Shown piece by piece: positions 1 through 64,000 of a stretch of DNA of 64,000 nt (position 1 is the first letter of the stretch; the number at the start of each line of letters is the position of its first letter). The stretch covers positions 185,714 through 249,713 of the forward strand of contig NZ_KQ033913.1 of assembly GCF_000969835.1 (NCBI RefSeq), read 5' to 3'. This DNA comes from Parabacteroides goldsteinii DSM 19448 = WAL 12034 (lineage in GTDB: Bacteria > Bacteroidota > Bacteroidia > Bacteroidales > Tannerellaceae). The translations under genes were made by a program, and so were the position numbers. The notes below the pieces were generated by a model that was not told the origin of the DNA, did not search any database, and was given only the letters and a program-made list of their open reading frames with translations.

Positions 1-765
1 GGAAAAAATAGCGATACGGTTTTTACGCTGGAACCGTTTGATGAAGTGTATGTGCGTTTCTCACCGGGTTATCAGGAACAACAGGTGGTGAAGGTAAATG
101 GTGAGATTACCTTTTCCGGCGATTATGTATTGGCCGAAAAGAACTCCCGTTTGAGTGATATTATCGCCAAAGCCGGAGGGATAACTCCCGATGCCTATGT
201 AAAAGGGGCAAGCCTGAAACGCCAGTTGACAGAAGATGAGATGCGCCGCCTGGAAACTCTGTTGCAACTGAGTGCAAATAAGCAAAGCCGTGATTCGGTT
301 GCCTTGTCTTTGGAAAACATCAAAGACTATTCTGTGGGTATTGACCTGGAAAAAGCCTTGGCGAATCCGGGTAGTGCACATGATGTGGTGCTACGTGATG
401 GGGATGAACTTTATATTCCGCAATTCCAGAGCACAGTGAAGATAAATGGAGCCGTAACTTATCCGAACAGTGTGACTTATACCAATGGTATGTCTGTGGG
501 AGATTGCCTGTCGCAAGCCGGTGGTTATAATGATATTGCCCGTAAATATCCGATCGTAATCTATATGAATGGAAAAGTGGCAACGACAAAGAAAAGCTTT
601 ATCTTCTTCAAACGTTATCCGAAGGTAGAACCCGGATGTGAAATTGTCGTTCCGACCAAGACACAGCGTGATCGTAAGACCAGCCTGGCAGAAGTTCTGA
701 GCATAGCTAGTTCAACCACTTCGATGGCAGCCATGGTGACCTCTATCATCAACACACTGAAATAA
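1..765 (+). CDS. Polysaccharide export protein with SLBB domains (C-terminal part)
   Basis: The frame is open from base 1, so this is the 3' part of a gene that starts before the window; the first in-window start-like codon (GTG at 46) is not the real start. Two SLBB-type beta-grasp repeats are visible: one with VKVNGEITFSG followed by AGGITPDAY, and a second with VKINGAVTYPN followed by AGGYNDIARKYP. The extreme C-terminus is a short hydrophobic/Ser-Thr-rich stretch. Proteins of this kind are Wza-like outer-membrane or periplasmic exporters of capsule or exopolysaccharide. The Wzz-like gene begins about 40 bases downstream, so the two probably form the tail of one export operon. The family call is secure; which polysaccharide is exported cannot be told from here. 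Confidence 0.85.
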   Translation, partial: GKNSDTVFTLEPFDEVYVRFSPGYQEQQVVKVNGEITFSGDYVLAEKNSRLSDIIAKAGGITPDAYVKGASLKRQLTEDEMRRLETLLQLSANKQSRDSVALSLENIKDYSVGIDLEKALANPGSAHDVVLRDGDELYIPQFQSTVKINGAVTYPNSVTYTNGMSVGDCLSQAGGYNDIARKYPIVIYMNGKVATTKKSFIFFKRYPKVEPGCEIVVPTKTQRDRKTSLAEVLSIASSTTSMAAMVTSIINTLK

Positions 766-766
766 T

Positions 767-798
767 TATCAATTTTCAATCTTTAATTATCAATTAAC
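767..798. repeat. AT-rich AATTATCAATTTTCAATC-type repeat
   Basis: The gap between the SLBB and Wzz genes is filled with repeated CAATT/TAATT words. The same vocabulary appears between trpE and trpG (14296-14320) and inside trpF (11696-11784), suggesting copies of one dispersed Bacteroidales repeat. Confidence 0.5.
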
Positions 799-807
799 AA
801 GGTGGAT

Positions 808-1923
808 ATGATTCAAATGAACGCTCCTGATATGGATACAAACGAGCAGGAGATAGATTTAATAGAGTTGGCTAAACGGCTATGGGGGGAGCGTAAGTTC
901 TTGTTCAAATGCTGTGGAGTCGCGATAGTTGTGGGATTGGTGGTTGCTTTCAGCATACCGAAAGAATACAGTACGACAGTAAAGCTGGCGCCTGAAACGT
1001 CTGATCCGTCCAAGAAGATGGGAAATCTGGGTGGTCTGGCTGCTATGGCTGGTATAAACCTGGGTTCTTCGGCTGGTTCGGATGCCATCTCCCCGGACTT
1101 GTATCCGGATGTGGTACAAAGTATTCCGTTTCTGTTGGAGTTGTTTCCTGTGCAGGTAGAGAGTGAAAAAGGTGATTATTCGTCGACATTGTACGAATAT
1201 ATGGATGATCATCAGAAAAGTGCGTGGTGGAGTTATGTGATAAAGGCTCCTTTCAAATTACTTGGCTGGGTGAGGGGATTATTCTCAGAAGAAGAACTTT
1301 CCGGTGAGGGAGAATTAACATCTTTCCGATTAACCAGAGAACAGGATGGCGTAATACAAGGATTGCAGAAACGTATCTCTGCCTCCGTGGATAAAAAGAC
1401 ATTGGTAATAACAGTCTCTGTCCAGATGCAGGATCCTTTGATCTCTGCAAGCCTTACTCAGATAGTCGTGGAAAAGCTTCAGGGGTACATCACCAATTAC
1501 CGTACACAGAAGGCCAAGCAGGATCTTGAGTTTACAGAGAAGGTGTTTAGCGAAGCTCGTGAATCTTATTACAAGGCCCAACGTGCGTATGCCGCCTTTG
1601 AGGATGCGAATAAGAACATCATCTCTGCTAGTTACCGCACCGAGCAGGAGCGTCTGAAAAATGAAATGACACTGACCTTCAATGTTTACAATACGTTGGC
1701 TCAGAAACTGGAGCAGGACAAACTTCGTGTCCAGGAACAAACTCCGGTCTATACGGTGATCAGCCCGGCAACGGTGCCATTAAAGCCTGCTTCACCTAAA
1801 AAGTCACTGATACTTATCGGCTTTGTTTTTCTAGCTCTGTTCGGTGGTATCGGATATTTGTTTGTGAAGGATATGTTTGCGAAGAACAAACAGGTAGAGG
1901 AAGATTGTTTCTCTGTGGAATGA
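808..1923 (+). CDS. Chain-length determinant protein (Wzz/GumC-like)
   Basis: An inner-membrane polysaccharide co-polymerase with the classic two-TM layout. An N-terminal membrane helix lies at about residues 34-54 (VAIVVGLVVAFSIP), followed by a long periplasmic coiled-coil region, and a C-terminal helix (LILIGFVFLALFGGIGYLF) preceded by the Pro-rich motif PLKPASPKK. No Walker motifs follow, so it lacks the tyrosine-kinase domain of Wzc/BY-kinases. I chose ATG 808; an in-frame GTG at 802 would add two residues. It follows the SLBB exporter directly and ends just before a strong terminator, so it is the last gene of the locus. It sets the chain length of the exported glycan in known family members. 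Confidence 0.88.
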   Translation: MIQMNAPDMDTNEQEIDLIELAKRLWGERKFLFKCCGVAIVVGLVVAFSIPKEYSTTVKLAPETSDPSKKMGNLGGLAAMAGINLGSSAGSDAISPDLYPDVVQSIPFLLELFPVQVESEKGDYSSTLYEYMDDHQKSAWWSYVIKAPFKLLGWVRGLFSEEELSGEGELTSFRLTREQDGVIQGLQKRISASVDKKTLVITVSVQMQDPLISASLTQIVVEKLQGYITNYRTQKAKQDLEFTEKVFSEARESYYKAQRAYAAFEDANKNIISASYRTEQERLKNEMTLTFNVYNTLAQKLEQDKLRVQEQTPVYTVISPATVPLKPASPKKSLILIGFVFLALFGGIGYLFVKDMFAKNKQVEEDCFSVE

Positions 1924-1961
1924 AATAGAATATTTCTTATAATTCAAATTGTATAAAATAT

Positions 1962-1997
1962 AAGCCGGTAAGGGTAATCCTTGCTGGCTTTTTTTGT
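1962..1997 (+). terminator. Rho-independent terminator after the export operon
   Basis: A 12-bp stem (AAGCCGGTAAGG pairing with CCTTGCTGGCTT, two G-U pairs in RNA) around a 5-base loop, followed directly by a run of T. Confidence 0.9.
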
Positions 1998-2139
1998 GTT
2001 CATTTTTACGTTCATGCCGTTTATTTTGTAGTTAGCTGTGCAATTTAGGTTGTCTGCGGATAAAATTTGTTGTTTTCTGTTTTTTGGGGTATTTTTCTAC
2101 TCTGTAATAAAATATTATAATATTTAAAATGTTTGTTCT

Positions 2140-2838
2140 ATGAATGCTGAAAAACAATATAAGAGAGTATTTTCTAATGTGGTTCTCCCTGTTCGAAATG
2201 TGGAAAGAGTGAGTTTTGTGGATAACAGATCAGATTCTGTTACTCAGGCAAAGTTGATAACATTTATTCAGAAAAAGGGTAGTAATATAAAGCAAAGAAA
2301 AATAGACTATGGCAATGAAGTGAGTAATTTAAATTCAGAAATGAGTATTCCTGGTGGATGTAAATTGTATCATGCAACAAAAGATTCTAATAATGTTTAT
2401 TCAATTCTAGATAATGGTGTTGATGTTAGACGTTCTCTTTCAACACAACTAGGAAAAGGTTTTTATACAACATGGTTTCAATATGCTGATAATAAATATG
2501 GCTCTTTTGTTTTACGGTATACAGTTACGCAAAAAATGAATGGACAACAAGTTTATTCCCATAGTATAAAAGATGCAAATGCGAAAGAAATGAGAGATAA
2601 TCAAAATTATAAAGAAGTGTGGGATGTTCAGAATGATTTTTTATACACACCAGAACTTGATATTACCATAGATGGACAGGATATTCCACATCAAGTAAAA
2701 ATAACAGAAAGCGGTGTATCTAAAATACAACTTGAATCAATTCTTGTTGATAAAGATGTTTATACAATAGAACAGTTTCGGGAAAAATATAAACCGAGAC
2801 CAAAGATCGATTTATCGGCAATAAAAAGACGAAAATAA
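2140..2838 (+). CDS. Orphan ADP-ribosyltransferase-like protein with FVDNR-type leader
   Basis: 232 residues. The N-terminus contains SFVDNRSDSVTQAKL (about residues 27-41), a close match to the 'FxDNRPEAxAQRKL' motif that I associate with Bacteroidota/cyanobacterial DUF4157-type and contractile-injection-system cargo proteins (recalled, not searched). The next region has KLYHATKDSNN (about 83-93) and LGKGFYTTWFQYAD (about 106-119), resembling the His and Tyr strands of H-Y-E ADP-ribosyltransferases such as DUF3990/PARP-like toxins. A later IQLESILV could carry the Glu. No signal peptide or membrane helix is seen. Sampled 60-base lines have 25-27% G+C against 43% in a line of fabG, suggesting acquisition by transfer. 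It stands alone between two terminators with no immunity partner or delivery genes. ART activity is an inference from motif order; a non-catalytic remnant is possible. Confidence 0.6.
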   Translation: MNAEKQYKRVFSNVVLPVRNVERVSFVDNRSDSVTQAKLITFIQKKGSNIKQRKIDYGNEVSNLNSEMSIPGGCKLYHATKDSNNVYSILDNGVDVRRSLSTQLGKGFYTTWFQYADNKYGSFVLRYTVTQKMNGQQVYSHSIKDANAKEMRDNQNYKEVWDVQNDFLYTPELDITIDGQDIPHQVKITESGVSKIQLESILVDKDVYTIEQFREKYKPRPKIDLSAIKRRK

Positions 2839-2873
2839 TCATTATATTCTCTTTTTGTGTAGAAAGCATAAAT

Positions 2874-2909
2874 AAAAAAGTGATGCACACTAATGTACGT
2901 CACTTTTTT
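2874..2909. terminator. Bidirectional terminator between the ART-like gene and tRNA-fMet
   Basis: Inverted repeat AAAAAAGTGA/TCACTTTTTT with further pairing inside. A run of A on one side and T on the other lets it serve the rightward ART-like gene and the leftward tRNA. Confidence 0.8.
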
Positions 2910-2914
2910 ATTAG

Positions 2915-2986
<72 letters not shown>

Positions 2987-3017
2987 ATATAGTTGCTATC
3001 ATTCCTGATTGCGAGTG

Positions 3018-3025
3018 CAAAGGTA
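3018..3025 (-). promoter_or_regulatory. -7 box for tRNA-fMet copy 1
   Basis: TACCTTTG on the minus strand matches TAnnTTTG and lies about 30 bases upstream of the tRNA. The same box with the same flank (GAGTGCAAAGGTA on the plus strand) precedes copy 2. Confidence 0.65.
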
Positions 3026-3110
3026 TGAATTATTTCTTACAATCCAAATTATTTTACAAAAAGTTTTTGTCTTTCTGTTGAAAGCCGGGGAGTAAGGCTT
3101 CTTTTAGTAA

Positions 3111-3158
3111 CAAAATGACACATCTACCGGATTGAATGTAAGGCAGATGTGTCATTTG
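3111..3158 (-). terminator. Terminator after cbpM
   Basis: A long inverted repeat (ATGACACATCTACC at the left, GGCAGATGTGTCAT at the right) lies just downstream of the leftward cbpA-cbpM pair, followed on the minus strand by TTTTG. Confidence 0.75.
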
Positions 3159-3162
3159 GGTT

Positions 3163-3477
3163 TTATAATTCATTTTCTTCAAAATCTTTTGCTTCATATA
3201 CCCGCAACCTCTTTTTCAGATGTCCGATTTGCTGTTGCATGGATTTGACACGATTCAGCAGATGGTGGATGGCATCGATTCCTTCGAAATTGATTGAGAG
3301 GTCGTAATACATACGTGTATATCTTTCGATATCGTGTAATTGCTCCGCCTGTAAATACTTTTCGCCTTCGATGATACGGATTTCAATGAGTCCGCCTTCT
3401 TCCAGCCTGAAGATGAAAGAAGGTTCTATATGACATATCCGGCAATATTCGTTGACTATAATTAAATCTGTTTGCAT
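3163..3477 (-). CDS. CbpM-like chaperone modulator (MerR-like helix)
   Basis: 104 residues. CbpM proteins bind the J domain of CbpA and restrain its co-chaperone and DNA-binding activity. The sequence has the family layout: a MerR-like N-terminal part (EYCRICHIEPSFIFRLEEGGLIEI), a central helix with YTRMYYDLSINFEGIDAIHHLL, and a C-terminal coiled-coil with QQQIGHLKKRL. The start lies 12 bases downstream of the stop of the cbpA-like gene on the same strand, the normal cbpA-cbpM operon order. A terminator follows immediately. The assignment rests on both sequence and neighbour. Confidence 0.82.
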   Translation of the reverse strand: MQTDLIIVNEYCRICHIEPSFIFRLEEGGLIEIRIIEGEKYLQAEQLHDIERYTRMYYDLSINFEGIDAIHHLLNRVKSMQQQIGHLKKRLRVYEAKDFEENEL

Positions 3478-3489
3478 AGTACTCGTGTT

Positions 3490-4413
3490 TTATTGATTAA
3501 GACTCTGTATTTCGCGGAACAACTCTTTTTGTTTATCCGTCAGATTAGTCGGTATCTCGATGGAGTAGGTGACGATGAGGTCACCGAACTGCCCGTCTTT
3601 TTTATAGACAGGGAAACCTTTGCCTTTCAGGCGGACTTTGCTGTTGTTCTGCGTTCCGGCAGCCACTTTCAGTTTTACCTTGCCGTCCATTGTTTCTACG
3701 ATTTGTTCGCCACCCAGTATGGCGGTGTAGAGGTTCAACGGGGCGGTTATATATAAATCGTCGCCAACCCGTTTGAAACGGCTGTCTTCTGCTATGCTGA
3801 ATGTGATGTACAGATCGCCGGCAGGTCCGCCGTTTACGCCCGGACCGCCCTGGCCTTTCAGCTTGATGGTCTGTCCGTCTGCGATACCGGCTGGTACGGT
3901 TATACGCAGATTCTTGCCGTTGACGGTAATAACCTGTTTGTGCGTTTTGGCTGCATCTGCCAAAGAGACATGCAATTCTGCATTATAGTCCTGGCCGCGA
4001 AAAGCGTGGTTGCCTCTGCCGCGACCTCCGCCTCCGAACATGGATTCGAAGAAGTCGGAGAAGCCGCTGCCGTCGTCTGAGGCACTCCATTGGGCACCCC
4101 CGCCGTTGCTGCCTCCAAAGCCGCTAAAACCACCGAAGCCGCCCTGATACTGTCCGTATTGGTTCTGCTGAGCTTCGAACTGGTCGGCATGTTTCCAGTT
4201 TTCACCGTATTGGTCGTATTTCTTCCGTTTTTCCGGGTCGCTCAGTACTTCATTGGCTTCGTTGATTTCCTGGAATTTCCGGTGAGCATCCGGGTCGTTC
4301 GGATTCAGGTCCGGATGATATTTACGGGCCAGCTTCTTGTACGCTTTTTTAATGTCGTCCTGTGAAGCGCCTTTGTTCACCCCTAGAATGTTGTAATAGT
4401 CTATATAAGCCAT
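3490..4413 (-). CDS. cbpA: CbpA-type J-domain co-chaperone
   Basis: 307 residues. A J domain occupies residues 1-70 with the DnaK-stimulating HPD at 33-35. A Gly/Phe-rich linker follows (about 85-135, repeated GGF/GFG), then the two C-terminal beta-sandwich substrate-binding domains (about 140-300). The four CxxCxGxG zinc motifs of DnaJ are absent, which separates it from type I DnaJ and fits CbpA. It recruits and stimulates DnaK in known members. It is transcribed leftward, with cbpM 12 bases downstream. The pair is sandwiched between two initiator tRNA genes pointing the same way. Confidence 0.9.
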
Positions 4414-4530
4414 ATTATTATATTGTTAAGTCTTTTTGTCGGTTGATATCCATACATCTACATTACAATAAACATGCCGGGGCGGAAATTGACGGCTTAA
4501 ATTTGGCTAATAAAGCTTAGGAAAGATAAA

Positions 4531-4567
4531 AACGAAAAAGGCCTCCAGTGAATACTGAAAGCCTTTA
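4531..4567 (-). terminator. Terminator after tRNA-fMet copy 2
   Basis: On the minus strand AAAGGCTTTCAGT pairs with ACTGGAGGCCTTT over 13 bp (two G-U) around ATTC and is followed by TTCGTTTTTATC. Confidence 0.85.
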
Positions 4568-4572
4568 GATAG

Positions 4573-4644
<72 letters not shown>

Positions 4645-4677
4645 ATATAGTTTACAATCATTTCGTGATTGCGAGTG

Positions 4678-4685
4678 CAAAGGTA
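4678..4685 (-). promoter_or_regulatory. -7 box for tRNA-fMet copy 2
   Basis: TACCTTTG on the minus strand, about 34 bases upstream of the tRNA, in a flank nearly identical to that of copy 1. Confidence 0.65.
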
Positions 4686-4783
4686 GGGATTTTCTCTTAT
4701 AAAACAAATTTATTGCAAGTTTTTTTTAATATACTTGGTAGAACCAATCTTTTTTAGGTACTTTGCGCACAGTTTTAATCAAA

Positions 4784-5389
4784 ATGTGCAATACAATGCC
4801 GATGACAGTTTCTAAAACACGCGAAATGTTGGTGGATGTGGCCAGGCAATTGTTTGCCCGCATGGGGGTTGATAATACGACAATGAACGATATTGCACAG
4901 GCTTCCCGGAAAGGCAGACGTACGTTATATACGTATTTCAAGAGCAAAAATGAGATTTATCTGGCTGTGGTGGAATCGGAGCTGGACCAGTTATACAAGA
5001 TGCTGCTTGATGTTGCCGGAAAGGATTTGCCAGCTGATGAGAAGTTGATGACATTCATCTATGCCAGATTGGATGCTATCAAAGCGCTCGTATTTCGTAA
5101 TGGTACGCTGAAAGCTAACTTTTTCCGTGATATATGGCGCGTAGAGAAGGTTCGTAAGAACTTTGACATACGTGAGACAGAATTATTGAAGGGAATATTG
5201 GATGCCGGAGTGAAGGAAGGAATCTTTGCAATGCCTGATACAGAAATAACAGCAGTGGTGCTACATCATGCCTTAAAGGGATTGGAAGTTCCTTATATAA
5301 GGGGTATTATGGGAGATAATATCAGCCAGCGGATTAAGCGGAGAGATAATGTAATGAATTTAATATTCAACGGAATAAAGATAAAGTAA
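4784..5389 (+). CDS. TetR/AcrR-family transcriptional regulator
   Basis: About 201 residues. The N-terminal helix-turn-helix is typical: TREMLVDVARQLFARMGVDNTTMNDIAQASRKGRRTLYTYFKSK (written here as the TetR_N signature span; key parts GV.NTTMNDIA and TLYTYFKSK). The C-terminal part is helical and ligand-binding in the family. The frame opens at a TTG (4763), but ATG codons at 4784, 4796 and 4802 are better starts; I use 4784, while 4802 (MTVSKTREM) is almost as likely. The KAS III-like gene starts 7 bases after the stop, so this regulator probably controls the lipid-type genes that follow. Its ligand is unknown. Confidence 0.87.
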   Translation: MCNTMPMTVSKTREMLVDVARQLFARMGVDNTTMNDIAQASRKGRRTLYTYFKSKNEIYLAVVESELDQLYKMLLDVAGKDLPADEKLMTFIYARLDAIKALVFRNGTLKANFFRDIWRVEKVRKNFDIRETELLKGILDAGVKEGIFAMPDTEITAVVLHHALKGLEVPYIRGIMGDNISQRIKRRDNVMNLIFNGIKIK

Positions 5390-5396
5390 ACCAGAG

Positions 5397-6341
5397 ATGT
5401 TTATTAATGCAACAGGGTTTTATGTGCCTGAAGAGCGGGTGCACAACCAACATTTTTTGGAATTAAACGGGTTGACAAGTGAATGGATTGAACAACGTAC
5501 GGGTATTAAAACCCGGTCCAAAGCCAAACCGGAAGAGACAATTTGTACCATGGGAATGGACGCCGTACGTAACGCACTGCCAAAATTGCCGTATGACATT
5601 ACGGAAGTTGATTTGATTATCTCAGCATCCTATTCTCCGTACGATACAGTTGCTACCGCAGCCCATTATACGCAGCGTGAGTTTAATATTACAAATGCGA
5701 AAGCGTTGTATTTATCATCTGCCTGTTCCTCTTTTTTAAATGCGCTGGAAGTTGTGGAAGGTTATTTTGCTATGGGAAAGGCTACAAAGGCTTTAATCCT
5801 TTCAGCAGATAAAAATTCCGCTTATTATAATGAAACAGATCCGAAAGCCGGTCACCTCTGGGGTGATGCCGCTGCGGCGTTCTTTATTTCAAAGGAACGT
5901 GTGACAGAGAAAGATCCGCATATCATTGAAATATTTACACAGGGGCTGGGCCATCTGGGGAAAGGTCCTGAAGGTGTGCAGTTGCGTCCTCGTGACGGTG
6001 GTATCCAGATGCCGGAAGGCCGCGACGTGTTTATCCAGGCTTGTACCTACATGCCTAAAAATGCGGTCTATCTGTTGGAGAAGAACGGATTTGCGTTGGA
6101 TGACCTGACTTATTTCATCGGTCACCAGGCGAATATGCGTATCATGTCGAACATTGCCAAGCAACTGAATTTGCCGGAAGAAAAGTTCTTGCATAATATC
6201 GAAGAACTGGGTAATACCGGTTCGGTTAGTTCGGCTTTGGTGTATGCACAGAATGACCATACATTCAAGAAAGGCGACCTGGTTTGTCTGACCGTCTTCG
6301 GCGGCGGATATTCGGCGGGTGCTTGTCTGATACAGTGTTAA
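5397..6341 (+). CDS. 3-oxoacyl-ACP synthase III-like (FabH-like) condensing enzyme
   Basis: 314 residues with the full KAS III catalytic triad: Cys110 in SSACSSF, His243 in IGHQANMR, Asn273 in LGNTGSVSSA. Such enzymes condense an acyl-CoA with malonyl-ACP to start a fatty acid or a related acyl chain. The position between a TetR regulator and a FabG-type reductase supports a role in acyl-chain synthesis. The context (no fabD, acpP or plsX nearby) leaves open that this is a second, specialised KAS III rather than the housekeeping FabH. The substrate cannot be told from sequence. Confidence 0.85.
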   Translation: MFINATGFYVPEERVHNQHFLELNGLTSEWIEQRTGIKTRSKAKPEETICTMGMDAVRNALPKLPYDITEVDLIISASYSPYDTVATAAHYTQREFNITNAKALYLSSACSSFLNALEVVEGYFAMGKATKALILSADKNSAYYNETDPKAGHLWGDAAAAFFISKERVTEKDPHIIEIFTQGLGHLGKGPEGVQLRPRDGGIQMPEGRDVFIQACTYMPKNAVYLLEKNGFALDDLTYFIGHQANMRIMSNIAKQLNLPEEKFLHNIEELGNTGSVSSALVYAQNDHTFKKGDLVCLTVFGGGYSAGACLIQC

Positions 6342-6363
6342 TATAAACGTAAATAGAAATATT

Positions 6364-7110
6364 ATGAAATTATTAGAAGGAAAAGTTGCCATTGTAACCG
6401 GTGCTGCACGCGGTATCGGTAAGGCTATCGCTTTAAAGTTTGCCGCTGAAGGTGCAAATATCGCATTTACAGACCTGGTTATCGACGAGAACGGTGAAGC
6501 TACACAGAAAGAAATCGAAGCTTTAGGCGTTAAAGCAAAAGGATATGCTTCTAATGCAGCCAACTTTGAAGAGACTCATAATGTAGTGGCGGAAATCGTG
6601 AAAGACTTCGGTCGTATCGATATTCTGGTTAACAATGCCGGTATCACGAAAGACGGTCTGATGATGCGTATGAGTGAAGGCCAGTGGGATGCTGTCCTGA
6701 CTGTGAACCTGAAATCGGCTTTCAACTTCATCCATGCTTGTACTCCGGTCATGATGAAACAGCGTGCAGGTAACATTATCAATATGTCTTCTGTCGTAGG
6801 TGTTCACGGGAATGCCGGTCAGAGCAACTATTCGGCTTCAAAAGCCGGTATGATCGGTTTGGCTAAATCAGTGGCTCAGGAACTGGGTTCACGCGGTATC
6901 CGTGCCAATGCAATCGCTCCTGGTTTTATCATTACCGATATGACTGCGAAATTGCCGGAAGAAGTAAGAGAAGAATGGAACAAGAAGATTCCTTTGCGCC
7001 GCGGCGGTACTACTGAAGATGTGGCAAATGTAGCTACATTCCTGGCATCAGATTTGTCTGCTTATGTATCCGGACAGGTGATTCAGGTAGACGGCGGTAT
7101 GAATATGTAA
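6364..7110 (+). CDS. fabG: 3-oxoacyl-ACP reductase (FabG-type SDR)
   Basis: 248 residues, the normal size. The NADPH-binding TGAARGIG lies at 12-19, NNAG at 90-93, and the catalytic Ser143, Tyr156 and Lys160 in the SNYSASKAG context. The C-terminus VSGQVIQVDGGMNM is the usual FabG ending. It reduces 3-oxoacyl-ACP to 3-hydroxyacyl-ACP. It follows the KAS III-like gene by 22 bases, and the next gene starts 1 base after its stop, so it sits in the middle of a rightward operon. Whether this is the only FabG of the cell is not visible. Confidence 0.9.
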   Translation: MKLLEGKVAIVTGAARGIGKAIALKFAAEGANIAFTDLVIDENGEATQKEIEALGVKAKGYASNAANFEETHNVVAEIVKDFGRIDILVNNAGITKDGLMMRMSEGQWDAVLTVNLKSAFNFIHACTPVMMKQRAGNIINMSSVVGVHGNAGQSNYSASKAGMIGLAKSVAQELGSRGIRANAIAPGFIITDMTAKLPEEVREEWNKKIPLRRGGTTEDVANVATFLASDLSAYVSGQVIQVDGGMNM

Positions 7111-7111
7111 T

Positions 7112-7786
7112 ATGGAAGTTATCTACGAAGACAATCATATCATCGCGGTAAATAAAACATGCCGTGAGATTGTACAAGGAGATAAAACCGGTGATACTCC
7201 TCTTTCGGAAATGCTCAAGGCGTGGCTGAAAGAGAAGTATTGCAAGCCGGGAAATGTGTATGTCGGTGTTACCCACCGGCTGGACCGTCCGGTGAGTGGT
7301 GTAGTCCTGTTTGCCAAGACCAGTAAAGCTTTGCCCCGCCTGAACGAGATGTTCCGGGTAGGAGAGGTGAAGAAAACCTATTGGGCCATTGTCAAGAACT
7401 GTCCGCCGGCTGAAGAAGGCGAACTGGTGAACTGGCTGGTCCGTAACGAGAAACAAAACAAGAGTTACGCTTACGATACCGAACGTCCGGATTCAAAGAA
7501 AGCGATTCTTCATTATAAGGTGATTGCGCATTCGGATAATTATTTCTTATTGGAAATAGACCTGAAAACCGGCCGGCATCATCAGATACGCTGCCAGTTG
7601 GCAAAGATGGGGTGTCCGATTAAAGGAGACCTGAAATATGGTGCCGAGCGTTCGAATAAAGATGGTGGTATCAGTCTCCATTCCCGGAGTGCCGAGTTTA
7701 TCCATCCGGTATCCAAAGAATTGATAAAGATTGTAGCCCCTGTCCCTGACGATAATTTATGGAAAGGTATTTCAGAGGGCCTCTAA
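7112..7786 (+). CDS. RluA-family pseudouridine synthase
   Basis: 224 residues. The catalytic Asp58 sits in the family motif HRLDRPVSGVVLFAKT. Later motifs include KTGRHHQIRCQLA and the C-terminal SLHSRSAEFIHPVSKE. It isomerises uridine to pseudouridine in rRNA or tRNA. The protein lacks an N-terminal S4 domain, so it belongs to the short RluA/TruC-like group. The start follows the fabG stop by one base. The 3' end overlaps by 15 bases the end of a transporter relic on the other strand. Confidence 0.88.
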   Translation: MEVIYEDNHIIAVNKTCREIVQGDKTGDTPLSEMLKAWLKEKYCKPGNVYVGVTHRLDRPVSGVVLFAKTSKALPRLNEMFRVGEVKKTYWAIVKNCPPAEEGELVNWLVRNEKQNKSYAYDTERPDSKKAILHYKVIAHSDNYFLLEIDLKTGRHHQIRCQLAKMGCPIKGDLKYGAERSNKDGGISLHSRSAEFIHPVSKELIKIVAPVPDDNLWKGISEGL

Positions 7787-7933
7787 CTGGGCCCTCGATT
7801 TACTTTGTGTTACGATATAAACGCCGGTAAATACCAATGCTACGGCAATCCCTTTCATCACTCCAAAAGTATCCATCCCCCAAAGTACGGCAATCAGTGA
7901 CGCAACGATTGGTTGTACGTAATTATCATACAT
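7772..7933 (-). pseudogene. C-terminal relic of an EamA/DMT-type transporter
   Basis: The minus strand encodes 53 residues that begin MYDNYVQPIVASLIAVLWG and continue GMDTFGVMKGIAVALVF and a TQSKSRAQ tail. This is the characteristic last part of Bacteroidales EamA drug/metabolite transporters, which are normally about 300 residues. The rest of the gene is missing: the frame enters the 3' end of the aldolase gene only two bases away. The ATG at 7931-7933 is most likely an internal Met of the old gene. It looks like the product of a deletion that joined the aldolase 3' end to the transporter tail. No function is expected. Confidence 0.75.
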
Positions 7934-7935
7934 GT

Positions 7936-8994
7936 TTATGCAATCGTGATCTCCGGATCCAGGTAAACGTCCTGGATGGTGTGAAGCAGTTCGACACCAT
8001 CTTTCATGGAACGCTGGAATGCTTTACGTCCGCTGATCAGGCCCATGCCGCCGGCACGTTTGTTGATGACAGCAGTGATGACGGCTTCTTTCAGGTCGGA
8101 GGCACCGTGTGATTCTCCTCCGGAATTTATTAGGCCGACACGGCCCATATAACCGTTTGCTACCTGGTAACGACAAAGGTCGATCGGATGTTCGGTCGTC
8201 AGTTCGGTGTACATCTTTTTATCTACTTTGCCGAAGTTGATGGCTGTGAAGCCACCGTTGTTGGACGGCAGTTTTTGTTTAACGATATCTGCTTTGATTG
8301 TTACACCCAAATGGTTGGCCTGACCGGTCAGGTCAGCTGCTGCATGATAGTCTACGCCATCTTTCTTGAAATCATTGTTCCTCAGATAGCACCAGAGGAC
8401 GGTTGCCATACCTAGTTCGTGTGCATACTCGAATGCATCCGCAATCTCGACCAGTTGCTCACGGCTTTCCGCAGAACCGAAATAGATGGTGGCACCGACT
8501 GCTGCGGCTCCCATGTTCCAGGCTTCCTTGACTGTGCCAAACATCACCTGATTGTAGCTGTTCGGATAAGTAAGCAATTCATTGTGATTGAGTTTTACGA
8601 GGAACGGTATTTTATGTGCATATTTACGTGCCACAGCTCCCAGGTTTCCGAATGTGGAAGCGACAGCGTTGCAACCGCCTTCGATTGCCAGCTTCACGAT
8701 ATTTTCCGGATCGAAATAAATGGGATTCGGGGCGAATGATGCTCCGGCCGTATGTTCTATGTCCTGGTCGACCGGGAGGATAGACAGATAACCGGTGTTA
8801 GCCAGACGTCCGCTTCCCAACATCCGTTGTAAATTATTTAATGTCTGAATGTTTCTGTCCGTATTGATCCAGATATCATCGACTGTTGAAGGAGATGGTA
8901 TGTGAATCAGTGATTTGTCGATCGTTTTACAGGTGTGACCCAGTAAATATTCTGCTTTGTCGCCTAAGAGGCTTGTAATCTTTAATGTATCCAT
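7936..8994 (-). CDS. fbaB: Class I fructose-bisphosphate aldolase (FbaB/DhnA-type)
   Basis: 352 residues, typical for the DhnA-like class I aldolases. Recognisable segments are [53 protein letters not shown], and [12 protein letters not shown], where the Lys is the likely Schiff-base residue. The C-terminal [14 protein letters not shown] and [16 protein letters not shown] bind phosphate in the family. It cleaves fructose 1,6-bisphosphate to dihydroxyacetone phosphate and glyceraldehyde 3-phosphate without a metal ion. It is monocistronic in this window; the relic of a transporter follows directly. Confidence 0.9.
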
Positions 8995-9112
8995 ACTATA
9001 TGTAAGTTTTATAATCTAACATTTGCCGCTTTGAATAAGTTCCATAGTTTTTATCAATTAACAGATAGAATATTTCTATTGGCTTATCTCTTGCTGTTTA
9101 GATTTGTTTGGT

Positions 9113-9120
9113 TAATTTTG
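9113..9120 (+). promoter_or_regulatory. -7 box for rubrerythrin
   Basis: TAATTTTG matches TAnnTTTG about 60 bases upstream of the rubrerythrin ATG. Confidence 0.5.
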
Positions 9121-9179
9121 TCACAGCGAATAACAAAAGATTATACTAATAGTTATACAACCAATAAAATTTTACGAAG

Positions 9180-9731
9180 ATGAAAAAGAAATGGATCTGC
9201 ACAGTATGTGGTTATGTTCATGAAGGTGACGAAGCTCCTGAATTCTGTCCGCAATGTAAACAACCGAAAAGCAAGTTCAAAGAACTGGTAGAAACAACAG
9301 GCGCTCTGCAGTTTGTAGACGAACACGTATTAGGTGTTGCAAAAGGTGTTGACCCTGTTATTCTTGAGGGGTTGAACGCTCACTTTATGGGTGAATGTAC
9401 TGAGGTAGGTATGTATCTGGCAATGAGTCGCCAGGCAGACCGCGAAGGTTATCCTGAAGTAGCAGAAGCATTCAAACGTTATGCATGGGAAGAAGCTGAA
9501 CATGCTGCCAAGTTTGCAGAGCTGTTAGGTGATGTTGTTTGGGATACAAAGACTAACCTGAAAAAACGTATGGAAGCAGAAGCCGGTGCCTGCGAAGATA
9601 AAAAACGTATCGCTACATTGGCAAAACAGCAGAATCTGGATGCTATCCACGATACAGTACACGAAATGTGTAAAGACGAAGCCCGCCATGGTAAAGGTTT
9701 CGAAGGATTATATAACCGTTATTTCAAATAA
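9180..9731 (+). CDS. Rubrerythrin, reverse domain order
   Basis: 183 residues. An N-terminal rubredoxin-like iron site is formed by Cys7, Cys10, Cys23 and Cys26 (CTVCGY and CPQC). The C-terminal ferritin-like four-helix domain carries diiron motifs: [18 protein letters not shown] and DEARHGKG. In classical rubrerythrin the rubredoxin domain is C-terminal, so this is the 'reverse' type. Such proteins act as peroxidases in the cytoplasm of anaerobes, taking electrons from NADH through rubredoxin-type partners. The gene has its own promoter and a strong terminator, so it is a single-gene unit, probably induced by oxidative stress. Confidence 0.93.
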
Positions 9732-9761
9732 TAACGTTCAATTCGTTAACACGATAGGATT

Positions 9762-9791
9762 GGGAGTGCCGAGAGGTTACTCCCTTTTTTT
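9762..9791 (+). terminator. Terminator after rubrerythrin
   Basis: Stem GGGAGT/ACTCCC around an 11-base loop, followed by seven T. Confidence 0.9.
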
Positions 9792-9792
9792 A

Positions 9793-9884
9793 GCACTATA
9801 GTGCTGTGTTGTATGATACTATAGTGCTATGGGTATTAGCATAATAGTGTTGTTGGGACTGACATAGTAGTGCTGTGTGCAGAA
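9793..9884. repeat. Four-unit 23-bp tandem array (array A)
   Basis: Four degenerate units with the shared word TAGTGC/T at 9799, 9822, 9845 and 9868, exactly 23 bp apart. The first unit contains the perfect 12-bp palindrome GCACTATAGTGC. The array lies between the rubrerythrin terminator and tRNA-Ser. Two other arrays in the window share this architecture with a different core. Confidence 0.7.
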
Positions 9885-9946
9885 AAAAAGGACCTTTGGA
9901 GGATAACGGTATCAAATTTTTTATACATTTGTCGCGTCAACGATCA

Positions 9947-10033
9947 GGAAAGCTGCCAGAGTGGTCGAATGGGCCGCACTCGAAATGCGGTGAACGGGTA
10001 ACTGTTCCGGGGGTTCGAATCCCTCGCTTTCCG
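9947..10033 (+). tRNA. tRNA-Ser (CGA)
   Basis: 87 bases. Acceptor GGAAAGC/GCTTTCC with G73, anticodon stem CCGCA/TGCGG around CTCGAAA (anticodon CGA, codon UCG), a long variable arm as expected for tRNA-Ser, and T arm GGGGG-TTCGAAT-CCCTC. CCA is not encoded. Confidence 0.95.
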
Positions 10034-10043
10034 CTGAAAAGAG

Positions 10044-10082
10044 AAACAGTTGTCGGTTATAAACTGGTAACTGTTTTTTTTT
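10044..10082 (+). terminator. Terminator after tRNA-Ser
   Basis: AAACAGTT pairs with AACTGTTT with extra pairing inside the loop; a run of eight or more T follows. Confidence 0.85.
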
Positions 10083-10116
10083 CAGATGTATAAAGATTAT
10101 CGGATCGATATTAGTT

Positions 10117-10230
10117 TCATGATATCCATGTTTTTCCAGTTTGTCTGGCCCCCTTTAAAATTAGTGGCTTTCTATCCGGTCTGCTTTTCCAATCTTTTAA
10201 ATCTTCAATGATGCTACGATATAATTCCAT
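10117..10230 (-). pseudogene. N-terminal relic of an AAA-type ATPase (Walker A, DUF4143-like)
   Basis: The minus strand encodes 37 residues beginning MELYRSIIEDLKDWKSR and ending KPLILKGARQTGKTWIS before a stop. The RKPLILxGARQxGKT block is the typical start and Walker A of Bacteroidales ATPases with a C-terminal DUF4143 domain, normally about 400 residues. Everything after Walker A is gone. An upstream TACATTTG box (10294-10301) suggests it was once expressed. It lies about 85 bases from the 3' end of tRNA-Ser, a position where integration and excision events often leave scars. Confidence 0.7.
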
Positions 10231-10293
10231 GATAAAATCAATTTTATGTTCCTGAAAATGGCAAAAACGCACAAAAGACGTTCCTGTTTTTGG

Positions 10294-10301
10294 CAAATGT
10301 A
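10294..10301 (-). promoter_or_regulatory. Old -7 box of the ATPase relic
   Basis: TACATTTG on the minus strand, about 63 bases upstream of the relic ATG. Confidence 0.4.
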
Positions 10302-10360
10302 CTAGATAGTAGGGAATAATATTGTTGTAAGTAGCTGTTTTTTCGAGTATATTTTGTTAA

Positions 10361-10402
10361 TCTAAAAACAGACAGGCATCCATAGATAAAGCGATGCCTG
10401 TC
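10361..10402 (-). terminator. Terminator of the trp operon
   Basis: Perfect 10-bp stem (GACAGGCATC at 10371-10380 with GATGCCTGTC at 10393-10402), followed on the minus strand by TGTTTTTAG. It lies about 45 bases after trpA. Confidence 0.85.
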
Positions 10403-10445
10403 CGTTGTTGTTTCGATGCCTACCCATTTCAGGCAGGTTGCCGTC

Positions 10446-11219
10446 CTATTTTTTCAAACCTTCCAGTAATGCATCTACAGCTCCGGGGATTGTAGTTTCG
10501 CTTTTCAGCAATTGGATAAATTTGCTGCCGATGATGGCGCCTGAGGAATTAGAGGAGGCGGCATCGAAGGTGGCTTTGTTGGAGATTCCGAAACCTACCA
10601 GGCGGGGATTTTGCAGGTTCATTCCGTTGATACGGCGGAAATAGGCCTGTTTCTGGTCGTCGAAACTCTGCTGTGCACCTGTTATTGCTGCACTCGATAC
10701 CATATAGATGAAGCCGGAAGTGTGTTCGTCAATCAGGCGGATACGGTCTTCGGAGGTTTCAGGGGTGATGAGCATAATCATTTTCAGGTCGTAGCGGTCG
10801 GCTATCTCTTTGTAGTCGGACATGTAGTCGGCGAAAGGGAGGTCGGGGATAATCATGCCGTCGATACCTACTTCCACACATTTTTTACAGAAGTCTTCGA
10901 AGCCGAATTGCATAATCGGATTGAGGTAGCCCATCAGAACTAAAGGCATTTGTACCTCTTTCCGTATGTCTTTCAACTGTTCGAACAGGAGGTGGAGCGA
11001 CATGCCGTTTCGCAATGCCTGTGTAGCGGCTTCCTGGATGACGGGACCGTCTGCCATCGGGTCGGAAAAAGGGATGCCTACTTCGACCATGTGAATACCT
11101 TTTGCTTCCAGTTCTTTCAGAACGGTTACCGTATCATTTAGCTGTGGATAACCTGCTGTAAAGTAAACGGATAGGATGCCGTTCTTTTTTGTTTCGAATA
11201 AGTTTGTAATACGATTCAT
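10446..11219 (-). CDS. trpA: Tryptophan synthase alpha chain
   Basis: 257 residues, a full-length (beta/alpha)8 barrel. The catalytic Glu and Asp lie in [36 protein letters not shown] and the phosphate-binding GFGISNK are all present. It cleaves indole-3-glycerol phosphate to indole and glyceraldehyde 3-phosphate, and indole is channelled to TrpB. The start overlaps the trpF stop by 4 bases, and it is the last gene of the operon. It is separated from trpB, its partner subunit, by the five other genes of the pathway. Confidence 0.96.
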
Positions 11220-11890
11220 ATGTCAGTCTTTTTATTTTTAATCTTGTCAATAAATGTTTTCAGTTTCTCTACGTCTTTCATGCCCGGACTGGTTTCGAAA
11301 CCACTATTGAGGTCGATACCGGCCAGTTTCGGGTGGCTGAAGTTCCGGAGGGCTTCTGCGCTGTCGGGGTTGATGCCGCCGCTGAGCAGGAAAGGCGTTT
11401 GCCCTTTATAGGCGGAGAGTACCGACCAGTCGAACTGTTTGCCTGAACCGCCATAGCTGCTGCATTTGGTGTCGAAAAGAAAATAGTCGGCACGGTCTTC
11501 GTAATCGGCGACCGGTTTTAAATCTTCTTCGGTGGCGATAGAGAATGCCTTGATGATTGCATATCCCCGTTTATGGAGGGTATAGCAGATGTCCGGCGAT
11601 TCGTTTCCATGTAATTGCAGGTAATCGAGCCGGTAACGGGCGGCTGTTTCCATCATTTCATCCGGCGTGGCGTTGACGAAGACGCCGACCCTCTTCAATT
11701 GAAAATTGAAAATTGAGAATTGAGAATTATTAAGAGAGGAACTCTTTCTTTCATTTTCAATTGTCCATTTTCCATTGTCAATTGAGCGAGCGGAGCGAGT
11801 GTAAAAGATGAATCCCATCCAGTCGATTCCCGTCTCTGCTACCTGCCGGATATTTTCCGGTTCCCGCATGCCGCAAACCTTGATTAGCAT
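11216..11890 (-). CDS. trpF: Phosphoribosylanthranilate isomerase with in-frame repeat insertion
   Basis: 224 residues. Catalytic Cys in KVCGMR (residue 6), Asp in GIDLNSGFE, and the DYLQLHGNE and [10 protein letters not shown] motifs are intact. After [12 protein letters not shown], where the family normally has a short loop before KRVGVFVN, there is an odd stretch of about 29 residues rich in Asn, Ser, Phe and Ile. It is encoded by an AT-rich repeat (11696-11784), so the protein is longer than usual with a foreign-looking surface loop. It converts phosphoribosylanthranilate to CdRP. The start overlaps the trpC end by 7 bases. Confidence 0.94.
11696..11784. repeat. AT-rich repeat element inside trpF
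   Basis: Bounded by CAATTG at both ends and made of repeated CAATT, AATTGAGAATT and TCCATTTTCC words. It is read through in frame by trpF. Related sequence occurs at 767-798 and 14296-14320. Confidence 0.65.
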
Positions 11891-12696
11891 GGCAAACCTC
11901 CTATGAAAGCGGACAAAGTATCGCTCGGTTCTTCTGTTTTCATAAATGTCTCACCAATCAGGAAACCGCGGAAGCCAGCCTCACGAAGGCGGCTTACTGT
12001 GGCTGTGTCTGATATTCCGCTTTCCGAAACCAGGAGGGGAGCGAGGTCCTTTTCTTTGCTGACTTCCTGCATGATTTCTGCCAGACGGAACGAATTTTCC
12101 ACATCGGTATGGAATGTCCCGAGGTTGCGGTTGTTAACACCGAGCATGTCGATATGCGGGTTGAGATGCCCCAATTCCGATTCGCTGTGGATTTCCAGCA
12201 ATGTTTCCAGTTGGAGGGTATGCGCCAGCTCTGCCAGTGACAAGCATTGGTCGGGGGTGAGGCAGGCGGCGATTAACAGAATTGCGTCGGCTCCCATGAC
12301 CCGGGCCTGGTACACCTGGTATTCGTCGATGATAAAATCTTTCCGCAACAGAGGAATCTCAGCCAGCTTGCGTGCCTGGCAGAGGTCACCCAATGAACCA
12401 CCGAAAAACTGCGGGTCGGTCAGGATCGAGCAGGCAGAAGCTCCGGCTTGCTGATAGGCCGGGATGATGTCCGGGATGGCGGCATCCGGATGCAACCAGC
12501 CTTTCGAAGGACTTTTGCGTTTAAACTCGGCGATGATACCCGAAGAAGATGCTGCCAGCGAGGCACGCATCGAATAGGTGGTACGTTCCAGCCGTTCACC
12601 ACCCAATGCCAGTAGCGTACGGAGCTGTACGGCTTGTTTTTGCCGGTCTACTTCGATGCGTTTGTTGGCTATAATGTCTTGCAATATATCTTTCAT
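11884..12696 (-). CDS. trpC: Indole-3-glycerol phosphate synthase
   Basis: 270 residues, full length. Family motifs: IAEFKRKSPSKGW (catalytic Lys), ILTDPQFFGGSL, LLRKDFIIDEYQVYQA, GVNNRNLGTF, and VSESGISD. It closes the indole ring of CdRP by decarboxylation. It starts 3 bases after the trpD stop and overlaps trpF by 7 bases. TrpC and TrpF are separate proteins here, not fused as in Escherichia coli. Confidence 0.96.
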   Translation of the reverse strand: MKDILQDIIANKRIEVDRQKQAVQLRTLLALGGERLERTTYSMRASLAASSSGIIAEFKRKSPSKGWLHPDAAIPDIIPAYQQAGASACSILTDPQFFGGSLGDLCQARKLAEIPLLRKDFIIDEYQVYQARVMGADAILLIAACLTPDQCLSLAELAHTLQLETLLEIHSESELGHLNPHIDMLGVNNRNLGTFHTDVENSFRLAEIMQEVSKEKDLAPLLVSESGISDTATVSRLREAGFRGFLIGETFMKTEEPSDTLSAFIGGLPC

Positions 12697-12699
12697 AAA

Positions 12700-13695
12700 T
12701 CAATTATTCAGTGAAATAAACTTCTTTAGCGTAGCCAGTGCACTGCCGCTTTCCAGCGATTCGCGGGCTTCGGCGATACAGGTTTCTATCTTCTTTTCCG
12801 GGCAGATGACCTGGATGGCAAAGGCAGAGTTGGCAATTACGCAGTTCTTTTGTGCCGGGGTTGCCGTATTGGTCATTACGTTATTGAAGATGCGGGCGGC
12901 ATCTTCGACAGTCTGTCCGCCGTCGAGGTCATCCTCTGTGCAACGGGCAAAACCAAGCATTTCCGGGGTATATAGTTTCTCTTTCTCCGGCATTGCTACT
13001 TTAAAGTCGGAGGTCAGTGATATTTCATCGTACCCGTCCAGGCTGTGGACAACGGCAAAACGCGTCCCGCTTTCCTGGTATGTGTAACTGTATAACCGCA
13101 GCAAAGGTAAATTATATACACCCAATAACTGGTAAGCCGGCATAACGGGATTCACCAGCGGACCGAGCATATTGAAGAAACTTCGTACTCCCAGGCTTTT
13201 ACGTACCGGGGCTACCGCTTTTAGGGCCGGATTGAATAAAGGGGCATGCAGGTATGCGATATGGCAGGTGTCCATGCTTTGGCGTAGTTTGTCGATATCG
13301 TTGGTAAATTTGACGCCATGTTGTTCCATCACATTACTGGCACCGCTGACGGAGGTTGCGCCGTAGTTACCATGTTTCACCACATTGTAACCGGCTCCGG
13401 CAACGACAAAACAGGAAGCGGTACTGATATTGAATGTGTTTTTGCCGTCTCCCCCTGTACCGACGATGTCGATTGGCTTGTAATCCGATAGGTCGACCGG
13501 TACGCGCATTTCGAGCAGGGCTTCGCGGAAACCGGATAGCTCTTCTACGGAAATGTTACGCATCAGATAGACGGTGATGAGGCAGGCTATCTGGGAGTCA
13601 TTGTATTGGCCGGCAGCCATATTCTGAAGTATCTGGCGGGCTTCATCCCGGCCGAGGTACTGGTGTTCGAATAATCTGTATAATATATCTTTCAT
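12700..13695 (-). CDS. trpD: Anthranilate phosphoribosyltransferase
   Basis: 331 residues. The PRPP-binding signature GTGGDGKNTFNISTAS (about 80-95), KHGNYGATSVSGASN, and the anthranilate-binding R of VAPVRKSLGVRSFFN are present. It transfers phosphoribose to anthranilate. It is separate from TrpG, unlike the enterobacterial TrpGD fusion. It sits 31 bases after trpG and 3 bases before trpC. Confidence 0.96.
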   Translation of the reverse strand: MKDILYRLFEHQYLGRDEARQILQNMAAGQYNDSQIACLITVYLMRNISVEELSGFREALLEMRVPVDLSDYKPIDIVGTGGDGKNTFNISTASCFVVAGAGYNVVKHGNYGATSVSGASNVMEQHGVKFTNDIDKLRQSMDTCHIAYLHAPLFNPALKAVAPVRKSLGVRSFFNMLGPLVNPVMPAYQLLGVYNLPLLRLYSYTYQESGTRFAVVHSLDGYDEISLTSDFKVAMPEKEKLYTPEMLGFARCTEDDLDGGQTVEDAARIFNNVMTNTATPAQKNCVIANSAFAIQVICPEKKIETCIAEARESLESGSALATLKKFISLNN

Positions 13696-13726
13696 AACTC
13701 TTCTTTCTTATGTTTATTAGTCCTCG

Positions 13727-14305
13727 TTATCCTTTCAGCCAGTTTTCAATAATAATCTTGCCTTTCGGGGTCAGGACCGATTCCGGATGGAATTGGATAC
13801 CCCTCACGTCGTACGTACGGTGACGCAATGCCATGATTTGTTTTTCTTCCATATCTTCGGCTGTTATTTCCAGGCAATCGGGGAAGTTTTCGCGGGAGAC
13901 TGCCCAGGAGTGGTAACGCCCGGCGCGGAATCCGGCTTCGAGTCCGGCAAATAACGGTTCTTTAGCTGTTACCCGGATATCGGAACAAACGCCGTGATGA
14001 ACGTCCGTCAGGTTAATCAGGGTTGCTCCGAAGGCTTCTCCAATCGCTTGTTCTCCGAGGCATACTCCCAGAATACTTTTTGTCGGGGCATATTGGCGGA
14101 TTAAAGGAAGCAGGATGCCCGCTTCTTCCGGAATGCCGGGACCCGGCGAAAGAAGGATTTTATCGAAGCGGTCTACTTCTTCCAAGGATATTTTGTCATT
14201 GCGGTGAACTTCTACCTCTGCACCCAGTTCCTTCAGGATGTGTAATAAGTTATAGGTGAAGGAATCATAATTGTCGAATAATAATATCTTGCTCATAATT
14301 TTCAA
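13727..14305 (-). CDS. trpG: Anthranilate synthase component II (glutamine amidotransferase)
   Basis: 192 residues. Class I glutaminase with nucleophile Cys in LGVCLGEQAIG and the His-Glu of IQFHPESVLTPKG. It supplies ammonia to TrpE. The start follows the trpE stop by 3 bases. The trpE-trpG junction contains a short AATTTTCAATTTTTAATTC repeat. Confidence 0.95.
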   Translation of the reverse strand: MKIMSKILLFDNYDSFTYNLLHILKELGAEVEVHRNDKISLEEVDRFDKILLSPGPGIPEEAGILLPLIRQYAPTKSILGVCLGEQAIGEAFGATLINLTDVHHGVCSDIRVTAKEPLFAGLEAGFRAGRYHSWAVSRENFPDCLEITAEDMEEKQIMALRHRTYDVRGIQFHPESVLTPKGKIIIENWLKG

Positions 14306-14320
14306 TTTTTAATTCTTCAA
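14296..14320. repeat. Short AATTTTCAATT repeat at the trpE-trpG junction
   Basis: The same CAATT-type words as inside trpF and upstream of the Wzz gene. It spans the end of trpE and the start region of trpG. Confidence 0.4.
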
Positions 14321-15715
14321 CTTCTCTGCCAGGTCGATTGCCTTTTTCAAGGCTCCCAGCTTGTTGTTTACTTCCTGTAGTTCGCGTTCGTCGTTGCTTT
14401 TCGCTACGATACCGGCACCGGCCTGGTAATACAGTACGTTGCCGCGACTGACGAAGGTGCGGATAGTGATAGCCTGGTTCAGGTCACCGTCCAGGCCGAT
14501 AAATCCGATGCAGCCACCATAGGCTCCGCGGTTATGTTTTTCGAGGTCGGTGATAAGCTGCATGGCACGTACTTTCGGGGCGCCGCTGAGGGTTCCTGCC
14601 GGGAAGGTGTCGATATATGTTTTTACCGGGTTGCTGTCGCTGTTCACTTCGCCGCTTACACGGGAAACCAGGTGGATGACGTGACTGTAATATTGTACCT
14701 CCTTGTAGAAATCGACCTGTACGTTGTGTGCGTTGCGACTCAGGTCGTTGCGGGCAAGGTCTACCAGCATGACATGTTCGGCATTCTCTTTCGGGTCGGC
14801 GAGGAGGGCTTCTGTACGCTGTTTGTCGAGAGCCACGTTGCCTGTGCGGAAAGCGGTTCCGGCAATCGGGTCGATGCTTGCATGGCCTTCCGTCACTTTG
14901 CAGTGCGTTTCGGGAGAAGAACCGAAGATGCGGAAGCCGCCGAAGTCAAAATAGAAAAGGTAGGGGGAAGGATTGACACTTCTCAGGGCACGGTAGACTT
15001 TAAAGTCGTCGCCTTTGAACGGTTGTTCGAAACGGCGGCTTAAAACGATTTGGAAAACATCACCGCGCAGGCAGTGTTTGATACCTTCGCGAACCATAGC
15101 CTTGTATTCTTCGCCGGTGATAGGAGAAGTCTCCGGCCCGGTGGTCTGAAAGTTATAGGAAGCATAGTTGCGGTTTTCAATCAGTGTTTCGATTTCCTGC
15201 AAGTTGCTCTTTTCGCTGTCCTGCAATAATTCGACTAATGTCAGTTCATTTTTGAAATGGTTGAAGACGAGGATATACTTATATAATATGTATAGCATGT
15301 CGGGAGCATCGTTCTCTTCGTGATGGGCTTCTATGACCGGAATGTTTTCGAAGTAACGGACAGCATCGAAGGCCGTGTATCCGAACAGGCCGCAGACTTT
15401 CTTGTCTGCCCCTTCGATGCAGTAACGGTCCAGAAACGCGTTCATGGCATCTGCTACGTTATAGCTTTCACTGAGGGGAGTCACTTCGCGGTTGCCGTCG
15501 GGAAAGGTTGCCGTACATTCGCCGTTGTTGATGCCGATACTTGCCAGCGGGCAGAGGGCGATGAAGGAAAGGCTGTTTTCGTTTCCGTGGAAGTCCGAAC
15601 TTTCCAGCAGGGCTGATTCCGGATAGATATCCCGTACTTTCAGGTAGATGCTGACGGGAGTGTGAAGGTCGCCCAGGACCTGTTTGCTTATCGTTTTGAA
15701 ATGATAGTTTTTCAT
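14309..15715 (-). CDS. trpE: Anthranilate synthase component I
   Basis: 468 residues. Chorismate-binding motifs of the C-terminal domain are complete: GDVFQIVLSRRFEQ, SPYLFYFDFGGF, GSSPETHCKV, PIAGTAFRTG, DLARNDLSRN, FPAGTLSGAPKVRAM. The N-terminal region has the LLESSD motif typical of Trp-feedback-inhibited enzymes. It makes anthranilate from chorismate with TrpG. It starts 3 bases after the trpB stop. Confidence 0.96.
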   Translation of the reverse strand: MKNYHFKTISKQVLGDLHTPVSIYLKVRDIYPESALLESSDFHGNENSLSFIALCPLASIGINNGECTATFPDGNREVTPLSESYNVADAMNAFLDRYCIEGADKKVCGLFGYTAFDAVRYFENIPVIEAHHEENDAPDMLYILYKYILVFNHFKNELTLVELLQDSEKSNLQEIETLIENRNYASYNFQTTGPETSPITGEEYKAMVREGIKHCLRGDVFQIVLSRRFEQPFKGDDFKVYRALRSVNPSPYLFYFDFGGFRIFGSSPETHCKVTEGHASIDPIAGTAFRTGNVALDKQRTEALLADPKENAEHVMLVDLARNDLSRNAHNVQVDFYKEVQYYSHVIHLVSRVSGEVNSDSNPVKTYIDTFPAGTLSGAPKVRAMQLITDLEKHNRGAYGGCIGFIGLDGDLNQAITIRTFVSRGNVLYYQAGAGIVAKSNDERELQEVNNKLGALKKAIDLAEKLKN

Positions 15716-15718
15716 CGG

Positions 15719-16906
15719 TTACTTTCTGTTTTTGTATTCAATATACGTATCCATATCTTTATCGCCACGACCGGAGACTGTTAACACGACTACGTCTTCC
15801 GGCTTGAAATTCACTTTGCTGAGTGCTCCCAGCGCATGGGCGCTTTCCAGTGCCGGGATGATTCCTTCCAGGCGGGTCAGTTCGAAAGCGGCTTCCAGTG
15901 CTTCGTCGTCATCGACTGCCAGAATAGAGGCACGGTGGCTGACGGACAGATTGGCGTGAATCGGGCCGATTCCCGGATAGTCCAGTCCGGCAGAGATAGA
16001 GTAGGGCTCTTCGATTTGTCCGTCTTCGCTCTGCATGACCAGGGTACGGGCTCCGTGTATGATTCCTTTCTTTCCCAGCTGGATGGTGGCGGCGCTCATA
16101 CCTGAACAGATTCCTTTTCCTCCGGCTTCTGCCAGTACGAGTTTCACCCGTTGGTCGTCGATAAAGTGATAGATTGTACCGGCTGCATTGCTTCCGCCTC
16201 CGACGCAGGCAATCAGGTAATCCGGATGGTCGCGCCCTTCTTTTTCCTGTAACTGTTTCTTTATCTCTTCACTGATAACGGATTGCAGGCGTGCTACCAT
16301 GTCGGGATAAGGGTGAGGACCGACTGTGGAACCGATGATGTAATACGTATCGGAAGGGTGACAACACCAGTCACGGATTGCTTCGTTTGTTGCATCTTTC
16401 AGGGTCATGTTGCCGGAAGTAACAGGGACGACGGTTGCACCGAGCATCTCCATCTTCTGCACGTTGGCATGCTGGCGTTCCACGTCCGTCTTGCCCATGT
16501 AAACGATGCATTCCATGTTCATCAGGGCGCAAACGGTAGCTGTGGCAACACCGTGCTGTCCCGCACCTGTTTCGGCGATGATGCGGGTTTTGCCCATGCG
16601 GCGTGCCAGCAGAATCTGTCCGATTGTGTTGTTGATTTTGTGGGCTCCCGTATGGTTGAGGTCTTCCCGTTTGAGATAAATCTTGCAACCATACTTTTCG
16701 CTTAATCGTTTTGCCAGGTAAAGGGGGGAGGGGCGGCCTACGTAGTCGCGCAGCAATTGGTTGAATTCCTGCTTGAAACTTTCACTTTCCAGTACTTCCA
16801 GATAGATGTTCTGTAAGTTTTCCACACACTGGTGAAGGATTTCGGGGATATAAGCGCCGCCGAACTCACCATAATAACCGTTTTTGTCAACTTGATACGT
16901 TTTCAT
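15719..16906 (-). CDS. trpB: Tryptophan synthase beta chain
   Basis: 395 residues. The PLP lysine is in [23 protein letters not shown], the phosphate-binding GGGSNAAG, and [10 protein letters not shown] at the N-terminus are present. It condenses indole with serine to tryptophan. It is the first structural gene of the leftward trp operon, an unusual order (B first, A last). It lies behind a leader peptide and attenuator. Confidence 0.96.
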
Positions 16907-16941
16907 CTTTTGCTATGTTGTTTTAATTGTATTCGTAAATG

Positions 16942-16986
16942 GATTAAAAAGAAAAAAGGCCCGTCGCAAGTGCGACAGGCCTTTCT
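16942..16986 (-). terminator. trp attenuator terminator
   Basis: On the minus strand AAAGGCCTGTCGCA pairs with TGCGACGGGCCTTT (one G-U), followed by TTTTTTC. It lies between the leader peptide stop (17025) and the trpB start (16906), so it can stop transcription before the structural genes. Confidence 0.9.
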
Positions 16987-17024
16987 ATGATATCTTGACT
17001 AGTATATACACAGGACTGCGTTCC

Positions 17025-17087
17025 TTACGACCGTTGTAGGAGTAAAGAGCGCCACCACCAAAATGTATTTACTATAAATGTTCTCAT
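17025..17087 (-). CDS. trpL: trp operon leader peptide with three Trp codons
   Basis: A 20-codon reading frame starting at ATG 17087 and ending in TAA. Residues 10-12 are three consecutive Trp (TGG TGG TGG) in the context NTFWWWRSLL. It lies between the operon promoter and a strong terminator hairpin. This is the layout of ribosome-mediated attenuation: when charged tRNA-Trp is scarce the ribosome stalls on the Trp codons and the terminator does not form. The antiterminator pairing itself was not worked out. Confidence 0.85.
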   Translation of the reverse strand: MRTFIVNTFWWWRSLLLQRS

Positions 17088-17110
17088 GACTGTTTTTGTT
17101 ATTACGGCAG

Positions 17111-17141
17111 CAAATATAGATATTCTCTGACAAACTGCAAA
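17111..17141 (-). promoter_or_regulatory. trp operon promoter
   Basis: On the minus strand the -7 box TATATTTG (17111-17118) has a TTTG (17138-17141) 19 bases upstream, matching the Bacteroides -33/-7 pattern. The leader ATG is 24 bases downstream. Confidence 0.75.
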
Positions 17142-17196
17142 TGATTTGCGGATTTTTTTTGAAAAATATTCGTTGTATCACTAATCATAAAAACCT

Positions 17197-17204
17197 TATC
17201 TTTG
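17197..17204 (+). promoter_or_regulatory. -7 box for the methyltransferase gene (near-leaderless)
   Basis: TATCTTTG matches TAnnTTTG perfectly and ends only 4 bases before the ATG at 17209. The transcript is therefore expected to have almost no 5' untranslated region. Confidence 0.6.
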
Positions 17205-17208
17205 CCGC

Positions 17209-18396
17209 ATGAAACAGACAGATGAATTCCGGAGATTTGTAAAAGAACATGCAGGCGATGATTTGACTCGTCTTCTGCTGAGTGCATCCCGTTATCCTTC
17301 AATCGATGTTCCTTTTGCAGTAGACCAGATTGCATCCCGGCGGCAGATTAAGGAAAAGCTGCCTCTATGGTATGCAAACGACGATTTGTTATTTCCTTCA
17401 AAGATATCGGCAGAGCAATGTTCATCTGAACAGACGGCTTCCTATAAACAGCGTTTGGTGAAGGAAGATGAAACCCTGTGCGACCTGACTGGTGGTCTGG
17501 GAATTGACAGTTATTACTTCTCCCGGAAAGTCCGCCAAGTAACTTATATAGAACGTTTCCCTGCTTATTGCGAGGCTGCCCGTAATAATTTTTCAGCATT
17601 GGGTGTCGACAATATAACGGTTATGGAAGGGGATAGCACAATGTTAATATCCCAACTGCCCCGAACCGATGTTTTTTATATTGACCCGGCCCGTCGCGGC
17701 GAAGGAAATAAACGGGTTTTTGCTTTGCAGGATTGTGAACCCGACCTGCCGGCCTTGTTGCCGGAACTCTTCCGCCATGCGCCGAAAGTGATTGCAAAGT
17801 TATCTCCTATGGCCGATATACGGTTGGCATTGGAGCTTTTACCCGGAACTGTGGAAGTCCATGTGTTGTCGGTAAAGAACGAATGTAAGGAACTGCTTTT
17901 TGTTGTGGAAAGAGATGCGTCCGTAACTTCTCCGGTTATTCATTGCATTAATTATACAGGCAATGGGGAGGAAGAATCTTTTATTTTTACTTTGCAGGAT
18001 GAGAGTCGGGAAGAGTTACATCTGTCCGGTCAGGTAAAAAACTATCTCTATGAACCCAATTCCTCATTGCTGAAAGCCGGTGCCTTTAAAAGTACCGCTA
18101 CCCGTTTCGGATTGGAAAAGTTGCATACGAGCAGCCATCTGTATACTTCTGATACAGGAGTAGCTGTTTTTCCGGGCAGGAGTTTTGTCGTAGAGGAGGT
18201 ATTCCCTTTTACCGGGAAACTCTGCAAAGGAATATCCGGACAAATACCCCGTGCAAATATCACTGTCCGTAATTTCCCTCTGTCCGTAGAAGAATTGCGT
18301 AAACGCACAAAGATCATGGATGGTGGAGATGTATATCTTTTTGCTACAATCCAGGCTGACAATAGTAAAATTTTGGTAAAATGTAGAAAGTTTTAG
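17209..18396 (+). CDS. Class I SAM-dependent methyltransferase with THUMP-like C-terminus
   Basis: 395 residues. The SAM-binding motif I is CDLTGGLGIDSYYFS (about 91-105), the acidic ribose-binding residue lies in TYIERFPAYCEAA, and the catalytic-type motif is VFYIDPARRGEGNKRVF. The C-terminal part (about 300-395) resembles the THUMP-like domain found in these Bacteroidota proteins. The likely substrate is RNA (guanine N2 methylation is the usual annotation), but this is not proven by the sequence. It is divergent from the trp operon, sharing about 110 bases of promoter region. The start at 17209 is supported by the promoter box just upstream. Confidence 0.8.
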   Translation: MKQTDEFRRFVKEHAGDDLTRLLLSASRYPSIDVPFAVDQIASRRQIKEKLPLWYANDDLLFPSKISAEQCSSEQTASYKQRLVKEDETLCDLTGGLGIDSYYFSRKVRQVTYIERFPAYCEAARNNFSALGVDNITVMEGDSTMLISQLPRTDVFYIDPARRGEGNKRVFALQDCEPDLPALLPELFRHAPKVIAKLSPMADIRLALELLPGTVEVHVLSVKNECKELLFVVERDASVTSPVIHCINYTGNGEEESFIFTLQDESREELHLSGQVKNYLYEPNSSLLKAGAFKSTATRFGLEKLHTSSHLYTSDTGVAVFPGRSFVVEEVFPFTGKLCKGISGQIPRANITVRNFPLSVEELRKRTKIMDGGDVYLFATIQADNSKILVKCRKF

Positions 18397-18439
18397 TATC
18401 ATCAGTATTTCAAATCCTTTGTTCTCCGGATTTTATCCC

Positions 18440-18447
18440 TATATTTG
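18440..18447 (+). promoter_or_regulatory. -7 box for doxX
   Basis: TATATTTG, 23 bases before the ATG of the DoxX-family gene. Confidence 0.6.
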
Positions 18448-18470
18448 CGGCGATAAATCAAATACATGAA

Positions 18471-18977
18471 ATGATACAAAAAGATTCTTACACTTCTGCG
18501 CAGTTGACCGCGATGGTTGTACTGCGATTATTCATTGGCTGGCATTTTGCCTACGAAGGACTGGTGAAGATCCTGAATCCCAAATGGACATCGCTTCCTT
18601 ACCTCCTCGATTCCAAAGGTTTTATGTCTGACTTTTTCGCCGGATTGGCTAGTGATCCGGCCATGATGAACATGGTTAATGCGCTGAACGAATGGGCGCT
18701 GTTGTTAATCGGTCTCGGACTGATTACCGGTGCTTTCAGCAAACTCTCTTCTATCGGGGCGATGATATTGCTTGCATTTTATTACCTTTCCCATCCTTCG
18801 TTTATCGGGGCACAATATATGATGCCGTTCGAAGGGTCTTATCTGTGGATAGACAAGAATCTGGTAGAGATGGCGGCGCTGGCTGTATTGCTGGTTTTTC
18901 CCACCTCTCATATTATCGGGCTGGACCGCTATCTGAAAAAAGCGATTCCCTTATTGTCTAAACTCAAATTAATGTAA
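18471..18977 (+). CDS. DoxX-family membrane protein
   Basis: 168 residues with four predicted membrane helices: VVLRLFIGWHFAYEG, ALLLIGLGLITGAF, AMILLAFYYLS, and a C-terminal VEMAALAVLLVFP. The N-terminal RLFIGWHFAYEGLVKI is typical of DoxX/quinol-oxidase-subunit-like proteins. The biochemical role in this group is not known. The stop is 4 bases before the Gfo/Idh/MocA gene, and this DoxX-oxidoreductase pairing suggests that the two work together in the envelope, possibly with DoxX as a membrane redox partner (inference). Confidence 0.85.
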   Translation: MIQKDSYTSAQLTAMVVLRLFIGWHFAYEGLVKILNPKWTSLPYLLDSKGFMSDFFAGLASDPAMMNMVNALNEWALLLIGLGLITGAFSKLSSIGAMILLAFYYLSHPSFIGAQYMMPFEGSYLWIDKNLVEMAALAVLLVFPTSHIIGLDRYLKKAIPLLSKLKLM

Positions 18978-18981
18978 TATC

Positions 18982-20631
18982 ATGGCAACAGAAAACAATA
19001 ATAATACTCCGAAAGAAAATCAGGGGCCTCAGTCTGAAGGACGTCGTAATGCCCTGAAGGCGTTGGCTACCATTCCGGTATTGGGGGCACTGGGTTATGG
19101 TGTCTACAAGAAACAGACGTACGACAAAAAGTCGAAAAGTCTGGGTAGTGCCTTTAAGTTTGATAAAGAACATTATATGATTCCTGCCCAGCCGGACGGG
19201 AAAAAGATTCGTATCGGAATGATCGGTTTCGGTATCCGCGGCAAGCAGCTGATGCGTGCAGCCGGTTTTGCCGAACCTTCCTGGATCGACGGCCTGATTG
19301 AAGGGGCGAAGAACGATAGCAAGGACAAGCGTTACGAGCAGTTCCAGGAGCAGGATGATTTGAATATCGAAGTAACCGGCGTATGCGATATCTTCGATGT
19401 GTATGGTGAAGCGGCTGTTTTGGCGGCATCCAATATTCATCGCGAAGGTTCGAACGGAAAGTTCGGTAAACGCCCGAAACGTTACAGAACATATAAAGAA
19501 TTGCTGGCGGCCGATGACATCGACGCAGTTATTATCGCTACTCCCGACCATTGGCACAGTACGATGGCGATGGAAGCAGCTAAAGCCGGAAAGCATGTCT
19601 ATGTGGAAAAACCGTTGTCGTGGACAGTTCCTGAGACTTATCAGGTGCGCCAGGTGGTAAAAGAAACCGGCATCGTTTTCCAGCTGGGGCATCAGGGACG
19701 TCAGACCGACAGTTATATCCGTGCCAAGGAGATCATCGACAAAGGCCTGATCGGCAAAGTATCGCTGATCGAAGTATGTACCAACCGTAACGACCCGAAC
19801 GGGGCGTGGGTATATCCGCTGATAGACGGCGCTTCTCCCGACACAATCGACTGGAAACAGTTCGAAGGACCGGAAGAACGCATCAAGGAATATACCGATT
19901 ATATGACAGCGAACAACCTGCAACGGTATATCGGTCCTGATCCCCGTGATAAATTCAGCCTGGAACGTTTCTTCCGCTGGCGTTGCTGGTGGGATTACAG
20001 TACCGGTTTGAGCGGTGACTTGCTGACACACGAGTACGATGCGATCAATCAGATATTCGGAGTGGGTATTCCTCATTCGGCTACTTCGTCGGGTGGTGTC
20101 TATTACTTCAAGGACGGACGTACGGTACCTGACGTCTTGCAGACTACTTTCGAGTTCCCCGACCGGGATATGACGATGTTGTACAGTGCGACATTGGCTA
20201 GCAACCGTCCGCGTGGAAAGGTCATTATGGGACATGATGCCCAGATGGAATTGTCCAATACGATTACGCTGAAGGCGGATCCGGCGTCCGAAATTTACAA
20301 GGAGAAGATGGACAAGGGGATCATCAAACCGAACGAACCGTTCTACACCTATGTGCCGGGACAGAATTCGGTGGATGCTATTACGTCGCCAACTGAATTA
20401 TATTTTGCCCAGCGCGGTTTGCTTTACACCTATGTAAGCGGTAAACGTTACGACACGACCCACCTGCATATTCGTGAATGGCTGGAATGTATCCGTCAGA
20501 ATAAACAGCCGAGCTGTAATATTGATGCCGCATTCCAGGAAGCGATGACTGCCCATATGGGAACACATGCTTATCTGGAAGGACGTACGATGTACTGGGA
20601 TAAAGAGAAAGAAGAAATTGTGAAAGGATAA
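18982..20631 (+). CDS. Gfo/Idh/MocA-family oxidoreductase with N-terminal export-type signal
   Basis: 549 residues, long for the family. A twin-arginine-like region GRRNALKALATIPVLGALGYG lies at about 21-41, followed by a Rossmann domain (KIRIGMIGFGIRGKQ) and the EKPL motif in HVYVEKPLSW. The segment RWRCWWDYSTGLSGDLLTHE is characteristic of the large exported Bacteroidota subgroup. Members oxidise or epimerise sugars or inositols with bound NAD(P). The substrate is unknown. It forms an operon with the DoxX gene (4-base gap) and is followed by a strong terminator. Confidence 0.88.
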   Translation: MATENNNNTPKENQGPQSEGRRNALKALATIPVLGALGYGVYKKQTYDKKSKSLGSAFKFDKEHYMIPAQPDGKKIRIGMIGFGIRGKQLMRAAGFAEPSWIDGLIEGAKNDSKDKRYEQFQEQDDLNIEVTGVCDIFDVYGEAAVLAASNIHREGSNGKFGKRPKRYRTYKELLAADDIDAVIIATPDHWHSTMAMEAAKAGKHVYVEKPLSWTVPETYQVRQVVKETGIVFQLGHQGRQTDSYIRAKEIIDKGLIGKVSLIEVCTNRNDPNGAWVYPLIDGASPDTIDWKQFEGPEERIKEYTDYMTANNLQRYIGPDPRDKFSLERFFRWRCWWDYSTGLSGDLLTHEYDAINQIFGVGIPHSATSSGGVYYFKDGRTVPDVLQTTFEFPDRDMTMLYSATLASNRPRGKVIMGHDAQMELSNTITLKADPASEIYKEKMDKGIIKPNEPFYTYVPGQNSVDAITSPTELYFAQRGLLYTYVSGKRYDTTHLHIREWLECIRQNKQPSCNIDAAFQEAMTAHMGTHAYLEGRTMYWDKEKEEIVKG

Positions 20632-20651
20632 TCGATACGGATTATATTATG

Positions 20652-20681
20652 GGGAGGGGGAATGAAAGTTCCCCCTTTTTT
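20652..20681 (+). terminator. Terminator after the oxidoreductase gene
   Basis: GGGGGAA (20656-20662) pairs with TTCCCCC (20669-20675), followed by six T. It overlaps by two bases the end of the convergent transporter gene. Confidence 0.9.
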
Positions 20682-22350
20682 ATGTAAATAACATAATGAT
20701 TAACTGTGCCGATATCACCCTGATAAACATGGATAAAGGATAGACCGTGGCATAGGCAACCGATGGTTCGTCGCCTTCGACCGTTGTATTGGCATAGGTC
20801 AGGGCCATGGGGTTTGCCATACTGCCGCAGAGCATCCCGACGTTGTGCGCATAGTCGAGTTTGAAGAACTGGGAAGCGATGAAACCGACAATCAGGACAG
20901 GGACAATCGTCAGCAGAAAACCTAGTCCGACCCATAAAGCCCCTTCCGCCCGGAATACGGTCTCGAAGAAATGGGCTCCTGAATCAATCCCAAGCCCGGC
21001 CAGATAGATGACGATACCTAATTGGCGTAGCATCAGGTTGGCACTCATGGTCGTATAAGTAGTCAGATGGAAACGTGGACCGAAAGCACCCATCAGGATA
21101 CCGACAATAATGGGGCCGCCGGCAATACCCAATTTGATTGGTGTAGTCATCCCCGGCAACATGATCGGCAGGGACCCCAGCAGAACCCCCAGTGAGATAC
21201 CGATAAATACCGCCAGCAGATTCGGGTTATCCAGGCGTTTGATCTCGTCGCCTAGTATTTTACCAACATTGTTGACTGCATTCTTTTCACCGACGATCGT
21301 CAGGCGGTCGCCAATCTGCAGATGGAGGGCCGAGTCGGCAACCAGGTCGATACCGGCACGGTTCACACGGGTGATATTGATGCCGTACAGGTTACGTAGT
21401 CGGAGCGAACCGAGCTTTACGCCGTTTACCCGGTTGCGGGTAACGACGATGCGGCGGGATATCAGTTGCGAGTCGATTGCATTCCAGTCGATATCTTCTT
21501 TGTTCCAGTCGACGTTTTCCTGTTCTCCGAAAAGCACTTTGATGGTTTCGACATCTGATTTATGGGAAATAATCAGCAGATGGTCGTCTTCATGCAGTAC
21601 GGTGTCGGAGGTAGGGATACTTACTTTTCCGTTACGCCACACGCGGGAAATCACAAAATGTTTCTCCGTCAGCTTCATAATATCTTTGATGCTTTTATCG
21701 TAGATAGCTGGGTTGCTGATATGGAATTCGGTGATGTTGGGTTTGGTATTATGTTTTTCTTTATCGTCCGCCAGGTTCTTGTCTCCGAACACTTTTTTCA
21801 GTAGGATAATAGCCAGGATAACCCCTACGACTCCCAAAGGATAGGCAACGGCACAAGCCAGTGCCATATCGGTCACTTCCTTGTAATCGGCCGGTTCTAC
21901 CTGTAATAAAGCCTGTTGCGCAGCACCCAGAGCCGGTGTGTTGGTAACGGCTCCGCAAAGCAGGCCGACCATATTCGGCAACGAAACACCGGTCGTCCAA
22001 TGGAAAGCAAGAGCCATGAGCAATCCCAGCAGGATGACACCCAATCCCATCATGTTCATGGCTACTCCGCCTTTCTTTAAAGAGGAGAAGAAACCCGGAC
22101 CGACCTGTAACCCTAAAGAGTAGACAAACAGAATCAGACCGAAGCTCTGTGCGAAGTTCAGCATGTCTTTATTGACAACTATCCCGAAATGTCCGGCCAG
22201 AATCCCGGCAAAGAACACGAAGGTGATACCCAGTGATATACCGAATATCTTCTGTCTTCCCAAGAATAATCCCACGGCCGAAACCAGCGAGATAACTATA
22301 ACAGCCTGCAACATCGTCGGCTCTAAAAAAGCTTCCTGCAACCAATTCAT
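20680..22350 (-). CDS. AspT/YidE-type antiporter with two TrkA-C domains
   Basis: 556 residues from ATG 22350 (MNWLQEAFLEPTML). The open frame runs 80 codons further upstream, but that part has no membrane or domain character. Two blocks of about five membrane helices, each with GLFLGRQKIFGISLG- or GPIIVGILMGAFGP-type repeats, flank two cytoplasmic TrkA-C-like domains (about 200-370; motifs DDHLLIISHKSDVE and GDRLTIVGEKNAV). The repeat SFGLILFVYSLGLQVGPGFF is typical of the AspT/YidE/YbjL family. AspT itself exchanges aspartate for alanine; the substrate here is unknown. It is a single-gene unit. Confidence 0.87.
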   Translation of the reverse strand: MNWLQEAFLEPTMLQAVIVISLVSAVGLFLGRQKIFGISLGITFVFFAGILAGHFGIVVNKDMLNFAQSFGLILFVYSLGLQVGPGFFSSLKKGGVAMNMMGLGVILLGLLMALAFHWTTGVSLPNMVGLLCGAVTNTPALGAAQQALLQVEPADYKEVTDMALACAVAYPLGVVGVILAIILLKKVFGDKNLADDKEKHNTKPNITEFHISNPAIYDKSIKDIMKLTEKHFVISRVWRNGKVSIPTSDTVLHEDDHLLIISHKSDVETIKVLFGEQENVDWNKEDIDWNAIDSQLISRRIVVTRNRVNGVKLGSLRLRNLYGINITRVNRAGIDLVADSALHLQIGDRLTIVGEKNAVNNVGKILGDEIKRLDNPNLLAVFIGISLGVLLGSLPIMLPGMTTPIKLGIAGGPIIVGILMGAFGPRFHLTTYTTMSANLMLRQLGIVIYLAGLGIDSGAHFFETVFRAEGALWVGLGFLLTIVPVLIVGFIASQFFKLDYAHNVGMLCGSMANPMALTYANTTVEGDEPSVAYATVYPLSMFIRVISAQLIIMLFT

Positions 22351-22420
22351 AAGAGAGTTTTTTGTTGAGACTGCAAAGATAGGGGTTAATTTTGAATTAC
22401 CGACTGTCAAGAACATGGAA

Positions 22421-22464
22421 GGCGCAGATTCATGTATTTTGTCAACATGAGTCTGCGCTTGTTT
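22421..22464. terminator. Hairpin with T-run between the AspT-like gene and PUL 1
   Basis: GCGCAGATTCATG pairs with CATGAGTCTGCGC (one mismatch) and is followed by TTGTTTTTTT on the plus strand. PUL 1 ends just to its right on the minus strand, so it probably closes that operon, although the T-run is on the opposite strand. Confidence 0.5.
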
Positions 22465-22477
22465 TTTTGTAACAACT

Positions 22478-23959
22478 TTATTTGATACGGATTTTTTGTA
22501 TGCTGATGTTTTGATTGTGAATGATTCTGGCAATGTACACTCCCGGGTGAAGTGAGTAGGTTTGTATTGTGTGCAAGTTGTGTCGATCAAAAAAGATCAT
22601 TTGTCCGGTAATACTATATAGAGATATACTGCTCTCTTCTGTCGATCCGGAAATATAGATATCTTCTCCCTGCCGAACGATCGTTGGATACAGTTGGACT
22701 GTTTCTTTCTGAGTCTTCCCAGTGGAAACGGGGGGCGTTATTATGACTGGTATGGCTCTGATTATGTCTCCTTCCCGATTACATACTTTGACAGTGATAT
22801 CACCGGGACTGGTTCCAGTCAAAACACCTTGCTGGTCGATGGTTGCACAACCTTGTCCGTTCTGTACGCCGAAGACAACTGATGGGCTGGCATGGGTTGG
22901 TGTGACGAATTCTCCAATCCTGAACTGATGTTTTGTTCCTAAAAGGAGTTCGGATATTGGGTTGAGTATCTCACAATCCAGAAGCCGTAAGTTTTGTTCT
23001 TTTACTGTTATATGTTTTATGAGAGCATTGAAATCTCCAGCATCAGATTTAATGTTGGAAAGTAAGATATTCCAGCAGCCAATTCTTTCGATCCGGGGAG
23101 AGACAACTTGGTTCGGAGGTGTTCTCTGGTGGAATAGGCAGGTCATTATACGGTTTTCCGGCTCATTATCAAAATTTATTGTGTGATAGTTTCCATAGAT
23201 GGGGATCATAGGTGTATGTAGTTCCGTTTTTCGGTTACTTTGTAAAGTAAATGTGAGATCATAAGCTGTTTCTTCATTCGGACAATAGGGAATCACAAGA
23301 TTACTGGAAGTACCTTTGATTGGAAAGGAAGTTCTTCCGGATTCATCAGCGGGGAAAAGATTTCCATCCCAGTCCCCGTCGTCAGCACGACATATTTTTA
23401 CATCGTCTATCCAGTATAGGGTATATGGGGCAGCTGTTGCAAACTGGAATGCCAGCTTGTATTTCCAGTCAGCCTTGTCAAGAGGTCCGGTGATAAAAGT
23501 ATATTCCCGGACTTCCGGAGTAACGGAAATACTCCCTTTTAACCGATCGTCATCATATTCACTTTTGAAAGATTCTGGTCTTATTTCAATTACAGGAGGT
23601 ATATAGTCGCCATGATCCGAACAGAATTCCAGTTTGAGTTGCTCTTTTCTGGAGCACATGGCTTTGAAACAGATCTTATATTTTGCATTTTTTTCCACAG
23701 GGAATAATACGTACAGCATGGCATCATGCGAATGGCTACCTGGTTGATCGACAGAGATTAGTGCAGAAGCAGAACCGGAAATCGGCGTATCTTTATCAAT
23801 ATAGTAATTAACGTTGATATTGGGTTCACAGGTTGTGTACCAATGTTTTAAACCTTCCTCAAAACAACTGTTGGCAATCAGGTTCCTCTTTATTTGCTGA
23901 GCACTACCAAAAGTAGAAATCAGTATTGTGAAACAGGTAAGCAGGATGGATATTCTCAT
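22478..23959 (-). CDS. Exported carbohydrate-binding-like protein with T9SS sorting domain
   Basis: 493 residues. A signal peptide (1-20, ending GSAQQ) is followed by a CBM-like beta-sandwich: NLIANSCFEEGLKHWY at the start and APYTLYWIDDVKICRADD at the end (about 26-190). A bacterial Ig-like stretch follows (QQGVLTGTSPGDITVKV, about 375-400). The last 75 residues form a type A T9SS C-terminal domain: VQLYPTIVRQGEDIYISG, ISLYSITGQMIF, LHPGVYIARI, SIQKIRIK. It should be secreted across the outer membrane and anchored there. It is the last gene of PUL 1, after GH2, so it may bind the same glycan. No catalytic domain is evident. Confidence 0.75.
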   Translation of the reverse strand: MRISILLTCFTILISTFGSAQQIKRNLIANSCFEEGLKHWYTTCEPNINVNYYIDKDTPISGSASALISVDQPGSHSHDAMLYVLFPVEKNAKYKICFKAMCSRKEQLKLEFCSDHGDYIPPVIEIRPESFKSEYDDDRLKGSISVTPEVREYTFITGPLDKADWKYKLAFQFATAAPYTLYWIDDVKICRADDGDWDGNLFPADESGRTSFPIKGTSSNLVIPYCPNEETAYDLTFTLQSNRKTELHTPMIPIYGNYHTINFDNEPENRIMTCLFHQRTPPNQVVSPRIERIGCWNILLSNIKSDAGDFNALIKHITVKEQNLRLLDCEILNPISELLLGTKHQFRIGEFVTPTHASPSVVFGVQNGQGCATIDQQGVLTGTSPGDITVKVCNREGDIIRAIPVIITPPVSTGKTQKETVQLYPTIVRQGEDIYISGSTEESSISLYSITGQMIFFDRHNLHTIQTYSLHPGVYIARIIHNQNISIQKIRIK

Positions 23960-23987
23960 AATGATATGGTTTAAAATGATTATCGTT

Positions 23988-24025
23988 GTTACGTTGCTTT
24001 TAGGTCAAATCAAAAGCAACGTAAC
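23988..24025 (-). promoter_or_regulatory. Intercistronic hairpin between GH2 and the T9SS-sorted gene
   Basis: Perfect 14-bp inverted repeat (GTTACGTTGCTTTT with AAAAGCAACGTAAC) between the two genes. No T-run follows on the minus strand, so mRNA processing or stability is more likely than full termination. Confidence 0.55.
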
Positions 24026-24048
24026 AAAATTCAGATTGATCCTTTAGA

Positions 24049-25971
24049 TTATTCCCCGAAATAATCCGAAATCTCCTTATTTACTTCAGTAAACTCTTTT
24101 TCATTGAATTTACGAGACTTACGGTCGAAAGTGACAAGTCCGTTACTTTCGCGGAACACATCTGTTGTCTGGCAATAAACAGCGGCTGAGGCACCTTTTC
24201 CGATCTCTGTTTTCAGCAGGTTCATAGCATTGATATATTTATTGGTCTGATCAATATATTCTTGTCTCAGTTTGGCCGGATCGTGAACTCCGGTCGGAGC
24301 ATACCAATCATGTCCGATGATCTGAAATCCGCATGGACCGTATTCACCGATCACGTTTACTTTATTAGGGTTGAACAGGCGGAGTTCCGGTCCCGGATAA
24401 TAATGTGTGTCGAGAACTTCTCCGGCATCAGCATAAAGGTTACCTCCCGAAGCGGCGTTGACGGTGCGGGAAGGATCGTACTTTTTAGTCCAGTCTGCAA
24501 TTGCTTTCGTACAAAACTGTCCCCAGGCTTCATTGAAAGGAACCCACATAACAATGGAAGGGTAGGAGTAAAGAAAGTCCATTATTTCTTTCCATTCTTT
24601 GCAGTAAGTCGCCATGTCCTCAGCCGGGAGGTTGACATCCCGTCCGTTGAAGTAATTCCAGGGAACCCATTCCGGAGATTTTTCCCCTTTGTCGTAGTCG
24701 CAACTCGGCATGTCTTGCCAGACCAGGATACCAATCCGGTCGCAGTGGGTGTACCAACGCGCAGGTTCGACTTTTACATGTTTGCGTATCATGTTGAAAC
24801 CTAATTCTTTGGTCTTTTTTATATCATAAACCAATGCTTCGTCACTTGGTGCAGTATAGAGACCGTCAGGCCACCAGCCCTGATCCAACGGACCGTTGTG
24901 GAAGATCATTTTGTTGTTCAGTTGCAGGCGCAGTAAACCTTGGGCATCCCGTCCGATGGATACCTTACGCATTGCGCAGTAGCTTTTTATCTGATCCACC
25001 TTTTTCCCGTTGTGATACAGTTCTATCTCCACGTCATACAAAAAGGGAGAATCGGGTGACCAGAGTTTGGGCGATGGAATGTTGATTTGGATAGATTGCC
25101 GGAAAGTAGCTTGGCTGGAGATGATATCAGTTGTGCTGAACGGTAACATTACTGCTTCATATTCTATTTGACCAGCGGTAACTGTTTGTTCGCAGACCAG
25201 GCTCTTTCCGTCTGATATCTTAAACGTTATGCGATCGGCTTCTGTTGTATTTTTACTTTCGATGTTGACATGTAATGTTTGGGTATCAATATCCGGTACC
25301 ATTTTCAGGTTCGTAATATGTTGATCGTTTACAGGTTCCAGCCATACTGTTTGCCATATTCCGGTTACAGGAGGATACCACCACATGCCTATTTCTACTT
25401 TTCCGTCATTACGTTGTTTTCCTTTGGGGATAAAAGCGCTGGATGTTGGGTCCCATACTCGTACGACCAGTTTCTGTTCACCAGACTTTTTCAGATAGGG
25501 AGTAATATCAAAAGAGAACGGAGTACTTCCGCCGGTGTGTCTTCCTATTTTTATATCGTTAAGGTAGACATCGGCTTGCCAGTCTACTGCTCCGAAATTG
25601 AGAAGTAGCTTTTTCCCTTTCCAGTCGGTTGGAACACTGAAAGTCCGATGGTACCAGAGGGATTTATCCGGACCGATCTCTTTCCCAACACCAGACAAAC
25701 TAGACTCGATAGCGAAAGGAACCAGTATTTTCCCATCGAAAGTGGCAGGGATGTTGTTCTCCTCTTTAGTGGATAAGGTATAATCCCATAATCCGTTCAG
25801 ATTTAGCCAGTTTTCCCGTTCCATGATAGGACGAGGATATTCGGGTAATACATGTTGAGGATCGAGATTTTCTCCCCAGGGGGTGATAATGTTATTGGTT
25901 GCCGGTTTCCATTGGGCTGATGCGATTAGGCTGCCACAGACCAGCAAGGCAGATAAATATATTTTTTTCAT
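24049..25971 (-). CDS. Secreted glycoside hydrolase family 2
   Basis: 640 residues with a signal peptide (1-19, ending IASAQ). The GH2 layout is a sugar-binding jelly roll (about 60-200, with VYLNDIKIGRHTGGSTPFSFDIT), an immunoglobulin-like domain (about 210-330), and a TIM barrel. The acid/base Glu is in VPFNEAWGQF and the likely nucleophile Glu in NVIGEYGPCG. The family contains beta-galactosidases, beta-glucuronidases and beta-mannosidases; the short form without extra C-terminal domains does not allow a choice. It lies between SusD and the T9SS-sorted protein in PUL 1 and is probably periplasmic. Confidence 0.88.
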   Translation of the reverse strand: MKKIYLSALLVCGSLIASAQWKPATNNIITPWGENLDPQHVLPEYPRPIMERENWLNLNGLWDYTLSTKEENNIPATFDGKILVPFAIESSLSGVGKEIGPDKSLWYHRTFSVPTDWKGKKLLLNFGAVDWQADVYLNDIKIGRHTGGSTPFSFDITPYLKKSGEQKLVVRVWDPTSSAFIPKGKQRNDGKVEIGMWWYPPVTGIWQTVWLEPVNDQHITNLKMVPDIDTQTLHVNIESKNTTEADRITFKISDGKSLVCEQTVTAGQIEYEAVMLPFSTTDIISSQATFRQSIQINIPSPKLWSPDSPFLYDVEIELYHNGKKVDQIKSYCAMRKVSIGRDAQGLLRLQLNNKMIFHNGPLDQGWWPDGLYTAPSDEALVYDIKKTKELGFNMIRKHVKVEPARWYTHCDRIGILVWQDMPSCDYDKGEKSPEWVPWNYFNGRDVNLPAEDMATYCKEWKEIMDFLYSYPSIVMWVPFNEAWGQFCTKAIADWTKKYDPSRTVNAASGGNLYADAGEVLDTHYYPGPELRLFNPNKVNVIGEYGPCGFQIIGHDWYAPTGVHDPAKLRQEYIDQTNKYINAMNLLKTEIGKGASAAVYCQTTDVFRESNGLVTFDRKSRKFNEKEFTEVNKEISDYFGE

Positions 25972-26009
25972 TTTGTATGTAGTTGAGAATTAAATTAATA
26001 ATAGATAGT

Positions 26010-26051
26010 ACAGAACAGCTTGTCGCTGTCTTTGCAGACGAGCTGTTCTGT
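26010..26051 (-). promoter_or_regulatory. Intercistronic hairpin between susD and GH2
   Basis: Perfect 11-bp inverted repeat (ACAGAACAGCT with AGCTGTTCTGT) plus inner GTC/GAC. In PULs such hairpins help keep SusC/SusD expression above that of downstream enzymes (inference). Confidence 0.55.
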
Positions 26052-26087
26052 AGGAAGTATGCAGATCAGGGTTTGAATATGGGACTG

Positions 26088-27869
26088 TTAATTCCTTGTT
26101 TCGTCAAGCTCCCACCCTGGTGACTGTATCAGACTTGGACGACATTTATCGATTTCGTTCTGAGGTATAGGCCACAAGTAATGCTTGTTTTCGAATATTC
26201 TCTTTTCTACAGTTATTCTTTCATAGAATGCTTCATCACGTATGCTTGTTCCTGCATTGATATTCATTCCGTGTATCCATGATCCGTCAGTCTGTGGACT
26301 GATTTTCCAGCGACGACAGTCATAATACCGTTGTGATTCGAAGGCCATCTCGATCCGTTTTTCATGACGGATTTTTTCACGCATTTCATCCTGACTCAGA
26401 CCTTTCGGCAGGTCAGGCAGACCGGCACGGTTTCTGATAGTGTTTAGGTAAGGATACGCTTTTGAAGGACCTTCATATTCGTTGATCGCTTCGGCATAAT
26501 TGAGGTATTGTTCACCCAGACGGAAAATGATCCAGGTATAGAGTGATTTTCCGTTTCCGGTAGGCAAGTCGTAATTTTCGTCAGATGCTTTACGAACCAG
26601 ATAACCGGTTTTAGTATAATCGGGCCCTGTTGTTTTTCCATCTTTTCCTCCTGGCCAGAATTCTATCCGACGACCTTTCCACATGGCACCGTTGTAATTG
26701 ACACTGGCGTAGAAACGAGGTTCACGGTCTACATACATATTATAGATATTGTCCGGATAGTACCCGTTTGGATCTGCTTTTGTACTGAACCCTTTTTCCA
26801 TATATCCCGAAGCCGGGTTGATAATGGGAGTTCCGTCGCCATTGTAACCCAGTATGGGACGTTCGCCGTTTGCCATATGATAAGAATCGACCATTTCCTG
26901 TGTCAGGCAGTAACCGCTCCATCCTCCCATGCCGTTTGGATTCATATAAGACTCGTGCAACCAGTTGTCCTCCATATTCTGGGCAAACAAGACCTCGCTG
27001 TTCCAACGTTTTAGAAACAGGTTCTGGTATGATTTCATTGGATCATTTTCTCTGTAGAGTGCATATCCGGCTCCTTCGCATTGATTAATACATGCCAGTG
27101 CAGCATCGGCTGCTTGTTTCCACAGTTCTTTGTCGGTACTTGTCGGGATTAGTTGTGTCCCGTCAGTATTTTTGAAATTCGCATAATCGGTATTCCCATT
27201 GAACAAAGGACTGGCTGCATACAGTAATGTTCTTGCTTTCAGAGCCAGGGCAGCAGCTTTGGTCGCCCGCCCGTATTGATTGGATGTCGCCTGCATGGGT
27301 ATCGGAGTGTTCAGGGCCCTGTCACAATCTTCTGTGATAAAGCGAACACAATCACCGACTGGCTTTCTTTCTATAGCAGAAGCGTTGTTAACATCAAAAC
27401 TTTGATCAGCGAGAGGAATCGGTCCGTACATGCGGAATAAATAGAAGTGGTAGAGAGCACGCAGGAAATAAGCTTCTCCGATCCAGGTATCTTTAGCTTC
27501 CTGATCCATCGGTGTTTTATCTATATTTTCCAAAAAAATATTGGTAATACGGATACCTTCCCAATAGATTTTCCAATTTTCAAAAGTTGTTGTGCTGGGG
27601 TTCCAGCTACCTTCGTTCAGTTTGTTACAGTATGGGTAGGTCCAGGTGATCTCCAACTCGTCGGAAGCTCCTCCGGCAAAACCGGCATTATCAGCCTGGT
27701 AACATTCCCTGCTCATGTGTGTGTAAGCAGATGTTAAAAACTTTTCTGCATAATTTCTGCTTTCAAAAACCTCCTGTAGAGTCATGTCTTCGTCAGGGGT
27801 TTTTTCTAAGTAATCTGCACAGGAACAAAGCAGTATAAACAATAGTGAACTATAAATATATTTTCTCAT
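26088..27869 (-). CDS. SusD/RagB-family outer-membrane lipoprotein (PUL 1)
   Basis: 593 residues from ATG 27869 (MRKYIYSSLLFILLCSCADY); the open frame extends further upstream but lacks a signal peptide there. The lipobox is LLCSC. SusD hallmarks include the early EKTPDEDMTLQEVFESRNYAE, WIGEAYFLRALYHFYLFRMYGPIPL, and the C-terminal IRHEKRIEMAFESQRYYDCRRWK. It forms the lid over the SusC channel and helps capture the glycan at the cell surface. It follows its SusC by 19 bases. Confidence 0.92.
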   Translation of the reverse strand: MRKYIYSSLLFILLCSCADYLEKTPDEDMTLQEVFESRNYAEKFLTSAYTHMSRECYQADNAGFAGGASDELEITWTYPYCNKLNEGSWNPSTTTFENWKIYWEGIRITNIFLENIDKTPMDQEAKDTWIGEAYFLRALYHFYLFRMYGPIPLADQSFDVNNASAIERKPVGDCVRFITEDCDRALNTPIPMQATSNQYGRATKAAALALKARTLLYAASPLFNGNTDYANFKNTDGTQLIPTSTDKELWKQAADAALACINQCEGAGYALYRENDPMKSYQNLFLKRWNSEVLFAQNMEDNWLHESYMNPNGMGGWSGYCLTQEMVDSYHMANGERPILGYNGDGTPIINPASGYMEKGFSTKADPNGYYPDNIYNMYVDREPRFYASVNYNGAMWKGRRIEFWPGGKDGKTTGPDYTKTGYLVRKASDENYDLPTGNGKSLYTWIIFRLGEQYLNYAEAINEYEGPSKAYPYLNTIRNRAGLPDLPKGLSQDEMREKIRHEKRIEMAFESQRYYDCRRWKISPQTDGSWIHGMNINAGTSIRDEAFYERITVEKRIFENKHYLWPIPQNEIDKCRPSLIQSPGWELDETRN

Positions 27870-27888
27870 AACATTCTTATATTGTTGA

Positions 27889-30800
27889 TTAAAAATTAAC
27901 TTGTAATCCCACATTGAAGGTCCGGGAAGTAGGGTAAGCTCCTGTTCCACTATTGGTACCGTCGTTAGATTCCGGATCAACGATCTTGATCTTATCCCAG
28001 CTATATAGGTTTAGGCCGTTGACGAAGAAACGCAGATTGTCGATGTTGATCTTTCGTGTCAGTTTCTTGTCAAGGGTATATCCTATCTCTGCATTTTTCA
28101 GTTTCAGGTATGTGCCGTCGCGCATATACAGGGTAGAGGTCTGGAAGTTGTTCTCGTTTTTGTTGTCGGTAATGGCTGGATATTTGGCAGTACCGGCAGT
28201 CTCCGGTGTCCAGCGATTCTCATAATATTCACGCAGGATATTGGATGATCCTTCTCCGTCCATGGATGGCCAGATGGTCAGCCCTGCAAGGAAGAGACTG
28301 GTACGGGTAGCTCCGGTAAAAAATATACTGGCATCGAATCCTTTATAAGAGATTGTACCTCCAAATCCATACATGATTTCCGGCATGCGCGGATAGCCGA
28401 TTGCTACCCGGTCGTAACTGTCGATAACGCCGTCATTGTTGATATCTTTGTACTTAATATCACCGGGCCTGACTTTTTCCTGGAAAGTTTGTTTCGGGCT
28501 GTTGGCAATCTCTTCGTCATCTTTGAACAAGCCTAGTGCAATTAGGCCGAATGGTTGGTCGATCGGATGTCCCCGGCTGTCCAGATAATCGTATTTAGGT
28601 AGCGGAGTATCGTTTTCTATGATTTCGTTGTGTGCATAAGAAAAGTTAGCACGCAAGGAGTAGAACACTCCGGAGGTCGTTTGATTTTTGAACTCCAGTG
28701 CTCCGTCGACACCATAGTTTTTGGCTTTACCCAGATTGCCCTGTGGTATCGAATTACCCAGATATCCATAGATATCGGGGATGCGCTGGCGCTCGATCAG
28801 GATGCCTTTTCGTTTTTCCGAGAAAGCATCGACCTGCAAAGATAGTTTATTGAAAAAGGATATGTCGAATCCAACATTTGCTTTGGTAGCTGTTTCCCAG
28901 GTAACATCGGAAGTTCCGATCTGTCCTTCCTGAATTCCTTGATACCAGTTAAAGGTTTGTCCGAACGGATAGCTGGGACCATTTTTGTCGATTGTTGTCA
29001 AATATAGAAAACGGCGGGCATTGTTGGAGATGTCATTCCCGACTTTACCGATAGACCCTCTGATCTTCAGGTTATCAATGAATGATGCTTTCCAGAAAGC
29101 TTCGTTTGAGAGTACCCAGCCTGCTGATATAGACGGGAAAAAACCATAACGTTTTCCTTTGGGGAACTGTTCCGAACCGTTATACCCGAAATTGAATTCG
29201 GTCAGGTAGCGGTGGTCATAGTCATATGTGAAGCGTCCGGCAAGTCCCTGTCGACGATAAGGGAGATTCAGAATAGAACTACTGGCATTTATGTCAACAT
29301 AATCGCGGCGGTTGTATAGCAACATGGCGGATACATTATGTATTTTATTAAATGCCCGGTCGTAATTCAGCGATGCTTCCGAATACAATGCGCGGTTAGA
29401 GCTATTTCCGGAACTGTAGGTCATTGGTGTTGCTTCACGTAATACCGTATATTGATCATTGCCATTTTCATCTTTTCCCAAATACTGTTTTACTTCAAAC
29501 ACTTTTGAACGAGTGTTCCATGCATCCGAATAATAATCGTAGGAGAAACGTCCACTGAGTGATAAACCTTTGCTCACGAGTTCCGATAGGTCCCATTTAA
29601 CGCCGAATGTGCTCTGTAAGGTATTCCGGTTGTTTACCTTATATCCGGACTGTGTCATCACAGCCCACGGATTGGAACCAAGAAAAGACATGATGCCTCC
29701 CACGGAACCATCCGGATTTTGTTTCGGAAACGCTAACGGAGGAGTTGCACGCAGATTATAATAGATATCATATTGTCCCATGTTCGGATAGTTTCCTTTC
29801 TGAATGATACCACCAATACCCAGGTCGATGAGGAAGTGTTTTGTCAGGTTGATTTCTATGCGTGACCGGAAGTTATAGCGATCTACCCGTACATTGGTAT
29901 TATAGTTGTTTTCGCTGTCAGTTTTATACAATCCTCCCAATGTAGTGTAGCCGGCATTGACGAAATAGCGGACAATCTCAGAACCTCCGGTGACGTTCAT
30001 GTTGGTGATGTTCTGGAATGTATTCTTTTTCAGGATTTCATTAACCCAGTCTACATTCGGATGCAGATAAGGATCGCTGCCATCAGCATACAGAGCGATA
30101 TCCGTATCCGTATAGCGGGCTGGCTTACCTACATTAGCACGCCCTTCGTTGATCAATCCTGCATATTCAGCGCTGTTGATGTATTCCGGTAATCTCAGGG
30201 CTTGTACAGCAGCGAACTCTGTACGGATCGAAACTTTCGGTTTGCCTATCTCTCCGCGCTTGGTTGTGATCAGGATTACACCATTGGCGCCCTTCACTCC
30301 ATAAACGGCTGTGGCGGAAGCATCTTTCAGGATGGAAATACTTTCGATTTCTTCCGTATTGATATTGTTCATATCACGTTCGATACCATCGACAAGGATT
30401 AGCGGATTGCGGTTTACCCAAGAAGCTATACCCCGGATATAAACGCTTGCCTGATCGTAACCAGGTTCACCGGTTGCCTGGCGAGTAATGATTCCTGGCA
30501 ACTGGCCACCCAATGTATTTGACAGTGAAGGAGTGGCTGCTTTCTTAATCTCTCCTACGGAGATGTTGGATACGGAACCTACTACACTTACTTTTTTTTG
30601 TGTTCCGTATCCGACAACGACAACTTCTTCCAATTGTCCGACATCTTCCGACATCACGACATTGACGATTTCCCGGCTACCTATTGTTTCTTCCTTAGCT
30701 ACAAAACCGATATAGGAAAATACCAATATGGCATATTTGTCAGGAACGGAGATCGAATAGCTGCCGTCGATATCAGAAATTGTTCCGTTGGTTGTTCCTT

Positions 30801-31260
30801 TCTGTTGGATTGAGACACCGGCAAGCGGCTGGCCGTTAAAGTCAGTCACGTTACCTTTTACTTTGATTCCCCGGTTTTCCTGTTCAATCTGGGATGTGGT
30901 TGTTTTCATCTTTACATAAACTTGCTTCCCCGAAACGGAAAAAGTAATGTTCGTACCCCTGAAAAGTTCCGTTAGGACCTGATTTATTGTTCCTTTCTGG
31001 ATATCGATTGTTACTTTCCGGTTGAGGTCGATATGCGTGGGGTAGAAGAATACATATTCGCTGTTGTTTTCGATGACTGAGAATATGTTTTTGATACTCT
31101 CTTCATTGACATTCACTGTCAGAAGCTGGCTTTGTACATTGATCTGTAAAATACTGGCCGAAAGACTATTCCCGAAGAGAAGGAATAAAACGAGGACGAT
31201 TGTCCAGTGTATTTGCTTTACTTTAACTATTTTATGATACGATTTTTCTCTATTTTCCAT
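27889..31260 (-). CDS. SusC/RagA-family TonB-dependent transporter with STN domain (PUL 1)
   Basis: 1123 residues. Order: signal segment (about 15-37), an STN domain (about 40-115, QSQLLTVNVNEESIKNIFSVIE), a carboxypeptidase-regulatory-like domain (about 128-210, GQPLAGVSIQQKGT), EVVVVGYGTQKK, plug (SIRGIASW-type YIRGIASWVNRNPLILVDGIER), and a 22-strand barrel ending TFNVGLQVNF. The STN domain is the part that touches FecR-type anti-sigma factors, and a sigma/FecR pair lies directly upstream. It therefore should import an oligosaccharide and signal its presence. Confidence 0.95.
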   Translation of the reverse strand: MENREKSYHKIVKVKQIHWTIVLVLFLLFGNSLSASILQINVQSQLLTVNVNEESIKNIFSVIENNSEYVFFYPTHIDLNRKVTIDIQKGTINQVLTELFRGTNITFSVSGKQVYVKMKTTTSQIEQENRGIKVKGNVTDFNGQPLAGVSIQQKGTTNGTISDIDGSYSISVPDKYAILVFSYIGFVAKEETIGSREIVNVVMSEDVGQLEEVVVVGYGTQKKVSVVGSVSNISVGEIKKAATPSLSNTLGGQLPGIITRQATGEPGYDQASVYIRGIASWVNRNPLILVDGIERDMNNINTEEIESISILKDASATAVYGVKGANGVILITTKRGEIGKPKVSIRTEFAAVQALRLPEYINSAEYAGLINEGRANVGKPARYTDTDIALYADGSDPYLHPNVDWVNEILKKNTFQNITNMNVTGGSEIVRYFVNAGYTTLGGLYKTDSENNYNTNVRVDRYNFRSRIEINLTKHFLIDLGIGGIIQKGNYPNMGQYDIYYNLRATPPLAFPKQNPDGSVGGIMSFLGSNPWAVMTQSGYKVNNRNTLQSTFGVKWDLSELVSKGLSLSGRFSYDYYSDAWNTRSKVFEVKQYLGKDENGNDQYTVLREATPMTYSSGNSSNRALYSEASLNYDRAFNKIHNVSAMLLYNRRDYVDINASSSILNLPYRRQGLAGRFTYDYDHRYLTEFNFGYNGSEQFPKGKRYGFFPSISAGWVLSNEAFWKASFIDNLKIRGSIGKVGNDISNNARRFLYLTTIDKNGPSYPFGQTFNWYQGIQEGQIGTSDVTWETATKANVGFDISFFNKLSLQVDAFSEKRKGILIERQRIPDIYGYLGNSIPQGNLGKAKNYGVDGALEFKNQTTSGVFYSLRANFSYAHNEIIENDTPLPKYDYLDSRGHPIDQPFGLIALGLFKDDEEIANSPKQTFQEKVRPGDIKYKDINNDGVIDSYDRVAIGYPRMPEIMYGFGGTISYKGFDASIFFTGATRTSLFLAGLTIWPSMDGEGSSNILREYYENRWTPETAGTAKYPAITDNKNENNFQTSTLYMRDGTYLKLKNAEIGYTLDKKLTRKINIDNLRFFVNGLNLYSWDKIKIVDPESNDGTNSGTGAYPTSRTFNVGLQVNF

Positions 31261-31311
31261 ACATTTGTATCGATTTATCAGTTATACATTATTTATTTAA
31301 TGTGTGCTTAA

Positions 31312-31352
31312 ATGAAGTCGGGGGATATTGGTCGTATAGCCCGACTTTTTTT
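31312..31352. terminator. Hairpin between fecR and susC of PUL 1
   Basis: AAGTCGGG (31315-31322) pairs with CCCGACTT (31340-31347); T-run on the plus strand, A-run on the minus strand. It separates the regulator pair from the transport operon. Confidence 0.5.
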
Positions 31353-31387
31353 ATGTGTTTTTTATCCCATGATATTTCCTCCTTTCT

Positions 31388-32599
31388 TTATTTACAATTA
31401 ATACTATATTTATTATTCTCGTCTTTTGTGTATTCTATGTTAGTGAGTCCTTTCATGCCGTCCAGTAATTCATCGAAACTTTGTTTCAGGTCAAGCTTAC
31501 CTGAGTAGCGGGTACTGCTTTTACCGTTAAATTCGATCTGTATGCCGTAGTATCTGGAAAGACCATCCAATACTTCATCTAGTGATTTGTCGTTATAAAT
31601 ATAAAGACCATGTATCCAGGATATGAAATTATAAGTATCTACCTGGCTAACACGTGCTTTGTGATTATTTACTTCATACATCTGGTTAGGGGAAAGGGCG
31701 ACTTCTTCATTTTCCGGATTACGATTATCGACTGCAACTGAACCGGAAACCAAGACGATTCTTTCGAGTGTTTCATCCGAATAAGACATAACATTAAATT
31801 TAGTCCCCAATACACGCACATCCAGATTTCTGGTTTTTACAAAGAAAGGTCGTTCCTTATCAGGGGTAACTTCGATATAAATTTCTCCATTGACAAAAAT
31901 CTCTCTCTTATCTTTCTGGAATTCTTTGGGATAGATAACCTGGGTACCTGCATTTAGCCATATTTTCGACCCATCGGCGAGGATCAGGGTTGATCGTTTT
32001 CCCTTTGGAGTTACTAATTGGTTGTAAACAAATGTTTCTTCTTGTGAGATAACTTCTTCCTTATCATCTTTTTGTACTGTAATGACTTTGTTTTGATTAC
32101 TATAAGAGATAGTTGCTTCATCTTCTTTCATGCGGACTTGCTTCTTATCGGAAAGAATCAGAACTGATTCATCTTCGGTTACGGGAACTGTATGGGTGGT
32201 CTGCAAGGCGAATGAAAGAATACTGTCGTCTTTGGCTTTATCTTGATCATAAATCCAGTAGGCGAAAAAGAGGATAACAGCCACAGAGGCTGCGATCTGA
32301 ATGAATTTCCAAGGGCTGTGGAGAGTTTTTCTGATGGGAACATGTGAGAATGTATCATCGGATATCTGTTTCCATAATAAGGATATTTCCTCTTTTGTCA
32401 ATGCTTTTTCTGCAATTTCTTCATTCAGTTTGTCTATATATTTGCATGCATCTTCAAATTCTTTCGGATTTTTGAATGTCTGTTTTGCTTTTTCCCAGAA
32501 AGCTATAGATTCATCCGAAGGTGTTTTCATGGATTCCAGGAAATATGGATCCTGAAGAAAATCTTCATATTTGAATTTGATATATTTGTTCTGTTCCAT
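31388..32599 (-). CDS. FecR-family anti-sigma factor
   Basis: 403 residues. A cytoplasmic N-terminal part (about 1-105) is followed by a single membrane helix (about 107-125, IQIAASVAVILFFAYWIYD). The periplasmic FecR domain has TPKGKRSTLILADGSKIWLNAGTQVIYPKEF (about 200-230) and VRVLGTKFNVMSY. The C-terminal DUF4974-like part (SLDEVLDGLSRYYGIQIEF) follows. It holds the sigma factor until the STN domain of the cognate SusC signals. It lies between the sigma gene (90-base gap) and susC. Confidence 0.92.
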   Translation of the reverse strand: MEQNKYIKFKYEDFLQDPYFLESMKTPSDESIAFWEKAKQTFKNPKEFEDACKYIDKLNEEIAEKALTKEEISLLWKQISDDTFSHVPIRKTLHSPWKFIQIAASVAVILFFAYWIYDQDKAKDDSILSFALQTTHTVPVTEDESVLILSDKKQVRMKEDEATISYSNQNKVITVQKDDKEEVISQEETFVYNQLVTPKGKRSTLILADGSKIWLNAGTQVIYPKEFQKDKREIFVNGEIYIEVTPDKERPFFVKTRNLDVRVLGTKFNVMSYSDETLERIVLVSGSVAVDNRNPENEEVALSPNQMYEVNNHKARVSQVDTYNFISWIHGLYIYNDKSLDEVLDGLSRYYGIQIEFNGKSSTRYSGKLDLKQSFDELLDGMKGLTNIEYTKDENNKYSINCK

Positions 32600-32689
32600 G
32601 GCATTATTTTGCTTTATTTTAGAACAGGACGGATGAAGTATTTTTATATACTCATTTATTTCGGGAAAAAATAAAATAATTTTTATTTC

Positions 32690-33250
32690 TCAGATCAGCA
32701 GATAGAGAAGGCTGGAATTCCGGATTTTAGTGAGGGCGCGTTGGATCAGGTTGACCACGGATTGATAGTTCATATCCATTAGTTCGCAAATGTCTTTGAT
32801 ATCCATGCCCTCTATAAAGCGATAAAATATGGCTTTGCGCTGTCTCAGTGTCAGTACAGACATCAAATCTTTTACTTTTTGTTGTGCAAGGAAAGCCTCT
32901 TCGCGATCTAAAAACTCATCTTCAGCGCTGGCCGTTTTATTCTCTAATGGTTGAAGATTGTCTGTTGTAGCTATTTTTGAATTCTTTCTGAATTCGTCGA
33001 TCAAGATATTTTTCAGGAGGACGAACAGGTAAATTTTTACGTTTTTTATCTCACTAATGTTATTCCGCCCGTTGTATAGTTTAACAAAAAGGTCATGAAT
33101 GGAATCTTTTACCAGCTCCCGGTCGGAAGTAAATTGTAGACCGTATAAAAAGAGACTTTGGACATATTTTTGATAGACTTCGGAAAAAGCCTCATTGTCT
33201 CCCGCCAGAAAGCGGTTCCATATAAGTTTGTCATTTTCAACTATCTCCAT
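32690..33250 (-). CDS. ECF-type RNA polymerase sigma factor (PUL 1)
   Basis: 186 residues. Region 2 (LWNRFLAGDNEAFSEVYQKY and DRELVKDSIHDLFVKLY) and region 4 (VLTLRQRKAIFYRFIEGMDIKDICELMDMNYQSVVNLIQRALTKIR, shown as its key span) are clear. It is the sigma-70 family, Bacteroides expansion group type. It should direct transcription of susC onward when released by FecR. A -7 box lies about 40 bases upstream of the start. Confidence 0.92.
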   Translation of the reverse strand: MEIVENDKLIWNRFLAGDNEAFSEVYQKYVQSLFLYGLQFTSDRELVKDSIHDLFVKLYNGRNNISEIKNVKIYLFVLLKNILIDEFRKNSKIATTDNLQPLENKTASAEDEFLDREEAFLAQQKVKDLMSVLTLRQRKAIFYRFIEGMDIKDICELMDMNYQSVVNLIQRALTKIRNSSLLYLLI

Positions 33251-33288
33251 TTTTACAGGTCATAATTATGAGTTATTAACAGGGATTG

Positions 33289-33296
33289 CAAAGATA
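33289..33296 (-). promoter_or_regulatory. -7 box for the PUL 1 sigma gene
   Basis: TATCTTTG on the minus strand, 39 bases upstream of the ATG, with a TTTG about 21 bases further upstream. Confidence 0.6.
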
Positions 33297-33387
33297 AGGG
33301 TTTAATTTTGATAATATCAAATAAGGGGCAATTGGAAAATGTGGTAAATGTTTTTATTAACTGATAATCGGTAAAGGGGAGAAAATT

Positions 33388-33420
33388 AATCCCCCGGCAT
33401 CTGTAAAATGACGGGGGAAA
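33388..33420 (-). terminator. Terminator after the phosphodiesterase operon
   Basis: CCCCCG (33391-33396) pairs with CGGGGG (33412-33417), with flanking A-T pairs; on the minus strand ATTAATTTTC follows. Confidence 0.65.
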
Positions 33421-33479
33421 TCATAGTTTCAGTGTTTTTTATATACACTTTGTTTTTTGGGTTAAGGTAAAAACTCTGT

Positions 33480-34598
33480 TTAGAACAGCCGGACCTCTAA
33501 TCTCTTTTCCGGACTGATAATCATATTCTCGACCAGGTAAGACACCGATTGGTTGCTGTTTGCTTTAGGTTGTATGACAAGTATCGTTTCTCCAGCGGGT
33601 ATCTCGATTGTTTCCGGATAACCGTTTGCATTTTTATCTGTTTTCCGGAGGAGGAAGGGGACATCCGTATGGTTCACAATACTCCGGTATGAACGTTCGG
33701 GGGTGGAGTGGTGGACCGGTTTCATTTCGACGGAAGCCTCGAAGAACTTTTGCAGTAAATCTTCTTTTCCCATCAGAGTGTCATAGAACCATATCAGGGT
33801 ACGGCGGTCGAAAAGAGCTTCGCGGATTCCTTCTTCCGTGCGGTCTTTCGACAGGACAAGCGTCATCGGACGGTGGCTGGTGGTGCGGAAATCATATAAG
33901 CGTTCGATGACGTCGTGTACATCGGTGTTGCAAAGTAAGGTCAGGTTCTTTTCGTTTACCCAGTTCAGGGCGACCGGATACCATTCAAATTCGTTGAATA
34001 CTTCGATGCCGTTCAGCCAGCCTTTCTGGTAGAGCGTTTCGTGTACGTCGTGCCATAGGATAGAGTCGACACCCCATCCCGGATGATTCCATTGGATGAA
34101 GGCACCCTGGTTGTGGGCTTCTTCGATTGCTTTCATGTAATCTTTCTGGTCGAGCGCATTTACATCTTTGACAAACAGGGCGTTCAGATGTCCGGGAGGC
34201 ATCGAGCGAGTGATTTCGCCCCCTTTTATCAGGATGATTTCCCGGCGGTCCGCTTCCTCTTTTGCCAGGTCGAAGGAATAATTATGATTTCCTTTTTCTA
34301 CACCGGGACGCGCCGGCTGCCCTTCGATATGGTCGGTGATGGCGATGGCGTCGAGACCTTCTTCCCAGGCTTCCTGTATCCGCAATGTCGGCCATACGAT
34401 GCCGTCGGAGAAGATTGTATGGATATGGAAATCACATTTCAACAGGTTATATCCGTCTATTTCGGGTAACCGGATTTCCTTGCGTGCCTTCACTCGCTCT
34501 TTTCCTACTTTTATTTGTTTGGGTAGCGCATCCTGTGCATGGCTACATACGCTTACCGCCATGAATGATAAGGCGATTAATACATTTGTCGTTTTCAT
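33480..34598 (-). CDS. Secreted PHP-domain phosphodiesterase (Sb-PDE-like)
   Basis: 372 residues with a signal peptide (1-21, ending CSHA). A PHP metal site begins at LKCDFHIHTIFSDG (about 53-66), continues with DAIAITDHIEG and ends with NTDVHD. Such enzymes hydrolyse phosphodiesters with two or three metal ions; it matches my memory of the 'Sb-PDE family phosphodiesterase' name. It is the last gene of a SusC/SusD operon that contains no glycosidase. The imported molecule may therefore carry a phosphodiester (for instance a teichoic-acid- or phospholipid-derived headgroup), but this is an inference. A terminator follows. Confidence 0.8.
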   Translation of the reverse strand: MKTTNVLIALSFMAVSVCSHAQDALPKQIKVGKERVKARKEIRLPEIDGYNLLKCDFHIHTIFSDGIVWPTLRIQEAWEEGLDAIAITDHIEGQPARPGVEKGNHNYSFDLAKEEADRREIILIKGGEITRSMPPGHLNALFVKDVNALDQKDYMKAIEEAHNQGAFIQWNHPGWGVDSILWHDVHETLYQKGWLNGIEVFNEFEWYPVALNWVNEKNLTLLCNTDVHDVIERLYDFRTTSHRPMTLVLSKDRTEEGIREALFDRRTLIWFYDTLMGKEDLLQKFFEASVEMKPVHHSTPERSYRSIVNHTDVPFLLRKTDKNANGYPETIEIPAGETILVIQPKANSNQSVSYLVENMIISPEKRLEVRLF

Positions 34599-34646
34599 AT
34601 ATTTTTGTTTTTAGTATTATTATCTTATGTCTATGTATCACTTGTT

Positions 34647-36446
34647 TTATTCCCACCCGAACAACTGCGGAGCCAATGCCGGATTCAGGTCGACCTCGTG
34701 TTTCGGGACGGGGCGGTAATAGAATTTGGGTTCCTGGAAGGTACCCATGTCTTTAATCGTCAGGATATTTCCTTTTGTCCCTTCGGCCAGGTAAACAGTC
34801 GCATTCGTGTCATCGATTGTGCCGGTTTTGTAATATACCAGCTTTTTACCCAGCGAATTGGTTTCCTTATCCGCTTCGGCGGGGATATCCTGTGAGGAAG
34901 GAATCAGGTAAATATCTTCTACACCGTCGCCTGTCAGGTCGAATTTGCCTAAGGAAGGGAAGTAGAGGCCTTCGGGTTCTTTTTCCAGTAATTTGCCGGA
35001 TTTCCAGCGCATCAGGTCATCGTAGCGGAAACCTTCGAGGGCCAGTTCGACACGACGTTCGCGGCGTATCTCCTGTAAGGTGGAAGAGATGCCAGGGAAG
35101 GCTTTCTGCATGACCGGATCGGCTGCCGGATTCAATTTCAGGGCAGGGATGCCGGCACGCGAACGGAGGCGGTTGATTGTTTTATCCAAATCGTCCTGGG
35201 TTAATTCACCCAGTTCGGCACGGGCTTCGGCATAGGTCAGTAGTACTTCGGCGTAACGCAGTACAGGGTAATCGATGCCCAGGTAATAATCCTCGTCCTT
35301 ATTATTGATGAAACCTTTGATTTGGTGGTAGCCGGAGAAGTTCTTGTTCAGATTCTGCACATAGATGCCGGCTCCCGGGGCATAGGTCATCGTGTTGATC
35401 AGTTCCCATCCCGGCCAGGCGAGTGTCTGCCACATACGCGGGTCGCGGTTCTGAAATTCTTCCACGAACTGTTTGGTTTCATAACCCGGCTGGGCGGAGT
35501 AGTAGGTACCATCTTTCATCAGGTAAGATTGTACCAGATCTTTGGTCGGGCAAGGGATATAATTACCGAACATGAAAGCCCAGAAGCCATTCCCTTTTAT
35601 CTTTCTGTCGAAATAAGTGGCCAGAATGATTTCCGGATTGCTGCTCAGGTCGGGGCTTTCAAACAAGGTGTGGTAATCGTTATCCGTATCGCCGGTCGTA
35701 TAGATACTGAAGCCTCCTTCGTTCATGATTTGGAGAGCGGCATCAGCGGCTATTTTCAGATAGGTGTTGGCTGAACCCTGCAAATTCAGTTCGTCGTGAT
35801 ATTTGCGATAGGTACCTTCGTACAGCGCATGGCGTGCCATATAGGTGAGGACTACCCATTTATCCACGGCGCCTGTCTCCTGGCCGGTCTTCACGTGCTC
35901 GGCGGCAAACCGGTAGTCTTCAAATATCTTCTGGATGACAACGTCGCGGGAGTCACGAGGTTTGTACAAGTCTTCGTCTGAGGTAGTCAGCGTTTTGTCG
36001 TACCAGGGCACGTCGGAGAAACGTTTTACCTTGTCCATATAGAAACGGGCCCGGAAGAAGCGGGCTACTCCCTGGTAATGGGCAAGCACGTCTTCGGCTA
36101 CGGTAGCCTTTTCGCAGTTATCGAGGAAAAGATTGATTGTGCGTAATTTCTCCCAGTCCCATCCGGAACTCACCGTTGTCGAATTGGCGTTGGTCGAAAT
36201 CATGATGTTCTTTACTTCCACAACGTCTGTCGTTGCCTGGTTGTCGGTTCCGGCATCGGCTGTGTAATTGTTGAAGTTTGGGAAGTCGTACAGGTTGTAA
36301 CAATACATTTTCAAGTCCTGCTCCGTATTGAAGTAACTGTCTACGCCAATCTCCGTCTGCGGATGGCGTTCCATAAAATTGTCGTTGCAGGAGGCAGATG
36401 CGAGGCACGTAAGAAGCGTTGCCAGGTAATATAACTCTTTTTTCAT
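34647..36446 (-). CDS. SusD/RagB-family outer-membrane lipoprotein (locus 2)
   Basis: 599 residues. Lipoprotein signal LATLLTCLASASCNDNF, then the family start FMERHPQTEIGVDSYFNTEQDLKMY. TPR-like helices with VARFFRARFYMDKVKRFSDVPWYDKTL and the C-terminal IRRERRVELALEGFRYDDLMRWK are classic. It pairs with the SusC 18 bases upstream. The C-terminus ends PALAPQLFGWE, also typical. It belongs to the operon with the phosphodiesterase. Confidence 0.94.
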   Translation of the reverse strand: MKKELYYLATLLTCLASASCNDNFMERHPQTEIGVDSYFNTEQDLKMYCYNLYDFPNFNNYTADAGTDNQATTDVVEVKNIMISTNANSTTVSSGWDWEKLRTINLFLDNCEKATVAEDVLAHYQGVARFFRARFYMDKVKRFSDVPWYDKTLTTSDEDLYKPRDSRDVVIQKIFEDYRFAAEHVKTGQETGAVDKWVVLTYMARHALYEGTYRKYHDELNLQGSANTYLKIAADAALQIMNEGGFSIYTTGDTDNDYHTLFESPDLSSNPEIILATYFDRKIKGNGFWAFMFGNYIPCPTKDLVQSYLMKDGTYYSAQPGYETKQFVEEFQNRDPRMWQTLAWPGWELINTMTYAPGAGIYVQNLNKNFSGYHQIKGFINNKDEDYYLGIDYPVLRYAEVLLTYAEARAELGELTQDDLDKTINRLRSRAGIPALKLNPAADPVMQKAFPGISSTLQEIRRERRVELALEGFRYDDLMRWKSGKLLEKEPEGLYFPSLGKFDLTGDGVEDIYLIPSSQDIPAEADKETNSLGKKLVYYKTGTIDDTNATVYLAEGTKGNILTIKDMGTFQEPKFYYRPVPKHEVDLNPALAPQLFGWE

Positions 36447-36464
36447 TGTTGCTTTTTTTGATGA

Positions 36465-39400
36465 TTAGAATGTGACATTGACGCCGAATGAGTATTGGCG
36501 GTTGAACGGATAGACATAACCGTAGTTGGATGCGTCGGTAACGGCTTCGGGGTCGAAATATTTCTTCAGAGCACTCCATTCGAAGATGTTATCGCCGCTG
36601 ACGAATACGCGTACCCGGCTCAGATGCGCCTTCCGGGTCCATTCGGACGGCAGGGTATATCCCAGCGTGATATTCTTGATACGCAGGTAAGCGCCGTTCA
36701 GCAGATAGTTGGTCTGCGGGATAGCCAATCCCATTGACTGGTCGATATCGGTACCCAGGTTCTTGTCGGCGAGCCATGACTGGAGCACCGGATAACGGGC
36801 ATTCAGATTCTGGTTTGCCAGCCCGGCATTGATATAGGACTGTGAGTGTTTGGCCATATCCACATCGCTGTCGGTTGTCGGGCGGTAGAAGTCGAACAGG
36901 TGTTCGGGGCCGCCGGCATACGGCTGCTGGTAGAATCCCCAATAGAGGTAACTCATCGGATAATAATCGCGTTTGGCAATCCCCTGGAAGAAGGCCGACA
37001 GGTCGAATCCGTTCCATTCGGCATTCAGGTTGAACCCGAAGCGGAAGCGGGGAGAAGAGTTTCCAATGACACTCAGGTCGCCCGGGTCACCTACGGTGAC
37101 GCTTCCCTTGGTGATTTTCTTGTCACCGTTCAGGTCCTTATATTTCGGCCATCCGTTGACGATTTCCAGAGCGCCCCAGGGGATGATGGACGACTGGTCG
37201 AGGTTCTTGATTTCATCTTCACTCCGGAAGAAACCGTCGCTTTGCAATCCCCATATTTCGCCCAGTTCCTGTCCTTGGTAATATTGGGTAAGGCTCCCGT
37301 TCGGGTTGTCGAATCGGGTAATCCACGAACGGTTATCCGAGAGCATGAATTTGACACCCCAGTTGAACGGTTTGCCGTCCAGCTGGAACTGGTCGCGGTA
37401 GCCGACTGTCAGCTCCCAACCGGTTGTTTTCATGTCGGCGGCATTCTCTTTCGGTTCGCTGGCGCCGAGTACGCCCGGAAGTTCTTTACCCAGCGTAAGC
37501 ATTCCTTTGGTGTCGCGGCGGTACACATCGACAGTGGCTGTCAGTTTATTATCCAGGAAAGCCAGGTCGAGACCTCCGTTCAGGGTACGCACTTCCTCCC
37601 AGGTGTAATCCGGAGAGACCAGCGAAGGAGGGGTTACCACCTGCTGTAATTTGCCATTGATGATGTAATTACCCAGTTGCGAACTCATGGCCGGGATATA
37701 ACCGTATTCCCCGACAAGCTGGTTACCCAGCGAACCGTATGAAGCGCGCACCTTCAACTGGCTGACGGTCGAAAGGAAAGATTCGAAGAACGGTTCGGCA
37801 TCCACGCGCCAGGCAGCGGAAGCAGAAGGAAAGAACCCGAAACGTTTTTCCTTTGGGAAACGGGATGTTCCGTCGTAACGCCCGTTCACTTCGAAGATAT
37901 AACGGTTGTCATACGTATAGTTGGCACGGAAGAAAAGCCCGCGGATGGCCCAGTCGGCATATTGCTCGCTGACGAATTGGTCGCCCGACGACAGTCCGAT
38001 GGACGGGAGTGAGGTCGAGATGATTCCTTCGCGTTCGGCTTTGTACCAGTTCCAGCGGTTGTATTCCTGGTTGAAACCGAGGATACCGGTCACATAATGT
38101 TTGTCGAAAGCCTTGTTGAAGGTCGCAAACAGTTCCAGTACGCTGTAATAATCGTTGGTCGTGCTTTTGTAGGCTTTGCTGTCTCCCAGCTCGCGGATAT
38201 CGTTCGGCCCGTATCCGATTACATATTTGTTTTTGAACCAGTCGTAATCTTCGTTTCCTTTCATGAAAGTGAAGTTGGCGTTTACCGTCAGCATCTTTTC
38301 CCAGAAAGACATCTCGGCGGAGAACGTACTTTGCAGGCGGTTGTATTGGGTCGTTTCTTCGCCGCCGTCTACCAGCTGGGCCATGGCGATACCGGCGGCA
38401 TTGTTTGCCCAGGTTCCGTCCGGGTTCTTGTCCCAGTCGGTGGGAGCCAGGTCGTAGAAGATGCTCATGTTCGAGTCGCCGTTCCCTTTCTGGCGGATGC
38501 CGTTACTGTCGATATAGGGTTCGCCGCGGCTGGAAAGATAACTCGGTTTGATGCGGTTGGTGGCGACAAACGAAGTATTGTTCGAGAGCGTCAGCCAGTC
38601 CCATATTTTATAACTGACCTTGGCCCGCATACTGTAACGGCGGTAGTTGTCATTCTTTACGATACCGGCCAGGATACCGTTCTCATCGTCCACACCGCCG
38701 GAAAGGTAGAACTTTGTTTTCTCGGTGGCGCCGGAGACTGATAGCTGGTGTGTATTGCTGAATGTATTCTTATCCAGGAAATAACGTGTCCAGTCGCGGT
38801 TTCCCATATATTCCCACTGTGTTTCGTCGAGCGGGTTGAGGCGCACCGGGTCGGTCCCGTCAGGATTGTCGGAGCGCTGGCGTGCCCATTCCAGGCGTTC
38901 GTCGCTGGCGACGTGGCCGGAACTCCAGGGAGTGTTGAGTACGGCGATGTTTTTCAGTTTCAGGTAGATATAAGGGTCGGAAGTTTTGTTAGGGAGGATA
39001 GAGGGGCGTTTCCAGGCAAAGTTGTTATTGTAGCTTACCTGGATGCGGTCGCTGCTACCCTGTTTCGTGGTTATCAGGATGACACCGAAGGCGGCACGCG
39101 CCCCGTAGATGGCTGCGGAGGAGGCATCTTTCAGCACCGAAAGGGTTTCGATGTCTTCCGGGAGCAACCGGTTCAGTTCTTCGGCATCCGAGGCGACACC
39201 GTCTATCAGGATCAGCGGGCTGCCACCGTTGATGGAGGCTTCTCCACGGATATTGATTTTAGCGGCCTGTCCCGGTTCACCGCTGGTGAAGTCGATGTTC
39301 AGGTTGGGGACCATCCCCTGCAAACCTTTTGAAATGTTCGTGATTGGGCGGGCTTCCAGTTGCTTGGCATTAATCTGGTCTACGGAACCGGAGAGGTTCA

Positions 39401-39818
39401 CCTTGCGTTGCACGCCGTAGCCGACAACGACCACTTCTTCCAGTTTCTCGGAGTCGTCTTCCAGCACGACATTGAAAGTCGTTTTGCCGTTGACTACGAT
39501 GTTCTGTGGTTTGTAACCGATGTAACTAACCGATAATACGGCGTCGGAGGGAACTGCCAGGCTGAAATTTCCGTCGACGTCGGTAATCGTTCCGTTACCG
39601 CTGGCTTTTTCGAGAACGGTCGCTCCGATCAGTGGTTCGCCGGTCGCATCGGTAACGGTACCGTTCACCTGTATCTTCGTTCGAACCTGCTGGGAGATTG
39701 TTACCGGAATGTCATTCTTTGCAGTTACGGTAAAAGGGGTAAATAAGCTGCAAGCCAATAATCCGGCCGGGAGTAGGAGTACACGCCCTACACGCGAGTC
39801 AGAAGTAAAATTTGTCAT
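36465..39818 (-). CDS. SusC/RagA-family TonB-dependent transporter (locus 2)
   Basis: 1117 residues. After the signal segment come a carboxypeptidase-regulatory-like domain (GEPLIGATVLEKASGNGTITD, about 58-78), EKLEEVVVVGYGVQRKVNLSGSV, plug (INIRGEASINGGSPLILIDGVAS) and a barrel ending NRQYSFGVNVTF. There is no STN domain, so it should not signal through FecR, in contrast to PUL 1. No dedicated regulator gene lies next to it. The locus is richer in G+C than PUL 3 by eye. It imports an unknown substrate, possibly phosphorylated. Confidence 0.95.
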   Translation of the reverse strand: MTNFTSDSRVGRVLLLPAGLLACSLFTPFTVTAKNDIPVTISQQVRTKIQVNGTVTDATGEPLIGATVLEKASGNGTITDVDGNFSLAVPSDAVLSVSYIGYKPQNIVVNGKTTFNVVLEDDSEKLEEVVVVGYGVQRKVNLSGSVDQINAKQLEARPITNISKGLQGMVPNLNIDFTSGEPGQAAKINIRGEASINGGSPLILIDGVASDAEELNRLLPEDIETLSVLKDASSAAIYGARAAFGVILITTKQGSSDRIQVSYNNNFAWKRPSILPNKTSDPYIYLKLKNIAVLNTPWSSGHVASDERLEWARQRSDNPDGTDPVRLNPLDETQWEYMGNRDWTRYFLDKNTFSNTHQLSVSGATEKTKFYLSGGVDDENGILAGIVKNDNYRRYSMRAKVSYKIWDWLTLSNNTSFVATNRIKPSYLSSRGEPYIDSNGIRQKGNGDSNMSIFYDLAPTDWDKNPDGTWANNAAGIAMAQLVDGGEETTQYNRLQSTFSAEMSFWEKMLTVNANFTFMKGNEDYDWFKNKYVIGYGPNDIRELGDSKAYKSTTNDYYSVLELFATFNKAFDKHYVTGILGFNQEYNRWNWYKAEREGIISTSLPSIGLSSGDQFVSEQYADWAIRGLFFRANYTYDNRYIFEVNGRYDGTSRFPKEKRFGFFPSASAAWRVDAEPFFESFLSTVSQLKVRASYGSLGNQLVGEYGYIPAMSSQLGNYIINGKLQQVVTPPSLVSPDYTWEEVRTLNGGLDLAFLDNKLTATVDVYRRDTKGMLTLGKELPGVLGASEPKENAADMKTTGWELTVGYRDQFQLDGKPFNWGVKFMLSDNRSWITRFDNPNGSLTQYYQGQELGEIWGLQSDGFFRSEDEIKNLDQSSIIPWGALEIVNGWPKYKDLNGDKKITKGSVTVGDPGDLSVIGNSSPRFRFGFNLNAEWNGFDLSAFFQGIAKRDYYPMSYLYWGFYQQPYAGGPEHLFDFYRPTTDSDVDMAKHSQSYINAGLANQNLNARYPVLQSWLADKNLGTDIDQSMGLAIPQTNYLLNGAYLRIKNITLGYTLPSEWTRKAHLSRVRVFVSGDNIFEWSALKKYFDPEAVTDASNYGYVYPFNRQYSFGVNVTF

Positions 39819-39841
39819 AAATTTGTTCCTTTTTGTTGCTG

Positions 39842-39849
39842 CAAAAGTA
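39842..39849 (-). promoter_or_regulatory. -7 box for the locus 2 susC operon
   Basis: TACTTTTG on the minus strand, 24 bases before the susC ATG. Confidence 0.6.
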
Positions 39850-39950
39850 GGGTACCCGGATTACGAACCGGTTACTGCTATTTTTCATTACCAAGACAAT
39901 TCCATAACTTCTCGGTTACAGAACTAAATGCCTGTGAGATAGCTGGATTT

Positions 39951-39983
39951 GTCTGCCGGGATGCAACCGTTTACCCGGCAGAC
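39951..39983. repeat. Inverted repeat upstream of locus 2 susC
   Basis: GTCTGCCGGG pairs perfectly with CCCGGCAGAC around 13 bases; no T-run. Possibly an operator for the susC operon. Confidence 0.45.
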
Positions 39984-40036
39984 AGAACTGATTACCTCCC
40001 GAGCCACTGGCGTTTTCATCCGATCTTCTTTGTGTT

Positions 40037-40127
40037 TCACAGCTGTGATACAAAAGAAATCCATCTGTGAAACAAACGGAATCCAACTGTGATATGAAAG
40101 GAATCCAGTTGTGATATGCAATACCGG
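40037..40127. repeat. Four-unit 22-bp tandem array (array B)
   Basis: Units start at 40040, 40062, 40084 and 40106, exactly 22 bp apart, with CTGTGA or TTGTGA at the same place in each. The first has the perfect palindrome TCACAGCTGTGA (40037-40048). It lies between two divergent promoters. Architecture as arrays A and C, with a different core. Confidence 0.75.
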
Positions 40128-40186
40128 CAGTTATTTTTGTGTTTATATAAAGTCACCGCCAGGCTGTATATGTCTGAATTATCCTT

Positions 40187-40194
40187 TATCTTTG
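40187..40194 (+). promoter_or_regulatory. -7 box for sbcD
   Basis: TATCTTTG, 35 bases upstream of the sbcD ATG. Confidence 0.6.
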
Positions 40195-40229
40195 AATCTT
40201 CATTTTAACGGAAACAAGATATACAAACT

Positions 40230-41480
40230 ATGTCTTTAAAGATTATACATACTGCCGACTGGCATCTCGGCCAGACTTTCTTCGGTTACGACCGGGAGGA
40301 AGAACACGATGCCTTTCTGAACTGGCTGGTGGATACCCTGGCGGAACAGCAGACGGATGTCCTGTTGATTGCCGGTGATGTGTTCGATGTAGCCAACCCG
40401 TCCGCCTCGGCGCAACGCCGTTTCTTTCATTTCCTGAAAGAGGCGAACCGGCGCAATCCGCATTTGCAGGTTATTGTCGTTGCCGGTAATCATGATTCGG
40501 CTGCGCGGCTGGAATCTCCGATTCCTTTGCTGGAAGAGTTGAATACCTCCATTGTCGGGATTATCCGGCGGACGGAAAGTGGAGAGATTGACTTCGATTC
40601 CCTGGTGATACCTTTATATAATAAGGAGAAAAAGCGGGAAGGCTGGTGTCTTGCCGTTCCTTATCTGCGTCAGGGAGATTATCCGGCTCCGGAGGAGGGG
40701 CATGATACATATATAGCCGGTATAAACCGCATGTACCGCCAGCTCTATGATTTCGCCGATGCCCGGCGGCAGCCCGGTGAGGCATTGGTCGCCATGGGCC
40801 ATCTGCACGCTACCGGGGCCGAACTGTCGGACGACGACCGTAGCGAGCGCATCATTATGGGCGGTCTGGAATCCGTCTCTTCCGATACGTTCGATGAAGG
40901 GCTGGCTTATACAGCGCTCGGGCATATCCATAAAGCGCAGCGGATAGGGGGCAGGGAGAACCTGCGCTATTCCGGCAGTCCGTTGCCGATGTCTTTTTCG
41001 GAAACGAACTACCGCCACCAGGTCGTTGCCGTTACGGTGGAAAACGGATGCCTGTCGGATGTCGAACCGCTGCCTGTCCCTTTGTTTGCCGCCTTGCACC
41101 GGATTCCGGAGCAGCCTGCATCGCCGGAGGAGGTGGTTGAACAGCTTGCCGGACTGCGTGTGGCTAATCAGGAGGAGGGCGACGAACCGGCTCGTTGGCC
41201 GTATGTGGAGGTGCGTGTGTTGCTGACGGAGCCCGACCCGGGATTCCGCCACCGCGTAGAAGAGGCGCTGGTCGATAAAGCGGTCCGCCTGACTTCTATT
41301 GTCCCCTCTTATCCGAAACGGGAGGAGGCGGATACGGTCTGTCCGTTGTCTTACAACGACCTGCAACGTATCGCCCCGCTGGATATGCTGAAACATGCCT
41401 TTACCAGTAAGTATGGCGGCGAGTTGCCGGAAGATATCGAATCATTGTTCAACGATGTAATGCGGGAGGTTTCTTTATGA
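40230..41480 (+). CDS. sbcD: Exonuclease SbcD (Mre11-like nuclease subunit)
   Basis: 416 residues. Metallophosphatase motifs are complete: DWHLGQ (10-15), AGDVFD, AGNHDS, GHLHATG and GHIHKAQ. With SbcC it forms a nuclease that opens hairpin and palindromic DNA and clips protein-blocked ends. The C-terminal capping domain (about 275-416) is of normal length. The stop overlaps the sbcC start by 4 bases, so translation is coupled. Confidence 0.95.
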   Translation: MSLKIIHTADWHLGQTFFGYDREEEHDAFLNWLVDTLAEQQTDVLLIAGDVFDVANPSASAQRRFFHFLKEANRRNPHLQVIVVAGNHDSAARLESPIPLLEELNTSIVGIIRRTESGEIDFDSLVIPLYNKEKKREGWCLAVPYLRQGDYPAPEEGHDTYIAGINRMYRQLYDFADARRQPGEALVAMGHLHATGAELSDDDRSERIIMGGLESVSSDTFDEGLAYTALGHIHKAQRIGGRENLRYSGSPLPMSFSETNYRHQVVAVTVENGCLSDVEPLPVPLFAALHRIPEQPASPEEVVEQLAGLRVANQEEGDEPARWPYVEVRVLLTEPDPGFRHRVEEALVDKAVRLTSIVPSYPKREEADTVCPLSYNDLQRIAPLDMLKHAFTSKYGGELPEDIESLFNDVMREVSL

Positions 41481-44400
41481 AGATATTAGCGATACGGGGC
41501 CGTAACCTGGCTTCGCTGGAAGGAGATTTTGACGTTGATTTTACGGCCGAACCCTTGTTGTCTGCCGGAATCTTTGCCATTTCGGGACCGACGGGAGCCG
41601 GGAAGTCTACGATATTGGATGCCATGTGCCTGGCTTTGTTTGCCCGTACGCCGCGTACGGACCAGGCAAAAGAGAATAATGTGAGACTGCGGGATGTGAA
41701 TGAGGAGGTGCTTCCCCAGAGCGATCCCCGTTTCCTGTTACGAAGAGGGACGGCTTCGGGATATGCGGAAGTCGACTTTCTGGCGTTGAACGGTCACCGC
41801 TATCGTTCGCGCTGGTCGGTAGGACGTGCCCGCGACAAGGAGAACGGACGTTTGCAGAGTCCCCGCGTTACCTTATATAATATAGATAAGGAAGAAGAAG
41901 AGCAGGGAACCCGTTCGGAATTGCAGGCGCGTACGGTAGAACTGATTGGCCTGACCTTCGAACAGTTTACCCGTTCCGTCCTGCTGGCGCAAAACGATTT
42001 CTCCACTTTCCTGAAAGCGGAACAGGGAGAAAAAGCGTCGCTGCTTGAAAAGCTGACAGGCACCGAACTTTATTCTTCCATCTCCCGCCTGATTTTTGAA
42101 AAGAATGCCGTTGCCAAAGAGGCTTACGATAAGGTACAGGCCCGTATCCAGGGAATCGAGTTATTGACGGAAGAAGCGGAACAGGAACTGCAAACCCGGC
42201 TGAAAGAGTCGGAAGCCGCTTTGTCCGCCCTGGAAAAGGCGAAAGCAGAACAACAGGCTTTGCAGGAGGCTGTTAAATCTACCGGACAGCAGATAGAATC
42301 CCGGCAGGTTCAGCAGAAAGAGGCTGCCGCCAAACTGCTCCGGGCTACGGAACTATTGAATACCGCCCGTAAAGAGTACGAACAGGGTATTCAGGATGAA
42401 CAACGTTCCGAAGCAGACTTCAAAGCCTTGCAACAGGACTTGCAGCAAGCCCGTAAACTGGACGTGCGCCTCGATGAGGTAACCCGTTCGGTGAAAGAAA
42501 CGGAAACCCGCCTGCGGGATGTGCTCCGGCGGCAGAAGGAGGGAGAGGATAAACTGAAAGCCGCCCGGACCCGACAACAACAAAGCTTGGTCGAGATTAC
42601 GCGGTTAAGCGACTGGCGCGAACGGTATCGTAGCAAGGAGAGTATAGCTGAACAGTTGGCTGCTTTGCTGTTGCATCTTGATGCAGCTTCCGCAAGTCGC
42701 CACACAATGGAAAAGGCCGTGAAAACAATCACTTCCGTTAAACGGGAGGCGGAACGTCAGACTGCACAACTTGTCACTGTTCAGCGCACAATAGAAAGCA
42801 AACAACTGGCTTTGCGAAAGACAGAAGATGCTAAAGTTAAATTGGAACAAACCCAAAAAGAAACCGATATAACTGAACTAGATAAACAGATGGATGCTGT
42901 TCGTGTGGAACGTGAGAATCTGTTGGTGGAACAGGCCCGGCAGGCTGTTAGCGGGGATGTTTTGGAGTTGCGGGAGAAATTGCAGGAAGGGAAACCTTGT
43001 CCGGTTTGCGGGAGTACGCATCATCCGGTAATGGAGGGTAACACACCCCCTGCCCCCTCTCAAGAGGGGAGCCGGATACCCCTTGTTGCAACTGATGGTA
43101 ACCTTTTCCCTCTTGAGAGGGGGCAGGGGGTGTGTGAAAATCCCATCACACAGGCCATCGCTGCAATGACTTTACAAATCCAGCAATTGAATGCCCGTAA
43201 AGCAGCCTATACCGCCAATGAAAAGCAACTAAGCCTGCTTCAACAGCAACTCCTGCAATTGCATAAGGAGCTTACCGAGGCCGACCATATCCGTACAGAT
43301 TTGCAGGGACGTCAGAAACTGGCTGAGACGCAGATAACCCGTGAAGAAGCGATTCGTGTGGAAAGCCGGGAGACGCTGGAGAAGTCACTCTCCGCTGCCA
43401 ACCGCCTTTTCGGGAATGACGAATGGCAAAAAGCCTGGCAACAGGACCCGGACTCTTTCCGGGATACCTTAACCACTTTTGCCCGTCAGTGGCATGAAAA
43501 TACGGAAAAACTGCAACAACTGCAACGGGAGCAGAGTGCCCAAAAAGCCGAATGCGAATCGTACGCCTCTTTCCTCCCTTCGCTGACTAAAGAAGTAGAA
43601 GAGGCTACCCTGCGTCACGACAAGAACCGTTCTGAACTTACCGCGCTCCGGGCCGAACGTTCTAAACTGCTTTCCGGTAAGCCGGCCGACCAGGTTGAAC
43701 AGGATTACAACCGTCGTAAAGAGGAACTGAAAGAGCGCCTGAAACGCCTGCAAGCCGTTCAGACGGAGCAGTCGGGTGTTGCCGATCAGTTGCGGGGTAT
43801 CTCCGACCAGATTGCCCGCGACCTGGAAAAAGCGTCGGAAGATTTATTGGTCCGCCAAAAGGCTTTGTCCGACTGGTCAGAATCCTGGAATCGGACTCAT
43901 GAAGGGGAGGTGCTGGAACTTCTTCTTCCCCGTATCACCCAGGAAAAGAATGAATATGCTTTCCGGCTCCGTACCCAATCCGAGAACAAACGGAAGATAG
44001 CCAGTCAGCAGGAAGAACTCGAAGCCTGCCGTAAGCAGAGTGAACGTTGGGCGAAACTGAATGACCTGGCAGGTTCGGCCGATGGTGCCAAGTTCCGTCG
44101 TATCGCCCAGGGATATACATTGGATGTATTGCTAAGTTATGCAAATGTGCAGTTGCGTGACCTGAGCCGCCGTTACCGGTTGGAACGGGTGCCTGAAACG
44201 CTGGCTTTACAGGTTATCGACCGTGATATGTGCGATGAGGTCCGTACGGTACACAGTTTGTCGGGAGGCGAATCTTTCCTGGTTTCGCTGGCATTGGCGC
44301 TCGGACTGTCTTCCCTGTCTTCCAACAGGATGAAAGTAGAAAGCCTTTTCATCGACGAAGGGTTCGGCTCATTGGATGCCGATACCCTCCGGATTGCCAT

Positions 44401-44539
44401 GGATGCTCTGGAAAGCCTCCGTACACAAGGCCGCAAGATCGGAGTAATCTCACATGTACAGGAGATGACGGAACGTATCCCGGTACAGATTCGTGTGAAC
44501 CGTGCCGGGAATGGAAGAAGCTATTTGGAGGTAATATGA
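41477..44539 (+). CDS. sbcC: Exonuclease SbcC (Rad50-like ATPase subunit) with an in-frame palindromic insertion
   Basis: 1020 residues. Walker A is SGPTGAGKSTILDAM (about 35-49). Long coiled-coil arms flank the zinc-hook CPVCGSTHHPV (about 509-519). The C-terminal ABC signature SLSGGESFLVSLALALGLS and Walker B ESLFIDEGFGSLD follow. Directly after the hook the reading frame passes through a perfect 28-bp inverted repeat (43041-43135), adding about 35 residues rich in Pro and Gly. The two hook cysteines are intact, so function is probably kept. It starts in overlap with sbcD and converges with the next gene at 6 bases. Confidence 0.95.
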   Translation: MKILAIRGRNLASLEGDFDVDFTAEPLLSAGIFAISGPTGAGKSTILDAMCLALFARTPRTDQAKENNVRLRDVNEEVLPQSDPRFLLRRGTASGYAEVDFLALNGHRYRSRWSVGRARDKENGRLQSPRVTLYNIDKEEEEQGTRSELQARTVELIGLTFEQFTRSVLLAQNDFSTFLKAEQGEKASLLEKLTGTELYSSISRLIFEKNAVAKEAYDKVQARIQGIELLTEEAEQELQTRLKESEAALSALEKAKAEQQALQEAVKSTGQQIESRQVQQKEAAAKLLRATELLNTARKEYEQGIQDEQRSEADFKALQQDLQQARKLDVRLDEVTRSVKETETRLRDVLRRQKEGEDKLKAARTRQQQSLVEITRLSDWRERYRSKESIAEQLAALLLHLDAASASRHTMEKAVKTITSVKREAERQTAQLVTVQRTIESKQLALRKTEDAKVKLEQTQKETDITELDKQMDAVRVERENLLVEQARQAVSGDVLELREKLQEGKPCPVCGSTHHPVMEGNTPPAPSQEGSRIPLVATDGNLFPLERGQGVCENPITQAIAAMTLQIQQLNARKAAYTANEKQLSLLQQQLLQLHKELTEADHIRTDLQGRQKLAETQITREEAIRVESRETLEKSLSAANRLFGNDEWQKAWQQDPDSFRDTLTTFARQWHENTEKLQQLQREQSAQKAECESYASFLPSLTKEVEEATLRHDKNRSELTALRAERSKLLSGKPADQVEQDYNRRKEELKERLKRLQAVQTEQSGVADQLRGISDQIARDLEKASEDLLVRQKALSDWSESWNRTHEGEVLELLLPRITQEKNEYAFRLRTQSENKRKIASQQEELEACRKQSERWAKLNDLAGSADGAKFRRIAQGYTLDVLLSYANVQLRDLSRRYRLERVPETLALQVIDRDMCDEVRTVHSLSGGESFLVSLALALGLSSLSSNRMKVESLFIDEGFGSLDADTLRIAMDALESLRTQGRKIGVISHVQEMTERIPVQIRVNRAGNGRSYLEVI
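43041..43135. repeat. Long palindromic repeat inserted in sbcC
   Basis: 28-bp arms (43041-43068 and 43108-43135) are perfect inverted repeats of each other, starting with ACACACCCCCTGCCCCC, around a 39-bp spacer. Each arm has its own small hairpin (CCCTCT/AGAGGG). The G/C-runs are unlike the rest of sbcC. Confidence 0.85.
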
Positions 44540-44545
44540 TTGACT

Positions 44546-47500
44546 CTACTCTTCAACAATAACCCTGAACCCTACATTGAACGGGCGTTGCCACGGATAA
44601 TAAGCCTTGCGGATGGCCGAGGTTGAGTATTTCGGGCGTTCACGCCAGGAGCCTCCGCGTACAATCTTCTGTTCCGGTTTGACCTTTTCCGTTTTCTCTT
44701 TGAGAGGATAGGGGAGGTAATCGGAACGGGTCCATTCCGCAACGTTTCCGTTCATGTCGTATAGTCCCCAGGGATTCGGTTTCATGGAAGCGACATCGGC
44801 CGATATCAGATGGTGGTCGTTGACTCCCAACTCTTTCGGCAGGAAGTCCCAGAACTGGCGTATCGGATCGTTGGAACGCATCGGTTTGGGATTTACACCG
44901 GTGACGGCCAGGTCGACAGTCGTACTGTCTGCCAGGTTTTCGTAGATGCCGAAGTCTGCTTTACGGTCACCGAACCAGAAGTCACCGGCCGATCCTGCAC
45001 GGGCGGCCCATTCCCATTGTGTCTCTGTCGGAAGGGCGATACGGCATTGATTTTTCTCTCCCAGCTTTTTACAGAAGTCGTTCGCTTCCTCCCAACTCAC
45101 ACGGATTACCGGCTGTTTCGGTAAATTGGCGGCATAACCGGGAGTCGTATGATCTTTCCAGGTCTGACCGATATATCGGCTGTCATGTTCGGGGAACAGG
45201 GCACCGAATTGTTCGTTCGTGATTTCGGTGGTACTCATCCAGAAACCTTCCTTAACCTGTGTTTTGAAGGCAGGTGAGGCAGACGGATCGTTATTGTCAC
45301 CCATCGCAAAAGTACCGGCAGGAATCCAGACCATATCCAGTGTGATACCCGGAGCAACAGTCAGCTGACGTGGGGACTTGGAGGCTTCGGCCTGTTTCTT
45401 TACGGCCTCTTCCTGGCTGAACGGGAAACCTTTGACTTTAATTGTTTTCGTTTTCTTTTTGTCCTTGGTTGTACCTGCGTTGGCTTCGGTTGACGAAGTC
45501 GCTCCGGTAGTACCGTCTGTTTCGTTGTTTTCCTTATTTTTCAGCCATGCTGCATAATCCTTAATCTCCTGTTGCCAGTCGACACGTACGCCACTGTACT
45601 TCTCTGACAGTTCCATGCGGCGTTCTACCTGGTTCTGGGGAGCTTCCTTTTTCAGGTCCAGTTGGGTGAATGCTCCGAAATAGGGGGCATTCAGGTCGAT
45701 CCAGGTGTATAAGGTCTGCATGTCTTTTGCCGGTATTTTTACTCCGTGGTGACCTGCTTGCAGGATACGGATCAGTTCGCTGTTATTCGCATAATATTCG
45801 TAAGGGCGAAGCACATAGATATCCGATTCCGGTCCCTGGCGGTATACGTAGGGGTGGAGGTTCAGATAACTCTGGTCGTAATGGCGTTCCAGCTTTGTCA
45901 GGATGCCACGTTTATAGGTGACCATCTGGTCTTTCCGGAAATCCGGCTGGACGATGGTTCCATTGTGGCAGGATACGCAGTTGCGGTCCAGTACCGGTTG
46001 CACTTCCAGGCGGAAGGTGAACGGGCGGACGCCTCCTTCGGGCATTTCCAGTTTATGCGGGAGGATAGTGGAGGCGATTGTGCGTTTAGGCATGGCAATC
46101 GTGTTCTGATCTTCATGGCAACCCGTGCAGGAGACAATCTCGCCGGGCATACCGGTCAGCCAGCTTCGCATCCATTGGATAGCGGCCCCGTTTTTATCCA
46201 GTGGCTGGATAGAGACAGGCGTGTTGGCCGGTATCTTGAACATGACGGAACCGTCTTCTTCAACAGGGACGGTACCGAGAATACGTTTAATATCCCATCC
46301 GCTCTGAATACCCTGTGCATCATGGTCGGAAGGAGCGAGGATATAGGCATATTCGTAGGCGAAGATGCGGAGCGATTTGATTGTTCCCCGCGGGACGCCT
46401 TGTGTGCCTTCACCTTCATAGATGTCCTGTATAAATACGGTAGCCTCTTTCTCTCCCGGTTTGATTTTCGACGGGATGATAGGCGGTGTTTCCGTTTTTT
46501 TCAATGGGATGGGGGCGGTGAGGCCTTCGCCTTCCTGCTCGGTGATCAGGGTAAGGTTGTCGAATATATCCACCAGATAGATTCCCCAAAGTGCGTCGGG
46601 ACCGGGTTTGCAGGCCACCAGGAAATATTTTTCATTCAAAGGATAAGGCTTCATGAATTGCGGCCATACACCTTCCACCAGTTCGTCTTTGATGATCGGG
46701 ACGATCGGGCGTTTGCTGAAAGGTAATTCCTGGACCATTCCTTTTTCCTCTTTACGGCTTTTGGCCGGATCGAAGATAATCAGCCGGCCGGAACGAGCTG
46801 TTCCGTGATGGCCGGAGATGATACCGACAAAACGGCTGTTGTATTTGGAGAGCGGTTTCATGTCGAATGTACTGTTCGGGAAATAGGAACCGCTTCCGTA
46901 GAGTGCTTTGTTTTCTGTCCCGTCCGGATTCATGTGCATAACAATGCGGGAGAAATAATGTGTCAGGTCAGTATATTCCCAGCGGGTGTACATCAGGCGG
47001 CCGTTCGGAATGACGATCGGCGCCCAGTTCCCGTCCTGGTCGAATGTCAGGCGATGGATATTTTTTGTTTCCGGATCGTAGGAAACGAGATTGGCAACGA
47101 CATCGTCCCCATGTACGCAAGGGACGCCGTTATAACCGATATTACAGGTGGCCACCACTTTTCCGTCCGGTAGGTAGTTGGCATCGCAAAATTCGAGGTC
47201 CGGTTCATCGACAACTACTTTTTGATGCAGGCCCGTTCCGTCTGTGTTTATTTCATAGATTTGCCACTGGCGGTTCTCATTAAGAGAGGAGAACAACAGC
47301 CGGTCTGCATCCCAGTGCAGTTGTATATCTGAGATGGGTACATCCGCTTCCGGCTTATAGATCGTTTTACTTTGAATGTCTCCGCGAAGATTTGAAAGCT
47401 GGCTGATTTCTGCATCATATCCTTTCCGGCGGCTGGAGAATAGAGAATTATAGTTGGCAACGGAGGTCCCGAGCGACGGTCCCATCGCTTTGCGTGCCTT

Positions 47501-47884
47501 ATTTCCCAGTCGATAACGGGCTATCAGGATTTTGTCTACGTCGAGCAGCGGATTAGCCAGTATGATTTCCCGTTTGAGGGCGAGCAGTTTTTCTGCTTCG
47601 GCAATCGTCTGCCGGGTGGTGTCTTCAGATAAATGCCGGTTTACCTGGGGAAGTAACGTTTCCAGTTCTTCCAGCTTTTGATAGAGCACCGGAGCTTTAT
47701 CTCCCAAGGATGATTTTGTATCGTCCAAATAAGCGCGTATAGCTTCCGGGTTTACCCAGTTGACTTGCTCTTGCAGCCGGCTTATTTGTACCTGACGCAA
47801 CGAATCAGCTTCGGCTGAAGCCTTACCCAGAATTGGGAAGGTTAACAGGAAAGAGCATAAATATGCTTTATATTTCATGTTCAT
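44546..47884 (-). CDS. Large exported HzsA-like protein with two CxxCH heme motifs and SUMF1-like domain
   Basis: 1112 residues. A signal peptide (about 1-24) is followed by a helical region (30-150), then a TolB/WD-like propeller (about 180-480: WDADRLLFSSLNENRQWQIYEI, GNWAPIVIPNGRLMYTRWEY). Next are two c-type heme motifs, CTGCH at 586-590 and CVSCH at 636-640. The C-terminal 250 residues form a formylglycine-generating-enzyme-like domain (WIPAGTFAMGD, PVIRVSWEEANDFCKKLG, ALPTETQWEWAARAG, GNVAEWTRSD, VRGGSWRE, FNVGFRV). The FGE catalytic cysteines are missing, so no sulfatase activation is expected. It resembles what NCBI calls HzsA-related proteins. It is a single gene, and its function is unknown. 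Confidence 0.75.
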   Translation of the reverse strand: MNMKYKAYLCSFLLTFPILGKASAEADSLRQVQISRLQEQVNWVNPEAIRAYLDDTKSSLGDKAPVLYQKLEELETLLPQVNRHLSEDTTRQTIAEAEKLLALKREIILANPLLDVDKILIARYRLGNKARKAMGPSLGTSVANYNSLFSSRRKGYDAEISQLSNLRGDIQSKTIYKPEADVPISDIQLHWDADRLLFSSLNENRQWQIYEINTDGTGLHQKVVVDEPDLEFCDANYLPDGKVVATCNIGYNGVPCVHGDDVVANLVSYDPETKNIHRLTFDQDGNWAPIVIPNGRLMYTRWEYTDLTHYFSRIVMHMNPDGTENKALYGSGSYFPNSTFDMKPLSKYNSRFVGIISGHHGTARSGRLIIFDPAKSRKEEKGMVQELPFSKRPIVPIIKDELVEGVWPQFMKPYPLNEKYFLVACKPGPDALWGIYLVDIFDNLTLITEQEGEGLTAPIPLKKTETPPIIPSKIKPGEKEATVFIQDIYEGEGTQGVPRGTIKSLRIFAYEYAYILAPSDHDAQGIQSGWDIKRILGTVPVEEDGSVMFKIPANTPVSIQPLDKNGAAIQWMRSWLTGMPGEIVSCTGCHEDQNTIAMPKRTIASTILPHKLEMPEGGVRPFTFRLEVQPVLDRNCVSCHNGTIVQPDFRKDQMVTYKRGILTKLERHYDQSYLNLHPYVYRQGPESDIYVLRPYEYYANNSELIRILQAGHHGVKIPAKDMQTLYTWIDLNAPYFGAFTQLDLKKEAPQNQVERRMELSEKYSGVRVDWQQEIKDYAAWLKNKENNETDGTTGATSSTEANAGTTKDKKKTKTIKVKGFPFSQEEAVKKQAEASKSPRQLTVAPGITLDMVWIPAGTFAMGDNNDPSASPAFKTQVKEGFWMSTTEITNEQFGALFPEHDSRYIGQTWKDHTTPGYAANLPKQPVIRVSWEEANDFCKKLGEKNQCRIALPTETQWEWAARAGSAGDFWFGDRKADFGIYENLADSTTVDLAVTGVNPKPMRSNDPIRQFWDFLPKELGVNDHHLISADVASMKPNPWGLYDMNGNVAEWTRSDYLPYPLKEKTEKVKPEQKIVRGGSWRERPKYSTSAIRKAYYPWQRPFNVGFRVIVEE

Positions 47885-48017
47885 GATATGTTAAAGTTAT
47901 TCTATTTCAATTGTACAAAACAAATGTATGCCTAAATTGTGTACGGGAACATATAAAATTGTATCAAATGCGATCACTATTATCTCGGATGGTGGAAATG
48001 AAGTGGGGATATGAAAA

Positions 48018-48077
48018 GAAGAATTAGTTATTTTCTTTTTTGATCCAAATAGCAGATCTGAGAAATAACTAATTCTT
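48018..48077 (-). terminator. Terminator of PUL 3
   Basis: Perfect 15-bp inverted repeat (AAGAATTAGTTATTT at 48019-48033 with AAATAACTAATTCTT at 48062-48076); on the minus strand CTTCTTTTC follows. Confidence 0.75.
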
Positions 48078-48105
48078 TATTTGGGTAGATTAATATTGTT
48101 TGTTA

Positions 48106-48591
48106 TTAATTACTTAGTGAAACTTTGATATATCGATCATACATATGTCCATCATACTTATTGCGTGCAACCGTATGGATGATTAAAATACCTTGGTTGT
48201 CATCTATATTTTGAAGTTGAAGACCAATACGTGTTGACATTGTAAAATACACACGACATGTAATCCCTAATTTCTGAGCTTTGTCGTTACCTTCTCTCAT
48301 ATCCTCATTCCATGCATAGTATCCATGAATTTCAGGTTCTATGTCGGCTAGTGTTTCAAAATCTTTACATATTACTTCTGCTTTATAAAAAGAACCTAAA
48401 TCAACTAATGGCTCAGCTATATAATCAGGAATACCATCATTCATGAAATTTGAATTATAAGCACCTTCAATACTACTTTTTGTTATAATTTCTGTTTTAT
48501 TCGGAGTTTTCTCAATGATGTCATTGTTGCAGGATGTGAATGACGCAGCAAACATTGTTGCAGCTAAAACTAATAAACTTTTTGTTTTCAT
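48106..48591 (-). CDS. Small lipoprotein of unknown function (PUL 3)
   Basis: 161 residues. The signal MKTKSLLVLAATMFAASFTSC ends in a lipobox (SFTSC), so it is a lipoprotein, probably at the cell surface given its place after SusD. No known domain is recognised; the mature part is mixed polar with a beta-rich C-terminus (GILIIHTVARNKYDGHMYDRYIKVSL). It is AT-rich. It comes after a terminator-like hairpin that follows susD, so it may be expressed by read-through. In PULs this position often encodes a surface glycan-binding protein, but no such domain is visible. Confidence 0.7.
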   Translation of the reverse strand: MKTKSLLVLAATMFAASFTSCNNDIIEKTPNKTEIITKSSIEGAYNSNFMNDGIPDYIAEPLVDLGSFYKAEVICKDFETLADIEPEIHGYYAWNEDMREGNDKAQKLGITCRVYFTMSTRIGLQLQNIDDNQGILIIHTVARNKYDGHMYDRYIKVSLSN

Positions 48592-48626
48592 GTTTGTAAT
48601 GTTTAAAGTAAATAATGTCTTTCAAA

Positions 48627-48665
48627 GAAAAGAGACCATCAAGTAACTCGGATGACCTCTTTTCA
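48627..48665 (-). terminator. Terminator-like hairpin after susD of PUL 3
   Basis: On the minus strand GAAAAGAGGTCATC pairs with GATGGTCTCTTTTC (two G-U), followed by TTTG. It separates susD from the lipoprotein gene. Confidence 0.7.
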
Positions 48666-48684
48666 ATATAAGCAGGTATCTGAA

Positions 48685-50592
48685 TTATTTGTCTTCCCAA
48701 CCTTTGTTTTGAACTAAGTTCGGGTTCATAACTAACTCTTCTTTCGGGATAGGCCAGTAGTAACGGTAATCTTCCCAGGGTAATGTACCTTTGACGGTGT
48801 TTTGGTACGGACTTTTGGGGTAACAGATTACGAAGCCATCTTCATCAGCGAAAACTGTTTTGCCTAGTTCAACCTTTACTGCAGTTTCGGGGTTGGCTGT
48901 ATGAGATCCATCATACAGGTCTTGTACAGCTAAAAAGTTCATACCTCGGAAAGGAACCGTTAGTAAATTACCGGCTTTCCAACGCATTAAGTCTTCGTAA
49001 CGATGATTTTCGATTGCTAATTCGACACGACGTTCACGACGAATTTCACGCAATAAAGGGCTAACTGCATAATCGAGCTTTTCTGCATATATCTTATCCA
49101 GACGAGGATCGGCTGGTTCTTGACCAACGGTTAATTTAGCTGTCGGATATTTAGAAAAATCAAATCCTGCACGTTCGCGTAAAGCATTAATTGTCAAATC
49201 TACATCAGCTTGTGAAAGAGTTCCGTTGAGTTCATATTTAGCTTCTGCGTAATTTAAAAGTAATTCTGCATAACGGAATTCAATAGCTGCTTGTATGCCG
49301 TTTAAGGTACGGTTTTCCTCCACCATATCTCCCATCCAGTGTTTGATGACACGATAACCAGTAACGGTAGAACCTCTGTCACTGTAGCTGAGTCCGGGAT
49401 AGGTAATACCGTTTTTCTCAATATCAAGTACACCTCCTTTATAGATTGTAACATATTCGCCAGGACGACAGATTGTTTGAGTCAATCGTGGATCTCGATT
49501 TTCCAATTCAGTCCATTTCCCGTAACCAACGAAATTTGGATTTTTCTCGTAACTGTTTTCACTTCCTCCAATGTAGATTGGACGACCATCAATACAAAGG
49601 TATTCATCTACTAGCCCTCGTGTCGCTCCCATTGATTGGCGATTATCATGATTTTGGTTAAAATAACGTTGAGCTGCATGTCCAACCTTATTTTCCAAAT
49701 AATTACGTGCAAGAATAACTTCTGGATTTCCTGATACATCCGTTGCTGTAAACATTTTCCAGTAAGTTTTTTCTCCATTTTTATAAAGTGAGTATTTACC
49801 GAGTAGCGCTTCACAAGCTTTAACTGCTTCTTCTAACCATTTGTTGGCACTTTCTTGCAGACCTAGTTCAGTATGGTATTTGCGGAATGTACCTTCAAAT
49901 AGACAAATACGTGCTTTTAGGAAATTTGCTTGGTCTTTATTTAAACGCTCTGATTCCTGATTTTCTTTTGTCGGCAACCATTCGATAGCCTTATTGATAC
50001 ACATCAATACGGAATCCATCACTTCTACTCGTGGTGTACGCGCAGCATAGAGTTCTTCAGAATCAACATTCAGGTCTCGTGTTATCCAGGGCACATCTCC
50101 GAATAGAACAACTTTCTGGTAATAGTCCCATGCCTTGAAAAAATAAGCTTCGGCAGCATACGCATTTTTCTTTTCCTGACTAATATCTGCTCTGTCATAT
50201 CGATTCAGGAAGAAGTTTACTTTACGTAAATTCCACCAATACCATCCACTTGCTGCTGTGGCATCGGTTGGAACGATTAGTTCACCAGCCATACTTCTGA
50301 ATTCATTCCCTGTTTTAACGCAGTTGTCAGAGTAGACGTCACCATACATAAGAGGACTACCTGTGACATTTAATGCAGGGCTCTTGTCTTGTGCCCATCC
50401 GCTTTGATGACCGATAATGTAAAGAGGATAGAGACTGTTTAGCATTAACTTAATATCTGTCTCTGTTTTCCAAAAACTTTCATCTGTAAGCTGGTCTTGT
50501 GGATAACGTTCCATGAAATCGTCGTTACAGCTAGGTAGTAATACCGATGCTATACCAAGGACCAGTATATATTTTTTTAAATTAAATTTCAT
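48685..50592 (-). CDS. SusD/RagB-family outer-membrane lipoprotein (PUL 3)
   Basis: 635 residues. Lipoprotein signal LGIASVLLPSCND and the start FMERYPQDQLTDESFWKTETDIKLMLN are typical. YAAEAYFFKAWDYYQKVVLFGDVPW and IRRERRVELAIENHRYEDLMRWK are the TPR and C-terminal hallmarks. It partners the SusC 37 bases upstream, and the protein closes with VMNPNLVQNKGWED, a usual SusD ending. The locus should be controlled by the HTCS upstream. Confidence 0.94.
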   Translation of the reverse strand: MKFNLKKYILVLGIASVLLPSCNDDFMERYPQDQLTDESFWKTETDIKLMLNSLYPLYIIGHQSGWAQDKSPALNVTGSPLMYGDVYSDNCVKTGNEFRSMAGELIVPTDATAASGWYWWNLRKVNFFLNRYDRADISQEKKNAYAAEAYFFKAWDYYQKVVLFGDVPWITRDLNVDSEELYAARTPRVEVMDSVLMCINKAIEWLPTKENQESERLNKDQANFLKARICLFEGTFRKYHTELGLQESANKWLEEAVKACEALLGKYSLYKNGEKTYWKMFTATDVSGNPEVILARNYLENKVGHAAQRYFNQNHDNRQSMGATRGLVDEYLCIDGRPIYIGGSENSYEKNPNFVGYGKWTELENRDPRLTQTICRPGEYVTIYKGGVLDIEKNGITYPGLSYSDRGSTVTGYRVIKHWMGDMVEENRTLNGIQAAIEFRYAELLLNYAEAKYELNGTLSQADVDLTINALRERAGFDFSKYPTAKLTVGQEPADPRLDKIYAEKLDYAVSPLLREIRRERRVELAIENHRYEDLMRWKAGNLLTVPFRGMNFLAVQDLYDGSHTANPETAVKVELGKTVFADEDGFVICYPKSPYQNTVKGTLPWEDYRYYWPIPKEELVMNPNLVQNKGWEDK

Positions 50593-50629
50593 AACTGATT
50601 ATCTTTAATTATTATACTTGAAAACTTAA

Positions 50630-53600
50630 TTAGAATCCAACTTGTAAACCGAATGCAACAGAACGCATCATCGGATAAGAGGAAGAAATCTGATCAGGGT
50701 CAAAAAGATTTGGAATTTGAGTAATTTCAAATAAGTTATAGCCAGACAGACTTAAACGTACTGTTGATAATTTAGCTTTATTAGTCCATTCTCTAGGTAA
50801 TGTGTATCCTAAAGCTAACGTTTTTAAACGAAGATAAGCTCCATTGAAGAGGTAAGCCGTTTGAGCGTGTTGGTTTTGTCCTCGTCCTGCATACATGGGG
50901 TATTTAGCATTAGTGCGTTCAGGAGTCCACGAATTTTTATACATTTCCCAATTACCGGCAGTACCGGAACCACCCCAGAATACATTTTCACTAATCCAAA
51001 CATCTTTTTTCCCGATTCCTTGGAAGAAAATATTCAGATCAAAGTTTTTCCATGAGATGTTTCCTGTAATACCATATTGGAAACGCGGTGTCGAATTACC
51101 TATGATCTTCTTATCTCCATGATTTTCTAAAGTATTGTCTCCTTTCGAGATTTTATCATCACCATCAAGATCTGCATATCGAACATCTCCAGGATACCAA
51201 GTTCCTGCGAGTTCCGACTGATTAGGGCCGTTTAATATATATTTACCATTTTCATCAATAGTGAAATCTTCTTCTTGTAAAATACCAACTGTTTCATACC
51301 CCCAGATTTCACCCATTTTCATGCCATCGTATAAAGTATCCAATAAACCGTTGGGATTTCCTGTAAATTTGACGACTTCTGTTTGATAGTCAGATAGGAC
51401 TAAACCAACATCATAGCGGATACCGTTAGCCAATTTGTCTTTCCATTTCAGACTTAGTTCCCACCCATTGGTTCTTAACTCTCCAGAATTACGTTTGGGG
51501 ACAGATGCTCCTAATACGGCAGGAAGTTTAGTTCCACTCATTAAAATGTCTGTTGTACGGCGAGAATACCAGTCGAATGTGGCATCTAAACGATTATTTA
51601 AGATAGAAAAGTCAATACCGAAGTCTAATGTGCTTGCTGTTTCCCAAGTCAAGTCACTTGCCACAATAGCTGTTGGATTCATTCCCTTCAGTTGTTCGTT
51701 ATTCATTACCCATGAAATATAATTGGCTGCACCGTAACTTGCTATATAGGCGTAGTTGGCAACATTCTGATTACCTAAAGATCCCCAAGAACCTCTAATT
51801 TTCAAATTGTCCAGCCAATTGCGTGTATTATCCATAAATTTTTCTTCTGAAATTCTCCAACCGGCAGAGAAAGATGGGAAGAATTGGAATCTGGAATTTT
51901 TACCAAAACGTGAAGTTCCATCATAACGTCCGCTAAATTCCAAGAGGTAACGACCTGCATAATCGTAATTAGCACGTACAAAAGCACCACGAATAGCCCA
52001 ATGTTCAAAATTATCTCCTGTGTATTGCGCTCCATTAGTCATGCCTAGGGTCGGTAAGTTATTTGAAATAACATCTTCCGCTTCTCCCCAAGTTTTTCGA
52101 TATTGATACCATTCTTGATTGAAACCAGCTAGTGCCGAAACGTTATGAAGACCAAATGCTTTATTAAAATTAGCATAAGCATTGATAGTATAAAAATCAG
52201 AATGTCTAGTCTCTTCTCTCACACTTGACGGATAAGTATGTGTATTACTTGTACTAGTCCAAGTATCTACAACATAATTACGAACAGGTATGAAACGTTT
52301 CTGGAAATATTCTGTGGGACGATAAGATAATTCTGCTTTTAAATTAAATTCAGGACAAATAGTAATAGTAGGCAAAACACTGAATACAGTATTCGTCTTT
52401 TTTGTTTGTTGTGTTGCTCCATAATCTAACCATCCCAAAATATTATCTGTATATGTATCGGGGATTGGATCATTCGGTCCTGTTTTAATAGGCATATTTA
52501 TGTTACGTCCAGGTTCATTTTTTATAGCATTCCATAAATTCGTTTTTTGGCTGTTCATGTAAGGCTCATTATAATTACTGGTGTTGAATGATATCTTGGA
52601 TGCTATATCAAACCATTCGGTAATTTGGGTATTTAAGTTCATATTAACGTTATACCGTTTTTGGCTATCCGTTTTAATCTTATACATACCTTCTTGATTC
52701 TGATACCCTAACGAAATATAATAACGAGTTTTGGCAGAACCGCCACTAATAGATATATTATGACGTTGTAGAGGTGTCCAATTTCTAACACCTAATTCAT
52801 AGGGATCTATATTGGCAACCCAAGTCATATCAGTTGTACTACCTTCGTTATAAATCCAAGCATTTTCTGGTCTTGGATCTTCTATATATTTTTTCTTGGC
52901 AGCTAGTAAAGTCTCCATCCACGGAGTAATTGTGCCACCGGTCATTGCTGTTTGCTGGTTAGATGCTAATTGATGTGTATATGCATCCAAAATATCGGGA
53001 ATACGGGAAGGCGTATTCCATTGTAAATTTAAATTGTAAGTAACGGTTGCCTTGGAATCGTTCTTTCCCGATTTTGTTGTAATCAACATTACACCATAAG
53101 TTGCACGTGCACCGTAGATGGCGGAAGCAGAAGCATCTTTCAGGACAGAAATGTTTTCTATGTCGCTCGGGTTCATCATGTTCAAATAGTCTGTGTCCAC
53201 CTGTATACCGTCAACGATGATCAGCGGGCTACCGTTCTTGATTTCCCATTTTTTTCCATCGCTATCCAAGCCGATGGAAGTACCCCCACGTACGTTGAAT
53301 GAAGGCGATGCATTTGGCGATGCATTTGTTGCCGATACGTTCAGGTTGGGTACAACTCCTTGCAATGCCTGGCCGACATTGGCAACCGGTTTGTTTTCCA
53401 ATACTTCAGCACCGACTGAAGCGACAGCGCCAGTTAAATTAACTTTCTTTTGTGTACCGAAACCGACTACGACCACTTCATCGAGGGCCTGTGAGTCTTC
53501 TTTCAATACTACATTAATAACTGATTTTCCTTTTACCGGAATAGTCTGGGTTTCGTAACCCATGTAAGAGAATACCAACTCGCCGTTTGCGGGCACAGAC

Positions 53601-53788
53601 GAAAGCGTAAAGTTACCGTCTATATCGGTGATGTTACCAGTGGGGGTTCCTTTTATTTGGATGGAAACCCCAATCAAAGCTTCTCCTTTTTCATCTTTTA
53701 CGTTACCGGACACACTTACGTCCTGGGCGAACAATTGATGGGCAAAAAGGAAAAAGCCCATCAGCATGATTAAAACTTTGTTCTTCAT
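50630..53788 (-). CDS. SusC/RagA-family TonB-dependent transporter (PUL 3)
   Basis: 1052 residues. A signal peptide (1-21, ending LFAQD) is followed by a carboxypeptidase-regulatory-like domain (GEALIGVSIQIKGTPTGNITD, about 34-54), EVVVVGFGTQKKVNLTGAV, plug (FNVRGGTSIGLD, SPLIIVDGIQ) and barrel ending RSVAFGLQVGF. No STN domain is present, as expected for an HTCS-controlled system. The 5' 110 bases have only a weak -7 match (CAATTTTG). It lies 111 bases downstream of the HTCS gene. Confidence 0.95.
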   Translation of the reverse strand: MKNKVLIMLMGFFLFAHQLFAQDVSVSGNVKDEKGEALIGVSIQIKGTPTGNITDIDGNFTLSSVPANGELVFSYMGYETQTIPVKGKSVINVVLKEDSQALDEVVVVGFGTQKKVNLTGAVASVGAEVLENKPVANVGQALQGVVPNLNVSATNASPNASPSFNVRGGTSIGLDSDGKKWEIKNGSPLIIVDGIQVDTDYLNMMNPSDIENISVLKDASASAIYGARATYGVMLITTKSGKNDSKATVTYNLNLQWNTPSRIPDILDAYTHQLASNQQTAMTGGTITPWMETLLAAKKKYIEDPRPENAWIYNEGSTTDMTWVANIDPYELGVRNWTPLQRHNISISGGSAKTRYYISLGYQNQEGMYKIKTDSQKRYNVNMNLNTQITEWFDIASKISFNTSNYNEPYMNSQKTNLWNAIKNEPGRNINMPIKTGPNDPIPDTYTDNILGWLDYGATQQTKKTNTVFSVLPTITICPEFNLKAELSYRPTEYFQKRFIPVRNYVVDTWTSTSNTHTYPSSVREETRHSDFYTINAYANFNKAFGLHNVSALAGFNQEWYQYRKTWGEAEDVISNNLPTLGMTNGAQYTGDNFEHWAIRGAFVRANYDYAGRYLLEFSGRYDGTSRFGKNSRFQFFPSFSAGWRISEEKFMDNTRNWLDNLKIRGSWGSLGNQNVANYAYIASYGAANYISWVMNNEQLKGMNPTAIVASDLTWETASTLDFGIDFSILNNRLDATFDWYSRRTTDILMSGTKLPAVLGASVPKRNSGELRTNGWELSLKWKDKLANGIRYDVGLVLSDYQTEVVKFTGNPNGLLDTLYDGMKMGEIWGYETVGILQEEDFTIDENGKYILNGPNQSELAGTWYPGDVRYADLDGDDKISKGDNTLENHGDKKIIGNSTPRFQYGITGNISWKNFDLNIFFQGIGKKDVWISENVFWGGSGTAGNWEMYKNSWTPERTNAKYPMYAGRGQNQHAQTAYLFNGAYLRLKTLALGYTLPREWTNKAKLSTVRLSLSGYNLFEITQIPNLFDPDQISSSYPMMRSVAFGLQVGF

Positions 53789-53899
53789 ATAGAATAATAT
53801 TAATGAATGGTTAACTCTTATTAATTAACTCGAGGGCAAAATTGTCCGTATTATCCTACATGAAAGGTTAATTTCATATCAATGATGGTAAGATTTGTG

Positions 53900-55063
53900 T
53901 CAACTCATTGATTTTCCTGTCGAATTAACTTTTCGGTATTCCTTTGGAGGCATTCCGTAGACTTGTTTAAAGCAGGAGGCAAAATATCCGCTACTGCTGA
54001 ATGCTACTTTTTCCAAAATTTCACTGACACTTAAATCTGTTTCACGCAACATCTGGGCTGCCGCTTCTAGACGCAGATTTTTGATCATCTCAGCCGGAGA
54101 GAGGGAAGTAAGTGTTTTCGCTTTTCGGTAGAAGTTTGCGCGGCTCATACCGATTTCTTTGCAGATCATATCAATATCGAGTTTCGGGTTGGAGAAATTT
54201 GCTTTCACAATATTTGTATATTGTTTCAGGAACTCTTCGTCAAGCGGAGATGTTTTGACTCCGAGTTCATTCAGATCGATCTTTTTCTCATATTTTTTCC
54301 GTATCTGTATTCGTGAAGTCAGCAAATTCCGCACACGTGCCTGCAATAGGCCTATATCGAATGGCTTTATGATATAATCGTCAGCTCCGGCATTATATCC
54401 TTCGGTGATTTGCGAAGGCATTGTTTTGGCTGTTAATAGAATGACCGGTATATGGGCTGTTTGCGGATTTTGCTTGATCCGACGGCACAGTTCAAGTCCG
54501 TCCATTTCGGGCATCATGACATCACTGACAATCAGTTCGGGTATTTTTATGGCTATTTGTGTAAGTGCCTCTTTTCCGTTTTCTGCTTTCAGCACCTTAT
54601 ATTCATTTTCAAATTGTTTTTCCAGATAATCCAGCACATCTTTATTATCTTCTACTAAAAGCAATGTTTGTGAGATAACCGGTGTTTCTTTTTTTTCGGA
54701 AGGAATAAACTCCTGCACATTCATCAGGGGGGAGGATTCTGTCTGTTTGACCGGATTACTTACTGGCTTTTCGGGGAGAGGAAGTAAAACATGCATGCAT
54801 GTTCCGGTTGGTACTATGTTTTCCGCCCAGATTATTCCACTATGTTGTTCTACTATGAAACGTGCTAAACTAAGTCCGATACCCGAACCTGCAATCTGAT
54901 GATGTAAATCTTGTGAAGAGCGGTAGAATGGCTGGAAGATTTTTTCAATATCTTCAGATGTGATACCTTCCCCATTATCAGATACTTGTATGTGTAAATA
55001 GTAGTCTTCTGATAGATGCCGATTTTGACATAGTTTCACACGAACTACGCACTCCTTTAACAC
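53900..55063 (-). CDS. Hybrid two-component regulator, C-terminal fragment (ATPase, receiver, AraC HTH)
   Basis: 387 residues as an open frame from a GTG that lies inside the inverted segment; residues up to VVRV do not belong to the native protein. From KLCQNRHLSED onward the order is the rest of the HATPase domain (VSDNGEG, GSGIGLSLARFIVEQ), a receiver domain (LLLVEDNKDVLDY, VSDVMMPEMDG with the phospho-Asp, LTAKT, IIKPF) and an AraC-type DNA-binding domain (IGMSRANFYRKAKTLT, FSSSGYFASCFKQVYGMPPKEYRK). It lacks a kinase and any sensor, so in this orientation it is probably not translated. It is the 3' exon-like part of the split HTCS gene. Confidence 0.85.
   Translation of the reverse strand: MLKECVVRVKLCQNRHLSEDYYLHIQVSDNGEGITSEDIEKIFQPFYRSSQDLHHQIAGSGIGLSLARFIVEQHSGIIWAENIVPTGTCMHVLLPLPEKPVSNPVKQTESSPLMNVQEFIPSEKKETPVISQTLLLVEDNKDVLDYLEKQFENEYKVLKAENGKEALTQIAIKIPELIVSDVMMPEMDGLELCRRIKQNPQTAHIPVILLTAKTMPSQITEGYNAGADDYIIKPFDIGLLQARVRNLLTSRIQIRKKYEKKIDLNELGVKTSPLDEEFLKQYTNIVKANFSNPKLDIDMICKEIGMSRANFYRKAKTLTSLSPAEMIKNLRLEAAAQMLRETDLSVSEILEKVAFSSSGYFASCFKQVYGMPPKEYRKVNSTGKSMS
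55036..55047. repeat. Left inverted repeat of the intragenic inverton
   Basis: TCACACGAACTA, the reverse complement of 55466-55477. Pairing extends with mismatches to TyTCACACGAACTAyG. Read on the plus strand it encodes Ser-His-Glu-Leu of the histidine-kinase H-box. Confidence 0.9.
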
Positions 55064-55488
55064 TTATCATCAATCCGCTCGAGGATATGTTGCGCCATAG
55101 TTCCTTCTCTACGGAAGTCAAAAACACGTTGCAACTCATGCGTAAAAACACACAACGTCTGCTCTTACTCGTTAATAATCTGATGGATGTGCAAAAATAT
55201 GACTCACAGAAAATGGTACTTCAAAAAGAGAAATTCGATCTATCCGTGTTCGTTCAGGAGTTATATGAGTTATTCGTCCCGGTAGCAAAAAACAGGAATA
55301 TCACTTTTACCCGGAAAAATGAATTGCCGGTAGATTATTGTGTTTATTATGATCGTCAAGAAATTGAAAAAGTGCTGTTTAACTTACTTTCAAACGCCTT
55401 TAAGTTCACCCCGGAAAAGGGAACAATTGAAATTATATTGTCTGTACTTTCAAGCGAAAATGACATAGTTCGTGTGAGAAGTTGGTAA
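55048..55488 (+). pseudogene. HTCS middle segment (DHp and ATPase N-box) on the inverted strand
   Basis: This plus-strand frame encodes the dimerisation/phosphotransfer helix and the start of the ATPase domain of the HTCS. The only internal ATG is at 55087 (133 codons), which would lack the phospho-acceptor His; the frame then runs out at 55488 with the short foreign tail RSW. It is not an independent gene. It is the part of the HTCS gene flipped by the inversion. Confidence 0.85.
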
Positions 55489-57949
55489 ATAATCTCATAC
55501 GTTCCTCGTGTAATTCCTTCATTTTTTCCTGTTCCAGCTGTTTGAAGCGGATACTGCTTTCCAGTTCGTGACGTACTTTCTGATGGTATATAAACTTCCA
55601 TATAATAGTACCTATTGTGATGATATACAAGATGTAAGCCCACCATGTTTTGTAAAGGGGAGGGGTGACTGTGATGCTTAGGGAAGCTTCCTGTGGATTC
55701 CACAAATTTACACTGTTTGAGACCTTTACTTTGAAATTGTAAGTACCAGGGGAGAGATTACTATAATAAGCGACCCTTCTGCCCCTTACATAGTTCCACT
55801 CCTTTTCTACCCCTTCCATTTGATAGGCATATTGATTTTGTTTAGGTGAGATAAAGTCTGGAGCCGTATATCCGATTGCTATATTGGTTTCATCCGCTTT
55901 TAACCGGAGGGATTGAGTGTCCCCTAATTCTACCGGATTATTATTTATGGATAGGCTTGTCAGATATACGGGAGGGATATAAGTGTTTTTCTCCATCCGG
56001 GACGGATTAAAACATAATATGCCTTTATTTCCGGGAAAATAAAGAGTACCTTTTGTGTCGGTCGTTCCTGCATGTAACGTAAATTCCAATGCCCGGTGGC
56101 TTTCGTTACGGATGGGAGCAAAGCAATCTTTTTCTGCATTATAACAATATAAATCATTTTCGGATAATGCCCATAAAGATTGGTTCCGGTCGCTTACCAT
56201 TGAATAGATATAGCCATCTGTTACACCGTCTTCAACTGTATAATGTTTGATCAGGTTGAGGTCACGGTCAAAACGAAAGATGCCATAACCAAAAAATGAA
56301 ACCCATATATTTTGTAATGAATCGGTCAGGATCGTACTGACAGTTCCCGGCTTCACGTTTTCGGGTAGGTTCAGTTCTGCCGAAGAGATCGTTTTAAGTG
56401 TCTCTTTCTTCATATCATATTTATGGAGTCCCTGGCTGAGTGTACCCATAATAAAAACATCCGGCTCTATTTCTTTTATTGCTGTAACAAAAAAGAATTT
56501 TCTGCTTTTTCCGTCTACCTTGAACTGATTGATCTGTTCGCCTTTATCGATAAGCACTAATCCTGTTTTGGAATTTGTCGGGATCCATAGTCTGCCTTTA
56601 CTGTCATTCAGTAGAGTATAAATATCTCCATACTGGTAATCATAGAGCAGGCGATAATCTTTCCGTTTACGTGAAAACAGATAAACGGATCCCAGATTCG
56701 TAGCACAGATAATGCTGTCGCCTTTTATAAGTAGTGATTTAAAGATGTTTGAATTGTAATTGTTTTTGTAAGGAGACTTTTTAGGATAAAATTGCTGGCT
56801 TTGCGTGTTTGGATTATAGCAAAAAAGTCCGGCTCCTTCAGTTGCGAACCAGATATTTCCGTCACTGTCCTCTTTGCCCATTCCTAATAATCCGGTAAAT
56901 TCACGGGGCGTGATCCGGTAAAACTGTGTTCTGACCGGGCTGTAATAATTCAGTCCCTTCCAGGTTCCTACCCATAATGCACCTGTATTATCTTTCAGGA
57001 GACTGTGTATGGAATAATAGCTTAATGTACCGGGTTCATCCGGATTGAATTTATAGGGAGTGACTTTTAATGTCTGCATATCTACCCTGTTCAGTCCGGA
57101 AAAGGTTCCGAGCAATAAGGTATTGGAATCGGTTTCGGCTATTGCACGGACAACATTGCTGCTTAAAGCTGAGTTATCCGTATTCAGATGGACGAACCGT
57201 TCGTTTTCTTTATCAAGATAGCAGATTCCGGCTGTTTCGGAAAGTATCCATAACCTTTTCCGGCTGTCGGTAAATAATCTGCGGATCGCTCCTTTTATCA
57301 GCGAAGACGGATTTTCCGGTTCATGTTGGTAAAAACGTATGACTTCCCTCTGTTTGTTCAGGACTGCAAGTCCGGTTGATGAACTTGCTATATAAAGATT
57401 CCCTTCTTCATCTTCCTGAAGTCCTTTTATATTCGAAGCGATAGGAGTGGATGACAGCCAGTCTTTAAAAACAAGCGAATCGCCTTGCTCATCGTATTGA
57501 TAGATGAATTTTTCTCCGGCAAGGAAAAAGTCTCCGCTTTGACTGAGCATGCAGCAATGCATGAATCGGGTCTCTTTTACATAATATCTTTTGATTTTTC
57601 CTGTTTGATGTGTGATTTTATGCACGCCGTTATCTGTAATCACCCAGATATTCTTATTCTTATCTTCTCCGATATCGAGTACGTTGTTATCTGTTAATGA
57701 GCAGGAGTCAGTCGGATTATTTTTGAACACCTTGAACTCGTATCCATCATATCGGTGTAATCCTCCCTGGGTTCCTAACCACAAATATCCGTCCGTATCC
57801 TGATAGATATTGGTAACGGTACCCTGTGTTAATCCATCTTCTACCCCAATCTGTGTAAAAAAATAAGGGGAAGTATTTTTACTGTTGGCAGATTGGAATA
57901 GATATGGAAATAAAAATAAAAGAAATAATACTAGTGTGTTCTTCGTCAT
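55433..57949 (-). CDS. Hybrid two-component sensor, N-terminal fragment (propeller, Y_Y_Y, TM, truncated H-box)
   Basis: 838 residues. A signal peptide (1-23) precedes a periplasmic two-bladed sensor of Reg_prop repeats (about 30-650, with GLTQGTVTNIYQDTDGYLWLGTQGGL and similar) and a Y_Y_Y domain (about 690-755). A membrane helix (WAYILYIITIGTIIWKF) leads to the kinase linker. It reaches FTNFSHEL (Ser825-His826-Glu827-Leu828) and then, instead of RTPL, goes into ten foreign residues (CHFRLKVQTI) and stops, because the following segment is inverted. It can still bind ligand but cannot autophosphorylate or reach DNA. The normal target is probably the susC/susD pair downstream. Confidence 0.88.
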   Translation of the reverse strand: MTKNTLVLFLLFLFPYLFQSANSKNTSPYFFTQIGVEDGLTQGTVTNIYQDTDGYLWLGTQGGLHRYDGYEFKVFKNNPTDSCSLTDNNVLDIGEDKNKNIWVITDNGVHKITHQTGKIKRYYVKETRFMHCCMLSQSGDFFLAGEKFIYQYDEQGDSLVFKDWLSSTPIASNIKGLQEDEEGNLYIASSSTGLAVLNKQREVIRFYQHEPENPSSLIKGAIRRLFTDSRKRLWILSETAGICYLDKENERFVHLNTDNSALSSNVVRAIAETDSNTLLLGTFSGLNRVDMQTLKVTPYKFNPDEPGTLSYYSIHSLLKDNTGALWVGTWKGLNYYSPVRTQFYRITPREFTGLLGMGKEDSDGNIWFATEGAGLFCYNPNTQSQQFYPKKSPYKNNYNSNIFKSLLIKGDSIICATNLGSVYLFSRKRKDYRLLYDYQYGDIYTLLNDSKGRLWIPTNSKTGLVLIDKGEQINQFKVDGKSRKFFFVTAIKEIEPDVFIMGTLSQGLHKYDMKKETLKTISSAELNLPENVKPGTVSTILTDSLQNIWVSFFGYGIFRFDRDLNLIKHYTVEDGVTDGYIYSMVSDRNQSLWALSENDLYCYNAEKDCFAPIRNESHRALEFTLHAGTTDTKGTLYFPGNKGILCFNPSRMEKNTYIPPVYLTSLSINNNPVELGDTQSLRLKADETNIAIGYTAPDFISPKQNQYAYQMEGVEKEWNYVRGRRVAYYSNLSPGTYNFKVKVSNSVNLWNPQEASLSITVTPPLYKTWWAYILYIITIGTIIWKFIYHQKVRHELESSIRFKQLEQEKMKELHEERMRLFTNFSHELCHFRLKVQTI
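55466..55477. repeat. Right inverted repeat of the intragenic inverton
   Basis: TAGTTCGTGTGA, the reverse complement of 55036-55047. Read on the minus strand it encodes the H-box Ser-His-Glu-Leu, and on the plus strand part of Ile-Val-Arg-Val. Confidence 0.9.
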
Positions 57950-58003
57950 ATTTCATCGGCTTTTTTTAGGAATAAATCCACGAAACCATTGATTTGTCGG
58001 AAG

Positions 58004-58011
58004 CAAAGATA
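58004..58011 (-). promoter_or_regulatory. -7 box for the HTCS gene
   Basis: TATCTTTG on the minus strand, 54 bases before the HTCS ATG, just after the end of the HU-like gene. Confidence 0.55.
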
Positions 58012-58024
58012 TGTATTTTTTTGT

Positions 58025-58447
58025 TTATTCTTCGTCTACTCCATTGTATTTCCTGTTAAAATCGCGTAACCGCATGAACCGGGCTTTTGTTTTCAGTTTA
58101 TTTTTCAACCGGGTAGACGGGAGGAACGTAACTGTCTTAATGCGGACCTTCTGAGGTTTCAAATCTTCTTTATTCTCAACAATATCGCTGGTGATTGAGG
58201 CGCTGAACGTCCCGATATCTCCGAACCTGATATTTTTGCCGCTCAGTAGCTCCAGTTCGAATTGGGTCAGGAGGGCTTCGATCACTCCTTTGACATCGGC
58301 AGAGGTGATCGTGCAGTTACTGGAGATGCGATAACATAAATTGTTCAGGTCGATTGTGGAAGAGACCGCTTTTGCAGCAAAGTAACCTGTTTTTTCTTTG
58401 CCGGGGATGGTGCATACCATCTTTCTTGGTTTGTAAATGATGCTCAT
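58025..58447 (-). CDS. HU-like DNA-binding protein (Bacteroidales type)
   Basis: 140 residues. The layout is that of the Bacteroidales HU family: IYKPRKMVCTIPGKEKTGYFAAKAVSS at the start, a helical region with TITSADVKGVIEALLTQFELELLSGKNIRFGDIGTFSASI, and a basic C-terminal tail (KLKTKARFMRLRDFNRKY). Such proteins bind and bend DNA as small nucleoid proteins. It is monocistronic. The upstream region carries a four-unit repeat array (58526-58613), which could be its operator or belong to something else. Confidence 0.82.
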   Translation of the reverse strand: MSIIYKPRKMVCTIPGKEKTGYFAAKAVSSTIDLNNLCYRISSNCTITSADVKGVIEALLTQFELELLSGKNIRFGDIGTFSASITSDIVENKEDLKPQKVRIKTVTFLPSTRLKNKLKTKARFMRLRDFNRKYNGVDEE

Positions 58448-58525
58448 GTTTGTTTACTATTAATACGATTTTTGTTTAAACTGAATGTGATGTTTCTCTG
58501 ATATTCTCTCAATCATTTTTTAATC

Positions 58526-58613
58526 AGAGGTACGTCTAATTAAATTTAGAGGTAGGTGTAAATTGATTTAGACGTACCTCTAAATTGATTTACACCTAGG
58601 TCTTTATGAAAAG
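58526..58613. repeat. Four-unit 22-bp tandem array (array C)
   Basis: Units at 58526, 58548, 58570 and 58592, exactly 22 bp apart. Cores AGAGGTACGTCT, AGAGGTAGGTGT, AGACGTACCTCT and ACACCTAGGTCT are followed by a linker close to AAATTGATTT. Core 1 is the exact reverse complement of core 3; 58553-58563 is the exact reverse complement of 58588-58598. The interleaved pairing (a, b, a', b') would allow a pseudoknot-like RNA or alternative hairpins. Confidence 0.75.
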
Positions 58614-58710
58614 AGGTTGTAACAAATATACAAAATCAATGAGGCGTTGTCAAGAGATAGTTACGGTAAAATGGATGAAAGGTGAGATATTCAGTATAAA
58701 CGGCTGGATA

Positions 58711-58746
58711 TAAAAATCCCCTGTCTGCACGAAGAGACAGGGGATT
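58711..58746 (-). terminator. Terminator of the glycosidase operon
   Basis: Perfect 12-bp stem (AATCCCCTGTCT at 58715-58726 with AGACAGGGGATT at 58735-58746), followed on the minus strand by TTTTATATCC. Confidence 0.9.
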
Positions 58747-58755
58747 ACTTGGAAT

Positions 58756-59202
58756 TTATTTATCTGGTAGCGTATAAAGTAAGGATAATCGGTCGTTTTT
58801 TAATGAAACCTGTATCCGGAAGTTGTCGAAGGTATAGAGAGTATTCAATGTTTCTCCGTCTACGTCGATTTCTTCTCCGGAGGCATCGGCTTCCTGCAAG
58901 GAGGCCTCTTCCAGCAACGTTGTTGCCCAATAACGATGGATCGGCAGCAGACGTTCGTAGGATATGCATACATTTTTTTCTAAATTGAAGCGATAGGATA
59001 CTTCGAATAAGCGGCCCAGCTCATCTTCTTCCTGGCAAGTCAGGGTGAAAAGCGTATCCGTTTGTTTGCTGTCTTCTATACGTTCTTTATTTTCTGAGAT
59101 GTAAAGAAGAATATCCTTATCCGTTTTATTCAGCCACGTTTGGGAGAAAAGAGCCTGGCTGCCCAAGAGCAGCAACAGGCTTATAAGTAATCTATTCCAC
59201 AT
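58756..59202 (-). CDS. Small exported protein of unknown function
   Basis: 148 residues. A signal peptide (1-20, LLISLLLLLGSQALFSQ) is present; the mature part is acidic and beta-rich (LFEVSYRFNLEKNVCISYERLLPIHRYW, TLYTFDNFRIQVSLKNDRLSLLYTLP). I recognise no family. The start overlaps the GH3 stop by 11 bases, so translation is coupled and it should act with the enzymes of this operon in the periplasm or at the surface. A strong terminator follows. Confidence 0.65.
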   Translation of the reverse strand: MWNRLLISLLLLLGSQALFSQTWLNKTDKDILLYISENKERIEDSKQTDTLFTLTCQEEDELGRLFEVSYRFNLEKNVCISYERLLPIHRYWATTLLEEASLQEADASGEEIDVDGETLNTLYTFDNFRIQVSLKNDRLSLLYTLPDK

Positions 59203-61609
59203 AAAATTCTGCGTTTAAAGGGGTTGACTTGTATGAGTTTCCGGCAAACAGGAAGAATTTTCCAGGCTCTACCACAAACTCATTCTTATCATTATACATA
59301 CCGTAAGCACGGCGGTTCACTTTGAATGTAACCGTTTTTTCTTCACCCGGTTCCAGTGCGACACGTTCGAAGCCGCATAACTCTTTTTCAAAACGGGAGA
59401 TGGAAGATGTCTCGTCATTCAGATAAAGCTGCACGACTTCATCCCCTTTTACCGAACCTGTATTTTTCACTTTGCATGTAACGGTCAGGGTGTCTCCGTC
59501 CGTGATTTTTGTGGCAGACGGTTGCAGGTTGCTGATTTCGAAAGTGGTATAACTCAGTCCGTAACCGAACGGATAGAGTTCGCCGTCTACGCGGGCAAAG
59601 CCTTTGCCGGTGGCATTCGGTTTGAAAGGAAAAGCCCAGGGGATTTGTCCGACCGACTTCGGGAAAGTCGTGGATAGTTTACCGCCGGGGTTATAATCAC
59701 CGAATAATACTTCGGCTACGGCCTGACCGGAAAATTCCCCCGGATACCAGGCTTCGACGATAGCCGACAGGTTGGCATCTTCCCAGTTCAGTGTAACCGG
59801 ACGTCCGTTGAAGAGTACCAGTACGACCGGAGTTCCGGTGGCTTGTACGGCGCGGACCAGTTCTTTTTGTCTGCCTGATAAATCCAGGTTCACGCGGCTT
59901 CTGGATTCACCGATCGTGCGGAAATCGTCTCCTACATATATAATAGCAACTTCGGCCTTTTTAGCAATTTCTACGGCTTCGTCGATTTCTTCCTTTTCCT
60001 TATCGCTCAGTTCGAAGTACATCACATCACTTTGTGGAAAATTTTTATCCCTGACGTTACATCCTTTGGCATACATCAGGTTTACATTTTCTCCCAGCAG
60101 GTTCTTCAGACCTTGCAGGCCGGTTATCACATTCGGATTATGAGAGCCGTAGCGGGAAGTCAGCGATTTGACTTCGTCAGCTTGCGGACCGATTACTGCA
60201 ATGTTTTTGAGGGTTTTCGACAGCGGGAGGGTATTGTTCTCATTTTTCAAAAGAACGATCGATTCGCGGGCGGCACGCAGAGACACTTCCCGGTTCTTGT
60301 TGCTGTTTACGATCTTATCGGCAAGTTTGGTGTCTTTTACATACGGATCGTCGAAAAGTCCTAACCAGAATTTTACATAGAGTACTTCACGGACGCGCTG
60401 ATCCAGGGTACTTTCTTCTACCAGTCCTTTTTGTAAAGCCCTTCTCAACGCTTCGATGAATACTTCTGATTGCTCAAAGAAGGTGCGGACGTTCAATCCG
60501 GCGTTCAGCTCACTGGCAACCGCTTCTTCTTCGGTATCTACGATATGGTAGAATTTTACGTTTTTGTCGATTGCCCAACTATCGGAAACGACATAACCTT
60601 TGAATCCCCATTGGTTACGCAGCAGTTCAGTCATCAGGTAGTGGCTGGCGCTGACCGGAGTCCCGTTATAATCGTTATGTGAACACATCGTTCCCAAAGC
60701 GCCTGCCTCCTGAAAAGCGATGCGGAACGGTTCCAGATGCAGTTCGTGAACTTCCTGCGGAGAGGCATGGGGATCGGTTCGTGAGTAGCAGTCGCGGCCA
60801 CCGCCCGGTATGCCGTAGATAGCAAAGTGTTTCGGTGTTGAAACAACCCGGTTGCTTTGGATACCCAATACTTGCTGGCGTCCTAATTCTCCTGCCAGGT
60901 AAGAGTCTTCGCCGTAACTCTCTACGGTACGTCCCCAGCGGGGATCGCGGGACAGGTCGAGGATAGGGGAATAGATGTTGGTATATCCCAATGCTTTGGC
61001 TTCTTCACCGGTAATGCGTCCGATTTCGTAGATAAGTTCTTTATCCCAGGTACAACCCTGTCCGATCTGGGCGGGGAAGAAGGTGGACTTTTCATGTTTC
61101 AGTCCGCGTATACCTTCGTTTGTCAGGTCGGCGGGAATACCCAGGCGTGTCTCTTCTACGAAAAAGGCCTGTACTTTGTTCATTGCTTCAGCGTGATTGG
61201 AGTAAGGAAAGTCAAGGGAGGTACGTTTCCATTCTCCGTTGAGGTGCTCGTCGATATTACCGATACCGTCTTTCCAGATACGGGTTTTCCATTCATCGGT
61301 CGGCAGTGTATCTTTAAGGACGGCTCCGTATCCATAGATCGTTCCCAGTTGACAGGTCTTTTCCTCGACTGTCATTTGTTTAAGGAGATCTTCCACCCGT
61401 TTGTCGATAGGTTGCGAAGGATCTTCATATATATCCTTCTTTCCGTTTTTGTTGAAATCGATCCAACCTTTCTGATATATTTTCTTCTGATTTTTGGGGG
61501 CATCAGGCTTTGATGCCTGTAGACTGCTTGTGTTTGCATTCAGCAAAGGGAGCAGTCCGAAAGACAGGCAAAAAAGCAGTTGCCTGGTTAATGTGTTGTT
61601 TCTATTCAT
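59192..61609 (-). CDS. Secreted glycoside hydrolase family 3 (beta-glucosidase-like)
   Basis: 805 residues from ATG 61609 (MNRNNTLTRQLLFCLSFGLLP); an ATG 33 bases upstream is less likely because it would disturb the signal peptide. GH3 N-terminal domain: FFPAQIGQGCTWDKELIYEIGRI, SPILDLSRDPRWGRTVESYGED, and the nucleophile Asp in FKGYVVSDSWAI. The C-terminal alpha/beta sandwich (IVLLKNENNTLPLS, IAVIGPQAD) and FnIII-like domain (EVVQLYLNDETSSISR) are complete. It removes beta-linked terminal sugars (glucose or xylose in most members). It lies between the GH-D-like gene and the small exported protein. Confidence 0.92.
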   Translation of the reverse strand: MNRNNTLTRQLLFCLSFGLLPLLNANTSSLQASKPDAPKNQKKIYQKGWIDFNKNGKKDIYEDPSQPIDKRVEDLLKQMTVEEKTCQLGTIYGYGAVLKDTLPTDEWKTRIWKDGIGNIDEHLNGEWKRTSLDFPYSNHAEAMNKVQAFFVEETRLGIPADLTNEGIRGLKHEKSTFFPAQIGQGCTWDKELIYEIGRITGEEAKALGYTNIYSPILDLSRDPRWGRTVESYGEDSYLAGELGRQQVLGIQSNRVVSTPKHFAIYGIPGGGRDCYSRTDPHASPQEVHELHLEPFRIAFQEAGALGTMCSHNDYNGTPVSASHYLMTELLRNQWGFKGYVVSDSWAIDKNVKFYHIVDTEEEAVASELNAGLNVRTFFEQSEVFIEALRRALQKGLVEESTLDQRVREVLYVKFWLGLFDDPYVKDTKLADKIVNSNKNREVSLRAARESIVLLKNENNTLPLSKTLKNIAVIGPQADEVKSLTSRYGSHNPNVITGLQGLKNLLGENVNLMYAKGCNVRDKNFPQSDVMYFELSDKEKEEIDEAVEIAKKAEVAIIYVGDDFRTIGESRSRVNLDLSGRQKELVRAVQATGTPVVLVLFNGRPVTLNWEDANLSAIVEAWYPGEFSGQAVAEVLFGDYNPGGKLSTTFPKSVGQIPWAFPFKPNATGKGFARVDGELYPFGYGLSYTTFEISNLQPSATKITDGDTLTVTCKVKNTGSVKGDEVVQLYLNDETSSISRFEKELCGFERVALEPGEEKTVTFKVNRRAYGMYNDKNEFVVEPGKFFLFAGNSYKSTPLNAEFYVE

Positions 61610-61645
61610 GATTATTTTATTATATATGCAAATTATATGCAAAAC

Positions 61646-63913
61646 CTATTCAATAACATACCAATTGTATCCTTTTGCTGGTATTGTGATGGGGATTGTA
61701 ACGGAATAGTCACGTTCCAATACATATACCTGCACATTCTGATCCTGTTCCTTTACAGTCACTTTGTCGGTCAGTCCGGTGTAATAAAGAGGTATTTTGA
61801 TCTCTTTGCGGATGGGAACATCCAGCGGGTTATACACCGAGATGAATCCTTTCTGTTTCAATGAAGGATTTACGTGCATGATACCGTCCCAGTCCTGTCC
61901 GTCGGGACGGCGCAGGTGGATGATATCGGAATCGAGTATCTGACGGTATTTTTTATAGAAAGCAACCCATTGGTTGACCAGTTCTTTGGTCGCTTCCGTA
62001 TCGTAGAGGCGCGGACCACGGTAACAGGCTTGCACACCGGCCCCGAAGAGGTTCCGTAGACGCGTTTCGTAATGGTCGAGGTGCTCGTTCAACGGTTCGA
62101 TTGTGGCCGCTTCGCCTCCTCCGTGATATTGGGTGAGGGGAACGAACATGAAACCCATGCTGGGCGTTTTCTGCCAGGTTCCGTCATAGATATTCTGTCG
62201 TTCGATAATTTCCTGATAGGCGCGAGGCAGCGACCAGTTGGTCTCTACATATCCCATCGGTGTTTTATTGGAGCCGCTCAGGAAATACCAGTCGGGGACG
62301 TTCAGGTAAACACCGTTTGCCCGGCACCAGCGATAGAATCGGTTGATTTTCTTCCACTGTTTCCACTGGGAGTCGAGATAGCCTTTGTGGCCGCTGTGTG
62401 AAGTGGAGGCGCAAGGGTCGCCGGGATATGAACCGTCGTTTTCGAAGACATTCATTCCGGTGGTGGTGAAGAAGTTCTGTAATTTACGGAAGTAGGTGTC
62501 TCCCCAATCGGATGAGATACAGGGAGATACGCCAAAGCGGCTGCCTTCTTCGCGTGTTTTGGCCGGTTTTCCGGTTTTATGACTGATTGCGGCGTCTTGT
62601 TCTTTAGCTCCGCGGCTTGCCAGGAGGGAATAACCGCCGATGGCAATACCTTTCCCGGCAGCGTAGTCGCTAAGTTCTTTCATTCGTTGCAGATAGGCGG
62701 CTGAGTCATTTTCGATTTTGAATCCGCTACCGAAGGTCATAATGACCATTTCGAAACCAACAGCGGCACATTGGTCGATGGCTTGCTTCACCGCTTCGCT
62801 GTCCGATTGGCGGACGTGCATGAAGATAGGGTTTTCCTGTGTCCAGGGAGCCATCATACGCCAGAATTTACATTCTGCCAGTCCGCGCCGTTCCCGGTCG
62901 CTGGCATCACGCAGCATTTCGAAAGCCGTGCAGGATTCAAAGGTGTCGCCGGGTTTGATTTCCAAACCGGGACCGAGTAGGGGAGTGACTTCCAGGCGTG
63001 CCGGTTTATATTGACCATAATAGCGGATACCGGTAAATTCGTATTCCGGATGATCGAATACCCAACGGACAGCCGGATTGTCTTTCATCGCTTCCATATC
63101 GCCGCCCATGGCATAGTCGGTTACGACGAACAGTTGGGTGAAGCGGTCGATATAATCGCGCGGCGCATCGGTTTGCACGGGTTGTTTACGGAAATCTTTT
63201 GTGTAAGCACCTGCTTCCTGTGCCATCATGCGGACTTCATGCGGTTCGCCGTAATGTACTTTCGGAGCCGTTTCGACCAAAGCGAGTATTTCTGACTTGA
63301 AAGAATCGAGTGTAACGGGCATTGTTCCTTTATTGTCGATCTCGATCCATTTGGCCAGGATAGGGGCACCGTTGTACAGTTCGTAAATGACACGTATTTT
63401 CAGGTCTTTGCAGTCCTGAGGGGCAGTTGCCGGAGCCTGGTAATTGAAGGTGATCCGTTTTCCCGGGGCAGGCCAGGGGTATAAGTTGGATATCCATTGG
63501 CTGTTGGGTTTCCAGGGAAAGCGTTCTTTGCTTTCGCTTATCTGATAGTCTACCAACATGAATGCTGAATCGCAAGCCTGCATATTGTTGATAAATTCTT
63601 CTGTCAGGAAGTTATTGACCGGCTGTCCGGTCAGGCCTCCGACAGGATATTCTTTTCCGTTGATGACAAGTAAGGCTTCGGGACGGACGGCACGCAGCTC
63701 GTTTTGCCCGGTCATCAGGTTGTCAAAGGCGATGGTCGCTGCATTGGGAGCAAGCAGGAATGTACGGCGAAGGAGGCCGTTCGTTAATTCGAGACGTTTC
63801 CCTTCATGGGTTGTTTGTGCTGTCGATTTGTAAGAGGAACCGTCGATCAGCCAATCCTGGGCGGATAAACTGAATGTGGAGAGGAGAGATAAAAATACTA
63901 GAAAATGTTTCAT
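61646..63913 (-). CDS. Secreted clan GH-D-like (alpha-galactosidase-like) glycoside hydrolase
   Basis: 755 residues with a signal peptide (1-18, ending SLSAQ). An N-terminal beta-sandwich (about 25-340) is followed by a TIM barrel (about 350-620). Barrel motifs similar to GH36/GH27-type enzymes: GFEMVIMTFGSGF, KGIAIGGYSLLASRG, and the candidate nucleophile Asp in NVFENDGSYPGDPC; the C-terminal part is a beta domain. Similar Bacteroidota proteins are annotated as alpha-galactosidase, but this one is divergent and I do not assign a family or linkage. It is the first gene of a three-gene leftward operon. The promoter upstream was not found. Confidence 0.65.
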   Translation of the reverse strand: MKHFLVFLSLLSTFSLSAQDWLIDGSSYKSTAQTTHEGKRLELTNGLLRRTFLLAPNAATIAFDNLMTGQNELRAVRPEALLVINGKEYPVGGLTGQPVNNFLTEEFINNMQACDSAFMLVDYQISESKERFPWKPNSQWISNLYPWPAPGKRITFNYQAPATAPQDCKDLKIRVIYELYNGAPILAKWIEIDNKGTMPVTLDSFKSEILALVETAPKVHYGEPHEVRMMAQEAGAYTKDFRKQPVQTDAPRDYIDRFTQLFVVTDYAMGGDMEAMKDNPAVRWVFDHPEYEFTGIRYYGQYKPARLEVTPLLGPGLEIKPGDTFESCTAFEMLRDASDRERRGLAECKFWRMMAPWTQENPIFMHVRQSDSEAVKQAIDQCAAVGFEMVIMTFGSGFKIENDSAAYLQRMKELSDYAAGKGIAIGGYSLLASRGAKEQDAAISHKTGKPAKTREEGSRFGVSPCISSDWGDTYFRKLQNFFTTTGMNVFENDGSYPGDPCASTSHSGHKGYLDSQWKQWKKINRFYRWCRANGVYLNVPDWYFLSGSNKTPMGYVETNWSLPRAYQEIIERQNIYDGTWQKTPSMGFMFVPLTQYHGGGEAATIEPLNEHLDHYETRLRNLFGAGVQACYRGPRLYDTEATKELVNQWVAFYKKYRQILDSDIIHLRRPDGQDWDGIMHVNPSLKQKGFISVYNPLDVPIRKEIKIPLYYTGLTDKVTVKEQDQNVQVYVLERDYSVTIPITIPAKGYNWYVIE

Positions 63914-64000
63914 ATGTAAATAAATTGCGCTCCCTATCTCAAGAGAGCCGTTTAAACCATTAATAAATTGATTTTTTTAGAGTTCAGACAAAACAAAAGA
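63914..64000. other. Upstream end of the glycosidase operon
   Basis: AT-rich leader of the GH-D-like gene; no promoter box or operator recognised before the window ends. Confidence 0.4.

Follow-up and report, generated by a model that had tools for sequence, protein, structure and literature searches.

A probably invertible segment with one end in the H-box codons of a Parabacteroides polysaccharide-utilization sensor gene occurs in both orientations

A 442-bp segment inside a hybrid two-component sensor (HTCS) gene of Parabacteroides goldsteinii is bounded by 12-bp inverted repeats, one of which encodes the Ser-His-Glu-Leu (SHEL) stretch of the kinase H-box, and both orientations of the segment are represented in public sequences. 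A programmed intragenic inverton is by far the most likely explanation of the locus, with the segment probably flipped by a tyrosine recombinase acting in trans as an on/off switch of the regulator. The gene was studied in a stretch of 64,000 nucleotides, referred to here as the window; its relevant features are listed in Table 1.

Table 1. Features of the HTCS locus and its neighbourhood, in window coordinates
Feature	Position	Strand	Remarks
SusD-like lipoprotein	48685..50592	-	
SusC-like TonB-dependent receptor adjoining the HTCS	50630..53788	-	putative regulation target
HTCS C-terminal part, 387-aa ORF from GTG	53900..55063	-	rest of HATPase, receiver, AraC-type HTH
Recombination-site-like dyad at left OFF junction, CATAGTTT-CACAC-GAACTACG	55029..55049	+	14/16 to consensus
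Inverted-repeat arm TCACACGAACTA	55036..55047	+	left junction in captured OFF state
Interior, 418 bp, captured inverted (OFF)	55048..55465	+	flipped back, most of DHp domain and start of ATPase domain
Inverted-interior ORF, 133 aa	55087..55488	+	C-terminal end is the OFF-junction signature VRVRSW
HTCS N-terminal part, 838 aa	55433..57949	-	propeller, Y_Y_Y, start of HisKA region
Right OFF junction, CATAGTTC-GTGTG-AGAAGTTG	55464..55484	+	one half-site good, one poor
Inverted-repeat arm, TCACACGAACTA on minus strand	55466..55477	-	codes Ser-His-Glu-Leu of H-box
Glycoside hydrolase family 3 enzyme	59192..61642	-	same syntenic block

The HTCS gene is captured in three pieces, with the N-terminal and C-terminal parts on the minus strand and the middle part on the plus strand. 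The arms at the two joints (55036-55047 and 55466-55477) are perfect complements over 12 bp, separated by 418 nt, and TCACACGAACTA has no other copy in the window. This arrangement, described in the first-pass annotation, was confirmed from the sequence, and the annotation's further claim, that inversion of 55036-55477 restores a single frame, was reproduced by script: the flipped DNA carries 1350 codons (stop included) from 57949 to 53900 without internal stops, and its junctions read FTNFSHELRTPL and ENDIVRVKLCQNR, as claimed. The inverted repeats are therefore located inside one coding sequence, whose product is altered by the inversion. The restored protein is a hybrid two-component sensor of 1349 residues, in which the codon of His826 (55472-55474) lies within the SHEL-coding repeat copy and the second copy corresponds to codons 968-972, in the ATPase domain. 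The captured N-terminal part terminates 12 residues past His826, which is 10 past SHEL and not 10 past the His, as had originally been counted.

A perfect inverted repeat of such length is, taken alone, not rare here; the same 4.7 kb contain a 13-nt pair (56468/57927) and another 12-nt pair (57096/57263). What chance cannot account for is that flipping the segment repairs the frame and that the repaired protein is known from a separate source, as P0001. This natural ON form combines propeller repeats, Y_Y_Y, HisKA (817-881), HATPase (930-1059), receiver and AraC-type HTH domains (Pfam) in one chain, as expected of an HTCS, and the position of its HisKA profile corroborates the assignment of one repeat copy to the H-box.

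The occurrence of the two forms in public sequences was analysed with three queries, namely the restored protein (best 120 of 4887 matches examined), the C-terminal part (best 120 of 7695) and the OFF middle ORF (34 matches in all), with counts that refer to sequence clusters and not to population frequencies. P0001 shares 1343 of 1349 residues with the inverted window protein (6 differ). The ON form P0002, from Parabacteroides sp. HGS0025, agrees at 1335 of 1348 residues with the OFF form of a second genome, G042. Three further ON/OFF pairs were observed: P0003 and P0019 (99.2% over 827 aa), P0005 and P0124 (99.2% over 379 aa), and P0009 and P0255 (100% over 130 aa). Both orientations thus occur in nature, in five lineages (ON P0001, P0002, P0003, P0005 and P0009; OFF, respectively, the window, G042, P0019, P0124 and P0255) and with at least 99% identity within each, which supports the earlier reading of the locus as an intragenic inversion switch.

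The OFF joints themselves were also recognizable. Among the full-protein matches listed, 3 of 120 (P0019, P0021 from Parabacteroides segnis, and P0026) are cut right after SHEL, and among the C-part matches listed another 3 of 120 (P0122, P0123 and P0124) begin with MLKECVVRVKL, the window's own OFF start; P0121, P0125 and P0127 start at an internal MKL and were left out of this count. The VRVRSW junction is present in 23 of the 34 middle-ORF matches, of which 19 end exactly there and 4 read through. One of the 23, P0241, is the window's own ORF, and without it the figure is 22 of 33.

The exact recurrence of this join bears on two alternative explanations. Short-read assemblers can in general mis-join repeat pairs, and the OFF orientation might accordingly be an unreal product of an assembler misled by the short inverted repeat. 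Such an artefact is highly improbable, given the 22 of 33 independent matches, the same OFF join on a 4.48-Mb contig of G042, and a repeat of 12 bp, shorter than any sequencing read. It might also be supposed that a fixed inversion broke the gene, and that its three captured pieces are a decaying pseudogene; against this stand the near-identical intact form P0001 (1343/1349), the intactness of the three pieces, each under apparent purifying selection (see below), and the same join across many clusters, so that decay is very hard to credit. Of the outcomes that the first-pass annotation had named as fatal, two (an assembly error, and a split gene fixed and decaying) do not hold: both orientations are public, and G042 displays the same repeat at the same spacing.

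The G042 locus was the sole match to the DNA of the gene among 123 family genomes (1e-50). A protein search of 38 genus genomes (1e-150) gave matches in 10, of which G042 alone carries the gene of this clade, the others being at most 49% identical. A search of genome contigs with the C-terminal part returned at least 80 loci, with best-segment identities of 43% or less among the matches listed, and the plasmid collection gave no match. G042 is probably a Parabacteroides, judging from kinship and the source names on P0002 and P0021. Its locus has the same arms at a spacing of 430 bp, is likewise OFF (G042:C1:323239-327276, where the frame of the gene is interrupted by 12 internal stops, 13 being present in total), and TCACACGAACTA occurs in the 6.8-Mb genome only at the two HTCS places. 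The stop-free open frame of 1358 aa that the protein search gave for both G042 matches disagrees with this sequence and was disregarded. The surrounding block is syntenic with the window and maintains the same order of the polysaccharide-utilization locus (PUL), with identities of 84% for SusD, 84% for SusC, 90% for the GH3 enzyme and 93% for 61646-63913.

Between the two genomes the HTCS gene shows 77% nucleotide identity. The dN/dS values (NG86) were 0.049 for the N-terminal part, 0.078 for the interior and 0.036 for the C-terminal part, rough figures in view of saturated dS. They point to purifying selection on all three parts, so that each appears to be maintained at the protein level even with the OFF orientation in both genomes. 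The longest run of identical codons in the gene (14) coincides with site A, the recombination site at the H-box; since a 13-codon run occurs elsewhere, at 981, these runs give a faint hint of constraint at the DNA level.

On the gene strand in the ON state, site A reads ACCAACTTC-TCACACG-AACTACGCA, and the second site, site B, reads GACATAGTT-CGTGTGA-AACTATGTC, a perfect 9-bp dyad around a 7-bp centre. A search of G042 with the arms of site B revealed no excess (12 sites versus 10 for the control). Nine of the 12 sites have C and G at the unspecified centre positions, which led to the pattern TAGTTC-N5-GAACTA, found 60 times in G042 compared with 17 for the reversed control. Eleven close pairs were evident among the 50 G042 sites listed, and in all 11 the spacers are exactly complementary. 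When 15 G042 loci were tried, the site was at the expected place in 14; of these, 13 are accompanied at a distance of 169-488 bp by an inverted partner with a complementary spacer, versus 14 of 600 random spacers.

The longer consensus CATAGTTC-N5-GAACTATG, with up to 2 mismatches, was then counted against its control in individual genomes, giving 30 versus 0 in G042, 26 versus 1 in G071, 25 versus 0 in G046, 16 versus 1 in G048, 11 versus 0 in G047, 10 versus 3 in G045 and 4 versus 3 in G034. The consensus therefore exceeds its control in 6 of 7 genus genomes (less clearly in G045, with G034 at 4 versus 3), and the G042 sites are mostly inverted pairs with complementary spacers specific to each pair. 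No excess was observed in Bacteroides oleiciplenus (2 versus 2).

Site B in the ON state matches this consensus at 15 of 16 positions, the best score in the 64 kb (next place 12/16) and one reached by none of 60 simulated sequences; the score is partly circular, as the consensus was derived starting from site B, a circularity that does not affect the pairing and control tests. The best match in the captured window is the dyad at 55029-55049, whose score is equalled by 1 of 60 simulated sequences. Site B is thus a near-perfect member of the genome-wide family of inverton-like sites. At the HTCS locus, as in the family, an inverted partner with a complementary spacer lies within 1 kb (CACAC and GTGTG, 430 bp apart). 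The two half-sites of site A are unequal: the inner half, GAACTACG, matches at 7 of 8 positions, and the outer half is poor at 3 of 8 (core 1/6). That outer half is weaker than in the 13 tested partners, whose other half matches at 4 or more of 6, and site A may therefore be a poor site or one used by a different enzyme. The weak outer half also explains why a scan of G042 for site pairs, run with at most 2 mismatches, passed over the HTCS locus (L191), where it recorded 3 sites but no pair; its silence on other loci accordingly carries limited weight. The shorter core AGTTC-N5-GAACT, with at most 1 mismatch, has 3 matches in the window versus 1.89 expected, which is no excess. A repeat class of the form AGTTC-N5-GAACT may exist in B. 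fragilis and was not used as evidence.

The second-arm peptide is distributed quite differently from SHEL, which is common across the kinases of these relatives. At the peptide level, [ILV]VRV[KRNSTIM], able to encode the arm, was found in 9 of 97 full-length relatives among the matches listed (P0001-P0009), in addition to the window; P0097, which is short, and P0102-P0120 were left out, and the three OFF forms lack the region. The peptide thus appears to be confined to this clade. The excluded P0102-P0120 are paralogous HTCS proteins of P. goldsteinii type, 42-44% identical, with many differing truncations in the databases, and two of them, P0108 and P0109, are 1034-aa clusters found in 56 and 53 contigs. 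They were considered as further inversions and rejected: SHELRTPL is kept, and the breaks lie elsewhere and resemble frameshifts or cut ends. The possibility that other HTCS genes use their H-boxes in the same manner was similarly discarded, as among 31 H-boxes in 146 loci a 12-nt inverted match was present only in that of G042, with 8 nt in 6 and none in 24.

These distributions are also relevant to a third alternative, which accepts a genuine and recurring inversion and dispenses with a dedicated site-specific recombinase. In this view the 12-bp repeat arose by chance and is preserved only because the protein must conserve SHEL and DIVRV, and recombination between its copies depends on short repeats in general or is of low specificity. 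The degenerate half-site at site A is compatible with such a process, as is the fact that no enzyme was pinned down in the G042 integrase neighbourhoods examined, and a statement on inverton events in the available portion of PMC12548429 was counted in its favour. The third alternative is nonetheless unlikely: no other place in the 64 kb matches the inverton-like site family of this genus as well as site B does, DIVRV is peculiar to the clade (9/97 among the matches listed) and so is not maintained by a constraint common to kinases, and the same join recurs across many clusters.

No recombinase was detected in the window, where 43 ORFs (the likely genes from 86 ORFs of at least 100 aa) were scanned with Pfam; no recombinase gene is thus present beside the segment among them. 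G042 contains 66 matches to PF00589, one of them below the cut-off, the nearest being ∼40 kb from the HTCS locus. A recombinase encoded beside family sites in G042 was rejected, as no site pair occurs in 19 integrase neighbourhoods. From these two results, the enzyme likely acts in trans, from elsewhere in the genome. It would be of the tyrosine type, because the paired sites share the whole 5-bp spacer in addition to the arms; strand exchange over a spacer of several bases fits tyrosine recombinases, whereas the overlap of serine recombinases is 2 bp.

Shared recombinases were sought by comparing 47 integrase-like ORFs of G042 (selected by a motif filter) with 20 regions each from G047 (26 PF00589 matches) and G048 (23). 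Two ORFs exceeded 80% of the length with at least 60% identity in both genomes: L145 (410 aa; 98% and 82%) and L141 (387 aa; 74% and 73%). The site motif is absent within 3.1-3.5 kb of either, and both are leads only. By eye, L145 resembles the integrases of mobile elements. This 410-aa tyrosine recombinase of G042, with counterparts L199 in G047 and L222 in G048, shows a closer resemblance between G042 and G047 than do the other recombinases in the comparison, and the 98% likeness may reflect either recent transfer or strong constraint.

In terms of function, the ON orientation would provide the intact 1349-residue sensor and the OFF orientation a split gene, and flipping would likely switch the sensor on or off in individual cells. 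In OFF cells transcription would still enter the gene, and the predicted protein would end 12 residues past the phospho-acceptor His, with presumed loss of the receiver, the DNA-binding domain and kinase activity; the adjoining susC/susD pair, which serves glycan uptake, would then no longer be induced. An in-frame GTG lies at 55063 in the OFF C-terminal part, and a second one is preceded, at a distance of 12 nt, by an AAAGGAG located in the inverted DNA. A broader scheme may be put forward tentatively, in which one trans-acting Parabacteroides tyrosine recombinase flips segments genome-wide as well as the sensor-kinase core, through the site in the H-box, and in which the OFF state may yield a soluble receiver-HTH fragment. 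If the enzyme were shared in this manner, nutrient sensing would join the stochastic programme of the other invertons; if a GTG-started receiver-HTH fragment, with its start provided by inverted H-box DNA, were produced in the OFF state, the flip would be a rewiring and not a plain off. A switch of the kind proposed for this locus would carry phase variation in gut Bacteroidales beyond surface promoters to the signal transduction that determines which glycan a cell can sense, and would place a recombination site in that motif of a histidine kinase which is under the tightest constraint. The locus offers a test case: the junction is known exactly, natural alleles of both orientations are available from several lineages, and the search for the enzyme can start from a family of sites spread over the genome.

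Intragenic invertons, Bacteroidales included, were reportedly described by Chanin et al. in 2024 (Nature 634:234). The present segment resembles them in its short inverted repeats within coding sequence and in an inversion that alters the product; it differs in that the repeat consists of H-box codons of a PUL sensor-regulator, that both orientations are found in five lineages, and that one site belongs to a genus-wide inverton-like family. In Bordetella, phase variation reportedly stems from a frameshift within a two-component gene (Stibitz, 1989); the sensor-regulator gene would itself be the switch there too, through a frameshift and not through a site-specific inversion as proposed here. 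Two reports on C. difficile appear to concern the same system. In these reports, the C. difficile two-component system is phase-variable behind the invertible element Cdi6 (PMC5903667; PMC6837544), so that DNA inversion renders signal transduction phase-variable in both cases, with the C. difficile segment upstream of the genes and the present one inside the kinase. Within-gene inversions in Bacteroidales are reported in the accessible portions of PMC12632263 and PMC12548429, and those of PMC10939037 refer to intragenic regions of genes, regulatory ones included. According to the available part of PMC4747536, Mpi, Tsr0667 and Tsr19/BF2766 of B. fragilis are master invertases of invertible promoters and shufflons and act in trans; there, as suggested here, a single enzyme is able to invert numerous segments that lie far apart and are flanked by inverted repeats, but the B. 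fragilis segments move promoters or swap genes, whereas the present flip breaks the coding sequence of a regulator. Intragenic invertons are thus already known, and the apparently new element is a recombination site formed by the codons for the H-box in a PUL sensor, for which no precedent was found in the literature searched, though earlier inverton tables may list this locus.

The HTCS gene is located beside susC/susD and glycoside hydrolases, and the adjacency of the susC/susD pair reported in the first-pass annotation held on inspection. HTCS genes usually control the adjacent susC/susD, and by analogy this sensor probably regulates its neighbours. Just upstream of the HTCS is a gene for an HU-HIG DNA-binding protein (58025-58447), for which tblastn (1e-5) gave no match in the 20-kb block of G042 that is in other respects syntenic with the window. 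A 20-pair hairpin (58553-58598) is situated upstream of both the HTCS and the HU-like genes. Beside the PUL, 44546-47884 encodes a protein that contains sulfatase-modifying-factor (FGE) and hydrazine-synthase alpha middle domains.
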